From: an uncultured Oscillospiraceae bacterium
GTDB taxonomy: Bacteria > Bacillota > Clostridia > Oscillospirales > Oscillospiraceae
NCBI GenBank assembly: GCA_905234855.1
Contig: CAJOIU010000003.1
Span: 1-64,000, forward strand
DNA: 64,000 nucleotides
Reading direction: 5' to 3'
Part shown: positions 1-64,000 of the stretch, in pieces
How positions within the stretch are numbered: position 1 is the first letter of the stretch
How the letters are laid out: each line of letters opens with the position of its first letter
Notes under the pieces: model-generated
Databases searched by the model: none
What the model saw: only the letters and a program-made list of their open reading frames with translations
What the model was told of the DNA's origin: nothing
Program-made: the position numbers and the translations under genes

Positions 1-933
1 TATATATGTATTTCTATATATGTATTTAATATATTTACTTGCCCCTACTTGCCCCTAGAATAAAATAAACATATATAAACTAATAAATATATACATACTT
101 GACCGGTACTCTCTTACGCCCCCTGTGCCTTTACATGCTTACGCCGCAGTAGCTCCTCTGTTTTTTCGAGCTGCTGCGTGGCAGAATGCTATGATCGACC
201 TCCGTGTCTCATTTTAGTCGGCATCCTTGCCACTACAAATCCTCGCGTCCGCGCCGTTGTCTGCGGTTTAACCCGCCTTTGTCACCAGTTCCAAATGGGT
301 GTGAGCATCCCTCTCTTCACATCGCTCGAATCGGAAGAGGCGGCGACCCTATCAAACTATCTCTAAGAAAGGGTCTGGCTTTAACTTCACCGCTGTAAAA
401 GTCAAAGAGCAGAATGTAAGTTGAAAGCGATAGAACAGAAGTCCAATTCCGCCTCTCTGCCCATTCCAACCGGCTGCGTCATAGCTTTTTCATCGCCCTG
501 CAGTCGGCTCGAATCGTCAGAGAATGATTATTACAAACTATCTACAAGACCCCGGTATGAGTGAAATCAAATCCTCTCTACATCTGCACTCTTTCAAAAT
601 GTATTTCACATCCCCCGCAACCCCGACAAACTCTTGTACTTTTACATCAATACGTTTATTCTTGGACACCATCTTCGAGATAGTCCGCTTCTCCTTCAAT
701 GGTTAAACTCATAGCCAGCACTGAAGGCGGTATGATAAACTCATTCTCAAAAACGTTGTACAGTTTTTGGTGGGGCAGAGCTATCGTTGTGCAAAAGGTA
801 CAATATATAGGGGTTATCCGCTTGTTTACGCCGCTATTTTTGGTGCTTTATTACAAAGCGTCGGGTAACTAACTCTCTCTAAGACGTTATTACCGTTTCC
901 AGACAGGATGGATTCTGTGCCAAAGCAGCCGGT
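1..933. other. AT-rich gene-free left end
   Basis: I see no credible gene here on either strand; the only open frames are short, lack ribosome binding sites and resemble nothing I recognise. The first 110 bases are strongly AT-rich, unlike the GC-rich rest of the window. A 10-bp unit, CTTGCCCCTA, occurs twice in tandem at 38-57. Two longer stretches (324-362 and 507-543) share GCTCGAATCG and then CAAACTATCT at nearly the same spacing (29 and 27 bases), so they look like diverged copies of one sequence. Together with the broken aminotransferase next door this reads as decaying DNA. Confidence 0.5.
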
Positions 934-1514
934 TTACACGCCTTTATATGTAGCGCCAAATGACTCCGCAGCATCCTCCACGATCAGCGCACCATGTGCA
1001 TCCGCGATAGCCTTGATCTCATCGATCTTTCCGGGCGTTCCATAGAGGTGAGCCACGACGATCAGCTTTACTTCCGGATACAGTTCGAATGCCTTCTCCA
1101 GAGCCACAGGATCCATGTTCCATGTGTCCCGTTCGGTATCGATGAACACCGGAATACCGCCCTCATAGCAGATCGGATTTACTGTCGCGTCAAAGGTCAT
1201 ATCGCTGGCGAACACGCGCTTACCTTCCAAAGAACCGTGTCCAACGGGAGGCTGACCATACAGTTTTTCCGCGCAAAGCTTGATGGCGAGGTGAAGCGCA
1301 GCAGTACCGGCAGAACAGCATATTTCCTGCCGACCTTCTCAGCCGTCAGTTTTTCCACAGCATCTATGTTCGCGCCAACGGTAGAGACCCAGTTCGTCTG
1401 GATCGCTTCGTCCACCCACCGCTGCTCATCACCGTGCATGGTAGGGCTGCTCAACCATATTTTTCTCTCAAAGCGCTCTATCCCTTTGAAACGCGGGTCG
1501 TTTAAAAAATCCAT
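934..1514 (-). pseudogene. Broken LegC/PglE-type sugar aminotransferase
   Basis: This is a remnant of a DegT/DnrJ/EryC1 family PLP-dependent aminotransferase, a group that aminates nucleotide-sugar ketones for surface glycans. The 5' part starts at ATG 1514 behind AGGAAGAAAAGGAC and matches the family up to about 1320 (WVSTVGANIDAVEKL, VGRKYAV). There the frame breaks: the expected ALSAGTAALHLA continues in another frame, consistent with a small deletion (about 7 bp). The second frame (1290-934) carries FASDMTFDATVNPICYEGG and the PLP-associated VEDAAESFGATYKG. A TAA at 934-936 then stops it; the next codons still read TGCFGT, as in intact relatives, but similarity ends soon after. The catalytic-lysine region is missing. 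NeuD/PglD acetyltransferase lies upstream, the usual partner of this enzyme. Loss of function is inferred from the frameshift, the nonsense codon and the truncation. Confidence 0.75.
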
Positions 1515-1716
1515 GTCCTTTTCTTCCTATTCTTTTCAAGTCTTATATCTATTTCAATCCAGCCACTATATGTACAATCGGAATGGGCAGAGAAAAACGG
1601 TTTTGTGTTGAGTCGCTACAGTCGCCTCCGAGCCCTTTCGGTCGGCTTCGCCTCCCTCTCTGGCTCTCTGTCTCCTTCCGCTTCACCGATATCCACAGGC
1701 GCCTTCGGCGAAGTCT

Positions 1717-1932
1717 TCACCCATCATCCTGCTCCTCATCGGGCTCCTCTTCCGCCGCGTCTTGCTCTTCCGATTCTTCCGGCTCCACGATTTTCTCTTC
1801 CTCCGGCTCCAACATTTCTACCTCTTCAGTTGAGGTAGGAGACGATGCGGTAGTCGGAGTAAAGATAGGTACTTTCCAATTCTTGACCACAAAGCGTCGT
1901 GATGCAGTGGGTTCGCCATAAGCGTAAACCAT
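1717..1932 (-). CDS. Possible short acidic ORF, doubtful
   Basis: An ORF of about 71 residues whose second half is very acidic (repeated Glu with a few Pro and Asp) and whose first half contains RRFVVKNWKVPIF. An ATG at 1932 follows a TATAAT-like string but there is no clear ribosome binding site. I do not recognise a family. It sits in a degraded region between the terminator at 1961-2001 and the broken aminotransferase, so it may be a gene fragment rather than a gene. The acidic tail may simply reflect low-complexity DNA. Confidence 0.2.
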   Translation of the reverse strand: MVYAYGEPTASRRFVVKNWKVPIFTPTTASSPTSTEEVEMLEPEEEKIVEPEESEEQDAAEEEPDEEQDDG

Positions 1933-1960
1933 TATAATATACGCTGACAATATACAGCCA

Positions 1961-2001
1961 AAAACGCTATTATCGTCTGCTTAGGACTATAATAGCGTTT
2001 T
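1961..2001 (-). terminator. Terminator after the NeuD-like gene
   Basis: A perfect 13-bp inverted repeat, AAAACGCTATTAT at 1961-1973 and ATAATAGCGTTTT at 1989-2001, with T-runs at the 3' side on both strands. It lies 27 bases past the stop of the acetyltransferase gene and can work in both directions. Confidence 0.75.
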
Positions 2002-2027
2002 ATTTGCAGTAATCTTTCATATCTTTT

Positions 2028-2525
2028 TCAATTAAATCCGTGGACGACCTCGCCGGCTTCCAGCTTTCGGCCATGCTCGATCCGCGCGCCGCCTTTGCAG
2101 ATCGATCCGGCGTTTATGTGGGCAAAATCCTCCACCACAGCATCGTGATCCACGATAGCGCCAGCCGAGAGGATGCATCCGCGTGCGATCCGGCTATGCG
2201 TATTCACGATCGCCCCGGGCGCCACCACCGTTCCCGGCGCTATGCTCGCCGACGGAGAAACATAAGCCGCAGGATGGATGAGGGTCGCGATTTCTATCCC
2301 AGCTTTTTCCAATCGGATCTGCAGATCCTCGCGCATGGAATTGTTCCCGATCCCCACAAAAAAAGTATCGAACCGACCGATAAATCGCTCAAAGTCCGCC
2401 AGCCGCCCGATCACATCCTCACCCGGCGCATCATCCAGAAATGCCGCGCTGTATCCGCATGCCGCGGCCACCTCCGCGGCTGTTCTGCCGTGACTGCCCG
2501 CGCCCAAGATCAAGATTTGCTTCAA
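2028..2525 (-). CDS. NeuD/PglD-like sugar O/N-acyltransferase
   Basis: A 165-residue acetyltransferase of the sialic-acid O-acetyltransferase NeuD / bacillosamine PglD family, which acetylates nucleotide-sugar amines or sialic acids for surface glycans using acetyl-CoA. It has the N-terminal Rossmann-like segment (ILILGAGSHG), then left-handed beta-helix hexapeptide repeats from about residue 83, with the IVDHD motif containing the likely catalytic His. It is shorter than most family members (about 195-215), ending soon after the repeats. The annotated start is TTG 2525, preceded by GAGGA at a 7-base spacing. An ATG at 2545 with its own AGGAG opens a 7-codon frame ending over the TTG, so the true start is uncertain. 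The neighbouring broken aminotransferase suggests a dismantled bacillosamine- or legionaminate-type pathway. Confidence 0.8.
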   Translation of the reverse strand: MKQILILGAGSHGRTAAEVAAACGYSAAFLDDAPGEDVIGRLADFERFIGRFDTFFVGIGNNSMREDLQIRLEKAGIEIATLIHPAAYVSPSASIAPGTVVAPGAIVNTHSRIARGCILSAGAIVDHDAVVEDFAHINAGSICKGGARIEHGRKLEAGEVVHGFN

Positions 2526-2770
2526 GCCTGCGTCCTCGCTGCCATAAATCTCCTATTTTTCTGCCTCTTTGGATCGTCAATTGAAAAAAATATTCGCTAT
2601 TTTTGTAACGAGGAGGCGTCACTTTCGCTGGAAAAATATATCGAAAACGATTTCCCTCTCCGACATATAAAACCGAAAAGTATATACTTCCCCTATATTG
2701 CATACATGATACCATAACCAAACAACAAATACAAGCAGTTTTTATTTCGCAGTTTTTGTACGTCCCTCCA

Positions 2771-2815
2771 AAAAAGATTTTGGGACGCCGCTTCACTTCA
2801 GCCGGCCGTCCCAAA
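2771..2815 (-). terminator. Terminator after the HD-domain gene
   Basis: TTTGGGACG at 2779-2787 pairs with CGTCCCAAA at 807-815 of the same kilobase (2807-2815); on the minus strand the stem is followed by ATCTTTTTT. The rest of the 2526-2827 gap is AT-rich and holds only the presumed promoter region of the acetyltransferase gene. Confidence 0.7.
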
Positions 2816-2827
2816 TCCGTCTTTTCG

Positions 2828-3394
2828 TTATCCCTCCGAGCCCAGCAGGCCGATCTCAGCAGCATGCTCCTTCATGCCCTCGATGCAGATCTCCGCCACA
2901 TCCCGAACGTCCATGCCCAGCATCTCACAGCCCTGCAGTATCGTTTCCCGGCTGCATTTGGCAGCAAATTTCTTGTCCTTGAACTTCTTCATAAAGCTTT
3001 TTATCTCAAGATCCGTAATCCCGCGCGGCCGCATCCGGGCGCAGGCCTGTATGATCCCCGTCAGCTCGTCCACGGTGAACAGGCTCTTTTCCATGTTCGT
3101 CTCGGGCAAGACATCGTTCACGATCCCATAGCCATGGCTCAGAATGGCTCGGACATCCTCCTCCGACACCCCTGCAGCCAGCAGCGGCTCCTTCGTGTGC
3201 TGCAGGTGCTCGTCGGGATGCTTTTCATAGTCATAGTCATGGAGCATACCCACCGCCTGCCAATGCTCCGCGTCCTCGCCGAAATGCTTTGCCATCGCGC
3301 CCATGGCATAGCACACGTTCCGCGCATGGAGGATGAGATGCTCCTCCGTCACCATCGTCGCGTTCAGCTCCGTTGCTCTTTCCAATGTCAGCAT
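2828..3394 (-). CDS. HD-domain hydrolase-like protein
   Basis: A 188-residue HD-superfamily protein, probably a metal-dependent phosphohydrolase of unknown substrate. The HD signature is in MLHDYDYEKHPDEH (about residues 49-62), with an upstream His in LHARNV and a later HGYGI that fits a further metal ligand. The start at 3394 is chosen because TAGGAGGAAGG precedes this ATG; a longer frame upstream lacks a ribosome binding site. Proteins of this type are widespread in Clostridia as 'HDIG/HD domain' proteins. It lies 59 bases after the M29 aminopeptidase gene on the same strand and probably shares its transcript. Confidence 0.8.
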   Translation of the reverse strand: MLTLERATELNATMVTEEHLILHARNVCYAMGAMAKHFGEDAEHWQAVGMLHDYDYEKHPDEHLQHTKEPLLAAGVSEEDVRAILSHGYGIVNDVLPETNMEKSLFTVDELTGIIQACARMRPRGITDLEIKSFMKKFKDKKFAAKCSRETILQGCEMLGMDVRDVAEICIEGMKEHAAEIGLLGSEG

Positions 3395-3453
3395 GATACC
3401 CTTCCTCCTATACCGCAATTCTATTCTTTCGCACGGTTCCGGCTCGGCTGGGC

Positions 3454-4689
3454 TTACGCCCATGTACCGTCCCGGAAGATGGCTTCCTCGGAACCGTCCG
3501 GGCGCACGCCCACGATGGACAGATCGTCCGCGCCGATCATGAAGTCCACATGGAGGATGGAATCGTTGATCCCCCGCTCCTGCGCCTGCTCCATCGTCAG
3601 GTCGTCACCGCCCGGCAGAACCTCCTTGAAGCCCATGCCCACGGCACAATGACAGCAGGCGTTCTCGTCGAACAGCGTCTCATAAAACAGGAAGCCGCAT
3701 TGGTTCACCGGGCTTTCCTTCGGGACAAGCGCGACCTCACCGAGCATGGAGGCGCCCTCGTCCATTTTGAGCATCCGCTCCAAAAGCTCCTGTCCCTTCC
3801 GGGCGCGGCAGGACACCGCCCGTCCGTTTTCGAAGGTGATGGAGAAATCCTCGATGAGCTGGCTGTTCCACGACAGCGGCTTCACAGCAACCAGCGTACC
3901 CTCGCATTTTCCTGCCATGGGGGAGGTAAATATCTCCTCCGTGGGCAGGTTGGGGATATAGAACGCGCCATTCACGGGATTCGTCACACCCGCCCCCTCC
4001 CACTTTGCGCCGGGGATCAGCTCCACGGTGAAATCCGTGCCGTTGGCGCTGTGATACCGCAGGGACGAAAAGCCCTGCGCGTTCAGCCACGCGGCCTTGG
4101 CCTCGATGAATTCCACATGCGCCTTCCAATCGGCGACGGGATCGTTATCCTCCGCGACGCGGACGGTACGCAGGATCGCATCCCACAGCTTCGCCACGGC
4201 GTCCTCCTCGCTTTCCTCCGGGAAGCATTTTTTCGCCCATGCCGCTGATGGGTGAGCCGCGATGACCCATTGATGCTTTCCGTCGATGGCGTTGCGATAG
4301 GGCTTGAACACCGTGGATCGGCTCTGCATCACCGCGGAGAGCTTTTTCGGATCCACGCCTGCCATAGCGTCCGGGTCCTCGGACAGGATGATGATCCTGC
4401 AGGGCAGATCCTCCGTCATCTGCTTCATCTTGGCCTCCTCCCATGGCAGCACGGAGGCCAGCACCGACTGCTCCGCATAGCGATAGTTGAGGCGGCTCTG
4501 GGCGTCGCTCGTCCAGTCCACATTGACCTTTTTCGCCCCGGCCTTATAACACTCCTCCATCACGAGAGCGGCAAATTCATGCTGCTCCACGGAAATGGTG
4601 AGCTGCACGATCTGCCCCGGACGGACGTTTCCCCCGGTGCGGACGATCAGCTCCGCGTATTTTTGCAGGAGCTTCTTGGATACGCTCAT
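3454..4689 (-). CDS. M29 family aminopeptidase (AmpS/PepS type)
   Basis: A 411-residue cytoplasmic metallo-aminopeptidase of family M29, which removes N-terminal residues from peptides using a two-metal centre. Length matches AmpS/PepS (about 410). The metal-ligand motifs are visible in order: NLPTEEIF, MLGEVALVP, the His in ENACCHCAVG, and HVDFMIG close to the C-terminus, where His and Asp ligate metal in AmpS. The start ATG 4689 follows AAAGGAACG. It is the upstream gene of a likely two-gene unit with the HD-domain gene. Function is a confident family assignment; peptide preference cannot be read from sequence. Confidence 0.92.
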   Translation of the reverse strand: MSVSKKLLQKYAELIVRTGGNVRPGQIVQLTISVEQHEFAALVMEECYKAGAKKVNVDWTSDAQSRLNYRYAEQSVLASVLPWEEAKMKQMTEDLPCRIIILSEDPDAMAGVDPKKLSAVMQSRSTVFKPYRNAIDGKHQWVIAAHPSAAWAKKCFPEESEEDAVAKLWDAILRTVRVAEDNDPVADWKAHVEFIEAKAAWLNAQGFSSLRYHSANGTDFTVELIPGAKWEGAGVTNPVNGAFYIPNLPTEEIFTSPMAGKCEGTLVAVKPLSWNSQLIEDFSITFENGRAVSCRARKGQELLERMLKMDEGASMLGEVALVPKESPVNQCGFLFYETLFDENACCHCAVGMGFKEVLPGGDDLTMEQAQERGINDSILHVDFMIGADDLSIVGVRPDGSEEAIFRDGTWA

Positions 4690-4757
4690 GTTGGTTCGTT
4701 CCTTTCTTTGCCTTTGATTATCTGCGCGGGCGATCTGTCCATGATACCTCCCGCAGG

Positions 4758-4797
4758 AAAGCGCCAGCCGACCCGTTTACCGGGCGGCCGGCGCCTT
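4758..4797 (-). terminator. Probable terminator after the transglutaminase-like gene
   Basis: A GC-rich imperfect inverted repeat, GCGCC-A-GCCG at 4761-4770 with CGGC-C-GGCGC near 4785-4794 and a TTTAC loop region. On the minus strand it is followed by only TTT, so terminator strength is doubtful. Confidence 0.45.
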
Positions 4798-4844
4798 TGT
4801 TGTTGGGACGCCGTTTTCGACGCGGCCAATCCGTCAGCTTCGGA

Positions 4845-7800
4845 TCATTTGCTTTGGATGCTGACGACCGTGCTGTAGGCCGAATTGGCCGCCGCCTTGC
4901 TGCCGACCGCCACGACCCAGTAATAATAGGTCTTGCCGGATGTGACGTTCTTGCTGGTGTCCGTGTAGCTGGTGGCGGTCAGCCCGCTCTTGATCAGCGT
5001 TTTACTTCCGCTGCTGCTGGTGGAACGGTACACCGAATAGCTTGCCGCCCCGGTCACCGCCGCCCACGACAGGCGGGGCTTGCCGCTGGTGTTGAGCTTA
5101 ACGGTCACGGTGGGTCGGGCGCAGTCGCAGGTGCAGGATTTTACCGCGCTGTAGGCGGAGTTGGCCGCGGTCTTGCTGCCGACCGCCACGACCCAGTAAT
5201 AATAGGTCTTGCCGGGTGTGACGTTCTTGCTGGTGTCCGTGTAGCTGGTGCCGGTCAGTCCGCTCTTGATCAGCGTTTTGCTCCCGCTGCTGCTCGTGGA
5301 ACGGTACACCGAATAACTCTTGGCGCCGGTGATCTTCCCCCACGAGATCTTGATCTTGCCGCTGGAGGCAACGTTCGACAGCGTCACCGTCGGCCGCGCC
5401 AGCTTATAGGTCGCGGAGCTCGCCGCGCTGTAGACGGAATTGGACGCAGACGTGCTGCCGTTCGCCACGACCCAGTAATAATAGGTCTTGCCCGGCGTGA
5501 TGCTTGCGCTGGTATCCGTGTAGCTGGTGCCGGTCAGTCCTTTCTTGATCAGTGTTTTGCTTCCACTGCTGCTCGTGGAACGGTACACCGAATAGCTTGC
5601 GGCGCCCTTTACGCTCTTCCAGCTCACCTTGATCCTTCCGGTCGCCGTGTCGTTCGCGAGGGTCACGACCGGGCGCGGGCAGCGGCAGACGGCGGAACAC
5701 ATCTTGCTGAAATCCGAATAGGAGCCTGTGCTTGTGACTGCCTTGATCTGGTAGTAATACCTCTTTCCGACCTCGACCGCACTGGAACCGTCGATGAAGC
5801 TCGTGTCCGTTACGCCGGATTTGATCGCCGCCATATCCGAACCCGACGACTTCGTGCCTCGGTATATCGTGTAGCTCTGCGCGCCTTTGACAGCCGGCCA
5901 GCTCAGCTTCGGTTTGCCGGTAGCGCTGTCCCTGCCGGCCGTCACCTCCGGCGGCATCAGCGTCACAACGGTCAGCGTGGCCGCGTCACTCTCTATGGTG
6001 AGCCGGTCGTTGCTGATCCGGCAGAGAAATTCCTTTCCGTTATTGGCCTCGGTCGCCTTCACGGTCAGCGTCGGCGTGTCGAAGCCGTCGGCAGAGGTCT
6101 TATACCACATTCCCGCGGCTACATCGTAATACCGCCATTCATATTTGTTGGCGTTGGTAGCCGCGACCGAGAAGGTCACCGTATCGCCCTGCAGGGCGCT
6201 GACGGATTTCGGCTGCAAGGTGATGACCGGAGGATCGGCGGGCTTGACGGTCAGCGTAGCTTCCTCGCTCGGAATGGGTGTTGTGAACTGGGAGTTGCTG
6301 ACCTCGCAGCGATAGCGCTTGCCGTTATTGGCCTCGGTCGCATCCACAGTCAGCTCCGGCGTGTTGCAACCGTCGGCAGAGGTTTTATACCACGTTCCCG
6401 CAGCTACATCGTAATACCGCCATTGATAGGTTTCCGCATCGGTGGCCGTGATCGAGAAGGTCACCTTATCGCCCTGAATGGCGGTGACGGATTTCGGCTG
6501 CGTGGTGATGACCGGCTTCTTTTTCGCGCCGTCCCGCTCCTCCTGCGATACCGTTAGAACCACGGGATCGCTGCGAATACCCGAGATCTTCGTATTCGAG
6601 CCGTCGTTTTTGATCGCCCGGACGCGGTATGTATACGTCACCCCCGCCTCGCCTTCCGTATCGGAAAAGCTGAGGCCGCTGGTGACATAGGTATAATACG
6701 GGATCGGACCGTCCATGCCGCCCCGGTCGATCCAATAGCTGTCCGCGCCGGGAACCGCATCCCATTCCAGCGTCGCGTAGCCGCTGGAGGTATCGGCCGA
6801 GAGGATCACGGGCGCGGGGATCGTGGGGTCGTAATTATCAAAGGTATACTGATAGATCGAGTTGTAGTAATAGTTGCTGTCCATCTCGACGTCCGTCATA
6901 TCAAAGCCCGCATAGGAGATCGAGTCGGCCTTGACCCATGTATCGTCGTCAGCGATGCTGAAATCCGAGCGCTTCCAATGGCTGTTGCTTCCGCGGACGG
7001 CGTCCACCACGATCCACCGGCCATCGATAAAGGCCTCCGCCCAATAGTGGGTGATCTCCGTCGTATAATCGATGTCCCATGTGTTCCAAACAGTGTTTGT
7101 TGTGGCGATATGCGCTCCGTTGACCATGCGAGCCGGGATGCCCTTCGCACGGCACAGCGCAACAACCATGGCTCCAAAGCCGTTGCAGACCGTGCCTACC
7201 TTGCCGTTGATGCTGTTGGAGCTGCTGATCTTGTTCCGCAGGTTATACAGGTTGTCATACGGATTGCATATCTTTCGGTCCACCGTCTCCGTATTGTGGG
7301 CGTAATCGTCATAATAGTAGTTTTCGGCAAGATACTCATAGATCTTCAGCAGCATATCGTACTGGCTGCTCACCCGCGCGGTGATCTCATCCGCCACGCT
7401 TTGGATATACTCCACCTGCGCGGGACGCAGCGGGCTGATGACGCCGTTGTTGCTCATGCTGCCCTCAAGATCCTTCATATATCTGTCCGTATAGCGGGTA
7501 TAATCCGCCGTTCCCTTGACCGGCTCGGTCGGATCGCTGACAGACCGCCGCCGGGCGGTGACATTCGGAAAGTTCGCAACCGAGGGATCGTTATTCTCCA
7601 CATGGACGACGAGCTCCTTGAACGCATACCCCAGCGCGCCGCGGAGGGGGTTATCGTCCGTATTCCACGCGCTGTCGTATACGCTTTCCGCATGCGCCGC
7701 CGTGGTTCCGCGGGTGATGGCAACACGGTACCAGCCGTTCATGGCGGAAACCTCCCGATAGCCGGGGATCGTGCTGTAGCACATCTTATTATTGGGGCCG

Positions 7801-8660
7801 CCTTTTTCGTCCTTGATGACCGTTCCCTTGATCTCGGCGGGGTACATCTGGCTTCCCTCTGCCATATTGATGCTGAGGGCGAATTCTCCCGCGCTGTTGG
7901 GAATTACGAACGCACGGATCGCCGTATCGGTCGCTCCGGTATCCGTTTTCCCCACAAGAGAGATCATGAGGATCGACGTCTCGATCTTTGTTTTCCCCTC
8001 GATATAGATCATGCACGGCTCATTCGCGGGTGTGCGGACGGTATAGTATTCCCCCGCATAATTGCTGGAGGTTGCCGATTCGAGCTCAATATACGCCTCG
8101 CCGTTATCCCCCGCCATGCTCATGGCGTCAGAGACCTCGACAGGCTCCGCCTCCGCCTTGATCGCTTCCGGCTCCTCGGAGGGTTCTTCCCCGGTGGGCT
8201 CCTCCGCTTCCGCGGGCTCCTCCGCTTCCGCGGGCTCCTCCGCCTCCGCGGGCTCCTCCGCCTCCGCGGGCTCCTCCGCCTCCGCGGGTTCTTCCGCTTC
8301 CGCAGGTTCCTCCGCCTCCGCGGGTTCTTCCGCTTCCGCGGGCTCCTCCGCCTCCGCGGGTTCTTCCGCTTCCGCAGGTTCCTCCGCCTCCGCGGGTTCT
8401 TCCGCTTCCGCAGGTTCCTCCGCCTCCGCGGGTTCTTCCGCTTCCGCAGGTTCCTCCGCTTCCGCAGGTTCCTCCGCCTCCGCGGGTTCCTCCGCTTCCG
8501 CGGGTTCTTCCGCTTCTTCGGATTCTTCCGCTTTCGCAGCCTCCTCTGCCAGTGGGATTATTTCGGCCTCCGCATCCTCCGCATACGCGGCAGGCAGCAG
8601 GGAAACACACATCATAAGGCACAGGACCAATGCCAGCAGTCTTCTTCCGTTGTTCCGCAT
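4845..8660 (-). CDS. Secreted transglutaminase-like protein with Ig/FN3 repeats
   Basis: A 1271-residue exported surface protein. A signal peptide (residues 1-26, ending PAAYA) is followed by an acidic Glu/Ala/Pro tract made of 17 six-residue repeats (about 53-154). A transglutaminase-like core follows, with the expected catalytic triad Cys492 (TVCNGFGA), His538 (THYWAEAF) and Asp553 (VVDAVRG). Then come an FN3-like domain (from about 610), two Ig-like domains with ITTQPKSV/ITLQPKSV starts (about 713 and 808), and four FN3-like domains (from about 902, 995, 1087 and 1180), the last three nearly identical. There is no LPXTG or SLH anchor. The start at 8660 is chosen because the signal peptide begins there; a second ATG 15 bases upstream is possible. 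The enzyme may cross-link or cleave cell-wall or host proteins; the substrate is unknown. Confidence 0.88.
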   Translation of the reverse strand: MRNNGRRLLALVLCLMMCVSLLPAAYAEDAEAEIIPLAEEAAKAEESEEAEEPAEAEEPAEAEEPAEAEEPAEAEEPAEAEEPAEAEEPAEAEEPAEAEEPAEAEEPAEAEEPAEAEEPAEAEEPAEAEEPAEAEEPAEAEEPAEAEEPAEAEEPTGEEPSEEPEAIKAEAEPVEVSDAMSMAGDNGEAYIELESATSSNYAGEYYTVRTPANEPCMIYIEGKTKIETSILMISLVGKTDTGATDTAIRAFVIPNSAGEFALSINMAEGSQMYPAEIKGTVIKDEKGGPNNKMCYSTIPGYREVSAMNGWYRVAITRGTTAAHAESVYDSAWNTDDNPLRGALGYAFKELVVHVENNDPSVANFPNVTARRRSVSDPTEPVKGTADYTRYTDRYMKDLEGSMSNNGVISPLRPAQVEYIQSVADEITARVSSQYDMLLKIYEYLAENYYYDDYAHNTETVDRKICNPYDNLYNLRNKISSSNSINGKVGTVCNGFGAMVVALCRAKGIPARMVNGAHIATTNTVWNTWDIDYTTEITHYWAEAFIDGRWIVVDAVRGSNSHWKRSDFSIADDDTWVKADSISYAGFDMTDVEMDSNYYYNSIYQYTFDNYDPTIPAPVILSADTSSGYATLEWDAVPGADSYWIDRGGMDGPIPYYTYVTSGLSFSDTEGEAGVTYTYRVRAIKNDGSNTKISGIRSDPVVLTVSQEERDGAKKKPVITTQPKSVTAIQGDKVTFSITATDAETYQWRYYDVAAGTWYKTSADGCNTPELTVDATEANNGKRYRCEVSNSQFTTPIPSEEATLTVKPADPPVITLQPKSVSALQGDTVTFSVAATNANKYEWRYYDVAAGMWYKTSADGFDTPTLTVKATEANNGKEFLCRISNDRLTIESDAATLTVVTLMPPEVTAGRDSATGKPKLSWPAVKGAQSYTIYRGTKSSGSDMAAIKSGVTDTSFIDGSSAVEVGKRYYYQIKAVTSTGSYSDFSKMCSAVCRCPRPVVTLANDTATGRIKVSWKSVKGAASYSVYRSTSSSGSKTLIKKGLTGTSYTDTSASITPGKTYYYWVVANGSTSASNSVYSAASSATYKLARPTVTLSNVASSGKIKISWGKITGAKSYSVYRSTSSSGSKTLIKSGLTGTSYTDTSKNVTPGKTYYYWVVAVGSKTAANSAYSAVKSCTCDCARPTVTVKLNTSGKPRLSWAAVTGAASYSVYRSTSSSGSKTLIKSGLTATSYTDTSKNVTSGKTYYYWVVAVGSKAAANSAYSTVVSIQSK
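4890..5690 (-). repeat. Three near-identical tandem FN3-coding repeats
   Basis: Three tandem segments of roughly 275-285 bp encode the last three FN3-like domains of the transglutaminase-like protein. Long stretches are nearly identical at the DNA level: for example CAGTAATAATAGGTCTTGCC recurs near 4917, 5192 and 5474, and CGGTACACCGAATA recurs near 5027, 5302 and 5581. Such identity suggests recent duplication or gene conversion and invites copy-number change by recombination. Confidence 0.8.
8200..8505 (-). repeat. 18-bp minisatellite, 17 units, in coding DNA
   Basis: Seventeen tandem 18-bp units (plus-strand sense about TCCGCYTCCGCGGGYTCY) with synonymous variation between units encode repeats of AEEPAE. 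Because 18 is a multiple of three, gain or loss of units changes tract length without breaking the frame. It is not a CRISPR array: there are no spacers. Confidence 0.92.
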
Positions 8661-8757
8661 GTGATCACATCCCATCCAGTATTGGCTGTTACGCCTATGC
8701 TTCCATTTTACCGATAATTCGCGGCTTGTCAACAAAAACACGAAGCTTTCCGGGCGC

Positions 8758-8791
8758 AAAAAAGCAGGAGAGGAAGCGCTCCCTCTCCTGC
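8758..8791 (-). terminator. Terminator of the rubredoxin gene
   Basis: GCAGGAGAGG at 8764-8773 pairs with CCTCTCCTGC at 8781-8790 around an AAGCGCT loop; on the minus strand it ends in TTTTTT (8758-8763). A nearly identical hairpin follows the amidase gene at 9557-9585. Confidence 0.85.
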
Positions 8792-8805
8792 CGCATAGAT
8801 GGCGG

Positions 8806-8940
8806 TTATTCTTCGGGCTGGAAATCCTCCTTGCCGACGCCGCATAGCTCGCACACGAAATCGTCGGGAAGCTCCTCCCATTTCGTACCCTGCTCTTCCT
8901 CGTCATAGACCCAGCCGCAAACGGTGCAGACATATTTCAT
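8806..8940 (-). CDS. Rubredoxin
   Basis: A 44-residue rubredoxin, a small cytoplasmic one-iron electron carrier used in anaerobes for peroxide or oxygen detoxification. Both metal-binding knuckles are present: [11 protein letters not shown] near the start and [13 protein letters not shown] near the end, so all four Cys ligands of Fe(Cys)4 are there. Slightly shorter than the usual 52-54 residues: the segment between the knuckles is compressed. ATG 8940 is preceded by AGGAGAT at a good distance, a strong promoter lies at 8972-9000 and a terminator at 8758-8791, so it is a single-gene transcript. Confidence 0.95.
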
Positions 8941-8971
8941 CGGTATGATCTCCTATTCTCAAGTTTGCTTC

Positions 8972-9000
8972 ATCATAGCATATGCGATACGTTCTGGCAA
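8972..9000 (-). promoter_or_regulatory. Rubredoxin promoter
   Basis: On the minus strand: TTGCCA (8995-9000), 17 bases, TATGAT (8972-8977), giving a leader of about 25 bases before ATG 8940. Confidence 0.75.
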
Positions 9001-9068
9001 GGGCTTTTCCGTCCCGGGGAACAAAACCGGCTCATAGCGGCATAGCATGGGCAAAGGGGGAATGCCAT

Positions 9069-9551
9069 ATGCGAAGCCTGCCGTATGACCGGGACGCCGC
9101 CGTCGCCTATGCGCGGCGCTGGGCGCTCGGTCGGAATCCGGCTTACTACGATTTCCAGAACCTCGGCGGCGACTGCACCAATTTCGCCTCGCAATGCATC
9201 TATGCAGGCGCGGGCGTGATGAACTATACGCCCGTCACGGGCTGGTTTTACCGCTCCGCCTCCGACCGTACCGCCTCATGGGCGGGTGTGCGGTATCTGT
9301 ATGAATTTCTGGTGAACAACCGCTCCGTCGGCCCCTATGCCCGGGTGGTATCCCGCGAGGAAGCCGAACCGGGGGATATCGTCCAGCTCGGCCGGAGCGA
9401 CGGCACGTTCTACCATACGCCCGTCATTATCGCCGTGGAGCCGGAGATCCTCATTGCGGCGCATACCTATGACGCACTCGACCGCCCGCTGTCCTCGTAT
9501 ACATATGCCGCGGCGCGGTTTCTGCATATCGAGGGCGTGCGCGGCTGGTAA
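9069..9551 (+). CDS. Amidase-domain protein (amidase_6 type)
   Basis: A 160-residue protein with the putative amidase domain of the NlpC/P60-CHAP-like cysteine hydrolases. It starts with the family hallmark YDRDAAVAYARRWALGRN, then GGDCTNFASQC (about residues 36-46), whose first Cys is the expected nucleophile, and YHTPVIIAV, which holds the partner His. No signal peptide is visible, so export or a cytoplasmic role is undecided; relatives are often spore-cortex or cell-wall associated. The start 9069 is preferred because AAAGGGGG precedes it; the longer frame from 8982 has no ribosome binding site. It is divergent from rubredoxin and has its own terminator. Confidence 0.8.
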   Translation: MRSLPYDRDAAVAYARRWALGRNPAYYDFQNLGGDCTNFASQCIYAGAGVMNYTPVTGWFYRSASDRTASWAGVRYLYEFLVNNRSVGPYARVVSREEAEPGDIVQLGRSDGTFYHTPVIIAVEPEILIAAHTYDALDRPLSSYTYAAARFLHIEGVRGW

Positions 9552-9588
9552 GAAAAGCAGGAGAGGAAGCGCCCCCCTCTCCTGCTTT
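9552..9588 (+). terminator. Terminator after the amidase gene
   Basis: GCAGGAGAGG and CCTCTCCTGC form a 10-bp stem (9557-9585) with A-run before and TTTGTT after; it can also end the minus-strand transcript arriving from 9605. The stem is the same as at 8764-8790. Confidence 0.8.
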
Positions 9589-9604
9589 GTTATGATCTCC
9601 GACG

Positions 9605-9745
9605 TTACTCCCCGGTCTGCCAGAAGACGACGAAATATTTCTCGTCCACGCTCCCGTCCCGGTTGTCAAAGATGAAATTCTTTACCTCCGCAAAGATCCC
9701 CTCGTCTTTATATACCGTGATTCGCTCCGGCGCAAATAAAATCAC
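9605..9745 (-). CDS. Small coupled ORF, 46 residues
   Basis: A GTG start (9745) overlaps the TGA of the MFS gene as GTGA, the classic arrangement for translational coupling. The 46-residue product starts MILFAPERITVYKDEG and ends VVFWQTGE; I do not recognise a family. The composition is that of a normal globular protein, the codon use resembles the neighbours, and a terminator follows at 9557-9585. It is either a short real gene or the tail of an unknown domain. Confidence 0.5.
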   Translation of the reverse strand: MILFAPERITVYKDEGIFAEVKNFIFDNRDGSVDEKYFVVFWQTGE

Positions 9746-10956
9746 CCCGCAAGCCCCGCCTTGCGGTACACCCGCTGGATCACCGCCACGGTGAAAGCCG
9801 CGCAGGCGATAAAGAACATGTACGCCGGCACATACGATCCGCCGAAGCGGTCAGCCAGAATCCCCGGGAGGGTGGAAAACACAAGGCCCCCCGCTGCGTA
9901 GCCGGTCTGGAACCGCTGGATGGTGGCGTCGTATTGCTCGGGGCTGCTCAGATCCCCCGCCCACGCGGTCAGGCCGATGGTTCCGAGGGGCAGACCCATG
10001 CTGTAAACGATCATGGCGGCATACAGCAGGAGCGTTTTCCCGCCGGTCACGCAGCACAGGATCAGTCCCGCGATGAGAAGTCCGCCGAAGATCCAGTTCG
10101 TCGCATAGGTGGAGAGCTTCTCCTCCAGCCATCCATACCCGAATTTGCTCGCCATGAGCGCAAGGCCGGATACCGTGACCGCCAGCGCAATGGTATGGGG
10201 CGCAAAGCCCGCGCCCTTGGCGAGCACCGTGATATGGCTGTAGCCCACGCTGGTAAAAGCGCCGACGCACAGCAGCATCGGGATCAGCAGGAGCCAGTCC
10301 TTTTTGGCAAGGCTTCCCGTCCGCTCCCGGCCGCCCAACTCGGCAGCCGCCGCGTCCCAGCTCCCGTAGGGCTTTAGGCCGATATCCGCAGGACGGCTGC
10401 GCACCAGAAGAAAGCTCCCCAGCGCCAGCACGGCAATGACCCCGCCCTCCATATAGAAGGTTGCGGACAGTCCGTATTTCTCAATGAGCCATGTCAGCAG
10501 CGAGGGGATTCCCAGCGTGGAAAGCCCCGTCACCGCGGAGCATAAGCCGACCGCCAGCGTGCGCTTTTCGATAAACCAGCGCTCCATCACCATGGAGACG
10601 GGGATCATGGTGCCGAAGCCGTAGCCCACGCCTACCACCGCCGCCGCCAGCGCATAAGCCGCAAAGCTGCGGGCCGCGCCGAACAGCACGAAGCCCACCA
10701 CGGTCAGCAGTCCCGCAAGCCCCATGCCGCCCCGGAGGGACAGTTTTTTATAGTATACGCCCGTGAGCAGCATCGAGCCGAAGCCAAACAGGCTCCGCAC
10801 CGTCACGATCAGCGAGGACTGGGCGTTCGTGAACCCGTTCAGAGACAGGATGTACGGCTGATAGATCGTAAATGCATTCACACAAAGGCCGCTGGTGCAG
10901 AAAAGGAGCATGGCGCAGCCCGCGCAGACAAACCACGCATAATGGGGCTTTTTCAT
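9742..10956 (-). CDS. MFS transporter
   Basis: A 404-residue major facilitator with about 12 membrane segments. It resembles the oxalate/formate-antiporter-like and monocarboxylate-type MFS branch: the N-terminus reads HYAWFVCAGCAMLLFCTSG, and the second helical bundle begins after a charged loop near residue 210 (GRERTGSLAKKDW). The substrate cannot be told. Its ATG overlaps the stop of the YjjG-like phosphatase gene by four bases (ATGA), and its own stop overlaps the small ORF, so it is an inner member of the minus-strand chain starting at 15242. Confidence 0.85.
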   Translation of the reverse strand: MKKPHYAWFVCAGCAMLLFCTSGLCVNAFTIYQPYILSLNGFTNAQSSLIVTVRSLFGFGSMLLTGVYYKKLSLRGGMGLAGLLTVVGFVLFGAARSFAAYALAAAVVGVGYGFGTMIPVSMVMERWFIEKRTLAVGLCSAVTGLSTLGIPSLLTWLIEKYGLSATFYMEGGVIAVLALGSFLLVRSRPADIGLKPYGSWDAAAAELGGRERTGSLAKKDWLLLIPMLLCVGAFTSVGYSHITVLAKGAGFAPHTIALAVTVSGLALMASKFGYGWLEEKLSTYATNWIFGGLLIAGLILCCVTGGKTLLLYAAMIVYSMGLPLGTIGLTAWAGDLSSPEQYDATIQRFQTGYAAGGLVFSTLPGILADRFGGSYVPAYMFFIACAAFTVAVIQRVYRKAGLAG

Positions 10957-11651
10957 GCTCCTTCTCCCGCCAGCAGCGCCTCGATCTCGTGCAGGTCGCG
11001 GATATCATAGTCCACGCGCACACCACGGTCGTTGGGAAGCCCCTGCGGGTTATACCAGCAGCAGACGATGCCCGCGTTGTTGCCGCCGCGCATATCGCTC
11101 GTGAGCGAGTCGCCCACGATCATGATCTCGTTTTTTTCGCAGGGCTCGATGCGGGCGAGGACGTGATCGAAAAAGCCCTTGCCCGGCTTTTCCACCCCCA
11201 CGATATCGGAGATGAAGATGCCGTCAAAAAGCTCTCCCAGCCCGGAATTGGTGAGCTTCGCCGCCTGCGCCGCCACCGTGCCGTTCGTCACGGCATACTG
11301 CCGGACGCGCCCGCGCAGGCGGCTCACCAGCGCATAGCTGTCGTCGCAATAGCAGACGGTATCGCCCAGCCGGAGCTGATATTCCCGGTTGAAAGCCTCG
11401 ATATCGGCGCATTCGACGCCCTCCGAGGAGAAAAACTCCGCAAACCGGCCGACCAGCACCTGCGCCTTCGTGATCTCGCCGAGCTCCATGCGCAGCCAGT
11501 ACGAGGCGTTGATCGCGGAATACCGCGCCACCATCTCCTCCGTGCATTCGCCGAGGCCAAACAGCTCGAAGCAGCGCATGATCGCCGCCCGCTCCGCCGC
11601 ACGAAAATCCAGCAGCGTGCCGTCCACATCCCATAAAACCGTTTTTATCAT
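10953..11651 (-). CDS. HAD hydrolase, YjjG-type nucleotidase family
   Basis: A 232-residue HAD-superfamily phosphatase, close in length and layout to YjjG non-canonical pyrimidine nucleotidases, which dephosphorylate dUMP/dTMP-like nucleotides. Motif I is LWDVDGTLLDF (D9 and D11, nucleophile and general acid), motif II is VTNGT (about residue 119), the motif III Lys is in VEKPGKGFF, and motif IV is IMIVGDSLTSDMRGG. The cap domain is helical, as in the family. ATG 11651 lies 4 bases after the EamA stop at 11655 and the end overlaps the MFS start, so it is translationally linked to both. Confidence 0.88.
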   Translation of the reverse strand: MIKTVLWDVDGTLLDFRAAERAAIMRCFELFGLGECTEEMVARYSAINASYWLRMELGEITKAQVLVGRFAEFFSSEGVECADIEAFNREYQLRLGDTVCYCDDSYALVSRLRGRVRQYAVTNGTVAAQAAKLTNSGLGELFDGIFISDIVGVEKPGKGFFDHVLARIEPCEKNEIMIVGDSLTSDMRGGNNAGIVCCWYNPQGLPNDRGVRVDYDIRDLHEIEALLAGEGA

Positions 11652-11654
11652 GCG

Positions 11655-12551
11655 TTACGCTCTCCCATCGGCCGCTATGGCGCGATTGTTATAAATGAAG
11701 TTCACCACCGCCATCGAGAGGATGACGGCATAGCCCACAAAGCTCCAGATATCCGGCATCTGGCCGAACAGGAAATATCCGATCACCGCGCTGAAAATGA
11801 CCTGCGTATAGTCATAGACCGATATCTCCCGCGCGGGGGCGAAGGTATACGCCGCCGTGATGCAGAACTGTCCGCCCGCGCCGCAGCAGCCGCACAGGAT
11901 CAGAAGCAGAAGCTGCCGCGCCGTCGGCAGCACGAAATCCGCCGCGATGAACGGGATAGTAAAAAGGCAGGAAAAGCACGAAAAGCACAGCACCACAAGC
12001 TCGCTCCGCACGCCCATGCCCGTCGCCTTGCGAAGGCAGGTATACGCCGCTCCCGCCCCCATGCCGCCGAAAAAGCCGCCGATGGCGGGGATGAGCCGCA
12101 GGTTCGCGCCGCTGGGCTTGATGATCAGCAGCGCGCCGAGAAACGCCCCCGCCACCGCGAGCGCCTGCACGGGCTTCACCTTCTCCTTCAGCAGGAAACA
12201 GGAGAACACGATGGCGAAAAACGGCGAGAGCTTATTGAGCATATTCGCGTCTGCCAGCTGCAGCCGGTCGATGGCATAGAAGTTCAGCAGAAGTCCTGCC
12301 GTGCCGAAGATGCAGCGAAGCAGGACATATTTTCGGCTGGGCCGGTCGATCCTCAGCGGGATATGCCTCGCCCGCACGAGAAAGAACACGATCACCGCCG
12401 CGACGAAATTGCGAAAAAACGCCTTTTCAAACACCGGCAGCTCCCCCGCCAGCCGCACGAACGCGCTCATACCCGCAAAGCACAGGGCGGAGCCGAGGAT
12501 GCACAGCACGCCCTTCGTCCGATCCGAGAGCCTCATGCCGCGCGCCGTCAT
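11655..12551 (-). CDS. EamA/DMT family transporter
   Basis: A 298-residue drug/metabolite-transporter superfamily protein with ten predicted membrane segments in two EamA repeats (about residues 13-140 and 158-290). The first helix reads [18 protein letters not shown], typical of RarD/YdcZ-like exporters of amino acids or metabolites. The substrate is unknown. ATG 12551 overlaps the TGA of the preceding PQQ-like gene in an ATGA, so the two are coupled. Confidence 0.87.
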
Positions 12552-14353
12552 TGCAGGGTGATGCCGTAGACCTCCTCGGCGCGGGTGCCGATGACTACGG
12601 TGTTGTTATACACCACGGGACTGGCCTCCGTCGTGCAGGCGAAGCGGAAGGTATCGCACAGCTCGCCGCTCAGGCCGTCGAACCAATAGAGCTTGCCTTG
12701 GATGCAGCTCGTATACAGCACATAGCCGTTGCCCTCCGTATCGTAGAAGCAGGTGGGACTCGACCATGAATAACTGTCCGAGGTATATGTCCAGAGCTCC
12801 TCGCCGGTATCGGCGTCGAGCGCGAGAAGCTGGCCGTTCGCTCCGTTCGGCTGCCGCGCCATGGCGACATAGAGGATGCCGTCGAGGCTGCCCTTGCCGA
12901 GCGCCAGCGAGCCCTGCACGCCGCCGGAAAGGCCGGATTCGGAATAGCACTCGTAATCGTGGTGCCATACCTCCTCGCCGGTGACAGCGTCGATCTTCCA
13001 AACAGGGATCGTGGCCTTATAGCTCGACCGCCAGCCGATATGGAAGGATGTGGACAGATAGACGTAGGGATGCCCCGTCTCGTCCACCTCCAGAACGCCG
13101 GTGCAGTTCGTGTCATCCAGACAGTCGAAGCACCATTCGATCTCGAGCGTGTTGAGGTTAAGGCAGATGAAATCGCCGCCGTTATCCGCGATCATAAGAT
13201 GACCGCGCCAGATGATGGAGCTGTCCTCCATCCCGTAATAATACTTATCCGCGCTGCTGGAGGTATATTTGAATTTCGTCTCCACAGGGTCGATGGACAG
13301 CGTTCCCGCCGCCTCGTCGTATTCGGAGTTGAGTTTGATGATATAGAGGACGCCGTTTTCGCCGGGATAGATGAGCTGATCCGTCTCCGCGTCCACGAGG
13401 GCTGAGCTGTCAAAGGCCGACCATGACCGGGGAGCGAAGGAATCGCCGTTGCCGGTGGTATACAAAACCTCGCCGTCGATGAGGCTAACGATCATGATGC
13501 GCGCGGGGCTGCCGTTGGGATTGGCCACACCGCCGCCGACATAGAGGATGGGATAGCCGCGCGGATCGAGCGCGCCCGCGCCCTTGAAGGTGAAGCCCAG
13601 ATTCAGCACATCCCGTGTGCGCTCGCCGGATTCGAGGTCGAAGAAATACACACGCCCGCCGAGGGTGGCGTAGATGACCTCCACGAGGCCATCCTTTTCC
13701 TTCGCCCAGTCATACATATTCATAACGGCCTTCGTCTCCGCCGGCCATTCCACGATGAGGGGCTGTCCCGTCCAGCCGCTGCCGCCCCAGTAGTTGCCGC
13801 TCGAATCGGACATGCCGCTCGTCCGCATCCGCCAGTAGTTTCCAAATGTGCGGCTCCCAATCTCGGCAAGGCCGTATTGCGCGTTGTTGCGGAAGTTGTT
13901 GCCCCGGAAGGTGACGATGCCCTTCATGGCGGTATACTCCTCCGGCGCGCCGAAGTCCATCGTATGCGCTTCGTCCGCGAGGTAGCTCTCCACCTCCTCG
14001 CCGTCCACCATGACGGCGGTGCCGGTGATCATAAGCTCCGGGAGCGCGTTTTCCCCCGCCTGCGGCGAAAACGCGGGCAGCGGCGTCGGCGTCGGCCCGG
14101 GGGTGGGCGTCGGCGTCGGCTCCGGCGTGGGCGTCGGCGTCGGACTGGGCGTGGGCGACGGGGTCGGCGTGGGCGACGGCGTGGGCGCTGGCGTAGGCGA
14201 GGTATAGGCCGCCTTCTCCGTCATCGCCGCGAGCTTCGACCCCGCGGGCGCGAGCATCCCCGCCAGATTGTATATCAGCAAATACAGCGCCACCAGAAGC
14301 GCCACCAGCACGGCCATTTTCGTCAGACCGCCGTATACCTGCTTTCGGCTCAT
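12548..14353 (-). CDS. Membrane-anchored PQQ-like beta-propeller protein
   Basis: A 601-residue protein with an N-terminal membrane helix ([19 protein letters not shown], about 13-34), a long Pro/Thr/Ser linker (alternating TP and SP, about 50-95), and a C-terminal eight-bladed PQQ-type propeller with WxxDxxxGEEVW-like turns (for example [15 protein letters not shown] and [13 protein letters not shown]). Such domains usually act extracellularly as binding or scaffold modules; there are no PQQ ligands evident, so enzyme activity is not claimed. The Pro-rich stalk probably spans the wall. It lies 28 bases after the rhomboid-like gene. Confidence 0.83.
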
Positions 14354-14381
14354 TGATCTACCCCTACTGACTTTCCTTTAC

Positions 14382-15242
14382 TTACTCGGTGAAATGGATA
14401 TGGTTGTTGATATGATCCGCGCAGAAGCAGTGATACCCCGCGCAGCGGCTGCAGTAGCGAAATTCCAGTCCGGGACTGTCCGTATCCGTGCGGCCGCAGA
14501 CCGCGCACTTGCGGGTATAGGGTGCGTTTTCCTGCTCGCGCTGGATCTTTTTCACCGCCTGCTTGAACTGGATCGTCCGCGCCCGCTGCTTCACGGTACG
14601 GGGACGGAAGAAATCAAAGAGCCATTCGCCGCAGAACACGAGATAAGCCGCCATCGCTACCACGGGGACAAAGGCAAAGGCGAACCGTCCCGCGATGATA
14701 TACATCACGATCTGATACACGAACAGCGCCGCATCCGCCCACGCGAGCCATTTCATCTTCACAGGGATCACGAAAAACAGCAGCACCCGCTGCTCCGGCC
14801 AAAGCGTGGCAAAGGCGAAAAACAGCGACAGGTTCAGATACGTCGCGGTCACGGGAACCCGCGCCCGGAAGATCAGATACACCAGCAGGGAATACACCGC
14901 CGTGAGCAGCATGCCGCTGAAATAATAGATCGTGAATTTGCCCGCGCCCCAAGCCTGCTCGAGGTTCGAGCCGATGAAATAATAGAAATACAGCGAGATC
15001 GCCAGCCACAAAACACCGCTCGCCTCGGGGACCAGCGCAAAGGTGACGAGCCGCCAGACCTGCCCCCGCAGGAACATCGCCGGATCGAAATACAGGAGAT
15101 TATACAGCGTGTGGGTCGTGTCCATCTGACCGAACAGCCATACCAGCACGTTCCCGATCACGATATACAGCATCAGCCTCGGGATACCAAACCTCGGATG
15201 CAGGAGGCAGAAGCGTTCGATTTTATTGTTCAGAGATTTCAA
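14382..15242 (-). CDS. Rhomboid-like membrane protein lacking the protease residues
   Basis: A 286-residue protein with about six membrane helices and a rhomboid-type opening: a helix, an L1 loop with GQVWRLVTFALVP, then a second helix with GSNLEQAWGAGKF. The active-site motifs of rhomboid proteases, GxSG in TM4 and a His in TM6, are absent (TYLNLSLFFAF and GRFAFAFVPVVAM occupy those places), so it is probably an inactive rhomboid/derlin-like protein. The C-terminal tail (about 245-286) is a zinc-ribbon-like Cys/His cluster: CAVCGR, CSRCAGYHCFCADH. The start is a TTG at 15242 with GAGGTG 7 bases before. First gene of the minus-strand chain down to 9605. Confidence 0.75.
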   Translation of the reverse strand: MKSLNNKIERFCLLHPRFGIPRLMLYIVIGNVLVWLFGQMDTTHTLYNLLYFDPAMFLRGQVWRLVTFALVPEASGVLWLAISLYFYYFIGSNLEQAWGAGKFTIYYFSGMLLTAVYSLLVYLIFRARVPVTATYLNLSLFFAFATLWPEQRVLLFFVIPVKMKWLAWADAALFVYQIVMYIIAGRFAFAFVPVVAMAAYLVFCGEWLFDFFRPRTVKQRARTIQFKQAVKKIQREQENAPYTRKCAVCGRTDTDSPGLEFRYCSRCAGYHCFCADHINNHIHFTE

Positions 15243-15311
15243 GCTATTTCACCTCATTGTAATCATACCCTTTTTCACCCATAAAGTCCATACTTTTTCT
15301 CTTGCAGACAC

Positions 15312-15340
15312 TTCCAAAGCGCGGCGGTTTGTGTTATAGT
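15312..15340 (+). promoter_or_regulatory. rlmB promoter, possibly leaderless
   Basis: TATAGT at 15335-15340 with a weak TTCCAA box 17 bases upstream (15312-15317). The ATG of rlmB follows at 15350, only 9 bases past the -10 box, and there is no Shine-Dalgarno sequence, which suggests a transcript with almost no 5' leader. Confidence 0.5.
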
Positions 15341-15349
15341 GTTTGCTGT

Positions 15350-16099
15350 ATGAATATGTCAGAAGAAAACATCATAGAAGGCAAAAACGCCGTTATCGAA
15401 GCGCTGCGCGCCGGACGCGCCATCGACAAGATATTCCTTGCCCGCGGCACGAAGGACAAGGCGCTGGGCTTTATCGCCTCCAACGCGCGGAATGCGGGCG
15501 TCGCCGTCACGGAATGCGACCGCCGCAAGCTGGACGCCATGAGCGCCACGGGCGGCGCCCATCAGGGCGTGATCGCCGTTGCCGCCGCGCGGGAATACTG
15601 CGAGGTGAGCGATATCCTCGACCATGCCGCCGCGCTGGGCGAGGATCCCTTTGTCGTCGTCTGCGACGGCATCGAGGATCCCCGCAATCTCGGCGCGGTC
15701 ATCCGCTGCGCGGAATGCGCGGGCGCTCACGGCGTCGTTATCCCCCGCCATCACAGCGCGGGCATCACCGCCGCCGCGGACAAGGCCAGCGCCGGCGCGG
15801 CGGAGCATATGCTCGTCGCCCGGGTCGCGAACCTCACCGCCGCGCTGCAGGATCTGAAGCGTCACGGCCTGTGGGTCTACGGCGCGGAGGCCGGGGGCGA
15901 GGCGCAGCTTTGGAAAACCGATATGAAAGGCCCCATCTGCCTCGTGATCGGCTCGGAGGGACAGGGCGTCTCCCGCCTCGTGCGGGAAAACTGCGATTTT
16001 GTCATGTCCATCCCCCTGTTCGGGCAGGTCAATTCGCTCAACGCTTCCGTCGCCGCCGCCATTTTGATGTACGAGGTCGTAAGACAGCGCCATGAGTGA
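15350..16099 (+). CDS. rlmB: 23S rRNA 2'-O-ribose methyltransferase (TrmH/RlmB family)
   Basis: A 249-residue SPOUT methyltransferase that transfers a methyl group from SAM to a ribose 2'-OH of 23S rRNA (RlmB site G2251) or, for TrmH relatives, tRNA. It has the N-terminal RNA-binding substrate domain (IIEGKNAVIEAL) and the three SPOUT motifs: GIEDPRNLGAVIRCAECAG (about 107-125), VIGSEGQGVSRLV (about 201-213) and IPLFGQVNSLNASVAAA (about 222-238), which form the trefoil knot. Start ATG 15350, with a second ATG 6 bases later. The gene overlaps the next by 8 bases (ATGAGTGA). Exact target base is inferred from the family. Confidence 0.9.
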   Translation: MNMSEENIIEGKNAVIEALRAGRAIDKIFLARGTKDKALGFIASNARNAGVAVTECDRRKLDAMSATGGAHQGVIAVAAAREYCEVSDILDHAAALGEDPFVVVCDGIEDPRNLGAVIRCAECAGAHGVVIPRHHSAGITAAADKASAGAAEHMLVARVANLTAALQDLKRHGLWVYGAEAGGEAQLWKTDMKGPICLVIGSEGQGVSRLVRENCDFVMSIPLFGQVNSLNASVAAAILMYEVVRQRHE

Positions 16100-18491
16100 T
16101 CGGTATCTGGACAGCTTAATGCCGGATTTCGGCGAATACTCGCTGGACGCGATCCTTGCGCAGTACCAGTCCGCCGCCGCGGACGAGCCCCCTGCTCCCG
16201 CGGAGAGCGCGGTGAGCATTGCGGCGCGCTCCCGGCGCATCGTGATGGAGGCGCTGGGCGAAACGCTACGCCAGCATCAGGAGCCGGCCGAGGTCAGCGC
16301 CGTTTCCGAACCGCCGCAGGAGGATCCTCTCCCTGCGGCTGAAGCTGTTGCCGATACCGAGGCTACAAAGCCCTTTATCGTCCCCCTGCGAAGACCCGCG
16401 GCGGAAGCTCCCGCCCCGGACGAGGATGAGGATGAGGACGATGTGCCGGAGGAGATCCCGCACGAGGTGTCAACGGACGATGCCGAGGAAGAATCCAAGG
16501 AAGGGGACGCCCCGCCGGAAAAGCCCCGCCCCATCGTCACCGTGGGAGAGGACGGCATCATCACCATCCGCTATGTGCAGACGGAGGAAGCCGCCGAAGG
16601 AGCCGAGCCGGAAGACGAGGAACCGCCGGCCGACGAGCCGCCGGAATCCGAAACCGTGGAGGACGCCGCGGAGGAGTCTGCCGGGATCGCCCGGCCCCGA
16701 CCCCAAACGACCCATCGAAGCCCGCCGAAGCAGGCGGACGCGCCGTCCTTCACCGAACGCTTCCTCGCGCCGCTGGTGCGCATGGTCGCCGTGAGGATCG
16801 CCCGGCGGCAGATGCGCTCGGCGGAGGCCAAAAAATGGCCGGAGCCTGTGGAGCTCCACGAGGCGCCGGAGCTGTCCCCCTTGAAAGCCGCCAAGTTTTA
16901 CGCCTATTACGCCCGATCCATGCGTCTGCGGGGGCGGATCGCCCTGTTTCTGTGCGTCATCCTCGCATGGATCGCCCTCGGCCTGCCCATGGCGGGGATG
17001 CTGGGTCGCAGTCTGCGGCTCCAAGCCGGGGTCAGCCTCGTTCTGACGCTTGCCGTCATGATGGCTGCGCTGGATGTTTTCACCGCCGGTATCCGGCAGC
17101 TTTTTGATATGAGCGTCGGCGCAGAGGCGCTGGCCGCCCTCTCCGCGTTATTCGCCTGCGTGGACGCCGCCCTCGTTCTGCTGGGCTTCGGCAGCGCGCT
17201 GCCCTTCTGCGCCGTGGCCGGGGTATCGCTGACCGCCGCCCTGTGGGGCGAACGCCTCACCTGCACCGCGCGGATGCGTACCTTCAAAACGGCGGCCTCC
17301 TCAAAAGCCCCCTCGGTGCTGTCCCCCGAAGCGGCCTCAAAGGACGGGACGACCGGCCTTCTCCGCTCCGAACGGGAAACGACGGAGGGCATCGTCCGCC
17401 GCGCCGAGGAGCCGGATTTCTGCCGCACCGTCTATACAGCCGCCTCGCCGCTTCTGCTGCTGGCCGCGCTGGTTCTCTCGCTGATCGCCGCTTTGGGCGG
17501 AAACAGCGGCTATTTCCTGCATACGCTCTCCGCTCTCATCGCGATCAGCGCCTCGTTTTCCGCGTTTTTCAGCTTTTCCCTGCCCTATGCCATGACCGCC
17601 CGCAGGCTCCGTGCCTCCGGCGCGGCGCTGGTGGGCTATGCCGGATGCGCGGATATCGGCAAAACCCACCGCATCGTCATCACGGACGAGGATCTCTTCC
17701 CCCCCGGTACGATGAAGTTTTCCGAGATCAACGTACAGGAGGGCGTTTTCGTCGCCAAGGTCGTTGCCGATACGGCGGCGCTTCTGGAGGCCTCCGGCAG
17801 CGGCGTGACCTCGATCTTCCGCGAACTCATCACCCGCCGGGGCTATACCCTGCCGGAGGTAGAGCAGTTCCGCTGTCATGAGGGCGGCGGTCTTTCCGGC
17901 ATCGCGGACGGCGACCGCGTCCTTGTGGGTTCGGCTGGGTTCATGAATCTGATGGGCATTCGCCTGCCCCAGAACCTCACCGCCAAAAACTCGATCTGCA
18001 CCGCCATCGGCGACGAGCTGGTGGGCGTGTTCGTGATCGACTACATACCTGTTACCAGCGTGCAGGACGCGCTGGTGACCCTGCTGCGGGGACGGACGCA
18101 GGCGATCTTCGCCATCCGCGACTTCAATATCACCCCGCTTATGATCCGCCAGCTTTTCCGCGTTCCGACGGATAATTTCCACTTCCCCGCCTTCCGCGAC
18201 CGCTACCGCATCGCCGCCGAAGCCGCGCGCACGGACGCGCCCATCGACGCCGTTATCACGCGAAACGGCGTATTGCCGCTGGCGGACGCCGCCGAGGCCG
18301 GACGCAAGCTTTATAACACCGCCCGGCTCAGCACGATCCTCTCCCTCGTCGGCACCGCGGTCGGCATGGTCATCATGTTCCTCCTGTGCCGGGTGGCCTC
18401 CTTTGAAACCGCCAGCGCGGGCAACATGCTGTCCTTCATGCTGCTGTGGGCGCTGCCCGTTGCGATCCTTTCTGTGGGGCAGAACCGATAA
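16092..18491 (+). CDS. Degenerate P-type ATPase-like membrane protein
   Basis: A 799-residue protein with a long acidic, Pro/Glu-rich N-terminal region (about 1-260) followed by membrane segments (helices near 276-310, 312-345, 350-390, 450-500, 755-795) and a cytoplasmic domain shaped like a P1B-type ATPase. The transmembrane turn SLPYAMTARRLRASGA corresponds to the metal-site helix but lacks CPC. Where DKTGT should stand the sequence reads VITDEDLFPPGTM (D532), and no GDGxND hinge motif exists. The nucleotide-binding domain retains EGGGLSGIADGDRVLVGSAGFM. It is therefore probably catalytically dead, a regulatory or scaffold relative, though a rare ATPase subtype cannot be excluded. Coupled to rlmB by an 8-base overlap. 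The long acidic head is unusual. Confidence 0.7.
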   Translation: MSDRYLDSLMPDFGEYSLDAILAQYQSAAADEPPAPAESAVSIAARSRRIVMEALGETLRQHQEPAEVSAVSEPPQEDPLPAAEAVADTEATKPFIVPLRRPAAEAPAPDEDEDEDDVPEEIPHEVSTDDAEEESKEGDAPPEKPRPIVTVGEDGIITIRYVQTEEAAEGAEPEDEEPPADEPPESETVEDAAEESAGIARPRPQTTHRSPPKQADAPSFTERFLAPLVRMVAVRIARRQMRSAEAKKWPEPVELHEAPELSPLKAAKFYAYYARSMRLRGRIALFLCVILAWIALGLPMAGMLGRSLRLQAGVSLVLTLAVMMAALDVFTAGIRQLFDMSVGAEALAALSALFACVDAALVLLGFGSALPFCAVAGVSLTAALWGERLTCTARMRTFKTAASSKAPSVLSPEAASKDGTTGLLRSERETTEGIVRRAEEPDFCRTVYTAASPLLLLAALVLSLIAALGGNSGYFLHTLSALIAISASFSAFFSFSLPYAMTARRLRASGAALVGYAGCADIGKTHRIVITDEDLFPPGTMKFSEINVQEGVFVAKVVADTAALLEASGSGVTSIFRELITRRGYTLPEVEQFRCHEGGGLSGIADGDRVLVGSAGFMNLMGIRLPQNLTAKNSICTAIGDELVGVFVIDYIPVTSVQDALVTLLRGRTQAIFAIRDFNITPLMIRQLFRVPTDNFHFPAFRDRYRIAAEAARTDAPIDAVITRNGVLPLADAAEAGRKLYNTARLSTILSLVGTAVGMVIMFLLCRVASFETASAGNMLSFMLLWALPVAILSVGQNR

Positions 18492-18526
18492 AAACCGCAA
18501 AACCCAAAACCGCCGCGGATAAACTA

Positions 18527-18555
18527 TTGCCAATTTTTATGCAATCGTGTATAAT
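18527..18555 (+). promoter_or_regulatory. Promoter of the EF-G-like gene
   Basis: TTGCCA (18527-18532), 17 bases, TATAAT (18550-18555). The leader to ATG 18637 is about 75 bases and contains AGAAGGAGAAC before the start. Confidence 0.8.
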
Positions 18556-18636
18556 TATCAAATGAGCGCTGCGATCTGCGCAGCGGTTCCCTTTCATCGT
18601 GAACGACTTCGATTTTAATAGAAGGAGAACTTCCCT

Positions 18637-20667
18637 ATGAGTTATGAACTGAAGAACATCCGCAACATCGCCCTGCTCGGCCACGGCGGCAACGGAAAGA
18701 CCTCGCTGGCGGAGAGCATCCTCTCCGTCGCCGGCATGACCGACCGTCAGGGCCGCGTCGCCGACGGGAACACTGTTTCCGACTTCGACGCCGAGGAGAT
18801 CCGCCGCCAGATCAGTATTTCTGCCACGACCATGTTCGCCAACTGGCAGAAGCACAAGATCAACATTATCGACACGCCGGGCTTCTTTGATTTTGCCGGC
18901 GAGGTCCGTCAGGCGCTGCGCGTCGCCGATATCGGCGTCATCTGCGTTTCCGCGAAGGACGGTCTGAACGTCGGCGCGGAAAAGAGCTGGAAATATCTGA
19001 AGGACGCCCAGAAGCCCCGCTCCATCTATATCTCCAAGATCGACGAGGATCACGCGGATTTCGACAAGACCTTCGATCAGCTCCGCGAGAAATTCGGCAC
19101 CTCCGTCTGCGCCATGACCGCCCCCATCAAGGAGGGCGACAAATACGTCGGCATCGTGGACGTCGTCACCAAGAAGGCATATAAGATGGAGGGCAACAAG
19201 CGCGTTGACGTTGCCGTTCCCGCCGAGATGGAAGGCCGCCTCGAAGAGCTCTATACCGAGATCTGCGAGTCCGCCGCCGAGACCAGCGAAGAGCTGATGG
19301 AGAAGTATTTCGAGACCATGGAGCTGTCCCCGGAGGAGATCTCCGGCGCCCTCGGCACCGCCGTCGCGGACGGCAGCATCTGCCCGGTCTACTGCGGCAG
19401 CGCCTTCACCGGCCTCGGCACCCGCGTTCTGCTCGACGCCGCCGTCAGCATCTTCCCCGAGCCCTCCGAGGGCGGCGAGCCCCTTGATCCCAACGGCCCG
19501 GCCAAGGTCATCGTCTATAAGACCGTTTCCGACCAGTTCGGCAAGTTCTCCCTGTTCAAGGTCGTTTCCGGCAAGGTCACCCCCGACCTTACCCTCACGA
19601 ACGCCCGAAGCGGCGCGCAGGAAAAGCTCGGCCACATCTACACCATGCAGGGCAAGAAGAACACCGAGGTGCAGGTCATCGACTGCGGCGATCTCGGCGC
19701 TGTCTCGAAGCTGACCGACACCAAGACCGGCGACACCCTCTGCGCCCCCGGCGCCGTGGAAGCGCTGCCCGGCATCGAGTTCGACGTTCCCTGCTATCAG
19801 ATGGCCATTGCCCCCAAGGTCAAGGGACAGGACGATAAGGTCGCGCAGGGTCTCTCCCGTCTGAACGAGGAGGATCCCACCTTCACCGTCACGCTGAATG
19901 CCGAGACCCATCAGCAGGTCGTCGCCGGCGCCGGCGATATGCATATCGACGTTCTCTGCTCCAAGCTGAAGAGCAAGTTCGGCGTGGAAGTCGAGCTCTC
20001 TCCCGCCCGCGTGGCCTACCGCGAAAAGATCCGCAAGACCCTCGATACCCACGGCCGCCACAAGAAGCAGACCGGCGGTCACGGCCAGTTCGCGGATGTC
20101 AAGATCCGCTTCGAGCCGCAGTCCGAGCAGGAAGATATGATCTTCGCCGAAGAGGTCTTCGGCGGCAGCGTTCCCAAGAACTTCTTCCCTGCCGTGGAAA
20201 AGGGTCTGCGTGAGTGCTGCGCCAAGGGCGTTCTCGCCGGTTATCCGATGGTGTTCCTGAAGGCCGTTCTCTACGATGGTGACTTCCACCCCGTCGATTC
20301 CTCCGAAATGGCGTTCAAGACCGCTGCCGGTCTTGCCTATAAGGAGCTGGTGAACGCGAATCCCGTCATCATGGAGCCCATCGGCCTGCTCCGCGTCACC
20401 ATTCCCGACGCGAATCTGGGCGATATCATGTCCGATATCCCCTCCAAGCGCCGCGGCACCATGCTCGGCATGACCGCGCACGACGGTCTGCAGGTCGTGG
20501 AGGCCGAGGTCCCCATGGCGGAGATGACCACCTACGCCATCGACCTTCGTTCCATGACGCAGGGTCGCGGCTCCTTCACGCTGGAGTTCATCCGCTACGA
20601 TGAGACGCCTGCCAACGTACAGCAGAAGATCATCGAGGAGGCCAAGGCGCTGGCCGAGGCCGAATGA
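18637..20667 (+). CDS. Elongation factor G-like GTPase
   Basis: A 676-residue translational GTPase of the EF-G-like (EF-G paralogue) group; domains in order are G domain (about 8-275), domain II, domain III, domain IV and domain V. The G motifs differ from ordinary EF-G: P-loop GHGGNGKTS (15-23), G3 DTPGFFDF (79-86) with Phe83 replacing the His that stimulates hydrolysis in EF-G, and SKID instead of NKxD. These are known features of the EF-G-like branch. Its role is unclear; it may act in ribosome rescue, recycling or slow translocation, and it is not the main EF-G. It has its own promoter and terminator, and an AGAAGGAG ribosome binding site. Confidence 0.85.
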   Translation: MSYELKNIRNIALLGHGGNGKTSLAESILSVAGMTDRQGRVADGNTVSDFDAEEIRRQISISATTMFANWQKHKINIIDTPGFFDFAGEVRQALRVADIGVICVSAKDGLNVGAEKSWKYLKDAQKPRSIYISKIDEDHADFDKTFDQLREKFGTSVCAMTAPIKEGDKYVGIVDVVTKKAYKMEGNKRVDVAVPAEMEGRLEELYTEICESAAETSEELMEKYFETMELSPEEISGALGTAVADGSICPVYCGSAFTGLGTRVLLDAAVSIFPEPSEGGEPLDPNGPAKVIVYKTVSDQFGKFSLFKVVSGKVTPDLTLTNARSGAQEKLGHIYTMQGKKNTEVQVIDCGDLGAVSKLTDTKTGDTLCAPGAVEALPGIEFDVPCYQMAIAPKVKGQDDKVAQGLSRLNEEDPTFTVTLNAETHQQVVAGAGDMHIDVLCSKLKSKFGVEVELSPARVAYREKIRKTLDTHGRHKKQTGGHGQFADVKIRFEPQSEQEDMIFAEEVFGGSVPKNFFPAVEKGLRECCAKGVLAGYPMVFLKAVLYDGDFHPVDSSEMAFKTAAGLAYKELVNANPVIMEPIGLLRVTIPDANLGDIMSDIPSKRRGTMLGMTAHDGLQVVEAEVPMAEMTTYAIDLRSMTQGRGSFTLEFIRYDETPANVQQKIIEEAKALAEAE

Positions 20668-20683
20668 TCCCATAAATGATCCG

Positions 20684-20716
20684 CAAGGGGAGGCACAGCG
20701 CTTCCCCTTGTTTTTT
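20684..20716 (+). terminator. Terminator after the EF-G-like gene
   Basis: CAAGGGGA at 20684-20691 pairs with TCCCCTTG at 20703-20710, followed by TTTTTT. Confidence 0.85.
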
Positions 20717-20728
20717 CGGAGGATTTCT

Positions 20729-20908
20729 ATGAACAGACGTTCCCGCGAGGGATTTCAGGCGATATGGCTGGCAGCCGTTATGCTATGCGCGGTCATCGCG
20801 GTTTTCTGCGCGATCCTTGTTTCCTGCACCAAGGCTTCCGGCAGCCCGCCCGCGCCGAAAACGCAGACGGAAGACAGCGCGATCCTGCCCGACGACACCG
20901 GCGACTGA
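20729..20908 (+). CDS. Small membrane protein, 59 residues
   Basis: A short gene starting at ATG 20729, five bases after GGAGGAT. It encodes a single predicted N-terminal membrane helix (AIWLAAVMLCAVIAVFCAIL) ending near VSC, then an acidic tail. The segment ILVSC resembles a lipobox but lacks the usual G/A before Cys, so lipidation is doubtful. It lies just after the EF-G-like terminator, and a hairpin follows its stop. Function unknown; resembles small membrane proteins common in Clostridia. Confidence 0.55.
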   Translation: MNRRSREGFQAIWLAAVMLCAVIAVFCAILVSCTKASGSPPAPKTQTEDSAILPDDTGD

Positions 20909-20919
20909 CGCGCCGATCA

Positions 20920-20951
20920 CCTCCCGCATAGAATGTGCGGGAGGTTTTTAT
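20920..20951 (+). promoter_or_regulatory. Terminator-like hairpin containing the next gene's Shine-Dalgarno
   Basis: CCTCCCGCA at 20920-20928 pairs perfectly with TGCGGGAGG at 20936-20944, followed by TTTTTAT and then ATG 20952. The right arm contains GGGAGG, the ribosome binding site of the downstream gene, so the fold would both resemble an intrinsic terminator and hide the start signal. Confidence 0.7.
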
Positions 20952-21434
20952 ATGACAGAATTTACGATGAACGACAGCCTTCAGGAAACCATCACCGGCT
21001 TCGATGCCGTATGGCGGCGCGTCAAGGGCGGCGCCGCCGCGCCGTCGGAGGATGAATCCCTGTGTCTTCTGATACGAGGCGAGCAATGCTCCGCAGTGTA
21101 TGACGCCTGCCTCGCCCGCATGTTTCAGGGCACGGCTCGCTCTCTTCTCCAAACCCATGCCAATAACGCCTCGGCGAGGGCGCGGCGTCTCGGCGCGGAA
21201 TACTTCATCCGCACCGGCCTGTGCAGCACGCCCGAGGAAGAGTGTCACCCCTGCGGCCGCCGGCTGATCGCGCTGCGCACGGCCATGGAAAAGGACTCCG
21301 CCGCCGCCGAAGCCTATCGCGCCGCCGCAAGGGACACGTCCTGCGCGGAGCTGGAGGCGATATATCAGCGTTTTGCCGAAGCCAGATGCGCCGCCGCGCA
21401 GGATAAGCGCGGCATCATCCTTCGCTGCTTCTGA
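20952..21434 (+). CDS. Ferritin-like fold protein, degenerate
   Basis: A 160-residue, alpha-helical protein rich in Ala, Glu and Arg, resembling the ferritin-like domain proteins of Oscillospiraceae. Two helix pairs can be traced: LIRGEQCSAVYDACLARMF with HANNASARARRLGAEYF, and RLIALRTAMEKDSAAAEAY with AELEAIYQRFAEARCAAAQ. Of the usual di-iron ligands some Glu positions remain, but the ExxH pairs are not clear, so iron binding is doubtful. Several Cys residues (60s-110s) are noteworthy. ATG 20952 is 7 bases after GGGAGG, which lies in the hairpin. Family assignment is tentative. Confidence 0.5.
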   Translation: MTEFTMNDSLQETITGFDAVWRRVKGGAAAPSEDESLCLLIRGEQCSAVYDACLARMFQGTARSLLQTHANNASARARRLGAEYFIRTGLCSTPEEECHPCGRRLIALRTAMEKDSAAAEAYRAAARDTSCAELEAIYQRFAEARCAAAQDKRGIILRCF

Positions 21435-21462
21435 CGGATAAGCGCCTGCCTGTTATGCGGCA

Positions 21463-21508
21463 GCAGCCTCCGTCCCTTCCAAGGAAGCGGACGGAGGCTG
21501 CTTGCTTT
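21463..21508 (+). terminator. Terminator after the ferritin-like gene
   Basis: GCAGCCTCCGTCC (21463-21475) pairs perfectly with GGACGGAGGCTGC (21489-21501), followed by TTGCTTTG; a 13-bp stem with a modest T-run. Confidence 0.75.
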
Positions 21509-21563
21509 GTCCCGTTATGACCGCCGGCGGGCGCGGGCTTTCCGCCGCCTCATCAGACGGGGA

Positions 21564-22178
21564 TCACTGCCTGATCCTCTTATGCAAATAAATCTCGACG
21601 GCCGTATTGACGCAAATCAGCACGAGCGCCCAGACCCCCAGCAGAACCGTACGGTCAGCGAGGAACAGCGGATACGGAGCCAATACCATCGAACCCAAGA
21701 GGTTGTAGAGAAGGGACGATAAAAAGATACTGATCGCGGGGAAGGCGATCATCCAGTAACGCGCGACCGCCTTCGGATCGATGATCCGATTCAGCCTGGC
21801 CGCATAGATCACCACAACGGAACCGATCTGCCAGATGAAGCCGTTCATAATGGCAAAGGCATTCTGGTTTTCATACCAAAACGCGCAGGTCATGATATAG
21901 CCGATCCACGCCATGTAGGGTGCAAGGAGCGCCAAGGCATTCCCGATGTGCTTTCCTGTCTTCTTTTCATCGGCGGCCGGCTCGATCCCTTTGAGAAGAT
22001 AATCCGTTGTGACCTCAAAGAAATCGCTCATCAGTACGATCTTGTCCAGTTCGGGGACACTCTGCTCCGATTCCCATTTGCTGACTGCCTGTCTGCTGAC
22101 GCCCAGCCTGTCCGCCAGCGCTTCCTGTGAGATTCCCTTTTGCTTCCGCAATTCCAATATTCTGTCTGCAAGCTTCAT
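21564..22178 (-). CDS. XRE-family regulator with membrane domain
   Basis: A 204-residue protein with an N-terminal Xre helix-turn-helix (residues 2-60; [20 protein letters not shown] is the DNA-recognition part) fused to a C-terminal hydrophobic domain with about four membrane helices (from about residue 85). Such membrane-tethered repressors are common in Firmicutes and often respond to membrane state or to a neighbouring transporter. ATG 22178 follows GGAGGTAATCACC. It is divergent from the C1 peptidase gene, whose promoter at 22405-22433 could be its target; that is a guess. Confidence 0.82.
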
Positions 22179-22404
22179 GGTGATTACCTCCTTTGGTGGC
22201 TTCATCTTACACTTTTCCTTGGTTGCGGAGCCACCATTTGGGAGCGGAACTTTGTCAACTGCCGGTTGCGGTTTCTCCCGCGCCGGTCATTCTATGCTTT
22301 CAGAGCCGTTGATCCCGATTTCTCATATTGTATTCTACAGTCCCTCCGGCTCCCTGTCAAACACAGGGCAAATAATCAAGCGAAATCTTCCCGCTCATCG
22401 GCTG

Positions 22405-22433
22405 TTGACACATTAGTTACAATATGTTAAAAT
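22405..22433 (+). promoter_or_regulatory. Strong promoter of the C1 peptidase gene
   Basis: TTGACA (22405-22410), 17 bases, TAAAAT (22428-22433): perfect -35 and near-perfect -10. The predicted leader is about 35 bases, AT-rich. Confidence 0.8.
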
Positions 22434-22475
22434 ACGGTTACAAATATGTTTACAACGGGAAGGATGCACCGTTTT

Positions 22476-25127
22476 ATGAAACGACTGATCGCCATGCTGC
22501 TGGCCGCCGTGCTTCTCGGCAGTCTGCCCGCGCTGGCCGTCGGAGCGGAGGAGCCGCTGCCGGACGGCATGTTTCTGCTGGGGGACGCCTCGGAATACGG
22601 CGATATCGCCGTGATCCGGGGGGACGCGCCCACGGCGGAAGAAAGCGACGGCGTGATCGTAGCCTATGCGGAGGATATATCCGTGTCCGACGCGGCGAGC
22701 ATGGCAGCCATCGGCGTCGACGGCGCTCCCAGCGGTCTTCCCACGGCCTATGATCCCCGGGGCACGGCGCTTCCCGCCGTGCGGCAGCAGGGCACATGGA
22801 ACACCTGCTGGGCCATGTCCGCCATCGCTGCGGCGGAGCTGGACGGCATCGCCGACGGGCTTCTCTCCGCCAAATCCGTCAATCTGAGCGAACGGCATCT
22901 TATCTATTTCTTCTCGCATCAGGCCGACGATCCGCTGGACAACTCCTCGAACGACTACAACGTGGATCCCACATTCTGGATCCGTTCCGGCGGCAACCCG
23001 GTCGTGGCGGCCATGACCCTCGCGAGCTGGCACGGCGCGGCCTCGGAGAAAGCCACCGATTCGGCCTACAGCGGCCTTTCCGCTTCCGATTCCCTCCGGG
23101 CGGACACCGCCTATGCCGATGTGCTGCATTTGGAGAACACCTACACCGTGAACCTTTCCTCCGCCGCAGGACGCACCGCCCTCAAAGGGCTGATCCAAGA
23201 ACACGGCGGCGCGGTGCTGTGCCTGTATTTCAACAGCGGCTATCTTTTCGCGGGTTCGCCCTCCGCCCATACGGGCAGCGGCGGAGATCCCTCCCCCTTC
23301 CTCCCCACGACGGACGCCGACGAGGGCGACGGGGAACCCATGCCCGCCTCGGACGCCGCGCCGGAATCCGATCCCGAGCCGCTCCCCGAGCCGGAAACCG
23401 ACATGCCGGGGACGGAAGAAATACCTGCGGAGATGGACGATACGCTCCCCGCGGAAGCCCCGGAGACAGACGATACCGCCGAGCCGGAGCCTGCGCCAGA
23501 GCCGGAATCGGAGCCGGAGGATACGCCCCCGAAGCCGGAAGAGGTATCTACGGAGCCGGAAACTTCCCCGATGGACGTCTCCGACGATCCCGAGCCTCTG
23601 CCGGAGGAGAGCGCTCCGCCGGAGCCCATCGATGGGGACGCCTCCGTATCCCTTGACGGCGCCCCCGGCACCGAAGCCGATCCCGCCGATACGGACGCGG
23701 AGGATTACACCGTCTGCTATTATCAGGACATCGTCGCCGCCGCAACAAATCACGAGGTCGTCATCGTCGGATGGGACGACGATTATCCAGCGGAAAACTT
23801 CGGCTGCTCCGATCAGGGCGCGATCCCGCCCGCCGACGGCGCATGGCTGTGCCGCAACTCCTATGGCAGCCATTGGGCAGGCGGCGACGGCTATTTCTGG
23901 ATCTCCTATTACGATGCCTCCGTCCGCTATAATTCCGCCCGAATCGACGGACGCGCTACCGTTTTCGACTTCGCCCCGGCGGACAATTACGAAAACAATT
24001 ATGAATATGACGGTGCGGCGATCTTGGGCTATGTGAACGACAGCATCGACGGCAAGGGGCTTTCCACCGGGAAGGTCGCCTCCGCCGATTCCCGCCGCTG
24101 GTACGCAAATATCTTCACCGCAGCCGCGAACGACGCGCCCCGGGGCACGGAACAGCTCCGGGCGGTGGCCACCTATACTTACAGTGCCGGTGTCCCCTAT
24201 ACCGTTTCGGTGTATACCGGCCTCACCGACGCCGCCGATCCTGTCTCCGGCACGCTGGCTGCCACACAGTCCGGCACCTTCGAGTTTGCCGGGTTCCATA
24301 CCGTCGCGCTGACGAAGCCGGTATCTCTGCGGGAGGACGAGCGTTTCAGCGTTGTCTTCTCCGTGGGCGGCGCGGCAGACGGCTCGATCTATCTGCCCGC
24401 CTGCTATACCAGCGCCAACTGGCATTCCACCAACGAGACGCTGGCCGGCCAGAGCTTCGCCTCCCTCGACGGCAAAAGCTGGCACGACTGCAGCGAGCTG
24501 AAAAACGCGCCTAACGTCCGCATCAAGGCATACACGGACAACGCGGACGCCGTGTTCCCCTTTGCCGACGTTTCGGAGACGGCGTGGTATTACGGCGACG
24601 TAGAGGCGAGCTGGCTCAAATATCTGGTCGAGGGCATGTCCGACACCGCTTACGCGCCGGCGAAAAACGCCACCCGCGCCCAGATCGTCGCCGTGCTGCA
24701 TCGGCTGGACGAGGACAGCGCGACCGCCTCCCGGACTTCTTTCGATGACGTGAAGCCCGGCGCGTGGTATTACGACGATGTGTGCTGGGCGGAGAGCCTC
24801 GGGATCATCACCGGCTCGGACGACGACGGCGACGGCGTATTCAGCTTCCGGCCGAACGCTGGCATCACCCGGCAGGAGTTCGTGACGCTCCTGTACCGTT
24901 ATGCGGCGAAGAGGGGGCTGAAGACCTCCCAAAAAGCCGATATAGCCTCCTTTGCCGACAGCGGCTCCGTCGCCGGCTGGGCTTCGGACGCCATGGCATG
25001 GAGCGTTGCCGTGGGGCTGCAAAAAGGCTCCTATTCCTCCGCCCGGGGCTATGAGCTTCTGCCGCAGGGCAGCGTGACCCGCGCCCAGCTTGCCGCGTTT
25101 CTGAACCGCTTTTCCGATATGCTGTGA
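22476..25127 (+). CDS. SLH-anchored papain-like cysteine peptidase
   Basis: An 883-residue exported enzyme. A signal peptide (1-29) is followed by a C1A peptidase with catalytic Cys111 (GTWNTCWAM), His426 (NHEVVIVGW) and Asn461 (RNSYGSHW), preceded by the oxyanion Gln in RQQG. The Cys-His distance is about 315 residues, roughly double that of papain, because a long acidic Pro/Glu/Asp/Ser tract (about 268-410) interrupts the domain. A lectin-like domain follows (about 480-680), as in many clostridial C1A peptidases. The C-terminus has three SLH domains (about 694-748, 760-815, 825-883), so the enzyme is tethered to the cell wall. Start 22476 (after GGGAAGG); 22464 and 22446 are alternatives in frame. 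Confidence 0.9.
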   Translation: MKRLIAMLLAAVLLGSLPALAVGAEEPLPDGMFLLGDASEYGDIAVIRGDAPTAEESDGVIVAYAEDISVSDAASMAAIGVDGAPSGLPTAYDPRGTALPAVRQQGTWNTCWAMSAIAAAELDGIADGLLSAKSVNLSERHLIYFFSHQADDPLDNSSNDYNVDPTFWIRSGGNPVVAAMTLASWHGAASEKATDSAYSGLSASDSLRADTAYADVLHLENTYTVNLSSAAGRTALKGLIQEHGGAVLCLYFNSGYLFAGSPSAHTGSGGDPSPFLPTTDADEGDGEPMPASDAAPESDPEPLPEPETDMPGTEEIPAEMDDTLPAEAPETDDTAEPEPAPEPESEPEDTPPKPEEVSTEPETSPMDVSDDPEPLPEESAPPEPIDGDASVSLDGAPGTEADPADTDAEDYTVCYYQDIVAAATNHEVVIVGWDDDYPAENFGCSDQGAIPPADGAWLCRNSYGSHWAGGDGYFWISYYDASVRYNSARIDGRATVFDFAPADNYENNYEYDGAAILGYVNDSIDGKGLSTGKVASADSRRWYANIFTAAANDAPRGTEQLRAVATYTYSAGVPYTVSVYTGLTDAADPVSGTLAATQSGTFEFAGFHTVALTKPVSLREDERFSVVFSVGGAADGSIYLPACYTSANWHSTNETLAGQSFASLDGKSWHDCSELKNAPNVRIKAYTDNADAVFPFADVSETAWYYGDVEASWLKYLVEGMSDTAYAPAKNATRAQIVAVLHRLDEDSATASRTSFDDVKPGAWYYDDVCWAESLGIITGSDDDGDGVFSFRPNAGITRQEFVTLLYRYAAKRGLKTSQKADIASFADSGSVAGWASDAMAWSVAVGLQKGSYSSARGYELLPQGSVTRAQLAAFLNRFSDML

Positions 25128-25142
25128 ACCGCATAAAACATA

Positions 25143-25184
25143 ACAGGTGCGAGCCGGTTTTCGGTCTCGCACCTGTATTATTTT
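25143..25184 (+). terminator. Bidirectional terminator between C1 peptidase and radical SAM genes
   Basis: ACAGGTGCGAG (25143-25153) pairs perfectly with CTCGCACCTGT (25166-25176), followed by ATTATTTT. The stop of the minus-strand radical SAM gene lies inside its right edge. Confidence 0.85.
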
Positions 25185-26038
25185 GCAACTCCCGTGCCGT
25201 CGAAGGGCGGGGTATAGGCCGCCTCCGCACTGGACAGCTCCTGCGTATAGCCCTCCAGCAGGCCGAGAGCCGCCATATAATCCGCCGCGCGGCGGTATTC
25301 CTCCTCCGTCAGCCGCCGGGCGGGGCCTCCGTATCCGTTGGGGGTATACTGTCCCATGAGGCTCACCAGCACATCACCGGGACGGAAGGTCTCCCCGATC
25401 CAGTCCAGCACGCCGAAGGTGTTGTCCAGCTCCCCCGGCAGCACAAGATGCCGGATCATCACGCCCCGGATCAGCATCCCGTCTCCATCGAGGGTATACG
25501 GCCCGGTCTGCCGGAACATCTCGCGGATCGCCGCCTGCGCAACGCGGGGATAATCCGGCGCGGCGGACAGCCGCCCGGCAAGACGCGCGTCCGAATACTT
25601 CATATCCGGCAGCCAGACCTGCACCTTCCCCTCCAGCGTCCGCAGCGTTTCCACCGACTCATACCCGCCGCAGTTCCAAAGCACCGGCAGCGGCGGCTGC
25701 GGCTCCAGCGCCTCGCGGATCGCGGCGGCAAAATGCGTGCCGGTGACAAGGTTCAGATTATGCACACCCTGCGCCGCAAGCTCCGCGAAGATCTCCCGCA
25801 GGCGGGGTATATCGATCTCCGTGCCGCGCCGCAGGGCGCTGATCTCATAGTTCTGGCAATAAACGCACCGCAGGCTGCACCCGGCGAAAAACACCGCGCC
25901 GCTGCCCCGCTCGCCGCTGATGCACGGCTCCTCCCAGTAATGCGGCGCGGCACGGCTTACAACGGGCGCATCCCCCATGCCGCAGAAGCCTCCGGGCCGC
26001 TCCGCAGCACAGCCCCGGGGACAAATCGAGCATATCAT
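25178..26038 (-). CDS. Radical SAM protein, PflX/pyruvate-formate-lyase-activase-like
   Basis: A 286-residue radical SAM enzyme with a CX3CX2C motif, GCSLRCVYCQN (about residues 53-63), binding the [4Fe-4S] cluster that cleaves SAM. Upstream lies a further Cys group (ICSICPRGC, FCGMG), as in the PflX-type 'putative activase' branch. The substrate is unknown; no glycyl-radical enzyme gene is beside it. ATG 26038 overlaps the stop of the mpg gene in an ATGA and gives MICSIC; a longer frame from 26056 is less likely. Last gene of the AKR-ApbE-Mpg operon. Confidence 0.88.
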   Translation of the reverse strand: MICSICPRGCAAERPGGFCGMGDAPVVSRAAPHYWEEPCISGERGSGAVFFAGCSLRCVYCQNYEISALRRGTEIDIPRLREIFAELAAQGVHNLNLVTGTHFAAAIREALEPQPPLPVLWNCGGYESVETLRTLEGKVQVWLPDMKYSDARLAGRLSAAPDYPRVAQAAIREMFRQTGPYTLDGDGMLIRGVMIRHLVLPGELDNTFGVLDWIGETFRPGDVLVSLMGQYTPNGYGGPARRLTEEEYRRAADYMAALGLLEGYTQELSSAEAAYTPPFDGTGVAK

Positions 26039-26523
26039 ACCGCAAAAAACCTCCATTGCCGCACCTGATCCTCCGGCGAGGCATAGCCGATTCCGATCCG
26101 CCCCGAGCGTCCGATCTCCGGCCGAAAGCCGTCATCCTCCAAATAAAGCGCTTCGCCGAGCCGCGTATCGTTGAGGGAGCCGTCGATGCCGAGGTATTTC
26201 GTCACCCGCCCCGGGCCGGAAACACCTTCCACGCCCCGGATCAGAACTGCCTGCGGATCGTCCGCCGCGCCTGTGACGAGGTTCAGCATCCAATGGACGC
26301 CGTAGCAGAGATAAACATAGACCGTCCCCGCCTCGTGATACAGCACCTCGGCCCGCTTCGTGCGCCCGAAGCGGGCATGGCAGGCGGTATCGCTCTCGCC
26401 GTAATACGCCTCCGTTTCGGTAATGCGGGCGCGCAGCTCCCGTCCGTCGGGAAACCGGCGCACCAGCACCCTCCCGATCAGCGCCTCCGCCGCCTCCGGC
26501 GCATTTTTATCCAAGATACTCAT
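26035..26523 (-). CDS. 3-methyladenine DNA glycosylase (Mpg/AAG type)
   Basis: A 162-residue DNA repair glycosylase of the AAG family that removes alkylated purines such as 3-methyladenine and hypoxanthine. It carries ITETEAYYGESDTACHA, whose Glu activates water, and YVYLCYGVHWMLNLVT, plus the RTKRAEVLY element. It is somewhat shorter than typical (about 190-205 residues). ATG 26523 overlaps the ApbE gene's end by 17 bases; an ATG at 26535 is an alternative. The tight coupling with ApbE and radical SAM genes is an operon arrangement I do not recognise as conserved. Confidence 0.88.
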   Translation of the reverse strand: MSILDKNAPEAAEALIGRVLVRRFPDGRELRARITETEAYYGESDTACHARFGRTKRAEVLYHEAGTVYVYLCYGVHWMLNLVTGAADDPQAVLIRGVEGVSGPGRVTKYLGIDGSLNDTRLGEALYLEDDGFRPEIGRSGRIGIGYASPEDQVRQWRFFAV

Positions 26524-27622
26524 AGGTATACCCATCGCCCGTCTCGGCAAAAACCTCCGCCAGCCCCGGCGTCACGATCACATGGTCGTCCCGGGTGATC
26601 AGCACCAGCTCGAAATCCCCCTGCGCGGCATAGAAATCCAGCGCAGCATCCTTCCCCAGCACAAAAAGTGTGGTGGAAAGAGCGTCCGCCTTCGCGCCGT
26701 CGTCCGTGACAACGGTCACCGACAGAAGATCATTCTGCACGGGATAGCCCGTCACAGGATCGAGGATATGGATATAGGTCACGCCGTCCTGCACGAAATA
26801 CCGCTGATAACCGCCGGAGGTGACCACTGCCGCCTGCCCCACGGACAGGATGCCCACATAGCCGCTGCTGCCGTCCGGCGCCTGCACGGCCACCTGCCAC
26901 GCGGAGCCGTCCGGCTTCGCGTCCCCCAGCGTCTGCACATTCCCGCCAAGGGATAGGATCGCGGAGGAAACGCCCATGTCCGCCATGAGATCCACCACCC
27001 GCTGGGCGGTATACCCCTTTGCCACCGCGCCGAAGGATACCTCCATTCCCGCCGGGATGGAAGCGGCGCAGGCCGCCTCGTCCAGCAGGATGCCCCCCGT
27101 GTTCTTCACGGAAAGCAGAGTGTTTATCTCGCTCTGCGCGGGAACCCGGTAATCCCCGCCGATAAAGCCCCACGCCTTGGACAGGGGATACAACCCCGGG
27201 TCAAGCGCGCCGCCGGAGGCGATGTAATACTGCATAGCAGTTGACATAACATCATAAGCTTCCCGACTGATGACGACCTGTCCTCCCGCGCCCGCATTGA
27301 GCGCATACACGGAGCCGCGCACCGATTCCGGGTCGAGATCGGCCTCCAGCGCATAGATCTCTGCCTCCGCAGCCTCCAGCGCCTCCTCTGCTTCCACACC
27401 ATAGGCCGTTAGAAGCATCACGGTATCCATGGCAAAGACCTGCCGCGTATGCTTCTCCAGCTCCGCAGCCGAAGCCGTTTCCGGCGTGTCCGCCGTTTGT
27501 TCCGTCGCCGTTTCCGGCGCAGCGGCCTCCTGTGTCGGCGTCTCACGTCCGCCGCAAGAGGTTAACATAATCATTGCCAGCGCAAGCGCCGCGAGCTTAC
27601 AGCTCGTTTTTATGCTCTTCAT
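26507..27622 (-). CDS. apbE: FAD:protein FMN transferase, lipoprotein
   Basis: A 371-residue ApbE-family enzyme, which links FMN covalently to Thr/Ser of secreted flavoproteins such as Rnf, Nqr or flavinylated reductases. A signal peptide with lipobox LTSC (Cys about 23) anchors it to the outer face of the membrane. The FAD/Mg-binding signatures are present: GAVAKGYTAQRVVD, LSLGGNVQTLG, HILDPVTGYPV and DALSTTLFVLG. ATG 27622 lies inside the end of the AKR gene (26-base overlap). The target flavoprotein is not in this operon. Confidence 0.93.
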   Translation of the reverse strand: MKSIKTSCKLAALALAMIMLTSCGGRETPTQEAAAPETATEQTADTPETASAAELEKHTRQVFAMDTVMLLTAYGVEAEEALEAAEAEIYALEADLDPESVRGSVYALNAGAGGQVVISREAYDVMSTAMQYYIASGGALDPGLYPLSKAWGFIGGDYRVPAQSEINTLLSVKNTGGILLDEAACAASIPAGMEVSFGAVAKGYTAQRVVDLMADMGVSSAILSLGGNVQTLGDAKPDGSAWQVAVQAPDGSSGYVGILSVGQAAVVTSGGYQRYFVQDGVTYIHILDPVTGYPVQNDLLSVTVVTDDGAKADALSTTLFVLGKDAALDFYAAQGDFELVLITRDDHVIVTPGLAEVFAETGDGYTYEYLG

Positions 27623-28616
27623 AGAACTGCCGGTAATCCTTCAGCATGTATTTGAGTATGTTCGGCGTATCGAGCTTATACGGGCAACGGGAGCGGCAGC
27701 GACCGCATTCGATGCAGGATTCGATGCGGTTCATTTTCTCCTGCCATTCCGGCGTGAAATACGGCCGCCACGGACTGCGGCGGATGAGCATATCCATCCG
27801 GGCGCAGTTGCGGATCTCGATCCCCTGCGGGCAGGGCATGCAATAGCCGCAGCTCCGGCAGAACTGCCCGGAGAGCTGGGCGCGGTCTGCCTCGATGATC
27901 GCCCGCAGCTCATCGTCCATCGTCGGCTCTTCCGCCGCGAGCGCCAGCCATTCCTCCAGCTCCGCCATGGTCTGGATGCCGTAGATGGGTACGACGCCCT
28001 CCTGCTCCGCCATGAACGCATACACCGCCCGGGCATTGGAGAGAAGACCGCCCGCCAGCGCCTTCATGGCGATATAGCCGATGTTTTTCTCCCGGCAGAG
28101 CCGCACCAGCCGATGCTCCTCCTCGTTCGAAAGGTAGCTGAACGGGTACTGCAGCGTTTCAAAGCGCTCCGATTCCGCCAGTTCGAAGGCAAAGCGCAGG
28201 CTGTGCGCCGTGACGCCGATATGGCGGATATATCCCTTCTCCTTGGCTTCCAGCGCCGCCTCATAGGCCTCGTTCACATCGTCCCAGCTTGATACCAAAT
28301 GGAACTGGAACAGGTCGATGTAGTCCGTTTTCATCCGCTCCAGCGAGAGCGCGATATGCTTTTTCACCGTCTCCCGGTCGCGCGCCTGACTTTTCGTGGA
28401 GATCACGATATCCTTGCGCACATCCGACAGAGCCAGTCCGATCTTCTCCTCCGAGTCGGTATAGGCGTTCGCGGTGTCAAAGTAGCGGATCCCGCCCTCA
28501 TATGCTCGGCGCAGGATCGCCGTGGCTTCGTCCTTCGAGCAGCGCTGGATCGGCAGCGCGCCAAAGGCGGGCTTCGTGACCGTCAGCCCGGTTTTGCCAA
28601 GCATCATGGTTTTCAT
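27597..28616 (-). CDS. Aldo/keto reductase with C-terminal ferredoxin-like clusters
   Basis: A 339-residue aldo-keto reductase fold followed by an Fe-S tail, a type widespread in anaerobes. The AKR part has FDTANAYTDSEEK (catalytic Asp/Tyr region), TKSQAR (Lys) and LFQFHLVSSWDD (His). The tail carries CRSCGYCMPCPQGI (about 270-285) and CIECGRCRSRCPYKL (about 306-320), spacing suited to two [4Fe-4S] clusters. It probably reduces an aldehyde or ketone with electrons from ferredoxin or NAD(P)H. ATG 28616 follows GAGGTGAT. First gene of the four-gene operon to 25178. Confidence 0.9.
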   Translation of the reverse strand: MKTMMLGKTGLTVTKPAFGALPIQRCSKDEATAILRRAYEGGIRYFDTANAYTDSEEKIGLALSDVRKDIVISTKSQARDRETVKKHIALSLERMKTDYIDLFQFHLVSSWDDVNEAYEAALEAKEKGYIRHIGVTAHSLRFAFELAESERFETLQYPFSYLSNEEEHRLVRLCREKNIGYIAMKALAGGLLSNARAVYAFMAEQEGVVPIYGIQTMAELEEWLALAAEEPTMDDELRAIIEADRAQLSGQFCRSCGYCMPCPQGIEIRNCARMDMLIRRSPWRPYFTPEWQEKMNRIESCIECGRCRSRCPYKLDTPNILKYMLKDYRQFYEEHKNEL

Positions 28617-28653
28617 CGGCTATCACCTCATCATGCATTTTGATTCTCAAAAA

Positions 28654-28682
28654 AGTATATCACAAAGCTCTTGATATTCCAA
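28654..28682 (-). promoter_or_regulatory. Promoter of the AKR operon
   Basis: On the minus strand: TTGGAA (28677-28682), 17 bases, TATACT (28654-28659). Its -35 box abuts the -35 box of the tRNA promoter head to head. Confidence 0.7.
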
Positions 28683-28699
28683 GCGGGGTGCGGTATAAT
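28671..28699 (+). promoter_or_regulatory. tRNA-Arg promoter
   Basis: TTGATA (28671-28676), 17 bases, TATAAT (28694-28699). The start point is about 12 bases before the mature tRNA 5' end. Confidence 0.85.
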
Positions 28700-28717
28700 A
28701 CATAAGCTATTTGATAA

Positions 28718-28794
<77 letters not shown>

Positions 28795-28833
28795 AGCTCC
28801 CCGGTATCCCGCCGATGCCGGGGAGCTTTCTTT
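28795..28833 (+). terminator. Terminator of tRNA-Arg
   Basis: AGCTCCCCGG (28795-28804) pairs perfectly with CCGGGGAGCT (28818-28827), followed by TTCTTTAT, directly after the encoded CCA. Confidence 0.85.
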
Positions 28834-28875
28834 ATCCTTCTCCATCCTACGAAAACAGAAAAAGGGGATACCGAA

Positions 28876-29760
28876 ATGTCCGATTACACCATTGCCACCT
28901 CCAGCACCTCCGACCTCACGAGGACTTACCTCGATGCCCATAACATCCCTTTCATCCCCTATACCTATACCATCGGACGCGACCTCTTTGAGGACGACTG
29001 CCGGGAGGAAAGCCGAGAAGCCGTATACGCGGGCATGCGCAAGGGTGACCTTCTGAAGACCTCGATGATCAACGAATTTGTTTATGAGGACTTTTTCCGC
29101 AGCCTGCTGGACACCGGCAAAGACGTGATCTTTCTCGATATGTCGCAGAAGATGTCCGTCTCCTTCGAAAACGCCAACCGCGCCGCGGCGACGGTGCGGG
29201 AGGATTATCCCGATCGGAAGCTGTATATCATGGACACCCTGTGCATCTCCGGCGGTCTCGGCCTGCTGGTGCAGTGCATGGTCGAGCGCATGGAGGCCGG
29301 TATGAGCTTCGACGACGTGATCGCTTGGGGCGAGGAAAACAAGCTTAGGATCGCCCACCGTTTCACAGTGGACGACCTCAACTACCTCAAAGCGGGCGGC
29401 CGCGTTTCAAACGCCTCGGCGCTCGTCGGCTCCATTCTCTCCATCAAGCCCGTGCTGTATGTGCCGGATCGCGGCACGCTGGACGTAGCGAAGAAGGTAC
29501 GCGGCCGCAAGGCTGCGCTGAACGCCATCCGGGACGGCGTGCTGCACGATCTTTCTGAGATCGACTGCACCGGCGCGGAGATCCATATCCTGCAGGCTGA
29601 CTGCCGCGGCGACGCGGAATGGGTGCGCGACGCCATCCGCGAGGCGTATCCGCAGGTGGGCGAAATCACCATCACCTCCCTCGGCGTCGTCATCGGCGCC
29701 CATTGCGGTCCCGGCCTCTTGACGGTCTTCTATTTCTGCAACGGCCGCCGCCCGGAGTAA
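28876..29760 (+). CDS. DegV family fatty-acid-binding protein
   Basis: A 294-residue DegV/FakB-type protein, which binds a fatty acid and can present it to the kinase FakA for phospholipid synthesis. It opens with YTIATSSTSDLTRTYLD, the family start; the central part has SMINEF in place of the usual TSQPS; and it has LGVVIGAHCGPG near the C-terminus, the lipid-pocket signature. ATG 28876 follows AAAGGGG. No fakA-like gene is in the window. Flanked by terminators on both sides. Confidence 0.92.
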   Translation: MSDYTIATSSTSDLTRTYLDAHNIPFIPYTYTIGRDLFEDDCREESREAVYAGMRKGDLLKTSMINEFVYEDFFRSLLDTGKDVIFLDMSQKMSVSFENANRAAATVREDYPDRKLYIMDTLCISGGLGLLVQCMVERMEAGMSFDDVIAWGEENKLRIAHRFTVDDLNYLKAGGRVSNASALVGSILSIKPVLYVPDRGTLDVAKKVRGRKAALNAIRDGVLHDLSEIDCTGAEIHILQADCRGDAEWVRDAIREAYPQVGEITITSLGVVIGAHCGPGLLTVFYFCNGRRPE

Positions 29761-29777
29761 ATCATCGAAAACCGCAC

Positions 29778-29816
29778 GCCCCTGCGTCCTTTTGGATCGG
29801 ACGCAGGGGCATTTTC
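29778..29816 (+). terminator. Terminator between DegV and LysR genes
   Basis: GCCCCTGCGTCC (29778-29789) pairs perfectly with GGACGCAGGGGC (29799-29810), followed by ATTTTCC; serves the convergent LysR gene weakly too. Confidence 0.8.
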
Positions 29817-29845
29817 CTATGCATACGGATGCCGCACGGCAGCGG

Positions 29846-30724
29846 TCACGCATCCGCTTTCAGGCATTCCACCAGCTTTCGGATGCTTGGGTTCGTATTC
29901 CGTTCAAGCCAGACCGCCACGAGATCCGGCGTATCGCTGTCCTCGATGGGGATGACGCGGATATTCTGATCACTCTCCAGTCGTGTATTTCGATCCAGCA
30001 CGGCGATCCCCACGCCGGTCTCCACATAAAACAAAAGGCTGTCGAGAGAATCCGCCGTCCGCACGATATTCGGCTCAAAGCCCCGCGCACGGCAGGAGCG
30101 GAGAAGCTGCTCATATCCGCCGTAGCTCTCCTTGGGCGAGATGACGACATAGGGCGCTTTGGAAAAATCCTCCAGCTCCACCAGAGGACTCATGCGGCTG
30201 ACAAAGATCGCCGGCTCCTGCATCCGCTTGACGCTTTCGATGCGAAGTCCTTCCCGAGGGCGGATATCGAAGGAAAAGGTGAGGATAAGATCAAAGCGCA
30301 GCGAATCCAGCGCCCGCTGCAGCTCCGAAAAGCCCGCCTGCTCCAGCCAGATTCCGATCTCCGGGTACATCCTGTTGAAACGCTGAAAGCTCAGGATGAC
30401 ATCCTTCCGCAGCTTCTGCCCGGCAAGCACGCCGACGGTGAGCTCTCCGATATCGCTGCGGCCGATGGCGCGTGTCGTTTCCAGCATGCGCTCGAACTGA
30501 GCGGGCATATCCTTCGTCTGCTCATAGAGATACTCCCCCGCCTTCGTTAACCGTATGGCATGGTTATCCCGGAAAAAAAGCTGCACGCCCAGCTCCCGTT
30601 CCATGGAGGAAATCTGCTTCGAGATATTCGGCTGCGAGGTATACAGGCGCTGCGCCGTCTCCGTAAAGCTGCCGCAGGACGCGGCGGTGACGAAATAGCG
30701 GAGCTTTGTCAGATCCATAGACAT
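29846..30724 (-). CDS. LysR-family transcriptional regulator
   Basis: A 292-residue LysR regulator: winged helix-turn-helix in residues 1-60 (FVTAASCGSFTETAQRL, SQPNISKQISSMERELG) and a C-terminal effector-binding domain (about 92-290). It is divergent from the MFS gene at 30864, the usual place for a LysR regulator that controls its neighbour. The likely targets are therefore the MFS transporter, flavoprotein, alcohol dehydrogenase and OYE-type reductase downstream; the inducer is probably their substrate. The promoter at 30741-30770 is divergent from the MFS promoter. Confidence 0.9.
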   Translation of the reverse strand: MSMDLTKLRYFVTAASCGSFTETAQRLYTSQPNISKQISSMERELGVQLFFRDNHAIRLTKAGEYLYEQTKDMPAQFERMLETTRAIGRSDIGELTVGVLAGQKLRKDVILSFQRFNRMYPEIGIWLEQAGFSELQRALDSLRFDLILTFSFDIRPREGLRIESVKRMQEPAIFVSRMSPLVELEDFSKAPYVVISPKESYGGYEQLLRSCRARGFEPNIVRTADSLDSLLFYVETGVGIAVLDRNTRLESDQNIRVIPIEDSDTPDLVAVWLERNTNPSIRKLVECLKADA

Positions 30725-30740
30725 TCCCCCTTCCGCCGTT

Positions 30741-30770
30741 ATTCTACCATATAACCAAACGGAATGGCAA
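30741..30770 (-). promoter_or_regulatory. LysR gene promoter
   Basis: On the minus strand: TTGCCA (30765-30770), 18 bases, TAGAAT (30741-30746), 17 bases before the divergent promoter's -35 box. Confidence 0.6.
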
Positions 30771-30787
30771 CCCCACCAAAGAGATAT

Positions 30788-30816
30788 TTGCTAATTGTTT
30801 CACATTTCCCTATAAT
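30788..30816 (+). promoter_or_regulatory. Promoter of the MFS/flavoenzyme cluster
   Basis: TTGCTA (30788-30793), 17 bases, TATAAT (30811-30816). Downstream, TTTGT-TAA-ACAAA (30830-30842) is a perfect inverted repeat that could be an operator; LysR boxes cannot be named with confidence. Confidence 0.75.
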
Positions 30817-30863
30817 CAAAAGCAGAGAGTTTGTTAAACAAATATTTTTTAGGAGGCTCCGCC

Positions 30864-32183
30864 ATGAAACAATCCACCGCAAAAGGCTTCGGCGCCAAGG
30901 GATGGGTCATACTGATCCTTACGTTCTTCAGCATTCTGATGAACTCCATGATCATCTATGACTCCCTGAACGTCACGCTGCTGCCCGATACCGGCCTCGG
31001 CTGGCCGGCGCGGCTCGGGCTGCAAAACCCCAGCATTCTGTACATATTCTCCACCATCGCCGCATGGATCAGCGTGCCAGGCGCCATCGTTTTCGGCTGG
31101 CTGTGCGGCAAGAAGAGCTGCAAATTCGCATGGGGACTGGCGCTGGTTCTCAACGCCGTTGTCTGCTTCCTCTGGACCTTCGCCGCGGCAAGCCCGGTGT
31201 ATCTTCTGATGCTCTGCCTTGCGAACATCTGCGGCATGGGCTTCAACTACATCGCCAGCCTGAACGTGGTTTCCAACTGGTATCCCACGAAGAAGGGTCT
31301 GGCCATGGGCGTTGTCACCATCGGCTTCCCCCTCTCCGCTACCATCGCGACGCCGCTCTGCTCCGGCCTTCTTTTCGGCATCGGCCTCAACGGCATCTAC
31401 TATATGTTTTCCATCATCTGCCTCGTTCTCGGCATCCTTGTCTTTGTCCTCGTGAAGGATTATCCCGAGCAGGCGGGCGCCTATCCCGATAACGACAAGA
31501 GCTTCGACCGCGCTCTGTCCGACAAGCTGCTGGCCGAGGGCATCGAGTATCAGAAGACCTCTGTTTGGCAGCCCAAAAAGTTCCTCCGCACCGGCAATGT
31601 ATGGAAGATCATCTTCCCGCTGGGCGTTATGGAGCTTTTCTCCCTCGGCGTTATGTCGAACTTCGTCCCCCGTATGGCACAGATCGGCTTCGACACCGCC
31701 GCCTGCACTCCCATGCTGGCCTGCGCCGGTCTCGTGGCCTGCGTCGGCAGCTATCTCTGCGGCGTGATGGATCAGAAGCTCGGCACCAAAAAGGCGATCA
31801 TCATCACATTCCTTTTCGGCATCGTTTCTCTGACACTGAACGTCATCGGCGGCTTTGTCACCACGAGCCGCGTGGGTGATCTCGGCTATATCCTCATCTT
31901 TATCGGTCAGCCGTTCATGGGCATCATGCTGGGCGGCGCGGCCAACTACCTCGTTTCCCTCATCTCCACCATCTGGGGCCGCTACGACTTCGATAACGGC
32001 TACCGGGTCATGAAGCCCGCCGTCGCCATCATCGGCGCTCTCGGCATCACCATCTGCGGCGCTCTCGGCAACGCCCCCGGCGTCGGCTATGCCTATGCGT
32101 ATATCCTGATCTGCGCGCTGTGCGTCATCGCGGTCATCACCGCAGCCCGTATCGACGATACCTACGTCGGTAAAAAAGACTGA
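30864..32183 (+). CDS. MFS transporter of the LysR cluster
   Basis: A 439-residue major facilitator with 12 membrane segments. Near the N-terminus it reads GWVILILTFFSILMNSMII, and a large central loop follows near residue 200 (DNDKSFDRALSDK). It resembles uptake systems for carboxylates or aromatic acids in gut Firmicutes. ATG 30864 follows AGGAGG at 6 bases, with a strong promoter upstream. As the first gene after the LysR regulator it probably imports the substrate handled by the flavoenzymes that follow; that is inference from position. Confidence 0.88.
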   Translation: MKQSTAKGFGAKGWVILILTFFSILMNSMIIYDSLNVTLLPDTGLGWPARLGLQNPSILYIFSTIAAWISVPGAIVFGWLCGKKSCKFAWGLALVLNAVVCFLWTFAAASPVYLLMLCLANICGMGFNYIASLNVVSNWYPTKKGLAMGVVTIGFPLSATIATPLCSGLLFGIGLNGIYYMFSIICLVLGILVFVLVKDYPEQAGAYPDNDKSFDRALSDKLLAEGIEYQKTSVWQPKKFLRTGNVWKIIFPLGVMELFSLGVMSNFVPRMAQIGFDTAACTPMLACAGLVACVGSYLCGVMDQKLGTKKAIIITFLFGIVSLTLNVIGGFVTTSRVGDLGYILIFIGQPFMGIMLGGAANYLVSLISTIWGRYDFDNGYRVMKPAVAIIGALGITICGALGNAPGVGYAYAYILICALCVIAVITAARIDDTYVGKKD

Positions 32184-32207
32184 TTCTGAAAAAAGGAGAA
32201 TAGCGCT

Positions 32208-33149
32208 ATGAAGATCGTAGGCGTATCCTTCGGAACAAAAAACGGAAATAACGACACCATGTGCCGCGTGGCGCTGGAGGCAGCCCAGAAAGCGGGCGCC
32301 GAGGTGGAATTCATCCATCTGATGGACTGGCACATCGAGCAATGCACCGGCTGCGTTGCCTGCTCCCGCGGCCTTGTCATGGGCAAGGGCAACATCTGCA
32401 CCCGCAAGGACGATTTCGATGCCTTCCGCAGCATCCTGCTGGACGCTGACGGCGTTCTCTTCGTCAGCCCCATCTTTGAGTCCGGCGCGTCCGGCCTTCT
32501 CCACGCGGTATGCGACCGCTTCGGCCCCCGAATGGATCGCGGCATGAACATCATCGGCGATCAGATCAGCAAGGAAATGGGCGGCTCCGGCGTCGATCCC
32601 CGCCTGCTGAAGGATAAGGTCATCTCTTTCGTCGGCATCGGCGGCTCCGACTGGGCCTGCCGCGTCCAAACCGATCACGCCATGTGCGCCATGAGCCCCG
32701 CATGGAAGATCATCGACAACGACTTCTTCTCTTGGTCGAAGGACGTCATCATGCACGACGACAAGATCGAGCGCATGCAGGAAATCGGCCGCAACCTCGC
32801 GGAGGCCGCCGCCGATATCGAAAAGGCGCACTACATGGGTCAGCCCGGCGTATGCCCTCATTGCCAATGCTCCAACTTCTGGCTGGTGCCCGGCACCACA
32901 AAGGCCGTCTGTGAGCTGTGCGGTCTCGAAGGCGAGATCCTTGTGGAGGACGGCGCGTGGAAGTTCGTATTCCCCGCGGAGGACGAACACAAGGCTCACG
33001 ACACCATCTCCGGCAAGTTCCTGCACGCGGACGATATTAAGGAAAACGAAGGCCGCCTCATGAACCTCAACAAGGATCCCGAGTTCAAGGCCCGCAAGAA
33101 ATACTACACCGATCTGTTCCAGCCCACTCCTCCCCCCGCAAAGGCGTAA
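32208..33149 (+). CDS. NADPH-dependent FMN reductase/flavodoxin-like protein with zinc ribbon
   Basis: A 313-residue protein with an N-terminal flavodoxin/NADPH-dependent FMN reductase fold (MKIVGVSFGTKNGNNDTM, residues 1-18) containing CTGCVACSRG (about 46-55), with GKGNICT a few residues later, the Cys spacing seen in iron-sulfur flavoproteins. The C-terminus has a separate zinc-ribbon-like element, CPHCQCSNFW and CELCG (about 222-246). It probably carries electrons for a reductive step; substrate unknown. ATG 32208 is 24 bases after the MFS stop, preceded by AAAAGGAGAATAG. Confidence 0.75.
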   Translation: MKIVGVSFGTKNGNNDTMCRVALEAAQKAGAEVEFIHLMDWHIEQCTGCVACSRGLVMGKGNICTRKDDFDAFRSILLDADGVLFVSPIFESGASGLLHAVCDRFGPRMDRGMNIIGDQISKEMGGSGVDPRLLKDKVISFVGIGGSDWACRVQTDHAMCAMSPAWKIIDNDFFSWSKDVIMHDDKIERMQEIGRNLAEAAADIEKAHYMGQPGVCPHCQCSNFWLVPGTTKAVCELCGLEGEILVEDGAWKFVFPAEDEHKAHDTISGKFLHADDIKENEGRLMNLNKDPEFKARKKYYTDLFQPTPPPAKA

Positions 33150-33175
33150 GCCCACCTTGAAAGGAGATTGTTGAA

Positions 33176-34228
33176 ATGAAAGCATTGGCACTCTATGGCA
33201 AAGGCGATATCCGCATGGAGGAGCGGCCCGTTCCCCATCCCGGCCCCAATCAGCTCGTTGTTAAAATCAACTATGTCGGCATTTGCGGCACGGACGTGGA
33301 ATTTTACGGCGGACACTATCCCCCCTTCATCCAGCTTCCCATGGTTCTCGGCCACGAAAACTCCGGCACCGTGGTGGAGGTTGGCGAGGGCGTGACCGAT
33401 TTCAAGGTCGGCGACCGCATTCTCTGCGGCCCCCCGTCCGCCTGCGAAGAGGGCTGCCCCCTCTGCAAAGAAAACCGCACGAACATCTGCATCAACGGCT
33501 TCCCCAACACCGCCGGCATCGGCGGCCCGGACGGCGGCTACTGCGAATACTTCCTCATCCGTGACGTAGCGCACACCATGCTCATCAAGGTGCCGGAGGG
33601 CGTGGATCTCAAGGACGCGGTGCTGTTCGATGTCGTGTGCGTGGCGCTCCACGGCATCCGCCAGTCCAAGTTCCAGATCGGCGATGACGTGGTGGTTTCC
33701 GGCACGGGTTCCGTGGGTCTTTCGGCCATTCAGTTCCTGAAGGCCGGCGGCGCCCGGCGCATCATCGCCCTAGGCACCTCTGACGAGAAGGAGCCTCTCA
33801 TCCGGGAATACGGCGCGGATTACTTCATCAACTCCAAGACCTGCCCCGATGTGGCAGCCGAGGTCATGCGCATCCTCGATTCCCCCGTCGGCGCGCCCAT
33901 CGTCTTTGAATGCGCGGGCAACCCCGCCAGCTTCAACACCTGCATCTCCTGCGTGCGCCCCGGCGGACAGATCATGGTCATCGGCACCATCAACCAGCCC
34001 TTCCCCATCACCCCCGGCCAGTTCTCCATCCATGAGCCGGAGTTCAAGTTCACCTTCGTGTACACGCGGGAAGAGGTCGAGATGTATCTCGATATGCTCG
34101 GCCGCGGCAAGGTAAAGTTCCCCGGCATGGTCACCGGCATCGTGAGCTTGGAGGACGCTGTACCCAAATACATCGCCGCGCCCAGCCGCCGGGGTCATCT
34201 GAAGGTTCTCATCGATCCCAGCCTGTAA
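33176..34228 (+). CDS. Zinc-dependent alcohol dehydrogenase (MDR family)
   Basis: A 350-residue medium-chain dehydrogenase/reductase of the threonine/sorbitol dehydrogenase-like branch. The catalytic zinc site is NYVGICGTDVEFYGG with GHENSG (about 35-67), the structural zinc loop has four Cys (CEEGCPLCKENRTNIC near 92-107), and the Rossmann NAD-binding motif is VVSGTGSVGLSAIQFL (about 176-191). It interconverts an alcohol and a carbonyl compound with NAD(P). In this cluster it presumably acts on an intermediate of the OYE-type reductase. A ribosome binding site GAAAGGAGATTG precedes ATG 33176. Confidence 0.9.
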   Translation: MKALALYGKGDIRMEERPVPHPGPNQLVVKINYVGICGTDVEFYGGHYPPFIQLPMVLGHENSGTVVEVGEGVTDFKVGDRILCGPPSACEEGCPLCKENRTNICINGFPNTAGIGGPDGGYCEYFLIRDVAHTMLIKVPEGVDLKDAVLFDVVCVALHGIRQSKFQIGDDVVVSGTGSVGLSAIQFLKAGGARRIIALGTSDEKEPLIREYGADYFINSKTCPDVAAEVMRILDSPVGAPIVFECAGNPASFNTCISCVRPGGQIMVIGTINQPFPITPGQFSIHEPEFKFTFVYTREEVEMYLDMLGRGKVKFPGMVTGIVSLEDAVPKYIAAPSRRGHLKVLIDPSL

Positions 34229-34275
34229 ATCTTAATGTACAGTTAATCATTCTGTGGTATTATCATAACAAATCG

Positions 34276-34301
34276 GCCGCCCGCCGAACCCGGCGGGCGG
34301 C
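34276..34301 (+). promoter_or_regulatory. Strong hairpin before the OYE-type reductase gene
   Basis: GCCGCCCGCCG (34276-34286) and CGGCGGGCGGC (34291-34301) form a perfect 11-bp GC stem with an AACC loop. No T-run follows, so it is not a typical terminator; it may stabilise the transcript or lie in an intercistronic processing site 25 bases before the start. Confidence 0.6.
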
Positions 34302-34325
34302 ACAAAAGGATAGGAGAAAGACAGT

Positions 34326-36251
34326 ATGAAGAAATATCCGCATGTATTTTCCCCGATCCGTGTGGGCGGCGTGGTTCTCAAAAACCGCATCATCTCGGCG
34401 CCCAGCACGATCCATACCGCCTCCAGCGGCCAGCCTTACCCCACCGAGGAAGGCATCCGCTTCTTTGAGGATCGCGCCCGCGCCGGCGCCGGCCTCGTGA
34501 CCTGCGCGGGCGTCTCCATCGGCGGCGCCTTCGACGACGGCACCCACGCGAGCTGGGATCTCAAAAAGCCCAATCATACGAACCGCCTCGTCGACCTTTC
34601 CGAGCGCATCCACCTCTATGGCGCGAAATGCACCATGGAGCTCATCGGCGTGTTCCCCGAGGGCTACACCGTCTCTGACGGCTGCTCCATCATGGGTTCG
34701 CCCCCCATCGGCCGGGAGATCCCGAAGGAAAAGATGGAATGGTTCAAGAACGAATACGTCGAGGCAGCCGTGGGCATCAAGGCCGCGGGCTTTGACGGCG
34801 TACTGCTGCATATGGGTCACTCCATCCCGGTGGCGCAGTTCTTCTCCCCGTATACCAACAAGCGCACCGACGAATACGGCGGCTCCACCGAGAACCGCTG
34901 CCGCTATGCGGTGGAGATCCTCACCGCCATCCGCAAGGCTGTAGGCCCGGACTTTATCATCGATGTCCGCATCTCCGGCACCGAGTATCAGGAGGGCGGC
35001 ATCGACATGGAGGAAGGCCTCAGGATCGCCGAGATCCTGCAGGAGCATTGCGATATCCTGCAGGCCTCCTGCGGTATGCACAACTCCGACTGGATGACTT
35101 GGACGCATCCCTGCGGCTTCCTGCCCCCCAACCACAACATGTTTATCGCGGACACATGGAAGAAATCCGGCCGCATCAACAAATGCTTCATCTCCACCAT
35201 CGGGGGACTAACGAACCTGACCGACTGCGAGAAGGTGCTGGCCGCCGGCAGCGCCGACTTTGTCGTCGTCGCCCGTGAGTTCATCGCCGATCCCGACTGG
35301 ATCAAGAAGGATCTGGCCGGTCATCCCGAGGATGTGGTTCCCTGCATCAAGTGCATGCGCTGCCACGACTCCGACAACTATGCCCAGCATCTGCAATGCG
35401 CCGTGAACCCCCGCGCCGGTCTGGAAGCCCCCATCGACCGCATCCCCGCGAAGCCCGAGCGCGAGAAGAACGTCGCCGTCATCGGCGGCGGCCCTGCGGG
35501 CATGTACGCGGCACTGGCCTGCGCCGAGCGCGGTCACACCGTCACTCTGTTTGAGAAAAAGCCCGCTCTCGGCGGTCTGCTGGAGTATGCCGATCATGTC
35601 CGCAACTTCAAGTGGCCTCTGTCGGATTATAAGAACTGGCTCATCATGCAGGTCAACAAGAATCCGAAGATCACCGTGAAGCTTAACACCGAGGCAAAGC
35701 CCGACGAGATGGAGGGCTTCGATTCCATCATCGCCGCCCTCGGCTCCGAGCCGGTTGTGCCGAAGTGGCTGCCGGGCGTGGAGAATTGCCGCACCGCTGT
35801 TTCCGCCTACGGCCATGAGGATGAGATCGGCCAGCGTGTCGTCATCATCGGCGGCGGACAGGTCGGCCTTGAAACCGCCGTTCATCTGCAGAAGCTCGGC
35901 CGGGAGGTCACCCTCATCGAGATGCTGCCGCAGCTCGCGGGAGACGCCTCGAAGACCCACCGGGATGAGCTGCTCGTCGAGGTTCGGGATCACAGCGATA
36001 TGCTGCATGTCCTCTTGAACGCCCGCTGCACCGGCGTTGTTCCCGGCAAGGTCAGCTTTGAGCTGGACGGCAAGGCCGAGAGCGTGGATTGCGACAGCGT
36101 ACTGCTGGCCGTCGGTCTGCGCGCCCGCCGCGACGAGGCGGACTCCTTCATGAATGCCGCCGACGATTTCTATGAGATCGGCGACTGCGTCCGCGCCCGC
36201 ACCGTGGAATGGTGCACGAAGGAAGCCTTCTACGCCGCGATCAATCTCTGA
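34326..36251 (+). CDS. Old-yellow-enzyme-type Fe-S flavoreductase (2,4-dienoyl-CoA reductase-like)
   Basis: A 641-residue multidomain reductase: FMN-binding TIM barrel (1-330), [4Fe-4S] segment with Cys340, Cys343, Cys346 and Cys358, then FAD/NAD(P) domains (from NVAVIGGGPAGMYAAL about 381, with a second dinucleotide motif VVIIGGGQVGLETAVHL about 507). Relatives reduce double bonds of enoyl-CoAs, aromatic enoates or steroid/bile-acid enones (BaiCD/BaiH). The Cys spacing C-x2-C-x2-C-x11-C is one residue tighter than the common C-x2-C-x3-C. ATG 34326 follows GGATAGGAGAAAGACAGT. The barrel contains HMGHSIPVAQFFSPYTN, as in the family. Substrate unknown. Confidence 0.9.
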   Translation: MKKYPHVFSPIRVGGVVLKNRIISAPSTIHTASSGQPYPTEEGIRFFEDRARAGAGLVTCAGVSIGGAFDDGTHASWDLKKPNHTNRLVDLSERIHLYGAKCTMELIGVFPEGYTVSDGCSIMGSPPIGREIPKEKMEWFKNEYVEAAVGIKAAGFDGVLLHMGHSIPVAQFFSPYTNKRTDEYGGSTENRCRYAVEILTAIRKAVGPDFIIDVRISGTEYQEGGIDMEEGLRIAEILQEHCDILQASCGMHNSDWMTWTHPCGFLPPNHNMFIADTWKKSGRINKCFISTIGGLTNLTDCEKVLAAGSADFVVVAREFIADPDWIKKDLAGHPEDVVPCIKCMRCHDSDNYAQHLQCAVNPRAGLEAPIDRIPAKPEREKNVAVIGGGPAGMYAALACAERGHTVTLFEKKPALGGLLEYADHVRNFKWPLSDYKNWLIMQVNKNPKITVKLNTEAKPDEMEGFDSIIAALGSEPVVPKWLPGVENCRTAVSAYGHEDEIGQRVVIIGGGQVGLETAVHLQKLGREVTLIEMLPQLAGDASKTHRDELLVEVRDHSDMLHVLLNARCTGVVPGKVSFELDGKAESVDCDSVLLAVGLRARRDEADSFMNAADDFYEIGDCVRARTVEWCTKEAFYAAINL

Positions 36252-36275
36252 TCCACAAGCACATAATCAAAAAAC

Positions 36276-36309
36276 TTCCGGCGGCTCCAAGGAGCCGCCG
36301 GAAGCTTTT
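36276..36309 (+). terminator. Bidirectional terminator of the flavoenzyme cluster
   Basis: CTTCCGGCGGCTCC (36276-36289) and GGAGCCGCCGGAAG (36292-36305) pair perfectly over 14 bp; A-run on the left, CTTTTATGTTTTTT on the right. Ends the cluster and the convergent mntP gene. Confidence 0.9.
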
Positions 36310-36319
36310 ATGTTTTTTA

Positions 36320-36901
36320 TTATGACAGGATGCCCTTGAGAAAGATCTCCAAGCCGATGGCGATCAGGATGAGGCCGCCAAGGATGGAGGCCTTCCCTGC
36401 CAGACGGGTGCCGAATCGCTTGCCGATGGCAAGGCCGCCCATGCACAGGCAGAAGGTCACAGCGGCAATGATGAGAGAGGCGGTAAGCGCCATCCAGAAG
36501 CCGTATTCCGCAATGGTGAAGCCCACGGACAGGGCGTCGATGGACGTGGCGACCCCCTGCACGAAGAGCGCTCCCCCGTCAAGAACGGCGTCTTCTTCCT
36601 CCCGCTGGGAGAAGCCCTCCACGAGCATCTTTCCGCCGATATAGACGAGCAGCGCCAGCGCGATCCACGGAATAAACTTTTGAAACGCGCTGAAATGCTC
36701 CACCACCGTATGCACGCATACCCAGCCGATCATGGGCATCGCCGCTTGGAAACCGCCATAGACGCCGGCCATGGCGCTCATCCGCGAAGCCGGCATTTTC
36801 GGCTCATGCAGGCCGTTTGCCAGCGAGACGGAAAAGGCGTCCATCGCCAGTCCCACACCCAGAAGCACACTATTGAAGAAAAACAGGAAGCTCCATGTCA
36901 T
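36320..36901 (-). CDS. mntP: MntP-type manganese exporter
   Basis: A 193-residue MntP/YebN family protein with six membrane helices, exporting Mn2+ to limit manganese toxicity. Two similar halves carry the charged sites GLAMDAFSVSLANGL (about 17-31) and GVATSIDALSVGFTIAEYG (about 115-133), with metal-binding Asp residues in each, and a length matching the family (about 185-200). ATG 36901. I looked for a yybP-ykoY Mn riboswitch upstream, as precedes mntP in many bacteria, and saw none in the 70 bases to asnS. Confidence 0.9.
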   Translation of the reverse strand: MTWSFLFFFNSVLLGVGLAMDAFSVSLANGLHEPKMPASRMSAMAGVYGGFQAAMPMIGWVCVHTVVEHFSAFQKFIPWIALALLVYIGGKMLVEGFSQREEEDAVLDGGALFVQGVATSIDALSVGFTIAEYGFWMALTASLIIAAVTFCLCMGGLAIGKRFGTRLAGKASILGGLILIAIGLEIFLKGILS

Positions 36902-36971
36902 TGCCTGCTAAACCCCCCGGAGAAATCATAACCACCGGCAGGGAAACCGGCGGTCATGACATAAATATCGA

Positions 36972-38366
36972 TCAAAACTCCGCGTTGCCCACGGTGCGCG
37001 GATGCAGCTCCACGTCCCGGATGTTCGAAACTCCGGTGAGATACATGACCATGCGCTCAAAGCCGAGGCCGAAGCCCGCGTGACGGCAGGTGCCGTAGCG
37101 CCGCAGGTCGAGATACCACCAGTAGTCCTCCTCCTTGAGTCCCAGCTCCTTCATGCGGGCGGTCAGCACGTCGAGGCGCTCTTCGCGCTGGCTTCCGCCG
37201 ATGATCTCGCCGATGCCGGGCACGAGGCAGTCCGCCGCGGCAACGGTCTTGCCGTCGTCGTTTAGACGCATGTAGAACGCTTTGATCTCCTTCGGGTAGT
37301 CGGTGACAAACAGCGGACGCTTGTAGATCTGTTCCGTGAGATAGCGCTCATGCTCCGTCTGCAGGTCGATGCCCCATTCCACGGGGAATTTGAACTCCGC
37401 GCCGGATTTCTGCAGCAGCTCCACCGCCTCGGTATAGGTCACCCGGGCAAAATCGCTGGAGGCGACGTGGCGTAGGCGCTCCAGCAGTCCCTTATCCACG
37501 AAGCTGTTGAAAAACTCGATCTCCTGCGGGCATTTTTCCAGCACGGTATTGATGATATGCTTCACCATCGCCTCCATGCATTCGAGGTCGCCCTCGAGGT
37601 CGCAGAAGGCCATTTCCGGCTCGATCATCCAGAACTCGGCGGCATGGCGCTGGGTATTGGAGTTTTCGGCGCGGAAGGTGGGACCGAAGGTGTAGACGTC
37701 GCCGAAGGCCATGGCAAAATTCTCGGCGTTGAGCTGGCCGGAAACGGTGAGGTTCGTCGCCTTGCCGAAAAAGTCCCTGCTGTCGTCCACGGTGCCGTCC
37801 TCGCGGAGCGGCAGGTTATTGAGGTCAAGGGTCGTCACCCGGAACATCTCCCCCGCGCCCTCGGCGTCGGAGCCGGTGATGATGGGGGTGTGGACATACA
37901 CGAACCCGCGGCTCTGGAAGAACTCATGGATCGCCTGCGCCGCCACGGAGCGGACGCGGAAGGTGGCGGAGAAGAGATTCGTCCGGGGACGCAGATGCTG
38001 GATCGTGCGCAGGTATTCCACGGTATGCCGCTTTTTCTGCAGCGGGTAATCCGGCGCTGACACGCCCTCGATCTCCACGGACTGCGCCTTGATCTCGAAG
38101 GGCTGCTTTGCCTCCGGCGTCAGCACGAGCTGACCCGTTACGATCAGCGCCGCGCCAACGTTCAGCTTCGCCACCTCGTCGTAATTATCCAAAAACGCAC
38201 GCTCTATGACGATCTGCACGCCCTTGAAGGCGCTGCCGTCGTTGAGCTCGATAAAACCAAAGTTCTTCTGATCGCGCACAGTGCGCGCCCAACCGCAGAC
38301 GGTGACTGTCTCGCCGCCGAAGCTCTCCGGCGACTTCCAAAGCGCGGCGATCCGCGTTCTGGTCAT
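36972..38366 (-). CDS. asnS: Asparaginyl-tRNA synthetase
   Basis: A 464-residue class IIb aminoacyl-tRNA synthetase that charges tRNA-Asn. It has the N-terminal OB anticodon-binding domain (about 8-110), motif 1 around [15 protein letters not shown], motif 2 around [13 protein letters not shown] and motif 3 [15 protein letters not shown] near the C-terminus. ATG 38366 follows AAAAGGAGTGAG. A promoter lies 50 bases upstream; the leader is too short for a T-box. Confidence 0.95.
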
Positions 38367-38413
38367 GGCTGCTCACTCCTTTTCCTACGAAAATAATAGA
38401 CGATAATGCAGAT

Positions 38414-38441
38414 ATTATAGCAGGCCTGCGGAAAATTTCAA
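38414..38441 (-). promoter_or_regulatory. asnS promoter
   Basis: On the minus strand: TTGAAA (38436-38441), 16 bases, TATAAT (38414-38419), ending about 48 bases before the asnS start. Confidence 0.7.
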
Positions 38442-38456
38442 TAGATTTTCCCGCAG

Positions 38457-38493
38457 AAAAACGCTCCGTCCGTCCCGAGGGACAGACGGAGCG
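38457..38493 (-). terminator. Terminator of the symporter gene
   Basis: CGCTCCGTCCGTCCC (38462-38476) and GGGACAGACGGAGCG (38479-38493) pair with one mismatch, with TTTTT following on the minus strand (38457-38461). Confidence 0.85.
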
Positions 38494-38537
38494 CCGTTAC
38501 AATTTGCCGTACTTGCGCGGTCACTCGGCGGAAAGGC

Positions 38538-39764
38538 TCAGGCCTTGACGGCCTTCTTCTCGGAGCGCGCCTTGTCGAGCTTCGACATATACAGGGCGCA
38601 AGTGGAGTCGCCGACGATATTCAGCGTGGTACGACCCATGTCGAACAGCTTGTCGACACCGGCGATCAGCGCGATGCCCTCGACCGGCAGGCCGACGCTC
38701 TCGAGCACCATGGCCAGCATGATCATGCCCGCGCCGGGGGCGCCCGCCGTGCCGATGGAAGCCAGCGTGGCCGTCAGAACGATCATGGCCATCTGTCCGA
38801 GAGTCAGATTCACGCCGTAGCAGGTGGCGATGAAGATCGCGGCAACGCCCTGATAGATCGCGGTGCCGTCCATGTTGATGGTGGCGCCCAGCGGCAGGAC
38901 GAAGGAACTGATTTCGGGATCGGCGCCCATGTCATTGGAGCACTCGATGGTCACGGGCAGGGTGGCGGCGGAGGAGGTGGTGGTGAACGCCACGACCATA
39001 GCCGGCCAGATGCCCTTCACGAACCTGCCGAAGCCCACCTTCGACAGGAACTGGGCGGAGATGCCATAGGTGATGAGGAAGTGGAGGATGTAACCGGCAT
39101 AGGCCACGAGGATGACGAGCAGCAGCGAGCCGACGATCTGCGGACCGTTCACCGCAACGACGTTGCACATGAGGCAGAACACGCCGATGGGAGTGATGCT
39201 GATGATCATGGTCATGATCTTCATGACGACGGCATAAGCGCTTTCAATGAAGGAGTTGAAGGGCTTTGCCTGCTCTCCCGCCAGCAGGATCGCGACGCCG
39301 ATGAACAGCGCGATCACGATGACCTGCAGCATGTTGGCGTCCACATAGGAGCCCCACATGTTGGAGGGGAAGATATTCACGATGACGTCCATGACCTTGG
39401 AGCTCTTCGCCTCATACTCAAGGCCGGAAACCTGCAGGACGGGGAAGACGCCCTTGAAGATGTTGGCAAGGATAAGGCCGATGACGATGGCGACGACTGT
39501 CGTGGCCAGATAATAGACGATGGTCTTCCAGCCGATGGCGCCGACACGGCGAACATCGCCCAAGCTGACGACGCCGCTGATGATCGATGTCAGCACCACG
39601 GGAACGACGAGGAACTTCAGGAGGTTGATGTAGATCGTGCCGAAGGGCTTGATATACTCCGTCGTGAAGTCCGGATTCTTGAGGAAGCAGAGACCTGCCA
39701 GAATACCGGCGACCAGCGCGATCAGAATCCACGCCGGCAGACTGAGTTTCTTCTTTTCTTTCAT
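38538..39764 (-). CDS. Dicarboxylate/amino-acid:cation symporter (DAACS/GltP-like)
   Basis: A 408-residue cation-coupled transporter of the DAACS family (GltP/SstT/DctA relatives) for glutamate, aspartate, serine or C4-dicarboxylates. Diagnostic parts: the Ser-rich reentrant TTTSSAATLPVTI (about 261-273), the NMDGT cation/substrate motif (GATINMDGTAIYQG, about 291-304) and GAPGAGMIMLAMVLESV near TM8. The start at 39764 (MKEKKKLSL) is preferred over the longer frame at 39785: GAGAAGGAGTG precedes it. The promoter spacer contains a perfect palindrome. Confidence 0.92.
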   Translation of the reverse strand: MKEKKKLSLPAWILIALVAGILAGLCFLKNPDFTTEYIKPFGTIYINLLKFLVVPVVLTSIISGVVSLGDVRRVGAIGWKTIVYYLATTVVAIVIGLILANIFKGVFPVLQVSGLEYEAKSSKVMDVIVNIFPSNMWGSYVDANMLQVIVIALFIGVAILLAGEQAKPFNSFIESAYAVVMKIMTMIISITPIGVFCLMCNVVAVNGPQIVGSLLLVILVAYAGYILHFLITYGISAQFLSKVGFGRFVKGIWPAMVVAFTTTSSAATLPVTIECSNDMGADPEISSFVLPLGATINMDGTAIYQGVAAIFIATCYGVNLTLGQMAMIVLTATLASIGTAGAPGAGMIMLAMVLESVGLPVEGIALIAGVDKLFDMGRTTLNIVGDSTCALYMSKLDKARSEKKAVKA

Positions 39765-39796
39765 GAGAAACACTCCTTCTCTCAAAATTTGTCAGT

Positions 39797-39825
39797 ATTA
39801 TAGCACACGTTGTGCAAATTGTAAA
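39797..39825 (-). promoter_or_regulatory. Symporter promoter with palindromic spacer
   Basis: On the minus strand: TTTACA (39820-39825), 17 bases, TATAAT (39797-39802). The spacer contains GCACA-ACG-TGTGC (39803-39815), a perfect 5-bp inverted repeat between the -35 and -10 boxes, a likely repressor site. Confidence 0.75.
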
Positions 39826-40016
39826 GATTATTCAGGCTGTGTATCAGATTATTTTATCATATGATACAAATATCGCTGTTATAACATCTTCCGTATGGTT
39901 TCCGACCGCGATAAGCATCCGACAGGAAAAATCGCATTTTCTCTTTCCTTTTTTCATAGGCTGATGTATAATGCTGTCAGCTATCCAACGAACTATGGAT
40001 TAGGAGGATAAAGACT

Positions 40017-40730
40017 ATGAGAACAAGACAGGAAATCAAAGCCATCGGCAAGGAACGCTTCAAGGCAAACTACTGGAACTGCGTCGGCGCATGCTTTCTG
40101 GTAATGCTCGCGATCGGCGTCATCTCCGGCCTCTTTTCCGGCGGCCAGACGCAGGCGATCATGTCCGGCGATGAGTCCGCCATGGTCAGCGCCTCTTCTA
40201 CGAGCAGCATCGGCTCTCTCGTCATCGCCATCATCTCCGGCCCCTTGGAGATCGGCCTCGGATATTTCTTCATCAAGAACATCCTCGGCGCAGTAGACGA
40301 GATCAACGTCGGCACCCCGTTCGTCTCCGCCTTCTCCGGCAATTTCGGACGTAAGCTCGGCGGCTACCTCTGGATGGAGCTTTTCACCTTCCTGTGGAGC
40401 CTGCTGCTCATTATCCCCGGCATCATCAAGAGCTTTTCCTATGCCTTGACGCCGTATATTCTGGCGGACTGCCCGAATGTGAAGGCCAAGGACGCGCTGA
40501 AGCTCTCCATGCGCATCATGGCCGGGAAGAAGTGGCAGCTTTTCGTGTTCTGTCTGAGCTATATCGGCTGGGGTCTTCTCTCCTGCCTCACCCTTGGCAT
40601 TCTGAGCATTTTCTATGTCTCCCCGTACATGAACAGCTCTCTTGCCTGCTGGTATCTGGAGGCTCGCGAGGACGCGCTCAGAAACGGCGTCATCACCATG
40701 GGTCAGCTTGAAGGCGTCGAGGCCGTGTGA
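40017..40730 (+). CDS. DUF975 family membrane protein
   Basis: A 237-residue DUF975 protein with about five membrane helices; the family is common in Firmicutes and its role is unknown. It opens with MRTRQEIKAIGKERFKANYW, the family hallmark, followed by a helix (about 26-40). ATG 40017 follows TTAGGAGGAT. TATAAT at 39967-39972 is a plausible -10 box, with no good -35 box. Both ends are bounded by terminators, so it is probably monocistronic. Confidence 0.83.
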   Translation: MRTRQEIKAIGKERFKANYWNCVGACFLVMLAIGVISGLFSGGQTQAIMSGDESAMVSASSTSSIGSLVIAIISGPLEIGLGYFFIKNILGAVDEINVGTPFVSAFSGNFGRKLGGYLWMELFTFLWSLLLIIPGIIKSFSYALTPYILADCPNVKAKDALKLSMRIMAGKKWQLFVFCLSYIGWGLLSCLTLGILSIFYVSPYMNSSLACWYLEAREDALRNGVITMGQLEGVEAV

Positions 40731-40749
40731 CCTTTTCCCAAAAAGAAAA

Positions 40750-40786
40750 CATCCGATCGGTTTTCATACCGGTCGGATGCTTTTTT
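40750..40786 (+). terminator. Bidirectional terminator between DUF975 and pyrI
   Basis: CATCCGATCGG (40750-40760) and CCGGTCGGATG (40769-40779) pair with one wobble; A-run left, TTTTTT right, serving both convergent genes. Confidence 0.85.
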
Positions 40787-40796
40787 ACACCGTTTT

Positions 40797-41213
40797 TCAG
40801 TCCAGCTTGCCGTCGCAGTATACGCAGCGGTAGACCTTGTTCTTGCGGTCGGTCAGGCGGAAGATCTGGGGCAGCTCCTGCTCCACGGTGCTGATGCAGC
40901 GCGGATTCTTGCATCGGACGATATCCCGTATCTCTGCGGGAAGCTCGGGATGGTACTTCTTCACGCACACCTCGTTTTCGATCACATCGATGGTGATGTT
41001 CTGGTCGATGAAGCCGAGCACATCCACGTCAATGCCGATAGGGCCGTCGATCTTGATAATATCCTTCTTCCCCATCTGGCGGCTCGCGACGTTTATCATG
41101 AGCGCCACAGGGCAGCCAAGGGACTCGAGATCAAGGAAGCGGTACAGCTCCAGCCCCCCGCCGGCCTTGATATGGTCGATCACGATGCCATTTTTGATGG
41201 AATCTACGTTCAT
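40797..41213 (-). CDS. pyrI: Aspartate carbamoyltransferase regulatory chain
   Basis: A 138-residue PyrI regulatory subunit, which binds CTP/ATP and a structural zinc and joins the PyrB trimers into the allosteric enzyme. The zinc site is C-x4-C (RCKNPRCI) and C-x2-C (RCVYCD) in the C-terminal half. The allosteric half begins [17 protein letters not shown]. Its presence with pyrB predicts a B-type aspartate transcarbamylase regulated by nucleotides. ATG 41213 overlaps the pyrB stop (ATGA). Last gene of the pyr operon, bounded by the bidirectional terminator. Confidence 0.94.
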
Positions 41214-42133
41214 AGTTTTCCCGCCTCCTTCAGCATTTTCAGGATCAGCGCCATGCGGATATACTTGCCGTTCAACGCCTGCCGGAAATAGCAGGCTCTG
41301 GGATCGTCGTCCACCGCCACGGAGATCTCGTTTACGCGGGGCAGGGGATGCATGACGATCATATCCTCCTTTGCCCGGCGCATCTTCTCCGGCGTAAGGA
41401 TATAAGTATCCTTCAGGCGAAGGTATTCCTCCTCGCTCAAAAAGCGCTCCCGCTGTACGCGGGTCATATACAAAACATCCAGCTCCGGCATCATGCCCTC
41501 AAGATCGGTGGTCTGCTTGTATTCGATCCGCTTTTTCTGGATGATGTCCTTCTTCACATAGCTCGGAAGCTTCAGCTCCTCCGGGGAGATCAGCACGAAC
41601 CGCACGCCGGGATACCGGCTCATGGCTTCGATGAGCGAATGCACCGTGCGTCCGAATTTGAGGTCGCCGCATACGCCGACGGTGAGGTGCCCGAGACCGC
41701 CCTTCTCCCGGTGGATGGTGAGCAGGTCGGTCAGCGTCTGAGTCGGGTGGTTGTGGCCGCCGTCGCCGGCGTTGATGACCGGCACAGAGGCATTGAGGCT
41801 CGCCACATACGGTGCGCCCTCCTTCGGATGGCGCATGGCAATGATATCGGCATAGCAGCTCACGGTGCGGGCTGTGTCGGCGATGCTCTCGCCCTTGGCC
41901 ACAGAGCTGGACTGCCCCTCCGAGACAGACAGAACATACCCGCCTAGCTCATACATGGCCGCCTCGAAGCTCAACCGCGTGCGGGTGGACGGCTCAAAAA
42001 ACAGCGTTGCGAGCTTCTTGCCGTGGCAGACCTCGGCGTATTTCGCCGGGTTTGCGATGATATCCTCGGCCGTGGCGATCAGCTCGTCGATCTCCTGCAC
42101 GCTCAGATCGGTGATGCGTATCAGACTTCTCAT
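41210..42133 (-). CDS. pyrB: Aspartate carbamoyltransferase catalytic chain
   Basis: A 307-residue PyrB that joins carbamoyl phosphate and aspartate to N-carbamoylaspartate. Carbamoyl-phosphate-binding [18 protein letters not shown] (about 51-68), the [12 protein letters not shown] motif (about 129-140) and the aspartate-binding loop (ending MTRVQRERF) are all present. ATG 42133 overlaps the pyrE stop (ATGA). Confidence 0.96.
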
Positions 42134-42780
42134 GCTTTTCCTCCCTGTATCCAGCTTTCGTCCGAGGGATCGTCGCGGAAGGCCATCAGCCTCGCCACAT
42201 CCTCCGGCTGTATATAGTTTTCCTCCGCAGCCGTCTGCACGACCGCGTCAAAATTCGTGAGGCTCACGTTTCTGAGCCGTGCCGCCGCAAGGCGCTCCAG
42301 CCCCTTCTGCATGCCGTAGGTGAAGATACTCACCACGCCGAGAACGTCCGCCCCCGCCTCCCGCAGGGCTTCCGCCGCCTCTATGACGCTGCCGCCGGTG
42401 GAGATGAGATCTTCCACCACCACGACCTTCTGTCCCGGCTCCAGCCGCCCCTCGATACGGTTCTGCCGCCCGTGATCCTTCGCCCCGGATCGAACATATC
42501 CCATGGGCAGGCCGAGGATATGCCCCGCGATGGCGGCATGGGCAATGCCCGCCGTCGCCGTTCCCATCAGCACCTCCGCTTCGGGATATTCCCGGCGGAT
42601 CGTGTCCGCCACGGCGTTTTCCACCGCATCCCGCACCGCCGGCGCGGTGAGGATCAGCCGGTTATCGCAGTAGATCGGGCTTTTGATGCCGCTGGCCCAT
42701 GTGAAGGGCTCCTCCGGCCGCAGGAATACGGCGCGGATCGACAGCAGACCCCGGGCAACGGTTTTTTCCATATTCTCCAT
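42130..42780 (-). CDS. pyrE: Orotate phosphoribosyltransferase
   Basis: A 216-residue PyrE that makes OMP from orotate and PRPP. The PRPP-binding motif [14 protein letters not shown] (about 117-130) and the catalytic-loop region with [13 protein letters not shown] (about 93-105) are present. ATG 42780 has a GGAGGA site upstream; the gene starts 17 bases after the pyrF stop. Confidence 0.95.
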
Positions 42781-42797
42781 AGCGTCCTCCCTTTCCG

Positions 42798-43496
42798 TTA
42801 ATCCGTAAATTCCGCGAGGCAGCGCTCATACGCCGCCACGGGATCGGCCGCCTGCGTGATGGGACGGCCGACGACAATGTAATCCGATCCCAGCGCCTTT
42901 GCGCCCGCGGGGGTGGTGATGCGGGTCTGATCGTCCTTCGCCGCGTCGGCAAAGCGCACGCCGGGCGTCACCGTGAGGAAGTCTGCTCCGCAAACCTCGT
43001 GGATGCGTCCTGCCTCCAGCGGAGAGCAAACGACGCCGTCCAGTCCCGCCACGCGGGCGTTCCGGGCATACGCCGCCACCACATCCTCCAGCGGGCGGTC
43101 GATGAGGATCTCCTCCCGCATCTGCGCCTCCGAGGTGCTGGTAAGCTGCGTCACGGCGACGAGCAGCGGCCTCGTGGCGTCCGGCCGGGTCAGCCCCTCC
43201 AGCGCGGCGGTCATCATGGCGCGCGTTCCCGCCGCATGCAGATTCACCATATCCGCGTCGAGCCTTGACAGCACCGCCATGGCTTTTTTCACCGTGTTGG
43301 GGATATCATGCAGCTTCAGATCGAGAAACACGGGATGCCCCCGATCCTTCAGCCGCCGCACGATATCCGGCCCCGCGGCGTAAAACAGCTCCATGCCGAT
43401 CTTCACATACGGCCGACGCCCGGTGAAGTGTTCGAGAAACGCCAGCGTCTCCTCTCCCGAGGCGAAATCGCAGGCAATGATCACGTCCTTACCCAT
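42798..43496 (-). CDS. pyrF: Orotidine 5'-phosphate decarboxylase
   Basis: A 232-residue PyrF that decarboxylates OMP to UMP. The catalytic Asp-Lys-Asp array sits in FLDLKLHDIPNTV (about 57-69), phosphate binding in GSDYIVVGRPITQA (about 206-219). The ATG at 43496 overlaps the pyrD stop as TGATG; a TTG one codon upstream is in frame but unlikely. Confidence 0.95.
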   Translation of the reverse strand: MGKDVIIACDFASGEETLAFLEHFTGRRPYVKIGMELFYAAGPDIVRRLKDRGHPVFLDLKLHDIPNTVKKAMAVLSRLDADMVNLHAAGTRAMMTAALEGLTRPDATRPLLVAVTQLTSTSEAQMREEILIDRPLEDVVAAYARNARVAGLDGVVCSPLEAGRIHEVCGADFLTVTPGVRFADAAKDDQTRITTPAGAKALGSDYIVVGRPITQAADPVAAYERCLAEFTD

Positions 43497-44407
43497 CAAT
43501 GCGCTCCTCCTATGATCTCCGCAAGATTCGATATGCCGTATTGTTCCATCACGGCGGGCAGATTCTGCACGATATCGCGGCTGGCATACGGCTCCACAAG
43601 ATTGGCCGCGCCCACGCCCACCGCCGTCGCTCCGGCGAGTATCATCTCTAAAACGTCCTCCGCCCGGGACACGCCCCCCATGCCGACGATGGGGATACGC
43701 ACCGCCTCATACACCTGATACACCATCCGCAGCGCCACGGGGAACACCGCGCCGCCGGAGAGCCCGCCCGTGGTATTGGCGAGGATCGGCTTTCGGGTCT
43801 TGAGCCCGATGCGCATACCCAGAAGCGTGTTTATGAGGCTCACGCCGTCTGCCCCCGCCTCCTCGCAGGCAGCGGCCACGGCGGCGATATCCGTCACGTT
43901 CGGCGATAGCTTCATAATGACGGGCTTTGCCGTCACGGCCTTCACCGCCCGGGTCACCTCCGCCGCGAGCTTCGGCTCCGCGCCGAAGCTCATGCCGCCG
44001 CCGTGCACATTCGGGCAGCTGATATTGACCTCCAGCCAGCCGACCTGCGGCTGGGCGTCCAGCATGGCGCAGGTCTCGGCGTATTCCTCCACTGAAAAGC
44101 CGCTGACGTTCGCCATGACGGGCTTGTGAAAGACCTTCGCAAGCGCCGGCAGCTCCTCGGCGATCACCGCCTCCACGCCGGGATTCTGCAGCCCGACGGC
44201 GTTGAGCATCCCGCCGGGACATTCCGCGACGCGGGGCGTGGGATTGCCAAAGCGCGGCTGCCGCGTCGTCCCCTTGAAGGAAAACGTGCCGAGGCAGTTG
44301 ATATCATATAATTCCGCAAACTCCCGTCCGTAGCCGAAGGTGCCGCTGGCGGGGATGACCGGGTTTTCCAGCTCGACGCCGCAGAGCGTCACGCGCGTAT
44401 TTACCAT
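43496..44407 (-). CDS. pyrD: Dihydroorotate dehydrogenase, class 1B catalytic subunit
   Basis: A 303-residue FMN-containing PyrDB, oxidising dihydroorotate to orotate with NAD+ through PyrK. It has NISCPNVHGGG (catalytic Cys region, about 129-139), the FMN-binding VGMGGVSRAEDVLEM (about 246-260), and the N-terminal ASGTFGYGREFAEL typical of class 1B. Overlaps pyrK by 7 bases. Confidence 0.95.
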   Translation of the reverse strand: MVNTRVTLCGVELENPVIPASGTFGYGREFAELYDINCLGTFSFKGTTRQPRFGNPTPRVAECPGGMLNAVGLQNPGVEAVIAEELPALAKVFHKPVMANVSGFSVEEYAETCAMLDAQPQVGWLEVNISCPNVHGGGMSFGAEPKLAAEVTRAVKAVTAKPVIMKLSPNVTDIAAVAAACEEAGADGVSLINTLLGMRIGLKTRKPILANTTGGLSGGAVFPVALRMVYQVYEAVRIPIVGMGGVSRAEDVLEMILAGATAVGVGAANLVEPYASRDIVQNLPAVMEQYGISNLAEIIGGAH

Positions 44408-45135
44408 ACGATCTCCTCCCGCCGGAACACCGGCCCGTCCTTGCAGACACGCTTATGTCCGTTTTTCGTTTGGCAGGTGCAGCCCATGCACGCGCCGAAG
44501 CCGCAGCCCATGCGTTCCTCAAAGCTGTATTGCGCCGGACTTTCGATCACCGCGTCCAGCGCCCGGAGCATCGCCGTAGGTCCGCAGGCAAACACATAAG
44601 AATACGCCCCGACCGCCGGGACGCCGTCGGTCACAAAGCCCGGGATGCCGCAGCTTCCGTCCGCCGTCGTCACAATCACATCCGCGCCGAGGGCGCGGAA
44701 CTCGTCCGACATGAACATCTCCTCCGCCCGGTTGAAGCCGAGGATCACGGCGGGGCGCTTCCCCTTCGCGATGAGCTGCTTCGTCAGCCGATACAGGGGC
44801 GGGATGCCCACGCCACCGCCGACCACGAGGGGACGGTTTCCGCTTTCTGCGGTATCGTAGCCGTTGCCGAGGCCGGTAAGCACATCCAGCCACTTCCCCG
44901 GCTCATACGCCGTGAGCGCCCGCGTCCCCTCGCCCAGAACCTTATAAATCACCGTGACGGCTTCCCCGTCCCAGTCGCAGACGGAGATGGGGCGGCGGAG
45001 GAAAAAGCCGTCGAGCCGGATATCCAGAAACTGCCCCGGCGCGGTGAACGCCCCGGTATCGCCCGCCAGCCGCAGCCGCCAAAGCTCCTGCGCGAGCGGA
45101 GAGTTTTCTATAATAGTATATCTTCCCTGCTTCAT
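44401..45135 (-). CDS. pyrK: Dihydroorotate dehydrogenase electron-transfer subunit
   Basis: A 244-residue PyrK carrying FAD and [2Fe-2S], passing electrons from PyrD to NAD+. It has the FAD-binding LRRPISVCDWDGE (about 46-58), the nucleotide-binding VVGGGVGIPPLYRL (about 105-118), and the 2Fe-2S loop GCGFGACMGCTCQT with a later Cys in RVCKDG. Start 45135 because GGAGG precedes it and it overlaps the pyrC stop (ATGA); an in-frame ATG at 45195 lies inside pyrC. Confidence 0.95.
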   Translation of the reverse strand: MKQGRYTIIENSPLAQELWRLRLAGDTGAFTAPGQFLDIRLDGFFLRRPISVCDWDGEAVTVIYKVLGEGTRALTAYEPGKWLDVLTGLGNGYDTAESGNRPLVVGGGVGIPPLYRLTKQLIAKGKRPAVILGFNRAEEMFMSDEFRALGADVIVTTADGSCGIPGFVTDGVPAVGAYSYVFACGPTAMLRALDAVIESPAQYSFEERMGCGFGACMGCTCQTKNGHKRVCKDGPVFRREEIVW

Positions 45136-46385
45136 AGCGCCTCCAAAAGCCTGTCCTGCCAAACGACTCGCCCGGCGCATACCGTCATGAGGCACCTGCC
45201 GAAAACACGCCGTCCCTCAAAGGGCGTCGCCCGACCCATCGTGAGAAATTCCGCCGGATCGACGGTATAGTCCGCGCCGAGATCGAATACCGTGAAACCC
45301 CCCTCGCCGTCGAGTCCGAAGCGGCGGCGGGGATTATCCGTCAGCAGCCGCACGAGCGCCTCGAAAGGCAGTACGCCGGTTTTGACGAGCTCCGTATACA
45401 GCACGGGAAACGCCGTTTCAAGACCGACGATCCCCATGAGGCTCCCCGCGAGGCCGCGGCCTTTTTCCTCCGCACTGTGGGGGGCGTGGTCGGTGGCGAT
45501 CATATCGACCGTGCCGTCGAGGATGCCCGCTATGAGCGCCTGTCTGTCCGCCTCCGAGCGAATGGGCGGATTCATCTTGAACCGCCCGTCCTCCTGCAGC
45601 ATGGAGTCGTTCAGAACGAGATAATGCGGCGCGGTCTCGCAGGTGATATCCACCCCCCGCGCCTTTGCCCTGCGGATGACCTCCACGCTCTCCGCGCTCG
45701 ATACATGGCAGACGTGATAGGCGCAGCCGCTTTTTTCCGCAAGCCGCGCGTCCCGCTCGATGGGTCCCCACTCGCTCTCGGAGCAGATGCCCCGATGCCC
45801 GTGGGCGCGGGCGTATTCGCCGTCATGGATATAACCGCCGCGCAGGAGGGAATTATCCTCGCAATGGGCGGCGATGAGCTTACCGAGCCTTTTGGCCTTC
45901 CGCATCGCCGTGAGCATCATCTCCGCGCTCTGCACACCGCGGCCGTCGTCGGAAAACGCGCAAACATAGGGCGCCATGGCGTCCAAATCCGCGAGCGCCT
46001 CGCCCTTCTCGCCCTTCGTGATCGCGCCGTATGGCACGACGCGGATCACCGCGTCCCGCTCGATGATCTCCATCTCCTGCCGCAGCGTGTCGAGATCGTC
46101 CGGCACGGGATCGAGGTTCGGCATGGGGCATATGGTCGTATAGCCGCCCCGCGCGGCGGCCATGGAGCCGGTGCGGATCGTCTCCTTATAAGAAAAACCC
46201 GGCTCCCGCAAATGCACATGCACATCTGCGAAACCGGGTAAAATGCAAATATCACGCCCGTCAGCGACGGAAGCGGGGGGAACCTCCCCGCAGGAAAGGC
46301 TGAGCCGCCCTCCCGATACGAGCGCATCCGAGCGGACAAAGACACCGTTTCGGAAAACCTGCGCGTTTTTGAACAAAATATCCAT
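45132..46385 (-). CDS. pyrC: Dihydroorotase
   Basis: A 417-residue amidohydrolase that cyclises N-carbamoylaspartate to dihydroorotate. The metal site is complete: DVHVHLREPG (about 54-63), CHVSS and TDHAPHS (about 299-305), plus the carboxylated-Lys position downstream of the first His pair. ATG 46385 follows AAGGGGGACGG. It is the first gene of pyrC-K-D-F-E-B-I. carAB and pyrR are not in this operon, and the leader (about 20 bases) is too short for a PyrR attenuator. Confidence 0.94.
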   Translation of the reverse strand: MDILFKNAQVFRNGVFVRSDALVSGGRLSLSCGEVPPASVADGRDICILPGFADVHVHLREPGFSYKETIRTGSMAAARGGYTTICPMPNLDPVPDDLDTLRQEMEIIERDAVIRVVPYGAITKGEKGEALADLDAMAPYVCAFSDDGRGVQSAEMMLTAMRKAKRLGKLIAAHCEDNSLLRGGYIHDGEYARAHGHRGICSESEWGPIERDARLAEKSGCAYHVCHVSSAESVEVIRRAKARGVDITCETAPHYLVLNDSMLQEDGRFKMNPPIRSEADRQALIAGILDGTVDMIATDHAPHSAEEKGRGLAGSLMGIVGLETAFPVLYTELVKTGVLPFEALVRLLTDNPRRRFGLDGEGGFTVFDLGADYTVDPAEFLTMGRATPFEGRRVFGRCLMTVCAGRVVWQDRLLEAL

Positions 46386-46411
46386 GCTCCGTCCCCCTTG
46401 CTTTTCAAGTT

Positions 46412-46441
46412 ATGTTAGCATATCCCGCTGGAAATCGTCAA
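46412..46441 (-). promoter_or_regulatory. pyr operon promoter
   Basis: On the minus strand: TTGACG (46436-46441), 18 bases, TAACAT (46412-46417) with an extended TG one base before the -10 box. Transcription would begin about 20 bases before pyrC. Confidence 0.6.
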
Positions 46442-46466
46442 GATAACAAAGGTGACAAATCGTCGG

Positions 46467-46495
46467 TTGACAGGTCGGGCGGGGTCGTATATAGT
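46467..46495 (+). promoter_or_regulatory. Promoter of the HAD gene, leaderless
   Basis: TTGACA (46467-46472), 17 bases, TATAGT (46490-46495). The expected start (7 bases past the -10 box) is the A of ATG 46502, and no Shine-Dalgarno exists, so a leaderless transcript is predicted. Confidence 0.75.
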
Positions 46496-46501
46496 TGCCA
46501 T

Positions 46502-47047
46502 ATGAACGTATATGATTTTGACAAAACCATCTATCCTACAGACAGTACGGCGCAGTTTTATCTATGGTGCCTGCGCCGGTATCCCGCCTGCCGCCGCACC
46601 CTAGGCTGGACGGCTTGGGCGTTTTTCTGCATGGGCACCCGGCTCAAAACCAAAACCCGGAGCAAGGAGATCTTCTATCGCTTCCTGCGCCACGTCCCGG
46701 CGGACGCGCCTCTGCTCTTCTGGCAGGAGCATATCCGATACATACAGCCGTGGTATTATGAGCAGCGGCGGCCGGACGATCTCATCATCTCCGCCTCGCC
46801 GGAATTTCTGCTGGCGCCGGCCGCGCAGATGCTGGAGTTCGCCCTCATCGCCTCGCCCGTGGAACAGGCTACGGGGAAATACATGGGCGAAAACTGCCAC
46901 GGCGCGGAAAAGCCCCGCCGCTTCCGCGAAATCTACGGCGAAACGCCTGTGGACGGCTTCTGGTCGGATTCCCGCTCCGACGCGCCCATGGCGGCCATGG
47001 CCGCCCATGCCCATCTCGTTCGGAAGGGCGTCCCGGAGGATTGGTGA
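46502..47047 (+). CDS. HAD-IB phosphatase-like protein
   Basis: A 181-residue HAD-superfamily subfamily IB protein (phosphoserine-phosphatase-like). Motif I is VYDFDKTIYPTD (residues 3-14; nucleophile Asp5, acid Asp7), motif II is IISASPEFL (about 95-103), motif III Lys and motif IV Asp-Ser-x-x-D (FWSDSRSDAPM) follow at the end. Cap region with aromatic residues. Substrate unknown; resembles phosphatases of nucleotide/amino-acid metabolism. It lies divergently from pyrC and next to xpt, which suggests nucleotide metabolism, only by position. Confidence 0.85.
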   Translation: MNVYDFDKTIYPTDSTAQFYLWCLRRYPACRRTLGWTAWAFFCMGTRLKTKTRSKEIFYRFLRHVPADAPLLFWQEHIRYIQPWYYEQRRPDDLIISASPEFLLAPAAQMLEFALIASPVEQATGKYMGENCHGAEKPRRFREIYGETPVDGFWSDSRSDAPMAAMAAHAHLVRKGVPEDW

Positions 47048-47112
47048 CGGGTATTGTGGATTTTGCTCATAAACAAATCCCAAATGTCGCAAAAATCTGA
47101 AAAATGCCACTA

Positions 47113-47141
47113 TTGCCATTGCTCCCGCCATCGTGTAAAAT
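47113..47141 (+). promoter_or_regulatory. xpt promoter
   Basis: TTGCCA (47113-47118), 17 bases, TAAAAT (47136-47141). Confidence 0.75.
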
Positions 47142-47149
47142 CAAATTAA

Positions 47150-47168
47150 CAGATTTGTAAAAAATCTG
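47150..47168 (+). promoter_or_regulatory. Inverted repeat in the xpt leader
   Basis: CAGATTT (47150-47156) and AAATCTG (47162-47168) around GTAAA form a 7-bp AT-rich palindrome just past the expected transcription start; a possible operator. A purine riboswitch aptamer is not recognisable here. Confidence 0.4.
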
Positions 47169-47197
47169 GGAACCCTATGAGGTCGGAGGTGCGAGCC

Positions 47198-47773
47198 ATG
47201 CGTCTGCTGGAAGAGCGAATCCTGAAAGACGGCAAGGTGCGCCCGGGCGGCATCCTCAAGGTGGACGGATTTTTGAACCACCAGATGGATGTGAATCTCT
47301 TTATGGATCTCGCCAAGCAATGGCACGACGCCTTTGCCGGCGATAACGTCAATAAAATCCTCACCATCGAGGCATCCGGTATCGGTCTCGCGTGCATCGC
47401 GGGGCTTGTGTTCGGATGCCCCGTTGTCTTTGCCAAGAAAAGCAAAACCAAAAACATCGACGGCTCCCTTTACCGCACCCGCGTGGAGAGCTTCACCCAC
47501 GGAAACGTCTATGACGTGATCGTCTCCCGCGACTACCTCCTGCCCACCGACCGCGTTCTGCTCATCGACGATTTTCTCGCGAACGGCGCGGCTCTTGAAG
47601 GGCTCTGCGACCTCGTGGAGCAGGCGGGCGCGACCATCGTCGGCGCGGGCATTGCCGTGGAAAAGAGCTTCCAGCCCGGTGGAGCCCGGCTGCGGGAGCG
47701 CGGCCTGCGCATTGAGTCGCTGGCGCGCGTCAAGGCCATGTATGACGACGGAACACTGGAGTTCGACGACTGA
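47198..47773 (+). CDS. xpt: Xanthine phosphoribosyltransferase
   Basis: A 191-residue Xpt that makes XMP from xanthine and PRPP (purine salvage). The PRPP-binding motif VLLIDDFLANGAAL (about 123-136) matches the family signature VLIIDDFLANG, and the N-terminus MRLLEERILKDG is typical. The start 47198 is chosen for GGAGGTGCGAGCC upstream; the longer frame starts within the leader. It sits before the nucleoside importer and so fits a purine-salvage block. Confidence 0.95.
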   Translation: MRLLEERILKDGKVRPGGILKVDGFLNHQMDVNLFMDLAKQWHDAFAGDNVNKILTIEASGIGLACIAGLVFGCPVVFAKKSKTKNIDGSLYRTRVESFTHGNVYDVIVSRDYLLPTDRVLLIDDFLANGAALEGLCDLVEQAGATIVGAGIAVEKSFQPGGARLRERGLRIESLARVKAMYDDGTLEFDD

Positions 47774-47848
47774 TCCTGTTGTCCCAAGCGGCGCGTGCCG
47801 CTTACTCATAAACAACTCTGTCAAATTTTTTTAGGAGGAAATTACAGA

Positions 47849-49174
47849 ATGAAGAAGATCCTTGCCCTGCTTCTTGCCCTGTGCATGGTCTTTGCTCTGT
47901 GCGCCTGCAGCAGCACCAACACCGCTGCTCCCGCCGCTGAGGAAGCCCCTGCCGCCGAGGAAGCCGCTCCCGCTGCCGAAGAAGCTCCCGCCGCTGAGGC
48001 TGAAGAGCCCGCGGAAGAGCCCGCCGAGTCCGCCGCCGACGTGAAGATCGGTCTGATCTGCGTCCACGACGAGACCATCGGCTACGATCAGGCTCACATC
48101 GACGGCTTCAAGACCGCCGCCGCCGAGCTTGGCCTGACCGAGGACAACTACACCATCAAAACCAACATCCCCGAGGGTCCCGAGTGCTATGACGCCTGCG
48201 TCGACCTCGCCGAGGCCGGCTGCTCCCTCATCATCACCGACTCCTTCGGCCATGCCACCTATGCCCAGCAGGCAGCCATCGAGTATCCCGAGGTGGAGTT
48301 CATCTCCATGACCGGCAACAACGCTCTTGCGAGCGGCCTTGCGAACCTGCACAACATGTTCCCCCACACCTATGAGTCCCGCTTTGTCTCCGGCGTCGTC
48401 GCCGGCATGAAGCTGCAGGAGCTCATCGATAACGGCGAGCTTTCCGACGCCAACTATGACGCGGACGGCAAGATCAAGATCGGCTACGTCGGCGCCTTCC
48501 CCTATGCGGAGGTCATCTCCGGCTATACCGCCTTCTATCTGGGCATCCAGTACATCGTCGGCGATGTGATCGCCATGGACGTTACCTTCACGAACTCTTG
48601 GGCTGACGCTGCCGCCGAGCAGCAGGCCGGCAAGGCTCTCATCGACAGCGGCTGCGTCATCATCAGCCAGCACGCCGACTCTCAGGGCATGCCCACCACC
48701 GCGCAGGCCGAGTGGGAGAAGGGTACCGTCTGCTATGCCGTCGGCTACAACGTTGATATGCTGAACGTGTCCCCCGACGCCTGCCTGACCTCCGCCCAGA
48801 ACAACTGGTCCGCCTTCTATGGCTATGCCTTCAACTGCATCCTGAACGGCGAGGCCATCCCCACCGACTTCTCCATCGGCTATGCCGATAACGGCGTTAT
48901 GATCTCCGAGCTCGGCGCTTCCTGCGCTGAGGGCACCGCCGAGAAGGTCGCCGAGGTCGAGGCCGCTATCGCGGACGGCTCTCTGCAGATCTTCGACACC
49001 GCCAACTACACCGTTGACGGCGAGACCCCCACTTCCCTGCTGGTTGACATCGACGGCGACTTCGTCGGCGACGAGGGCTACGAGGCCATCGAGGACGGCA
49101 TCTTCTATGAGTCCAAGATCATCTCCGCCCCGTACTTCTCCTTCAACATTGACGGCATCACGCTGCTCAACTGA
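47849..49174 (+). CDS. BMP-family nucleoside-binding lipoprotein of an ABC importer
   Basis: A 441-residue BMP/Med-type substrate-binding lipoprotein, which captures (purine) nucleosides outside the membrane. Signal peptide with lipobox ALCACSS (Cys about 22), then an Ala/Glu-rich linker (about 25-65) and a periplasmic-binding fold opening VKIGLICVHDETIGYDQAH and containing GYVGAFPYAEVISGYTAFYLG. The middle region FYGYAFNCILNGE is typical of BMP proteins. AGGAGGAA precedes ATG 47849. Followed by a terminator and then the ABC genes, so binding protein is probably made in excess. Confidence 0.93.
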   Translation: MKKILALLLALCMVFALCACSSTNTAAPAAEEAPAAEEAAPAAEEAPAAEAEEPAEEPAESAADVKIGLICVHDETIGYDQAHIDGFKTAAAELGLTEDNYTIKTNIPEGPECYDACVDLAEAGCSLIITDSFGHATYAQQAAIEYPEVEFISMTGNNALASGLANLHNMFPHTYESRFVSGVVAGMKLQELIDNGELSDANYDADGKIKIGYVGAFPYAEVISGYTAFYLGIQYIVGDVIAMDVTFTNSWADAAAEQQAGKALIDSGCVIISQHADSQGMPTTAQAEWEKGTVCYAVGYNVDMLNVSPDACLTSAQNNWSAFYGYAFNCILNGEAIPTDFSIGYADNGVMISELGASCAEGTAEKVAEVEAAIADGSLQIFDTANYTVDGETPTSLLVDIDGDFVGDEGYEAIEDGIFYESKIISAPYFSFNIDGITLLN

Positions 49175-49190
49175 TCCCTGCTCTTTTTCG

Positions 49191-49218
49191 GGAGCCGCGA
49201 AAGCGGCTCCTTTTTTTT
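49191..49218 (+). terminator. Terminator after the binding-protein gene
   Basis: GGAGCCGC (49191-49198), GAAA loop, GCGGCTCC (49203-49210), then eight Ts. Confidence 0.9.
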
Positions 49219-49234
49219 GTTTCCGAATTGTTTT

Positions 49235-49263
49235 TTTACAGGAAATGTATCTTATGTTACAAT
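49235..49263 (+). promoter_or_regulatory. Promoter of the ABC importer genes
   Basis: TTTACA (49235-49240), 17 bases, TACAAT (49258-49263); located after the terminator, so the membrane parts can be transcribed separately. Confidence 0.65.
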
Positions 49264-49312
49264 AAAGTGTAAAAATGCAGTCTAACTCTCAAGCTACAAA
49301 GGGGTGATCCAC

Positions 49313-50866
49313 TTGGCAGAGGAATACGCCATCCGGATGGTCAACATCACCAAAGCCTTCGGCACCAAGGTCATTGCGAACAACAAGGTCCATCTGGATC
49401 TCAAGAAGGGCGAGATCCTGTCTCTGCTCGGCGAGAACGGAAGCGGTAAAACGACGCTCATGAATATGCTCTCCGGCATCTATTTCCCGGACAGCGGCCA
49501 GATCTTCGTGGACGGGCAGGAGGTCACCATCGCCTCCCCGCACGACGCTTTCGAGCTGGGCATCGGCATGGTACATCAGCACTTCAAGCTGGTAGACGTT
49601 CTCACCGCGGCAGAAAATATCGAGCTGGGACTTCCCGGCAAGGCCGTGGTGGATCGGAAGGCCATCGCCGCCAAGATCAAGGAGATCTGCGACCGCTACG
49701 GCTTCATCGTCGACCCGGCCAAAAAGGTCTATGATATGTCCGTTTCCGAAAAGCAGACGCTGGAGATCGTCAAAACCCTCTATCGCGGCGCGAACGTTCT
49801 GATCCTCGACGAACCCACCGCCGTGCTGACGCCGCAGGAAACGGAGCGCCTGTTCACCGTCATGCGGAACATGAAGGCCGACGGAAAGAGCATTATCATC
49901 ATCACGCATAAGCTGCACGAGGTCTTGGAGATCTCCGACCGCGTGGCTGTCCTCCGCAAGGGCGAATACATCGGCGATATGCTCACCGCCGACGCCGACG
50001 CGCAGAAGCTCACCGACATGATGGTCGGACGGGCCGTGGCGCTCAACATCGAGCGCGCCGAGCCGAAGGATCTCGTGGAGCGCCTGCGCATCCGGCATCT
50101 CACCGTGAAGGACGCCGACGGGATCACCCGTCTCGACGATATCAACCTCGACGTGAACGGCGGCGAGATCCTCGGTATCGCGGGCATCTCCGGCTGCGGC
50201 CAGAAGGAGCTGCTGGAGGCCATCGCCGGACTGCAGCCCACGGAAGAGGGCTCCAGCATCCTCTATTTCCCCGAGGGACAGGAGGAAGGCGAGGAGCTGA
50301 TCGGACAGAACCCCCGCACGATCTCCGATATGGGCGTGAAGCTCGCTTTCGTGCCGGAGGATCGCCTCGGCATGGGGCTCGTGGGCAGCATGGATCTGAC
50401 GGACAACATGATGCTCAAGCGCTATCGCGAGGGCAGAGGCATCTTCGCCGACCGCAAGCCGCCCCATAAGCTGGCGGAGGATGTGGTCGCCGCCCTCGAA
50501 GTCGTAACGCCCAGCATCGAAACCCCGGTGCGCCGCCTTTCCGGCGGCAACGTACAGAAGGTGCTGGTAGGCCGTGAGATCGCCATGTCCCCCGCCGTGC
50601 TGATGAGCGCCTACGCCGTCCGCGGCCTTGATATCAACACCTCCTATACCATCTACCGCCTGCTGAACGAGCAGAAGAAGAAGGGCGTCGCCGTCATCTA
50701 TGTCGGCGAGGATCTTGACGTACTGCTGGAGCTGTGCGACCGCATCGCCGTTTTATGCGGCGGCAGGCTCAACGACATCGTAGACGGCCGCACCGCCACC
50801 AAGGAGGAGGTCGGTTACCTCATGACATACCTCAAATCCCCGGAGGAAAAGGAGGGGCAGGCATGA
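49313..50866 (+). CDS. ABC nucleoside importer, double ATPase subunit (NupA-like)
   Basis: A 517-residue protein with two fused ABC ATPase domains, as in NupA/RbsA. Domain 1 has Walker A GENGSGKTTL (about 43-52), the signature in MSVSEKQTLEI and Walker B VLILDEPTAVL. Domain 2 has the degenerate P-loop GISGCGQKELLE, signature RLSGGNVQKV and Walker B AVLMSAYAVRGLD, where the usual Glu is absent, as is normal for the second domain. The start is TTG 49313, preceded by AAGGGGTGATC at good spacing; a GTG at 49304 is in frame. Couples to the permease by ATGA. Confidence 0.9.
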   Translation: MAEEYAIRMVNITKAFGTKVIANNKVHLDLKKGEILSLLGENGSGKTTLMNMLSGIYFPDSGQIFVDGQEVTIASPHDAFELGIGMVHQHFKLVDVLTAAENIELGLPGKAVVDRKAIAAKIKEICDRYGFIVDPAKKVYDMSVSEKQTLEIVKTLYRGANVLILDEPTAVLTPQETERLFTVMRNMKADGKSIIIITHKLHEVLEISDRVAVLRKGEYIGDMLTADADAQKLTDMMVGRAVALNIERAEPKDLVERLRIRHLTVKDADGITRLDDINLDVNGGEILGIAGISGCGQKELLEAIAGLQPTEEGSSILYFPEGQEEGEELIGQNPRTISDMGVKLAFVPEDRLGMGLVGSMDLTDNMMLKRYREGRGIFADRKPPHKLAEDVVAALEVVTPSIETPVRRLSGGNVQKVLVGREIAMSPAVLMSAYAVRGLDINTSYTIYRLLNEQKKKGVAVIYVGEDLDVLLELCDRIAVLCGGRLNDIVDGRTATKEEVGYLMTYLKSPEEKEGQA

Positions 50867-51951
50867 ACCATTCCCATGAACCCTTGATCCATATCGCCAA
50901 GCGCGACGGCATCGTATGGTGGAAGAGCTGGCTGATCCGTCTGACCGGCGTCGTGCTGGCGCTCATCGTCAGCGCCCTGTTCATCTACGGCATCTCGAAG
51001 CTCGATCCCCTGAAGGTCTACGGAGCCATGTGGGACGGCGCCTTCGGCACCTCCAAGCGTGCATGGGTCACCATCCGCGACACGATGATGCTGCTGTGCA
51101 TTGGCATCGGCCTTGCCCCCGCCTTCATGATGCGCTTCTGGAACATCGGCGCGGAGGGGCAGATCCTCGTGGGCGGCTGCGCTACTGCCGCCGTCATGAT
51201 CTATTGCGGCAACGCCATGCCCACATGGATCATGCTCGTCATCATGTTTGCCGCGAGCTGCGTCTCCGGCGCCATCTGGGGTCTGATCCCGGCCATCTTC
51301 AAGGCTCATTGGAACACGAACGAGACGCTGTTCACCCTCATGATGAACTATATCGCGATCCAGCTCACAAACTTCCTCGTTTCCAAATGGGAGAGCCCTC
51401 CCGGCTCCAACGCCGTCGGCGTCATAAACCTCAACACCCAGTCCGGCTGGTTCCCCTCCATTCTCGGCCAGCAATACCTTCTCAATGTGCTGATCGTGCT
51501 GGCGCTGGCCGTCGTCATGTTCATCTATCTGCGCAGCTCCAAGCAGGGCTACGAGATCGCCGTCGTGGGCGAGAGCGAGAACACCGCCCGCTACGCGGGC
51601 ATCTCCGTCAAGAAGGTCATTATCCGCACCATGGCCATCTCCGGCGCCATTTGCGGCGTGGCGGGCTTCGTGAACGTAGCCGGCGCGGCTCATACCATCT
51701 CCACCGAGGTCGCCGGCGGCCGCGGCTTTACCGCTATCATCGTGGCGTGGCTCGCGAAATTCAACACCTTCGTCATGATCCTCATTGCCGCCCTCATCAT
51801 CTTCCTGCAGAAGGGCGCCATCCAGATCGCCTCCCAGTTCAACCTCAACGACTACGCCTCCAATGTGGTCACCGGCATCATCCTCTTCTTCATTCTGGGC
51901 AGCGAGTTCTTCATAAACTACGAGATCCGCTTCCGCGGCGGCAAGAGCTGA
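50863..51951 (+). CDS. ABC nucleoside importer, permease 1
   Basis: A 362-residue integral membrane subunit of the BMP-type nucleoside importer (NupP-like). It has about nine membrane helices with the conserved RFWNIGAEGQILVGG and RGFTAIIVAWLAKFN (EAA-like coupling region). ATG 50863 overlaps the ATPase stop in an ATGA and follows GGAGGGGCAG. Confidence 0.9.
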   Translation: MNHSHEPLIHIAKRDGIVWWKSWLIRLTGVVLALIVSALFIYGISKLDPLKVYGAMWDGAFGTSKRAWVTIRDTMMLLCIGIGLAPAFMMRFWNIGAEGQILVGGCATAAVMIYCGNAMPTWIMLVIMFAASCVSGAIWGLIPAIFKAHWNTNETLFTLMMNYIAIQLTNFLVSKWESPPGSNAVGVINLNTQSGWFPSILGQQYLLNVLIVLALAVVMFIYLRSSKQGYEIAVVGESENTARYAGISVKKVIIRTMAISGAICGVAGFVNVAGAAHTISTEVAGGRGFTAIIVAWLAKFNTFVMILIAALIIFLQKGAIQIASQFNLNDYASNVVTGIILFFILGSEFFINYEIRFRGGKS

Positions 51952-51966
51952 AAGGAGACGCGCGTC

Positions 51967-52950
51967 ATGAAATTCTTATCCCTTCTCCAGTCGGCCATCG
52001 TATACGGCACGATCATCCTCTATGGCGCCATGGGCGAGATCCTCACCCAGAAATCCGGCAACCTGAACCTCGGCGTGCCCGGTCTCATGAGCCTTGGCGC
52101 CGTGGGCGGCTTCATCGTCTCCCGTGCCTATGAAATCCTGTACTGCGGCTCCAACGGCCTCACGCCGAACGCGCTGCTGTGCATCCTCACCGCGCTGCTG
52201 GGCGCGCTGCTGTTTTCCGGTCTGGGCGGTCTGCTGTATTCCTTCCTCACCATCAGCCTCCGCGCCAACCAGAACGTCACCGGCCTTACCCTCACCATTT
52301 TCGGCTGCGCGCTGGCAAACTTCTATGGCAGCGCCCTGCTGCAGAAGCACGGCGGCGTCGGTTCCCTCTCCCTCGCGGTCACCTCGAACGCCTTTCGGGC
52401 GGTGATTCCGGGTCTCGAGACCGTCACCGTATTCTATGCCTTGGGCTGGCTCGTGTATATTTCCATCGCCCTCGCCATCTTTATGCAGTGGTTCCTCAAC
52501 CGCACCCGCGTGGGGCTCAACCTGCGCGCCGTGGGCGAAAGCCCCGCCACGGCGGACGCGGCGGGCATCAACGTCACCAAATATAAATACGTCGCTACCT
52601 GCGTCGGCGCATGCATCTCCGGCCTCGGCGGCCTCTACTACTTCGTGGACTATGTCAAGGCCGCGTGGACGTCCGACGGTACGCTGGAGGCGCTGGGGTG
52701 GCTTGCCGTGGCGCTCGTCATCTTCGCCACATGGAAGCCCGCCCGGGCGATCTGGGCGTCCTACCTCTTCGGCGCGCTGAGCTGGTTGTATTTCTATATC
52801 GGTGGCCTCAACCGCTCCAGCCAAGAGATCTTCAAAATGCTCCCTTATCTCGTCACCATCGCCGTGCTGGTCTTTGTGAGCCTCCGGCGCTCCAAGGAAT
52901 CTCAGCCGCCCGCAAGCCTTGGCCTGTCTTACTTCCGAGAAGAACGGTGA
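51967..52950 (+). CDS. ABC nucleoside importer, permease 2
   Basis: A 327-residue second permease (NupQ-like), completing the importer. It has about eight helices, NLNLGVPGLMSLGAVGGF (about 31-48) and GEILTQKSGNL. The first permease, this gene and the ATPase gene are consecutive with short gaps, so they form one transport unit with the lipoprotein 0.8 kb upstream. Confidence 0.9.
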   Translation: MKFLSLLQSAIVYGTIILYGAMGEILTQKSGNLNLGVPGLMSLGAVGGFIVSRAYEILYCGSNGLTPNALLCILTALLGALLFSGLGGLLYSFLTISLRANQNVTGLTLTIFGCALANFYGSALLQKHGGVGSLSLAVTSNAFRAVIPGLETVTVFYALGWLVYISIALAIFMQWFLNRTRVGLNLRAVGESPATADAAGINVTKYKYVATCVGACISGLGGLYYFVDYVKAAWTSDGTLEALGWLAVALVIFATWKPARAIWASYLFGALSWLYFYIGGLNRSSQEIFKMLPYLVTIAVLVFVSLRRSKESQPPASLGLSYFREER

Positions 52951-52956
52951 CCGTCC

Positions 52957-53601
52957 ATGCGCTGGCAGAACATCTTCTTCGATCTTGACGGCACCATCAC
53001 CGATTCCGCGCCGGGCATCACCAACTCCATTATTTATGCGCGGAAAAAATGGGGCATGGAGCCCGGCGTCAACGCCGACTACCTGAAATTCATCGGCCCG
53101 CCCATGCCCCAGAGCTATGAGGAATTTTGGGGCTTCTCCCATGAGGACGCCGTGCGGTTTCTGGCGGATTACCGAGAGTATTTCGGAACCAAGGGTTTGT
53201 TTGAAAACTCCGTCTATCCCGGTATGCTCGACCTTTTCGAGGCGCTGAACGCGGCGGGCGGCAAGCTCTATATCGCTACCACGAAGCCCACCGGCTTTTC
53301 GGAGCAGATCGCAGAGCGTTTCGGGTTCCGGCGATATTTCGAGATCGTCTCAGGCAGCGACCCCAAAAAAGACAACACAAAATATGACGTCATCGAAAAC
53401 GCCCGCGCGGCCTGCGGCGTCGATATGACGAGCGCCGTCATGATCGGCGACCGCTCCCATGATGTGGAAGGCGCGCACCTGCACGGCATCCCCTGCATCG
53501 GTGTTACCTATGGCTTCGGCTCCCGGGAGGAGCTGGAGGACGCAGGGGCAGATTATCTGGCTGCCTCCGCGGAGGAGCTGCGGAAAATTCTGCTTGCATA
53601 A
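52957..53601 (+). CDS. HAD hydrolase, phosphoglycolate-phosphatase-like
   Basis: A 214-residue HAD-IA phosphatase. Motif I is FFDLDGTITDSAPGI (D9 and D11), motif II IATTKPTGF, motif III KKDNTKYD and motif IV MIGDRSHDVEGA. A helical cap lies between motif I and II. Starting 6 bases after the permease, it is probably in the importer operon and may dephosphorylate a nucleotide or sugar phosphate released in nucleoside use. Length and motifs match 5'-nucleotidase-like HADs; specificity is not determinable. Confidence 0.85.
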   Translation: MRWQNIFFDLDGTITDSAPGITNSIIYARKKWGMEPGVNADYLKFIGPPMPQSYEEFWGFSHEDAVRFLADYREYFGTKGLFENSVYPGMLDLFEALNAAGGKLYIATTKPTGFSEQIAERFGFRRYFEIVSGSDPKKDNTKYDVIENARAACGVDMTSAVMIGDRSHDVEGAHLHGIPCIGVTYGFGSREELEDAGADYLAASAEELRKILLA

Positions 53602-53669
53602 TCCCACGTTTTTTCATATGATAGCATATGGAAATAATACCCATTTTGTTTTTGAAAGGAAGTGAAGCA

Positions 53670-53738
53670 ATGGACGCAGGCGATAGTACCGGCACAAAAC
53701 GAGGCCATCCGGCGCGGGCGTCCGTTGCCCGCGGCTGA
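53670..53738 (+). CDS. Short upstream ORF (22 codons) in the mgtE leader
   Basis: ATG 53670 follows AAAGGAAGTGAAGCA, a good ribosome binding site, and encodes MDAGDSTGTKRGHPARASVA plus two residues before TGA. It overlaps the 5' half of the structured leader, so translation of this peptide would disturb that fold. Early acidic residues followed by basic ones are reminiscent of the short Mg-responsive leader peptides of enteric bacteria, though no sequence similarity is claimed. Coding status is uncertain: the region can also be read as pure RNA structure. Confidence 0.4.
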   Translation: MDAGDSTGTKRGHPARASVARG

Positions 53739-53812
53739 TTCCTCCCGCTTTGTGCCTTACTCCTGCCTTTCCGGCTCGGCCGGACGCGAGCACAAGCTCG
53801 ACTTGAAATGAA
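53674..53812 (+). promoter_or_regulatory. Structured leader RNA before mgtE, candidate riboswitch or attenuator
   Basis: Nested complementary segments: GCAGG (53676-53680)/CCTGC (53762-53766), AGTA (685-688)/TACT (758-761), GGCACAAA (53691-53698)/TTTGTGCC (53749-53756), GAGG (701-704)/CCTC (741-744), inner hairpin GCGGGC/GCCCGC (53714-53719/53727-53732). Two further hairpins follow: TCCGGC-TCG-GCCGGA (53770-53784) and CGAGC-ACAA-GCTCG (53787-53800). mgtE's AAGGAGG starts at 53811. I do not recognise the M-box signature (GUUAGGUGAGGCUC). No T-run terminator is seen, so control, if any, would be translational or by leader translation. Confidence 0.65.
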
Positions 53813-53824
53813 GGAGGAAGGATC

Positions 53825-55201
53825 ATGGCTGAACGCAGCGCTACCCTTGAAAAAACCATCGAAACCCTGACCGAACAGAAGAAATACCCCGCCCTGCGGG
53901 ATATCCTCGTCACCATGAACCCGGCGGACGTGGCCGCCCTGTTCGACGCTTTGGAGGAGCGTACCCTGCCGCTCCTGTTCCGGCTGCTGCCGAAGGATAT
54001 CGCGGCAGAGACCTTCGTGGAAATGGAGCCGGATTCACAGGAGCTTCTCATCCGCGGCTTTTCCGACAGCGAGCTCAAGGAGGTCGTGGATGAGCTGTAT
54101 GTGGACGACGCGGTGGATCTCGTGGAGGAGATGCCCGCAAATGTCGTCAAGCGCATCCTGCGGCAGGCGGACGCCGAGACCCGCAAGCTCATAAACGATA
54201 TCCTCAAATACCCCGAGGATTCCGCCGGCTCCATTATGACGACGGAGTTCATCGAGCTCCGCCCCAGCATGACCGTTGCGGATGCCGTAAAAAATATCCG
54301 GCGCAACGGCCTCGATTCCGAAACCATCAACACCTGCTATGTCGTGGACGACGGCAAGCATCTCTTGGGCACTATTTCCATTCGCGACCTCATTCTCGCG
54401 GAGGAGGACGCGAAGCTGTCCGATATCATGGAGGAGAACGTCATATCCGTCAGCACGATGACGGATCAGGAAGAAGCCACCGCCATGATCTCCCGCTACA
54501 ACTTCACCGTGCTGCCCGTGGTGGACGGCGAGGGACGCCTCGTCGGCATCATCACTGTGGACGACGCCATGGATGTCATGGAGGACGAGGCCACCGAGGA
54601 CATCGAGATCATGGGCGGCGTCACCCCTGTGGATAAGCCCTACCTCAAAACCGGCGCTTTTCAGTTCTGGCGCGCCCGCATCCCATGGCTCCTTCTGCTG
54701 ATGATCGGCGCGACCTTCACCGGTATGATCCTCAACCACTATGAAAACGCCCTCGCCCGCATCACGGCGCTCACGCTGTTCATCCCCATGCTGATGGACA
54801 CCGGCGGCAACTCCGGCTCACAGAGCTCCGTTACCGTCATCCGCGCCCTCTCGCTGGGGGATCTTGAATTCAAGGATATCCTGTCCGTCATCTGGAAGGA
54901 GATCCGCGTCGCCTTTCTCTGCGGCGTATCGCTGGCCTGCGTCGCTTTTTTGAAGATCATGCTGATCGATCATCTGCTGCTGCAGAACGACGACGTCACC
55001 GTCCTCGTGGCGCTGACCGTCTGCGTCACCATGGTACTGGTCGTCCTCGTGGCCAAGCTCATCGGCTGCACGCTGCCGATGCTGGCGGAAAAGCTGGGCT
55101 TCGACCCCGCTGTTATGTCGAGCCCCTTCATCACCACCATCGTGGACGCGCTCTCCCTGCTTATTTACTTCGCCATCGCCAGCGCCGTCCTCGGCGCATA
55201 G
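53825..55201 (+). CDS. mgtE: MgtE-type magnesium transporter
   Basis: A 458-residue Mg2+ channel/transporter. The N domain (about 1-130) is acidic and helical, two CBS domains follow (about 140-260; SAGSIMTTEFI, YVVDDGKHLLGTISIRDL, FTVLPVVDGEGRLVGII), and the membrane domain (about 285-455) has the pore segments with LTLFIPMLMDTGGNSGSQSS, the family signature, and two further helices. ATG 53825 follows AAGGAGGAAGG. The N/CBS part senses intracellular Mg2+ in MgtE; the leader upstream could add a second layer of control. Confidence 0.94.
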   Translation: MAERSATLEKTIETLTEQKKYPALRDILVTMNPADVAALFDALEERTLPLLFRLLPKDIAAETFVEMEPDSQELLIRGFSDSELKEVVDELYVDDAVDLVEEMPANVVKRILRQADAETRKLINDILKYPEDSAGSIMTTEFIELRPSMTVADAVKNIRRNGLDSETINTCYVVDDGKHLLGTISIRDLILAEEDAKLSDIMEENVISVSTMTDQEEATAMISRYNFTVLPVVDGEGRLVGIITVDDAMDVMEDEATEDIEIMGGVTPVDKPYLKTGAFQFWRARIPWLLLLMIGATFTGMILNHYENALARITALTLFIPMLMDTGGNSGSQSSVTVIRALSLGDLEFKDILSVIWKEIRVAFLCGVSLACVAFLKIMLIDHLLLQNDDVTVLVALTVCVTMVLVVLVAKLIGCTLPMLAEKLGFDPAVMSSPFITTIVDALSLLIYFAIASAVLGA

Positions 55202-55207
55202 CGTTTC

Positions 55208-55237
55208 TTGACAAGCCGCCCGCCGCTGTACTATAAT
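55208..55237 (+). promoter_or_regulatory. Promoter of the small ORF at 55263
   Basis: TTGACA (55208-55213), 18 bases, TATAAT (55232-55237). Confidence 0.75.
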
Positions 55238-55262
55238 GGTTTCCCAAGAGGAGGTGACGGGT

Positions 55263-55466
55263 ATGCCCAACGCAACGCAGGATCGCATCTACCGCGAGGC
55301 GCAGCGCATGGTCTCCGCGGAGAAGATCAGCGATTTTCTGAACGATTACCGCGAGTTTATCCGCCGCCTGCGCGTCGGGTATTACAGCGACAGGCTTGTA
55401 TACCTCCATCGCTGGCTCGTGAACGACGAGCAGCAGCAGATCGACGAGTATTACGGTCGAAAATAA
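55263..55466 (+). CDS. Hypothetical small protein, 67 residues
   Basis: A 67-residue soluble, charged protein (start MPNATQDRIYREAQRM, end WLVNDEQQQIDEYYGRK) with no membrane helix or Cys motif. ATG 55263 follows AGGAGGTGACGGGT. It has its own strong promoter and terminator, which supports it as a real gene. I do not recognise a family. Confidence 0.65.
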   Translation: MPNATQDRIYREAQRMVSAEKISDFLNDYREFIRRLRVGYYSDRLVYLHRWLVNDEQQQIDEYYGRK

Positions 55467-55473
55467 CCATACC

Positions 55474-55506
55474 GCCGCCGGAAGCATCTTTCGGCGGCTG
55501 TTTTTT
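55474..55506 (+). terminator. Terminator of the small ORF
   Basis: GCCGCCG (55474-55480) pairs with CGGCGGC (55492-55498), followed by TGTTTTTT. Confidence 0.75.
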
Positions 55507-55520
55507 ACAGGAGCATCCCT

Positions 55521-56756
55521 ATGCATACCATCGCCATCATCGGCGGCGGAGCCTCCGGCATGGCCGCAGCGCTCTCCGCCCGGGACAGCCTTGATAACCG
55601 CGTGATCCTGCTCGAACGGCAAAGCCGCGTCGGGCGGAAGCTGCTCGCCACCGGCAATGGCCGCTGCAATCTCTCTAACGCGAACGCCGGACCCTTTGCC
55701 TACCACGGCAACGATCCCGGCTTCATCGGCCCCGCCATGACCCGGTTCGGCGTGACGGATACGCTTGCGTGGTTTGCCGCCCTCGGCCTGCGCACCCGCA
55801 CGGAACCCAACGGACGGATCTATCCCCTGTCCGACGCCGCGGGCAGCGTCGTAGACGTACTTCGCCTCGCCATGGATGCCCGGGGCGTCGAGACCGTCTG
55901 CGGCTTCACCGCGGCGGAGGCTCGGCGGGAGGACGGTCGCTTTATCCTCTCGTCCTCGCTGGGGGACGCCGTGGAATGTGACAAGCTGATCGTGGCCTGC
56001 GGCGGCATGGCCGGGGGACGCCTCGGCGGCACTAAGGACGGCTATGCCATCCTGCGCGGCTTCGGCCACAATCGGACGGCGCTGCGCCCCTCCCTCGTGC
56101 AGCTCAAAACCGATCCTGCATGGACGCGCTCCATGAAGGGCGTCCGCACCCAAGCCTTCCTCACACTGGAGCAGGGCGACACCGTCCTTGCCCGAGCGGA
56201 GGGGGAGGTGCAGTTTACCGATTACGGCCTCACCGGCCCGGGCGTTTACGATCTCTCCCGCGCCGCCTCCTTCGCCGGAGAGGACAGCACCGTCGTTCTT
56301 CGTTTGCTGCCGGAACTGAATAAAGTTGACATAATTCAGTATCTATCTGATAAGCGAGCAAACTTTCCGAATTATCAAGCGGAATATCTCCTCAGCGGTG
56401 CTTTACATAATTCAATTGCCCGCACCGTACTTCGCCGGGCAGAGATTCCACTGGAAGCGCGCTTATGGGCACTTTCAGATGCGGCGCTGGAGCAGATCGC
56501 GTCCCTGCTCTGCCGCTATGTGCTGCCTCTGCTGGGAACGCTGGGCTTTGACGACGCGCAGGTCACCGCGGGGGGTATAGAAACGGCAGGATTCGACCCC
56601 GAAACCATGGAGAGCCGGATCGTTCCCGGCCTGTATGCCTGCGGCGAGGTGCTGGATATCGACGGCGACTGCGGCGGCTATAACCTGCAATGGGCATGGT
56701 CAAGCGGCCGGTTGGCCGGACTCGCCGCCGCCGGGCTTATAGGAGGCGCGGAATGA
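55521..56756 (+). CDS. BaiN/HI0933-like flavoprotein (FAD-dependent oxidoreductase)
   Basis: A 411-residue flavoprotein of the HI0933/YhiN family (BaiN-like). The N-terminal FAD motif is IAIIGGGASGMAAALSA (about 3-19), with GRKLLATGNGRCNLSN (about 38-53), a family hallmark, and a C-terminal GEVLDIDGDCGGYNLQWAWSSG (about 375-396). BaiN-type relatives reduce bile-acid or other enones in gut Clostridia; this substrate is not established. ATG 55521 follows AGGAGCATCCCT. It couples to the next flavoprotein by an ATGA overlap. Confidence 0.9.
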   Translation: MHTIAIIGGGASGMAAALSARDSLDNRVILLERQSRVGRKLLATGNGRCNLSNANAGPFAYHGNDPGFIGPAMTRFGVTDTLAWFAALGLRTRTEPNGRIYPLSDAAGSVVDVLRLAMDARGVETVCGFTAAEARREDGRFILSSSLGDAVECDKLIVACGGMAGGRLGGTKDGYAILRGFGHNRTALRPSLVQLKTDPAWTRSMKGVRTQAFLTLEQGDTVLARAEGEVQFTDYGLTGPGVYDLSRAASFAGEDSTVVLRLLPELNKVDIIQYLSDKRANFPNYQAEYLLSGALHNSIARTVLRRAEIPLEARLWALSDAALEQIASLLCRYVLPLLGTLGFDDAQVTAGGIETAGFDPETMESRIVPGLYACGEVLDIDGDCGGYNLQWAWSSGRLAGLAAAGLIGGAE

Positions 56757-58312
56757 TCCGGTTGAGAAACCTTCGGCTGACGCCTGACGAGGGCGAAGCC
56801 GCGCTGCGCGAAAAAGCGGAAAAGGCGCTTCGGATGCCTGTTTCCGAGCTTACCATCGTGCGTCGATCCATCGACGCGCGGAAGAAAAACGATATACGGA
56901 TCGTGTATACCGCGGATGTAGCCGTGGGCAATGAGACCTCCGCGCTGCTGCGCTGCCGCGACGCCGCGCCTGCCGTGACACAGCCTTATACGCCGCCCGT
57001 TCCCGCGCATCTGGCGGAGCAGCGCCCTGTGATCGTGGGCTTCGGCCCTGCGGGCATGTTTGCGGGACTTGTCCTCGCGCTGGTCGGGCTGCGTCCCATC
57101 ATACTAGAGCGCGGCGAGGACGCGGAGCGCCGCACCGCCAAGGTTGCCGCCATGCGTCGGAGTGGCGTCCTCGATCCCGAATCGAACATCCAGTTCGGCG
57201 AGGGGGGCGCCGGCGCGTTTTCCGACGGAAAGCTATCCACCGGCGTGAAAAGCCCGCGTATACCTTGGGTGCTGGAGCAGCTCGTGGAGGCAGGCGCGCC
57301 GATTGACATAACCTATGATGCCAAGCCACATATCGGCACCGACCTGCTCCCGGGCGTCTGCGCCAATATCCGCCGCCGTATCATTGCTCTCGGCGGCGAG
57401 GTACGTTTTTCCCAAAAGCTCGTAGGCATCGAGTCCGATCACGGTCGCCTCACCGCAGCTGTCACGGAACACGATCGCCTGCCCTGCTCCGATCTGATCC
57501 TTGCCTGCGGTCACAGCGCGAGGGACACATTTGAATTATTATGTAAACTTTCTATCCCTATGTCTCCCAAGGCCTTCGCCATGGGGATGCGGATCGAACA
57601 CCGGCAGACGGACATCGACCGGGCGCAATACGGCGCTTTCGCCGGTCATCCAAATCTCCCGCCTGCCGACTATGCGCTTGCCTGCCAGCTCCCCAACGGA
57701 CGTCGGTGCTATACCTTCTGCATGTGTCCCGGCGGCGAGGTCGTTCCCGCCGCCAGCGAACCCGGCCGCGTATGCGTCAACGGAGCCAGCCCCAGCAAAA
57801 GAAATTATGTAAACTCTAATGCCGCCTTGCTGGCCGCTGTTTCCCCGGAGGATTTCCCCTACGACGGCATTCTCGGCGGCATGACATGGCAGCGCGAGCT
57901 GGAAGAACGAGCCTTTGAGGCGGCTGGCGGTGGTTATCGCGCGCCGATCCAAACCGTGGGCGGCTTTCTGAAACGAAGCGACAGCCCCGGCTCCGTCATC
58001 CCCTCCTATGAACCGGGCGTGATGTCGGTTGGTTTACATAATATTCTTCCGCCAGTCATCACGGACACCGTAGCCGACGCGCTTCCCATTTTCGGACGAA
58101 AGCTCACGGGCTTCGACGCGCCGGGCGCCGTACTCACCGCGCCGGAAACCCGCTCGTCCAGTCCCGTCCGCATGGAACGGGACAGCACGCTGCAATCCCC
58201 CGCCCTGCGGGGACTGTACCCCTGCGGCGAGGGCGCGGGCTGGGCGGGTGGCATCATGAGCGCCGCCCTCGACGGCATCCGCTGCGCCGAGGCCGTCATT
58301 CATGCTTTGTGA
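56753..58312 (+). CDS. Uncharacterised FAD-dependent dehydrogenase (COG2509 type)
   Basis: A 519-residue flavoprotein. The dinucleotide-binding motif PVIVGFGPAGMFAGLVLALVG starts near residue 92, after an N-terminal domain of about 90 residues (MIRLRNLRLTPDEGEAALRE), as in the COG2509 family; GEGGAGAFSDGKLSTGVKS (about 146-164) is a strong family signature, and GEGAGWAGGIMSAALDG ends the FAD domain. Relatives are implicated in redox reactions of uncertain substrate. Start 56753 is chosen for the ATGA overlap and AGGAGGCG. Forms a pair with the BaiN-like gene upstream. Confidence 0.88.
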   Translation: MIRLRNLRLTPDEGEAALREKAEKALRMPVSELTIVRRSIDARKKNDIRIVYTADVAVGNETSALLRCRDAAPAVTQPYTPPVPAHLAEQRPVIVGFGPAGMFAGLVLALVGLRPIILERGEDAERRTAKVAAMRRSGVLDPESNIQFGEGGAGAFSDGKLSTGVKSPRIPWVLEQLVEAGAPIDITYDAKPHIGTDLLPGVCANIRRRIIALGGEVRFSQKLVGIESDHGRLTAAVTEHDRLPCSDLILACGHSARDTFELLCKLSIPMSPKAFAMGMRIEHRQTDIDRAQYGAFAGHPNLPPADYALACQLPNGRRCYTFCMCPGGEVVPAASEPGRVCVNGASPSKRNYVNSNAALLAAVSPEDFPYDGILGGMTWQRELEERAFEAAGGGYRAPIQTVGGFLKRSDSPGSVIPSYEPGVMSVGLHNILPPVITDTVADALPIFGRKLTGFDAPGAVLTAPETRSSSPVRMERDSTLQSPALRGLYPCGEGAGWAGGIMSAALDGIRCAEAVIHAL

Positions 58313-58320
58313 GGTGCGCC

Positions 58321-58467
58321 ATGAAAACACCTGTTTCGACCGAATATGTCTGCCGCGATTTTGACCGCGTGCCGGACTCCCTCATCGAGGAGCCGGAGGT
58401 TTGCGAATTTTGCTCGTATTATGATAACGGATATTGCACAAAGGAGGCCGACTATGCGCAATCATGA
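58321..58467 (+). CDS. Small Cys-rich protein, 48 residues
   Basis: A 48-residue ORF (MKTPVSTEYVCRDFD...) with four Cys: C11 and the cluster CEFCSYYDNGYC (about 28-39), suited to binding a zinc or Fe-S centre. ATG 58321 follows GAGGTGCGCC directly after the flavoprotein stop, and its end overlaps the DUF2804 gene start by 14 bases. The position in a tight operon supports a real gene; function unknown. Confidence 0.65.
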   Translation: MKTPVSTEYVCRDFDRVPDSLIEEPEVCEFCSYYDNGYCTKEADYAQS

Positions 58468-59482
58468 AGTCACGACGCGCCAGCCGCTCTTGAACGACAG
58501 AGGCGAGCTGCGGGAACCCGGCTGGGCGCGGCAGCTCATCTTTGACTACGACCGCCGGACGATCCAAGCGCCAGCCTTCCGCATCAAGGAATGGGATTAT
58601 TATCTTGTGATGGGAGACGGTTTTGCCGGGGCGTTTACGATCTCCGACGACGGCTATATCGGCCTGCAGTCGGTATCGCTGCTCGTCTTCGGGGACCGGC
58701 CTTGGGAGCACACGGAAACGGTGCTGAACGCCTTCCCCATGGGCAAATTGAAGCTGCCCGCCAGCTCCGCCGCGGGCGACACCGTTTATGAGGACACGCG
58801 CCTTCAGATGCGCTTTGTCCACGAGGGCGCAGAGCGGCATATCACCTGCCGTTTTGAGAATTTCTATGAAAAAAAGCCCTTCACCTGCGATATCCGCCTC
58901 GCGCCGCCGCCCCCGCCGGGGGACACGATGGTGATCGCCACGCCATGGGACAAAAAGCACGCCTTTTACTACAACCAGAAGATCAACTGCATGCGCGCCT
59001 CCGGCTGGATGGAATACGCGGGCGTGCGCTATGAGTTCCGCCCGGAGCACGATTTCGGCACCCTCGACTGGGGTCGGGGCGTATGGACCTACGACAACAC
59101 ATGGCATTGGGGTTCATGTAATTGCGATCTCGGCGGCAAAGCCTTCGGCTTCAACATCGGCTATGGCTTCGGCAACACCGCCGCCGCAACGGAAAACGTC
59201 CTGTTTTACGACGGACGCGTGCATAAGCTCGACGATGTGACCTTCCACATCGACCCGGAGGATTATATGAAGCCATGGCGTTTCACGTCCTCGGACGAGC
59301 GGTTCGAGATGGATTTCCTGCCCGTGCTGGATCGGGCGGCGAAGCTGGATTTCAAGGTTTTGGTGTCCGATCAGCATCAGGTATTTGGCAAAATCAGCGG
59401 CAAAGCCATCCTCGACGACGGCACGGAGCTCATGCTGGATAACGTGATGTGCTTTGCGGAAAAGGTGCATAACCGCTATTGA
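58454..59482 (+). CDS. DUF2804 family protein
   Basis: A 342-residue DUF2804 protein, opening MRNHEVTTRQPLLNDRGELR. The family is a two-domain beta-rich protein possibly related to lipocalin/hydroxyneurosporene-like (AttH/CrtC) proteins, with the conserved EHDFGTLDWGRGVW (about 196-209) and WHWGSCNC. Biochemical role unknown. Start 58454 has AAAGGAGGCCGACT just upstream; the longer frame from 58346 overlaps the small ORF and lacks a site. Confidence 0.85.
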   Translation: MRNHEVTTRQPLLNDRGELREPGWARQLIFDYDRRTIQAPAFRIKEWDYYLVMGDGFAGAFTISDDGYIGLQSVSLLVFGDRPWEHTETVLNAFPMGKLKLPASSAAGDTVYEDTRLQMRFVHEGAERHITCRFENFYEKKPFTCDIRLAPPPPPGDTMVIATPWDKKHAFYYNQKINCMRASGWMEYAGVRYEFRPEHDFGTLDWGRGVWTYDNTWHWGSCNCDLGGKAFGFNIGYGFGNTAAATENVLFYDGRVHKLDDVTFHIDPEDYMKPWRFTSSDERFEMDFLPVLDRAAKLDFKVLVSDQHQVFGKISGKAILDDGTELMLDNVMCFAEKVHNRY

Positions 59483-59506
59483 TCCTCCCCTGAAAAAAAT
59501 AAAAAG

Positions 59507-59547
59507 CAGGTATGGCATGAGGCTTGATTCATGCCATACCTGTTTCC
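59507..59547 (+). terminator. Bidirectional terminator between DUF2804 and CvpA genes
   Basis: CAGGTATGGCATGA (59507-59520) pairs perfectly with TCATGCCATACCTG (59529-59542), followed by TTTCCTTA and preceded by A-runs, so it serves the convergent CvpA gene too. Confidence 0.85.
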
Positions 59548-59562
59548 TTATATCTCACAGAC

Positions 59563-60246
59563 TTACAAAAACTGCTGCACGATGACGGTGCCATGGACGA
59601 TCTCCGGCGTCAGCCAATCCACAGTGAGCGCCGAAGCGAGGATCGATAGAAGCTGCGCATAGATCATGCTGACCACATACGCCTCCGCTACGCCCAGCGC
59701 GCCGCCGAGGATCTGGTTCGTTTTGCCAAGGATCCCACGCCCGCGCCGTCTCCTGGCCGAGCGGCGGGACAGGAAGCGAAATACCGCCAGCGACACCGCC
59801 AGCACCGCCACGGAGAGCGCTCCGCGCACAAGGCTCATGAGCATCGGCTCCAGCACCTGCTCCGTGATGCTCAGCGCAAGGCTGCCGCTGTCCTGCCGGA
59901 GCGCCGATTCGATCGCGGCCACCGACTGGGGATCGACGACCTGCCCGCCCATGATGCCGCCGAGTTGATCGAGTATGCTTTGGATCGACTGCATGGCGTC
60001 CGCGCCGCTGTTCATGGCAGAAACGGTCTCGGGCGGGATCGCCGCCGCAACCGTATCCACCGCATATGCCTCCACATACCCCCGATAGATCGCCTCCGAC
60101 CATTGCGGGACATATCCGACGATGATGAACGCCGCGACCGCCCAGCCAAGCAGCACCAGCAGCGTAGCCAGCGCGCCCGACCTCCAGCCCCGGACGATCA
60201 AAAGAATCCCGATCGCCACGAGGACGATATCATAAACGATGCTCAT
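59563..60246 (-). CDS. CvpA family membrane protein
   Basis: A 227-residue CvpA-family protein (about five membrane helices), linked in other bacteria to colicin V production or envelope homeostasis. The N-terminus MSIVYDIVLVAIGILLIVRG is family-like, and GALGVAEAYVVSMIYAQLL near residue 180 is the late conserved helix. A long middle loop (about 60-125) enlarges the protein relative to E. coli CvpA. Start 60246 because GGAGGCAGGGC precedes it; the longer frame from 60318 has no site. Confidence 0.8.
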   Translation of the reverse strand: MSIVYDIVLVAIGILLIVRGWRSGALATLLVLLGWAVAAFIIVGYVPQWSEAIYRGYVEAYAVDTVAAAIPPETVSAMNSGADAMQSIQSILDQLGGIMGGQVVDPQSVAAIESALRQDSGSLALSITEQVLEPMLMSLVRGALSVAVLAVSLAVFRFLSRRSARRRRGRGILGKTNQILGGALGVAEAYVVSMIYAQLLSILASALTVDWLTPEIVHGTVIVQQFL

Positions 60247-60306
60247 GCCCTGCCTCCAAGAGATGTTTGTCCTATTATAGCCGCTGCCGCGCGCAAATGC
60301 AAGCAA

Positions 60307-60331
60307 AGCGCCGGACAAGACGTCCGGCGCT
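60307..60331 (-). terminator. Hairpin after the ABC permease gene
   Basis: AGCGCCGGAC (60307-60316) pairs perfectly with GTCCGGCGCT (60322-60331). On the minus strand only a mixed TTTGCTTGCATTT follows, so it may be a partial terminator between the efflux genes and cvpA. Confidence 0.5.
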
Positions 60332-60343
60332 CTGCCATTTTTC

Positions 60344-61597
60344 TCATTCCCGGCGCAGCGCCTCGATGGGATTCAGCTTCGCCGCCTTCACCGCAGGGAT
60401 CATGCCAAACAGGATGCCGATCAGCATCGAGAAGGCCACCGCCACGATGCTGGCAGGGATGCTGATAGCCGTCGGCGTGCCGGAGACCGAGGATACCACC
60501 CGGCTGAACGCGATGCCCGCGATAACGCCCAGCAGACCGCCGATGCTCGTGAGGGCGGCCGCCTCCGTCAGGAACTGCCAGAGGATGCGGCGCTTTCGCG
60601 CGCCGATGGCCTTTTTGAGGCCGATCTCCCTTGTGCGCTCCGTCACCGTGACAAGCATGATGTTCATAACGCCGATGCCGCCCACGAGAAGCGAAATGCT
60701 GGCGATCCAAAGAAGCTGACGGTTCGTGCTGTTCGACAGCGCCTGCAGCTGCTCGGCCTGCTCCATGAGATCCTCGCTCTTATAGGAGACGGTATCGTCC
60801 GGGCGGCTGATTTGCGAGGCGGTAAGAAGGCTTTCCGCCTGCTGGCCGATCTTCGTCATCGCGTCGGTGCTGGCCGCCCGAAGCATCACGCCCTGCGGCT
60901 CGTCAAAGCTGTAGACAAGGGGCCAATCCGCCAGTGGGATGAATACCGCGCCGCCGCTGGTATCGGCATACGTCCAATAGTCACTGACCGTTTCGATCTC
61001 CAGCTCCGTGGAGCGGGTCTTTTCCACCACGCCCACAACGGTGAATACCTCGCTCTGCATCTCCAGCGTTTTGCCGATGGGATTCATCCCCGCGAACAGC
61101 GCCGAGCACGCCTGCGTATCGAGGATCGCCACCTTGCGGAAGCCGGAATAATCCGCCGGGACGAATGTCCGTCCGTAGCTCAGCTTATACCCGCAGGTAT
61201 CGAAATAATGCCCGTCAACACCATAGAAATATCCGTTGAAGGAGCTGTTCTTGTAATAAACGCTGCTGTCGTACTGCCGATAGCAGAACAGCGACACGTC
61301 CTCCACATTGTCGATGTCCAAAAGCTCCTGCCGGGTCTCCTCCGTGATGGGAGCGACGCCTGCGGGAACACCGTTATACCACCAAGAATAACCCCAATCC
61401 TCCAGATAAAGCTGTACCTTTACGGCATTCGTTCCCGCGCCGATGAGGTTTTCCTTGATCTGCTCATTCGTTCCCTTCATGGTAGACACGATGGTGATGA
61501 TGGAGGCAATGCCGATGATGATGCCCAGCATGGTCAGAAATGACCGCAGCTTATGGCTCCAGATGCCTTGGAAGGCCAAGGCGATATTCTCAAACAT
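60344..61597 (-). CDS. MacB-like ABC transporter permease
   Basis: A 417-residue MacB/FtsX-type permease: an N-terminal helix (SHKLRSFLTMLGIIIGIASII, about 14-34), a large extracellular MacB periplasmic-core domain (about 50-265) and a C-terminal bundle of three helices (about 292-400) with GGIGVMNIMLVTVTERTREIG, a family signature. It works with the ATPase (63642) and the adaptor (61615). Probable export of an antibiotic, peptide or lipid; substrate unknown. ATG 61597 follows AGGAGGTGGAGC. Confidence 0.92.
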   Translation of the reverse strand: MFENIALAFQGIWSHKLRSFLTMLGIIIGIASIITIVSTMKGTNEQIKENLIGAGTNAVKVQLYLEDWGYSWWYNGVPAGVAPITEETRQELLDIDNVEDVSLFCYRQYDSSVYYKNSSFNGYFYGVDGHYFDTCGYKLSYGRTFVPADYSGFRKVAILDTQACSALFAGMNPIGKTLEMQSEVFTVVGVVEKTRSTELEIETVSDYWTYADTSGGAVFIPLADWPLVYSFDEPQGVMLRAASTDAMTKIGQQAESLLTASQISRPDDTVSYKSEDLMEQAEQLQALSNSTNRQLLWIASISLLVGGIGVMNIMLVTVTERTREIGLKKAIGARKRRILWQFLTEAAALTSIGGLLGVIAGIAFSRVVSSVSGTPTAISIPASIVAVAFSMLIGILFGMIPAVKAAKLNPIEALRRE

Positions 61598-61614
61598 GAT
61601 CGCTCCACCTCCTG

Positions 61615-63645
61615 TCAGCCGATGCCATAGTACGCAGAGGAATACAGCTCATCCGGCTCGGCTTGGCGCGTTTTCGCGCCTTCCACAGTCGCCCGCCCAT
61701 AGGGGAAGGCGATATAATCCTCCTCGGAAAGCCCGTCAAGGATCTCCGTATAGCTGCCCCACAGGTTCCGCCCGGTCTTTACAAAACGCTTTTCCAGCGT
61801 TCCGTCCGCGCCCTCGGCATAGATATAGCTTCTGCCGTTTTCCTGCCGCAGGAACATGTTATCCAGATACAGGCTGTCGTCCTGCGTGCCGGAGGTGGAA
61901 TAAGTGATCGAAACATATTCGTTCTCCCGCAGCTCGGCGTCCTCATCCACAAATACCTTGAAGGGATAGGTGGATACGTTCTGGTTGCCCTCGCTGTAAT
62001 ACCAATACTGTCCGCCCGAATCCGGGTATTCGGAGATCTCGGTGATCCGTCCCTCGTATTCGGCGTAATTCTCCCAGCTCCGCACCGTCACGGTATCGCC
62101 GACCTGCATGGAGCCAAGCTCCATCTCCCCCAGCAGCGCCGTGACGTAGTACCCGCCGCCGCCCGAAACCATCACCACGGGCTTGTTCTCCTCCCGCGCC
62201 TCGTCCGGGTCGCGGACGGTCTTTACGATCCCGTCGATCTTGGCTACGACCTCGCCGTTTGAAAGCTCATACTCCAGCCGCTCATATTCAAGCTCCGCCT
62301 GCTTGAGATCCAGCTTGAGATCCTTGATCTTCTGGTTGGTTTCCGCCTTCATCTTCGCGATCTCGGCCGCCGTATAATACTCTGTCGTATCATAATAATA
62401 ATCGTCCCAGCCGCCGTCATAGGAGGCATCGTCCCCCGGGTCATAGCTCGGCTCGATCATGCGCAGCGACCAAGCGCCGCTCTCCCCGTCATAGACGATC
62501 GCCAGTTCCGATGCGCGGAGGATCTCGCCCTCCGGCGCGTCCGCCTCGCGCACCTCGAAAACCACATATACCGTCGGGTCGTCCAGCTCAGCGAGGATAT
62601 CGTCCTCCTCCGGCGGGAACTCTCCCTCCGGCTGATCCGGCGTTCTCACCGCGATCCTCTGCGGGCGTGCCGCGCTGAGAAGGCGCATAAATCCCGCTTT
62701 TTGAAACGCCGCCGCCAGCTCCACCGGATCCTCCGTCTCGCCGGATTCCTCGGTTTCGTCGGATTCCTCGGTTTCATCAGGTTCTCCCGGCTCATTGGGT
62801 TCTTCCGTCTCAACAGGCGCTTCGGTCTCGATGGGCATTTCCGTCTCGATGGGTTCTTCCGTCTCAACGGGCGCTTCCGTCTCGATAGGCGCTTCCGTCT
62901 CAACGGGCGCTTCCGTCTCAACGGGCGCTTCCGTCTCGATGGGCGCTTCCGTCTCAACGGGCGTTTCCGTCTCGATGGGCGCTTCCGTCTCGATGGGCTC
63001 CTCGCCGCTGTGGGCTTTGCGGTATTCCTCCCGATTGACCGAGGCCAGCGCCGCCAGTTCCCGGATCAGCTCCTCACTGAACCGGCAATCGTCGTTCCAG
63101 AGATAGACGATAGGATCGCTCGCCGTACCCAGCGCCTGCGCCGTGCGGTTATACGGCATATACGGCACGCTGACAAGGCTGCTGTTTCCTTCGGTATACG
63201 ACGGCGTATAGCCGGAGGATGGCGAGCCGATGCGATAGGTGCCGATCTTTTTCAGCTCGGCCTCTGCGTCGTCGATATCCAGCTTGAGCTGATCGACCTT
63301 GATAGCCTGTCGATGCAGTTCCAGCTCGCTGAGGGTCGTATCAAAAGCAAGGATCGGATCACCGGCCTTGACCTCCTGCCCCTCCTCCACATAGACCGCC
63401 GTGATCTGCTGGGTGGAGGAAACGTACACCGATTGTATCTTGTCTGTGGTAACAAGCCCCTCGGTCTCTGCGTTGGATACCCAATCGGCGTTGGTGATAA
63501 AACCGGAGGCGGCATATACGTTCACCTCGCCGCCGCGGCTTTGCAGCAGCTTCACGGCGCCGAAGCCGGCAGCGCCCACCGCCGCGATGACGATCACGAC
63601 GATGAGGAGAGTTTTCCAAATCCGGTTTTTTTTCTTTCCTCTCAT
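61615..63645 (-). CDS. HlyD/MacA-like efflux adaptor with acidic repeats
   Basis: A 676-residue membrane-fusion protein. An N-terminal helix ([21 protein letters not shown], about 13-33) is followed by a lipoyl-like beta domain ([20 protein letters not shown], about 74-93) and a coiled coil interrupted at about 210-310 by a Glu/Thr-rich tract of P-V/I-E-T-E-A repeats. The second coiled-coil arm ([19 protein letters not shown]) and further beta domains follow. The acidic insert is unusual for this family. Its ATG overlaps the ATPase stop (ATGA), so it is second in a MacAB-like operon. Confidence 0.85.
62801..62998 (-). repeat. 18-bp minisatellite, 11 units, in the adaptor gene
   Basis: Eleven imperfect 18-bp units encode six-residue repeats of the form P-[VI]-E-T-E-[AEMT]. 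Units differ by single bases. Like the array at 8200-8505 it keeps the frame when copy number changes, but the unit sequence differs. Confidence 0.88.
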
Positions 63646-64000
63646 ACGCGCGCGCCTCCCTCCTCCGAACCGAGCACACCGTCGAGGATGCGCCGAAGGC
63701 GCTTGGCTCGGGCGCCCACCGCCGGTTCATGGGTGATGAGAACGATGGTGGTCCCGGCGGCGTTCAGCTCGTCGAAAATATCCATGACCTGCTCGCCGGA
63801 GGCCGTATCCAGCGCGCCGGTGGGCTCGTCCGCCAAAAGCAGCTTCGGGCGGTTGATCATCGCCCGGGCAATGGCCACGCGCTGCTGCTGGCCGCCGGAG
63901 AGCTGCGTCGGATAAAAGTCGATGCGATCCTCCAGCCCCACGGTTTTGAGCGCTTCCTCCGCCCGGCGGCTGCGTTCTCTTTTATTCACGCCCGCATACA
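63642..64000 (-). CDS. MacB-like ABC transporter ATPase, 5' end outside the window
   Basis: The C-terminal part (about 120 residues) of an ABC ATPase. It has the signature [19 protein letters not shown], Walker [13 protein letters not shown] and the switch His in LITHEP, typical of LolD/MacB-type export ATPases. The Walker A region and start codon lie beyond position 64000, since the reading frame is open to the window edge; an in-frame GTG at 63989 is not likely the start. It precedes the adaptor and permease genes and forms the efflux operon with them. Confidence 0.93.

What the first reader, a model, noticed from the sequence alone, without database searches (positions are those of the whole stretch)
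53670..53824. Structured mgtE leader with a 22-codon upstream ORF
The 5' region of mgtE forms a rod of at least four nested paired segments (outermost GCAGG/CCTGC over 91 nt) plus two perfect hairpins, directly before the ribosome binding site. An upstream ORF with a good Shine-Dalgarno overlaps the 5' half. This could be a magnesium sensor different from the M-box: either a riboswitch, or a leader peptide whose translation alters the fold. The pairing is seen; magnesium response is inference from the downstream gene.
Basis: partly seen in the sequence, partly recalled or inferred. Interest (0 to 1): 0.75.

Follow-up and report, generated by a model that had tools for sequence, protein, structure and literature searches.

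The report
Leader-peptide switch before magnesium transporter
In front of a magnesium-transporter gene this bacterium carries a tiny gene embedded in a foldable RNA; the same arrangement recurs before magnesium genes in many Clostridia and looks like an undescribed leader-peptide switch for magnesium uptake, though its response to magnesium is untested.

Summary
The window's mgtE leader has a 22-codon uORF (53670-53738) inside a foldable RNA and matches no Rfam family. The leader occurs in 33 of 35 same-genus genomes, always before mgtE, in 81 of 400 family genomes and in other families of the order and class. Of 70 newly read family matches 67 precede mgtE, 2 mgtA, 1 ends with its contig. Three loci have an M-box upstream of such a uORF. 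The uORF shows a coding signature. Three pairings co-evolve in 24-25 of 28 genera: uORF start x uORF end, uORF x post-stop arm, post-stop arm x mgtE ribosome site; the last two overlap and exclude each other. Best reading: ribosomes on the uORF decide whether the mgtE site is hidden, much as in Salmonella mgtQ, with magnesium acting through ribosome stability on early codons. Pairings, coding and gene association are shown; magnesium response and sign are inferred, and ribosome-masking folds did not clearly support the simplest sign. A new variant of a known kind; nine literature searches found no description.

The parts
53655..53662 (+). Shine-Dalgarno-like site of the uORF (AAAGGAAG)
   Evidence: Sequence; purine-rich stretch kept upstream of the uORF in the alignments
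53670..53738 (+). uORF (leader peptide), 22 codons: MDAGDSTGTKRGHPARASVARG, stop TGA
   Evidence: ATGGA invariant in the 33 genus leaders; codon-position signature
53667..53677 (+). start stem, 5' arm (GCAATGGACGC): holds the uORF start codon
   Evidence: 11-bp uninterrupted helix with 53718-53728; co-evolves in 24 of 28 genera
53718..53728 (+). start stem, 3' arm (GCGTCCGTTGC), within the second half of the uORF
53676..53680 (+). P0 5' arm (GCAGG), partner 53762-53766
53762..53766 (+). P0 3' arm (CCTGC)
53685..53688 (+). P0 inner 5' arm (AGTA), partner 53758-53761 (TACT)
   Evidence: Ser codons at codons 5-8 are AGY in 215 of 217
53691..53698 (+). P1a 5' arm (GGCACAAA), codons 8-10 of the uORF
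53749..53756 (+). P1a 3' arm (TTTGTGCC), downstream of the uORF stop
53701..53704 (+). P1b 5' arm (GAGG), partner 53741-53744 (CCTC); AGGCCG/CGGCCT-type pairing in other leaders of the genus
53713..53733 (+). P2 hairpin (arms 53713-53720 and 53726-53733) at the end of the uORF
   Evidence: GCGGGCG/CGCCCGC pairs 96.4% of cells in the genus
53747..53764 (+). anti-Shine-Dalgarno arm; overlaps the P1a and P0 3' arms, so it excludes them
   Evidence: Pairs with 53812-53829 when the uORF is kept single-stranded; co-evolves with the mgtE site in 25 of 28 genera
53770..53800 (+). two extra hairpins (53770-53784, 53787-53800), only in a subset of leaders of the genus
53812..53817 (+). mgtE Shine-Dalgarno (AGGAGG)
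53825..55201 (+). mgtE, magnesium transporter, 458 aa
   Evidence: Pfam MgtE 130.3 bits, MgtE_N, CBS

Best explanation
It is a cis-acting leader of the mgtE mRNA in which a short leader-peptide gene (uORF) and an RNA switch are built into each other. The RNA can pair in two main ways. In one, the uORF start codon pairs with the end of the uORF and the stretch after the uORF stop pairs with the mgtE ribosome site, so mgtE is off. In the other, the middle of the uORF pairs with the stretch after its stop (P0/P1), and the mgtE site is released. A ribosome crossing the whole uORF removes the 5' arm of P0/P1 and leaves mgtE off. A ribosome that opens the start stem but pauses or falls off early lets P0/P1 form and mgtE turns on. 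The most likely signal is low magnesium, acting through ribosome stability on the conserved early codons (MD-A-G-x-S). Shown by computation: coding signature, co-evolving pairings, mutual exclusion of P1/P0 and the anti-SD pairing by overlap, association with magnesium genes. Inferred: uORF translation in the cell, magnesium response, sign of control, the early-codon sensor. In a few distant relatives the output may be a transcription terminator instead.
For: Conservation: 33 of 35 same-genus genomes, all before mgtE; the two without it gave only CBS-range hits for MgtE and are 64% and 73% complete. Model R1: 81 of 400 family genomes, 29 of 106 genera. Of 74 other-genus matches, 4 were known mgtE leaders (L036-L039) and 70 were newly read: 67 precede mgtE, 2 mgtA, 1 ends at a contig edge. 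Outside the family in the order 13 of 14 read matches precede mgtE, 1 a CNNM gene; in the class 13 of 15 precede mgtE, 2 look like chance. A pattern scan blind to the downstream gene: 56 of 60 stretches have mgtE next, 3 end too early, 1 is chance. Coding: third-position entropy 1.76 and 1.68 bits at codons 3 and 4 against 0.14-0.48 at positions 1-2; GGNCGA in frame in 96 of the 97 leaders, of 105, that have it in the searched span. Three pairings better than additive expectation in 24, 25 and 24 of 28 genera, p 2e-7, 2e-6, 5.5e-6. In free folds P1 is anticorrelated with anti-SD pairing over genus means, rho -0.57, p 0.0016. With the uORF masked, anti-SD:SD pairing averages 0.78 against 0.47 in shuffled leaders, and site accessibility with an early ribosome minus that with a fully covered uORF is +0.06 against -0.07 in shuffled, above shuffled in 25 of 28 genera, p 2e-6. 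Magnesium: M-box 96-163 nt upstream of an MD-type uORF in L206 (mgtA), L053 and L065 (mgtE; L065's uORF starts TTG). MD-type uORFs precede 11 of 28 family mgtA genes (9 of 26 without the two that R1 itself had found) but 1 of 257 other ORFs. Salmonella mgtQ has a similar plan of competing stems (PMC8092293: abstract and two results sections read).
Against: Masking folds do not clearly show the early-pause-on step: with a ribosome at codon 1 P1 rises (0.14 to 0.24) but mgtE-site accessibility does not (0.23 to 0.21); the highest value (0.31) is for a ribosome at codons 22-23 (no shuffled control). A mask at -17..+15 raised accessibility by more than 0.05 in 24 of 105 leaders, on average -0.04 (shuffled -0.06, p 0.14). 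In the window leader the free RNA has the more accessible site (0.60), a ribosome on codons 1-15 closes it, one on codons 17-21 does not; its P1 duplex is no better than expected. The acidic residue 2 is partly by construction: uORFs were picked by a rule asking for GAN as second codon. Every family match had one, but one of 27 out-of-family matches before a magnesium gene (L257) starts MNAG. The search model itself favours the genus's 5' letters. The known EPDP motif is absent: a second acidic residue at 3-6 in 34 of 105, Pro in 2 of 105. The leader is not universal: 319 of 400 family genomes gave no match, and of 21 other-genus mgtE genes read only 6 have a clear MDAG-type uORF. In mgtQ the competing stems share an arm; here the start stem and P1 use different parts of the uORF and exclude each other only if no pseudoknot forms. 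No expression, ribosome or magnesium data exist here.
Confidence: 0.6

Rival explanations
1. A true metal-sensing riboswitch: magnesium (or another ligand) stabilises one fold directly, perhaps as a pseudoknot, since the start stem and the uORF x post-stop helix interleave. The uORF would be secondary.
For: Strong nucleotide-level conservation beyond the peptide: AGY in 215 of 217 Ser codons at codons 5-8 and CGA in 86 of 103 Arg codons after GGN; co-evolving helices that interleave; magnesium genes downstream.
Against: Free third positions at codons 3 and 4 and indels in multiples of three point to selection on the peptide. I saw no conserved multi-stem junction in the alignments but did not test for one. 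By inference, a magnesium-stabilised P1 pseudoknot would free the mgtE site at high magnesium, the wrong sign for an importer. Pseudoknots could not be folded with these tools.
Confidence: 0.2
2. Amino-acid or tRNA attenuation: the uORF reads Ser, Gly or Arg supply through its AGY, GGC and CGA codons, and mgtE responds to starvation.
For: Ser-, Gly- and Arg-rich peptide with nearly fixed AGY and CGA codons.
Against: The downstream genes are magnesium transporters of unrelated families, not amino-acid genes. Much of the codon bias can come from the pairing partners (AGUA/UACU, GGCCG/CGGCC).
Confidence: 0.06
3. The uORF encodes a small protein that acts on its own, for example on MgtE, and the structure is incidental.
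For: Conserved peptide start across 42 genera or families.
Against: Only about the first 14 residues are alike; the rest varies in sequence and length (20-38 codons). Pairings with the mgtE site co-evolve.
Confidence: 0.05
4. Transcription attenuation (intrinsic or Rho-dependent) rather than hiding of the ribosome site is the main output in this genus.
For: CGGCCTTTTT after the P1b 3' arm in 18 of 33 genus leaders resembles a weak terminator. Distant relatives have hairpins with U tails between uORF and gene (L252, L266-L268).
Against: In 77 of 105 leaders the longest U run between uORF stop and mgtE site is 4 or less; no terminator was called in the window on the mgtE strand. Anti-SD:SD pairing co-evolves. 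Rho could not be tested.
Confidence: 0.09

Closest known systems
mgtQ leader of mgtB in Salmonella (PMC8092293; abstract and two results sections read)
   Same: Short uORF before a magnesium transporter; alternative stems in which the uORF start region, a downstream part, an anti-RBS arm and the RBS compete; acidic residue at position 2; control of translation.
   Different: mgtQ has 8 codons and lies between mgtC and mgtB; here 20-38 codons in a leader of mgtE or mgtA in Clostridia. In mgtQ the stems share arm 2; here start stem and P1 use different parts of the uORF. Asp2 plus Glu5 there; here a second early acid only in some. Reporter tests in low-magnesium medium exist there, none here. 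Sequence similarity was not tested.
MgtL leader peptide of mgtA (E. coli/Salmonella; PMC11282234, passages read)
   Same: uORF before a magnesium transporter gene with an acidic start; some clostridial mgtA uORFs start MDPDGSPRR or MDSDGSP, close in style to the EPDP start described for MgtL.
   Different: MgtL works through Rho-dependent termination and needs EPDP; here Pro at residues 3-6 occurs in 2 of 105 mgtE leaders and the output appears to be ribosome-site hiding.
M-box (ykoK) magnesium riboswitch, RF00380
   Same: Precedes mgtE and mgtA; lies upstream of MD-type uORFs in three loci.
   Different: Different RNA; no match in the window and none found in the 35 same-genus genomes.
mgtE motif SRC-65-1 (PMC11109978, passages read)
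   Same: Structured leader of mgtE with the Shine-Dalgarno inside a stem.
   Different: Reported only in Thioalkalivibrio as a riboswitch candidate, no uORF mentioned in the passages read; its alignment was not available to compare.
M-box plus uORF in mycobacteria (PMC12810186, passages read)
   Same: A magnesium leader that combines an M-box, a conserved uORF and an anti-SD.
   Different: There the M-box controls the uORF and the peptide is mycobacterium-specific. Here an M-box was found in 8 of 99 relatives' genomes only.

Membership tests
M-box riboswitch (RF00380) | Match to the covariance model at gathering score | tested here: not met
   No hit in the window nor up to E 10 in 53500-53900; 0 of 35 same-genus genomes (stricter filters)
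Any Rfam 15 family | Match at gathering score | tested here: not met
   Only a tRNA at 28718-28791 in the whole window; nothing up to E 10 at 53500-53900
mgtQ-type translation-aborting uORF | uORF before a magnesium transporter gene | tested here: met
mgtQ-type translation-aborting uORF | Competing stems, one of which hides the RBS | tested here: met
   Co-evolution of three pairings; arms of P1/P0 and anti-SD overlap. The start stem and P1 interleave rather than share an arm
mgtQ-type translation-aborting uORF | Early acidic residues (2 and 5) that destabilise the ribosome | tested here: inconclusive
   Acidic residue 2 in 125 of 125 uORFs, but the picking rule asked for it; a second at 3-6 in 34 of 105
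mgtQ-type translation-aborting uORF | Magnesium-dependent expression | not testable with these tools
   Needs reporters
MgtL leader | EPDP-type acidic/proline start | tested here: not met
   Pro at residues 3-6 in 2 of 105
MgtL leader | Rho-dependent termination | not testable with these tools
   No Rho assay
mgtE motif SRC-65-1 | Match to its published alignment | not tested
   Supplementary alignment not available; reported only in Thioalkalivibrio

The most novel reading that the evidence does not exclude
Clostridia own a widespread ribosome-based magnesium sensor: a leader peptide starting MD-A-G-x-S-x-G, without the proline-acid motif of MgtL, whose early translation depends on magnesium. 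It is an independent counterpart of the enterobacterial MgtL/MgtQ leaders, is plugged into different outputs (hiding of the ribosome site, intrinsic terminators) and different magnesium genes (mgtE, mgtA, perhaps CNNM), and sometimes works in series with the M-box.
Probability: 0.45. Interest if true: 0.85.

Novelty: new variant of a known kind. Interest (0 to 1): 0.72.

Why it matters
If right, magnesium sensing by translating ribosomes is not an enterobacterial peculiarity but was also adopted in anaerobic Clostridia, many from gut and rumen samples; 91 of 99 relatives' genomes gave no M-box match. It offers a defined peptide start to test what makes a ribosome unstable at low magnesium, and a natural tandem of a direct ion riboswitch with a ribosome-read leader on the same gene.

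Tried and rejected
Rejected: M-box or other Rfam family. Rejected as main output in this genus: intrinsic terminator. Rejected: folding energy as sufficient evidence (z -1.74). Did not work: ribosome-masking folds did not show that an early ribosome frees the mgtE site. The first swap test did not correct for composition; the corrected test is. In the genus test the number of pairs changed on both sides (4) was reached by 16 of 500 shuffles and the number of further pair types (10) by 60 of 500. The alignment holds 11 opposite-strand or spurious rows among 111 and is fitted to the model's structure, so the counts (22 of 22 pairs with changes on both sides, covariation 0.237 against 0.102 shuffled) lean towards it. 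The anticorrelation of start stem and P1 in free folds (rho -0.85) is partly built in, because the program cannot form both.

Rows dropped: of 70 newly read other-genus matches, L082 (contig end), L112 and L120 (mgtA) and L103 (MgtE 27% identical, different uORF) are not among the 105 leaders; L109 was re-picked by hand. Of the 21 other-genus mgtE genes, L041, L043-L054, L064 and L065 were not used there; L044, L047, L053 and L065 have weaker MD/ME-type uORFs, the others none that I recognise. One out-of-family match (G583) was not read. L245 has a MgtE of 23% identity far downstream, and L263 its mgtE 661 nt away: weak cases. L252 (CNNM) scored E 0.0065 in a search of 394 genomes, so it could be chance. 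Of 29 family genomes with an mgtA over the cut-off, 28 were read (L232 is a partial gene); several of the 28 are close relatives. The simple terminator scan called none on the gene's strand in L252 or L266 (it allows loops of 3-8 only); the hairpins there come from folds.

Literature: nine searches found no description of this leader in their listings; only open-access papers are held. Papers not named as read were seen in listings only.

Full report
Observation. The sequence at 53670-53824 is as described: a 22-codon uORF with a Shine-Dalgarno-like site, nested paired segments, two further hairpins, then the mgtE ribosome site and start at 53825. MgtE is confirmed by Pfam. Folding energy alone is unremarkable (z -1.74), and the outermost stem forms in one fold but not in a slightly longer one. 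No Rfam family matches.

Conservation in the genus. A DNA search with 53600-53840 found the leader in 33 of 99 genomes searched, all 33 among the 35 of the same genus, own genome included. The two without it (G005, G032) gave only CBS-range hits for MgtE and are 64% and 73% complete. In all 33 the match lies directly before mgtE and carries a uORF of the kind MDAG(D/N/S)..TGTKRGR, with small variations. On the genus alignment A2 with the P1/P2 structure, 93.3% of cells pair against 38-51% when the partner is slid; 7 cells have changes on both sides against 2.0 in shuffles, though two of the five measures are reached by 16 and 60 of 500 shuffles.

Beyond the genus. Covariance model R1 matched 81 of 400 family genomes, 29 of 106 genera; 319 gave no match, so the leader is common but not universal, and the filters are strict. 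Of 74 other-genus matches, 4 were leaders already seen and 70 were newly read: 67 before mgtE, 2 before mgtA-type P-ATPase genes (G253, G107; TIGR01524 at 1163 and 1052 bits), 1 at a contig end. In the order 21 of 394 genomes matched; of 15 outside the family I read 14: 13 before mgtE, 1 (L252) before a CNNM/CorC gene. In the class 16 of 291 matched; of the 15 other than the own genome 13 lie before mgtE, 2 look like chance. A pattern scan of named genomes, blind to the downstream gene, gave 60 stretches: 56 with mgtE 112-275 nt downstream, 3 cut too short to tell, 1 chance match without a start codon. Record titles are mostly metagenome-assembled Oscillospiraceae, Ruminococcaceae and other Clostridia, and the cultured [Clostridium] viride DSM 6836.

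The uORF looks translated. In 125 uORFs grouped into 42 genera or families, third-position entropy at codons 3 and 4 is 1.76 and 1.68 bits; positions 1 and 2 have 0.14-0.48. The GGNCGA element keeps frame in 96 of the 97 leaders that have it (8 of 105 do not in the span searched), over five spacings that differ by whole codons. Residue 2 is D in 120 and E in 5, but the picking rule asked for GAN there; one out-of-family leader (L257) starts MNAG. The model also favours the genus's 5' letters. Length is 20-38 codons, and only about the first 14 residues are alike. AGY is used in 215 of 217 Ser codons at positions 5-8 and CGA in 86 of 103 Arg codons after GGN, so there is RNA-level or codon-level selection too.

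The switch. Three duplexes were tested in 105 leaders of 28 genera against partners from other genera with additive correction: uORF x post-stop arm better in 24 of 28 genera (p 2e-7), post-stop arm x mgtE site 25 of 28 (2e-6), uORF start x uORF end 24 of 28 (5.5e-6); against shuffled partners 27 of 28 each. Genera are not independent, so the p-values are a guide. For the window the last two hold and the first does not. The anti-SD arm (53747-53764) overlaps the P1a and P0 3' arms, so these exclude each other. In free folds P1 is anticorrelated with anti-SD pairing (genus means rho -0.57, p 0.0016) and with the start stem (rho -0.88); the latter is partly built in, since a nested fold cannot hold both, whereas a pseudoknot could.

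How it works. With the uORF masked as if translated, anti-SD:SD pairing averages 0.78 against 0.47 in shuffled leaders, so full translation should hide the mgtE site. An early ribosome raises P1 (0.19 to 0.38; above shuffled in 21 of 28 genera, p 0.00036) but not the accessibility of the site against the free RNA (-0.04; shuffled -0.06; p 0.14); against the fully covered uORF it is higher (+0.06; shuffled -0.07; 25 of 28 genera, p 2e-6). A codon-by-codon scan, without shuffled control, gives 0.23 free, 0.21 at codon 1, 0.14 at codons 8-14 and 0.31 at codons 22-23. So the sequence supports a ribosome-position switch, but not yet which position turns mgtE on. I prefer the early-pause version because of the known biology of mgtQ and MgtL (PMC8092293; PMC11282234 passages) and the conserved first codons. 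That step is inference.

Magnesium. The leader's genes are magnesium genes of two, perhaps three, unrelated families. In L206 an M-box, then the MDAG uORF 163 nt on, then mgtA; in L053 and L065 an M-box, then an MD-type uORF about 100 nt on (TTG start in L065), then mgtE; in L045 an M-box without such a uORF. The M-box was found in none of the 35 same-genus genomes and in 8 of 99 relatives. MD-type uORFs precede 11 of 28 mgtA genes of the family by a fixed rule, 15 of 28 if overlap with the gene or a TTG start is allowed, against 1 of 257 other ORFs of the control set (299 ORFs of the window and of loci fetched for the motif; the other 42 hits are mgtE, judged by eye from their starts).

Other outputs. 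In L252 an 18-bp hairpin with a U-rich tail, and in L266-L268 hairpins followed by five or six U, lie between uORF and gene; the simple scan did not call them. The output may be termination there.

Novelty. The plan resembles Salmonella mgtQ, the sequence family is not in Rfam 15, and nine literature searches found no account of it. The mgtE motif of PMC11109978 is reported only from Thioalkalivibrio (passages). Term searches inside PMC4072509 (no leader peptide or uORF), PMC2965389 (no mgtE, mgtA or magnesium) and PMC8632094 (no magnesium or mgt) found nothing of the kind. I file it as a new variant of a known kind: it works like mgtQ; membership by descent is not claimed.

Noticed in passing
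L206 (G253:C44), L053, L065: M-box riboswitch upstream of an MD-type uORF and a magnesium transporter gene: two magnesium-linked leaders in series.
   Followed up: partly
L252 1501-1680: uORF MDDGGSTDAEDD.. and an 18-bp terminator-like hairpin before a CNNM/CorC gene; possibly a transcription attenuator of the same kind, score near chance.
   Followed up: partly
L266, L267, L268 (one family, three genomes): uORF MDAGDSCDKRGKR.. before a distant mgtE with a terminator-like hairpin between, instead of a hidden ribosome site.
   Followed up: partly
L041 (G039:C27): A very acidic open frame (MDDLREDFYPDEEEDLEEFEE..) runs without a stop into mgtE (621-aa frame), which might itself burden translating ribosomes.
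   Followed up: no
uORFs of the 105 leaders: Arg after GGN is CGA in 86 of 103 and Ser at codons 5-8 is almost never TCN (2 of 217, in 125 uORFs); the last A of CGA is in no pair of the model.
   Followed up: no
L239: uORF MESGSSTGKPRWRLFAFMSI before mgtE; its PRWRLFAF end resembles the end of enterobacterial MgtL as I recall it (recall, from no call).
   Followed up: no
L209-L227, L233 (mgtA genes of the family): Several further uORF types before mgtA: MDSDGSP.., MDPDGSP.., MDTGSST.., MDNDRSS.., MDGNPRS..
   Followed up: partly
L017, L020, L026, L033: Extra stretch, partly hairpin-like, inserted between uORF end and P1 3' arm in some leaders of the genus.
   Followed up: no
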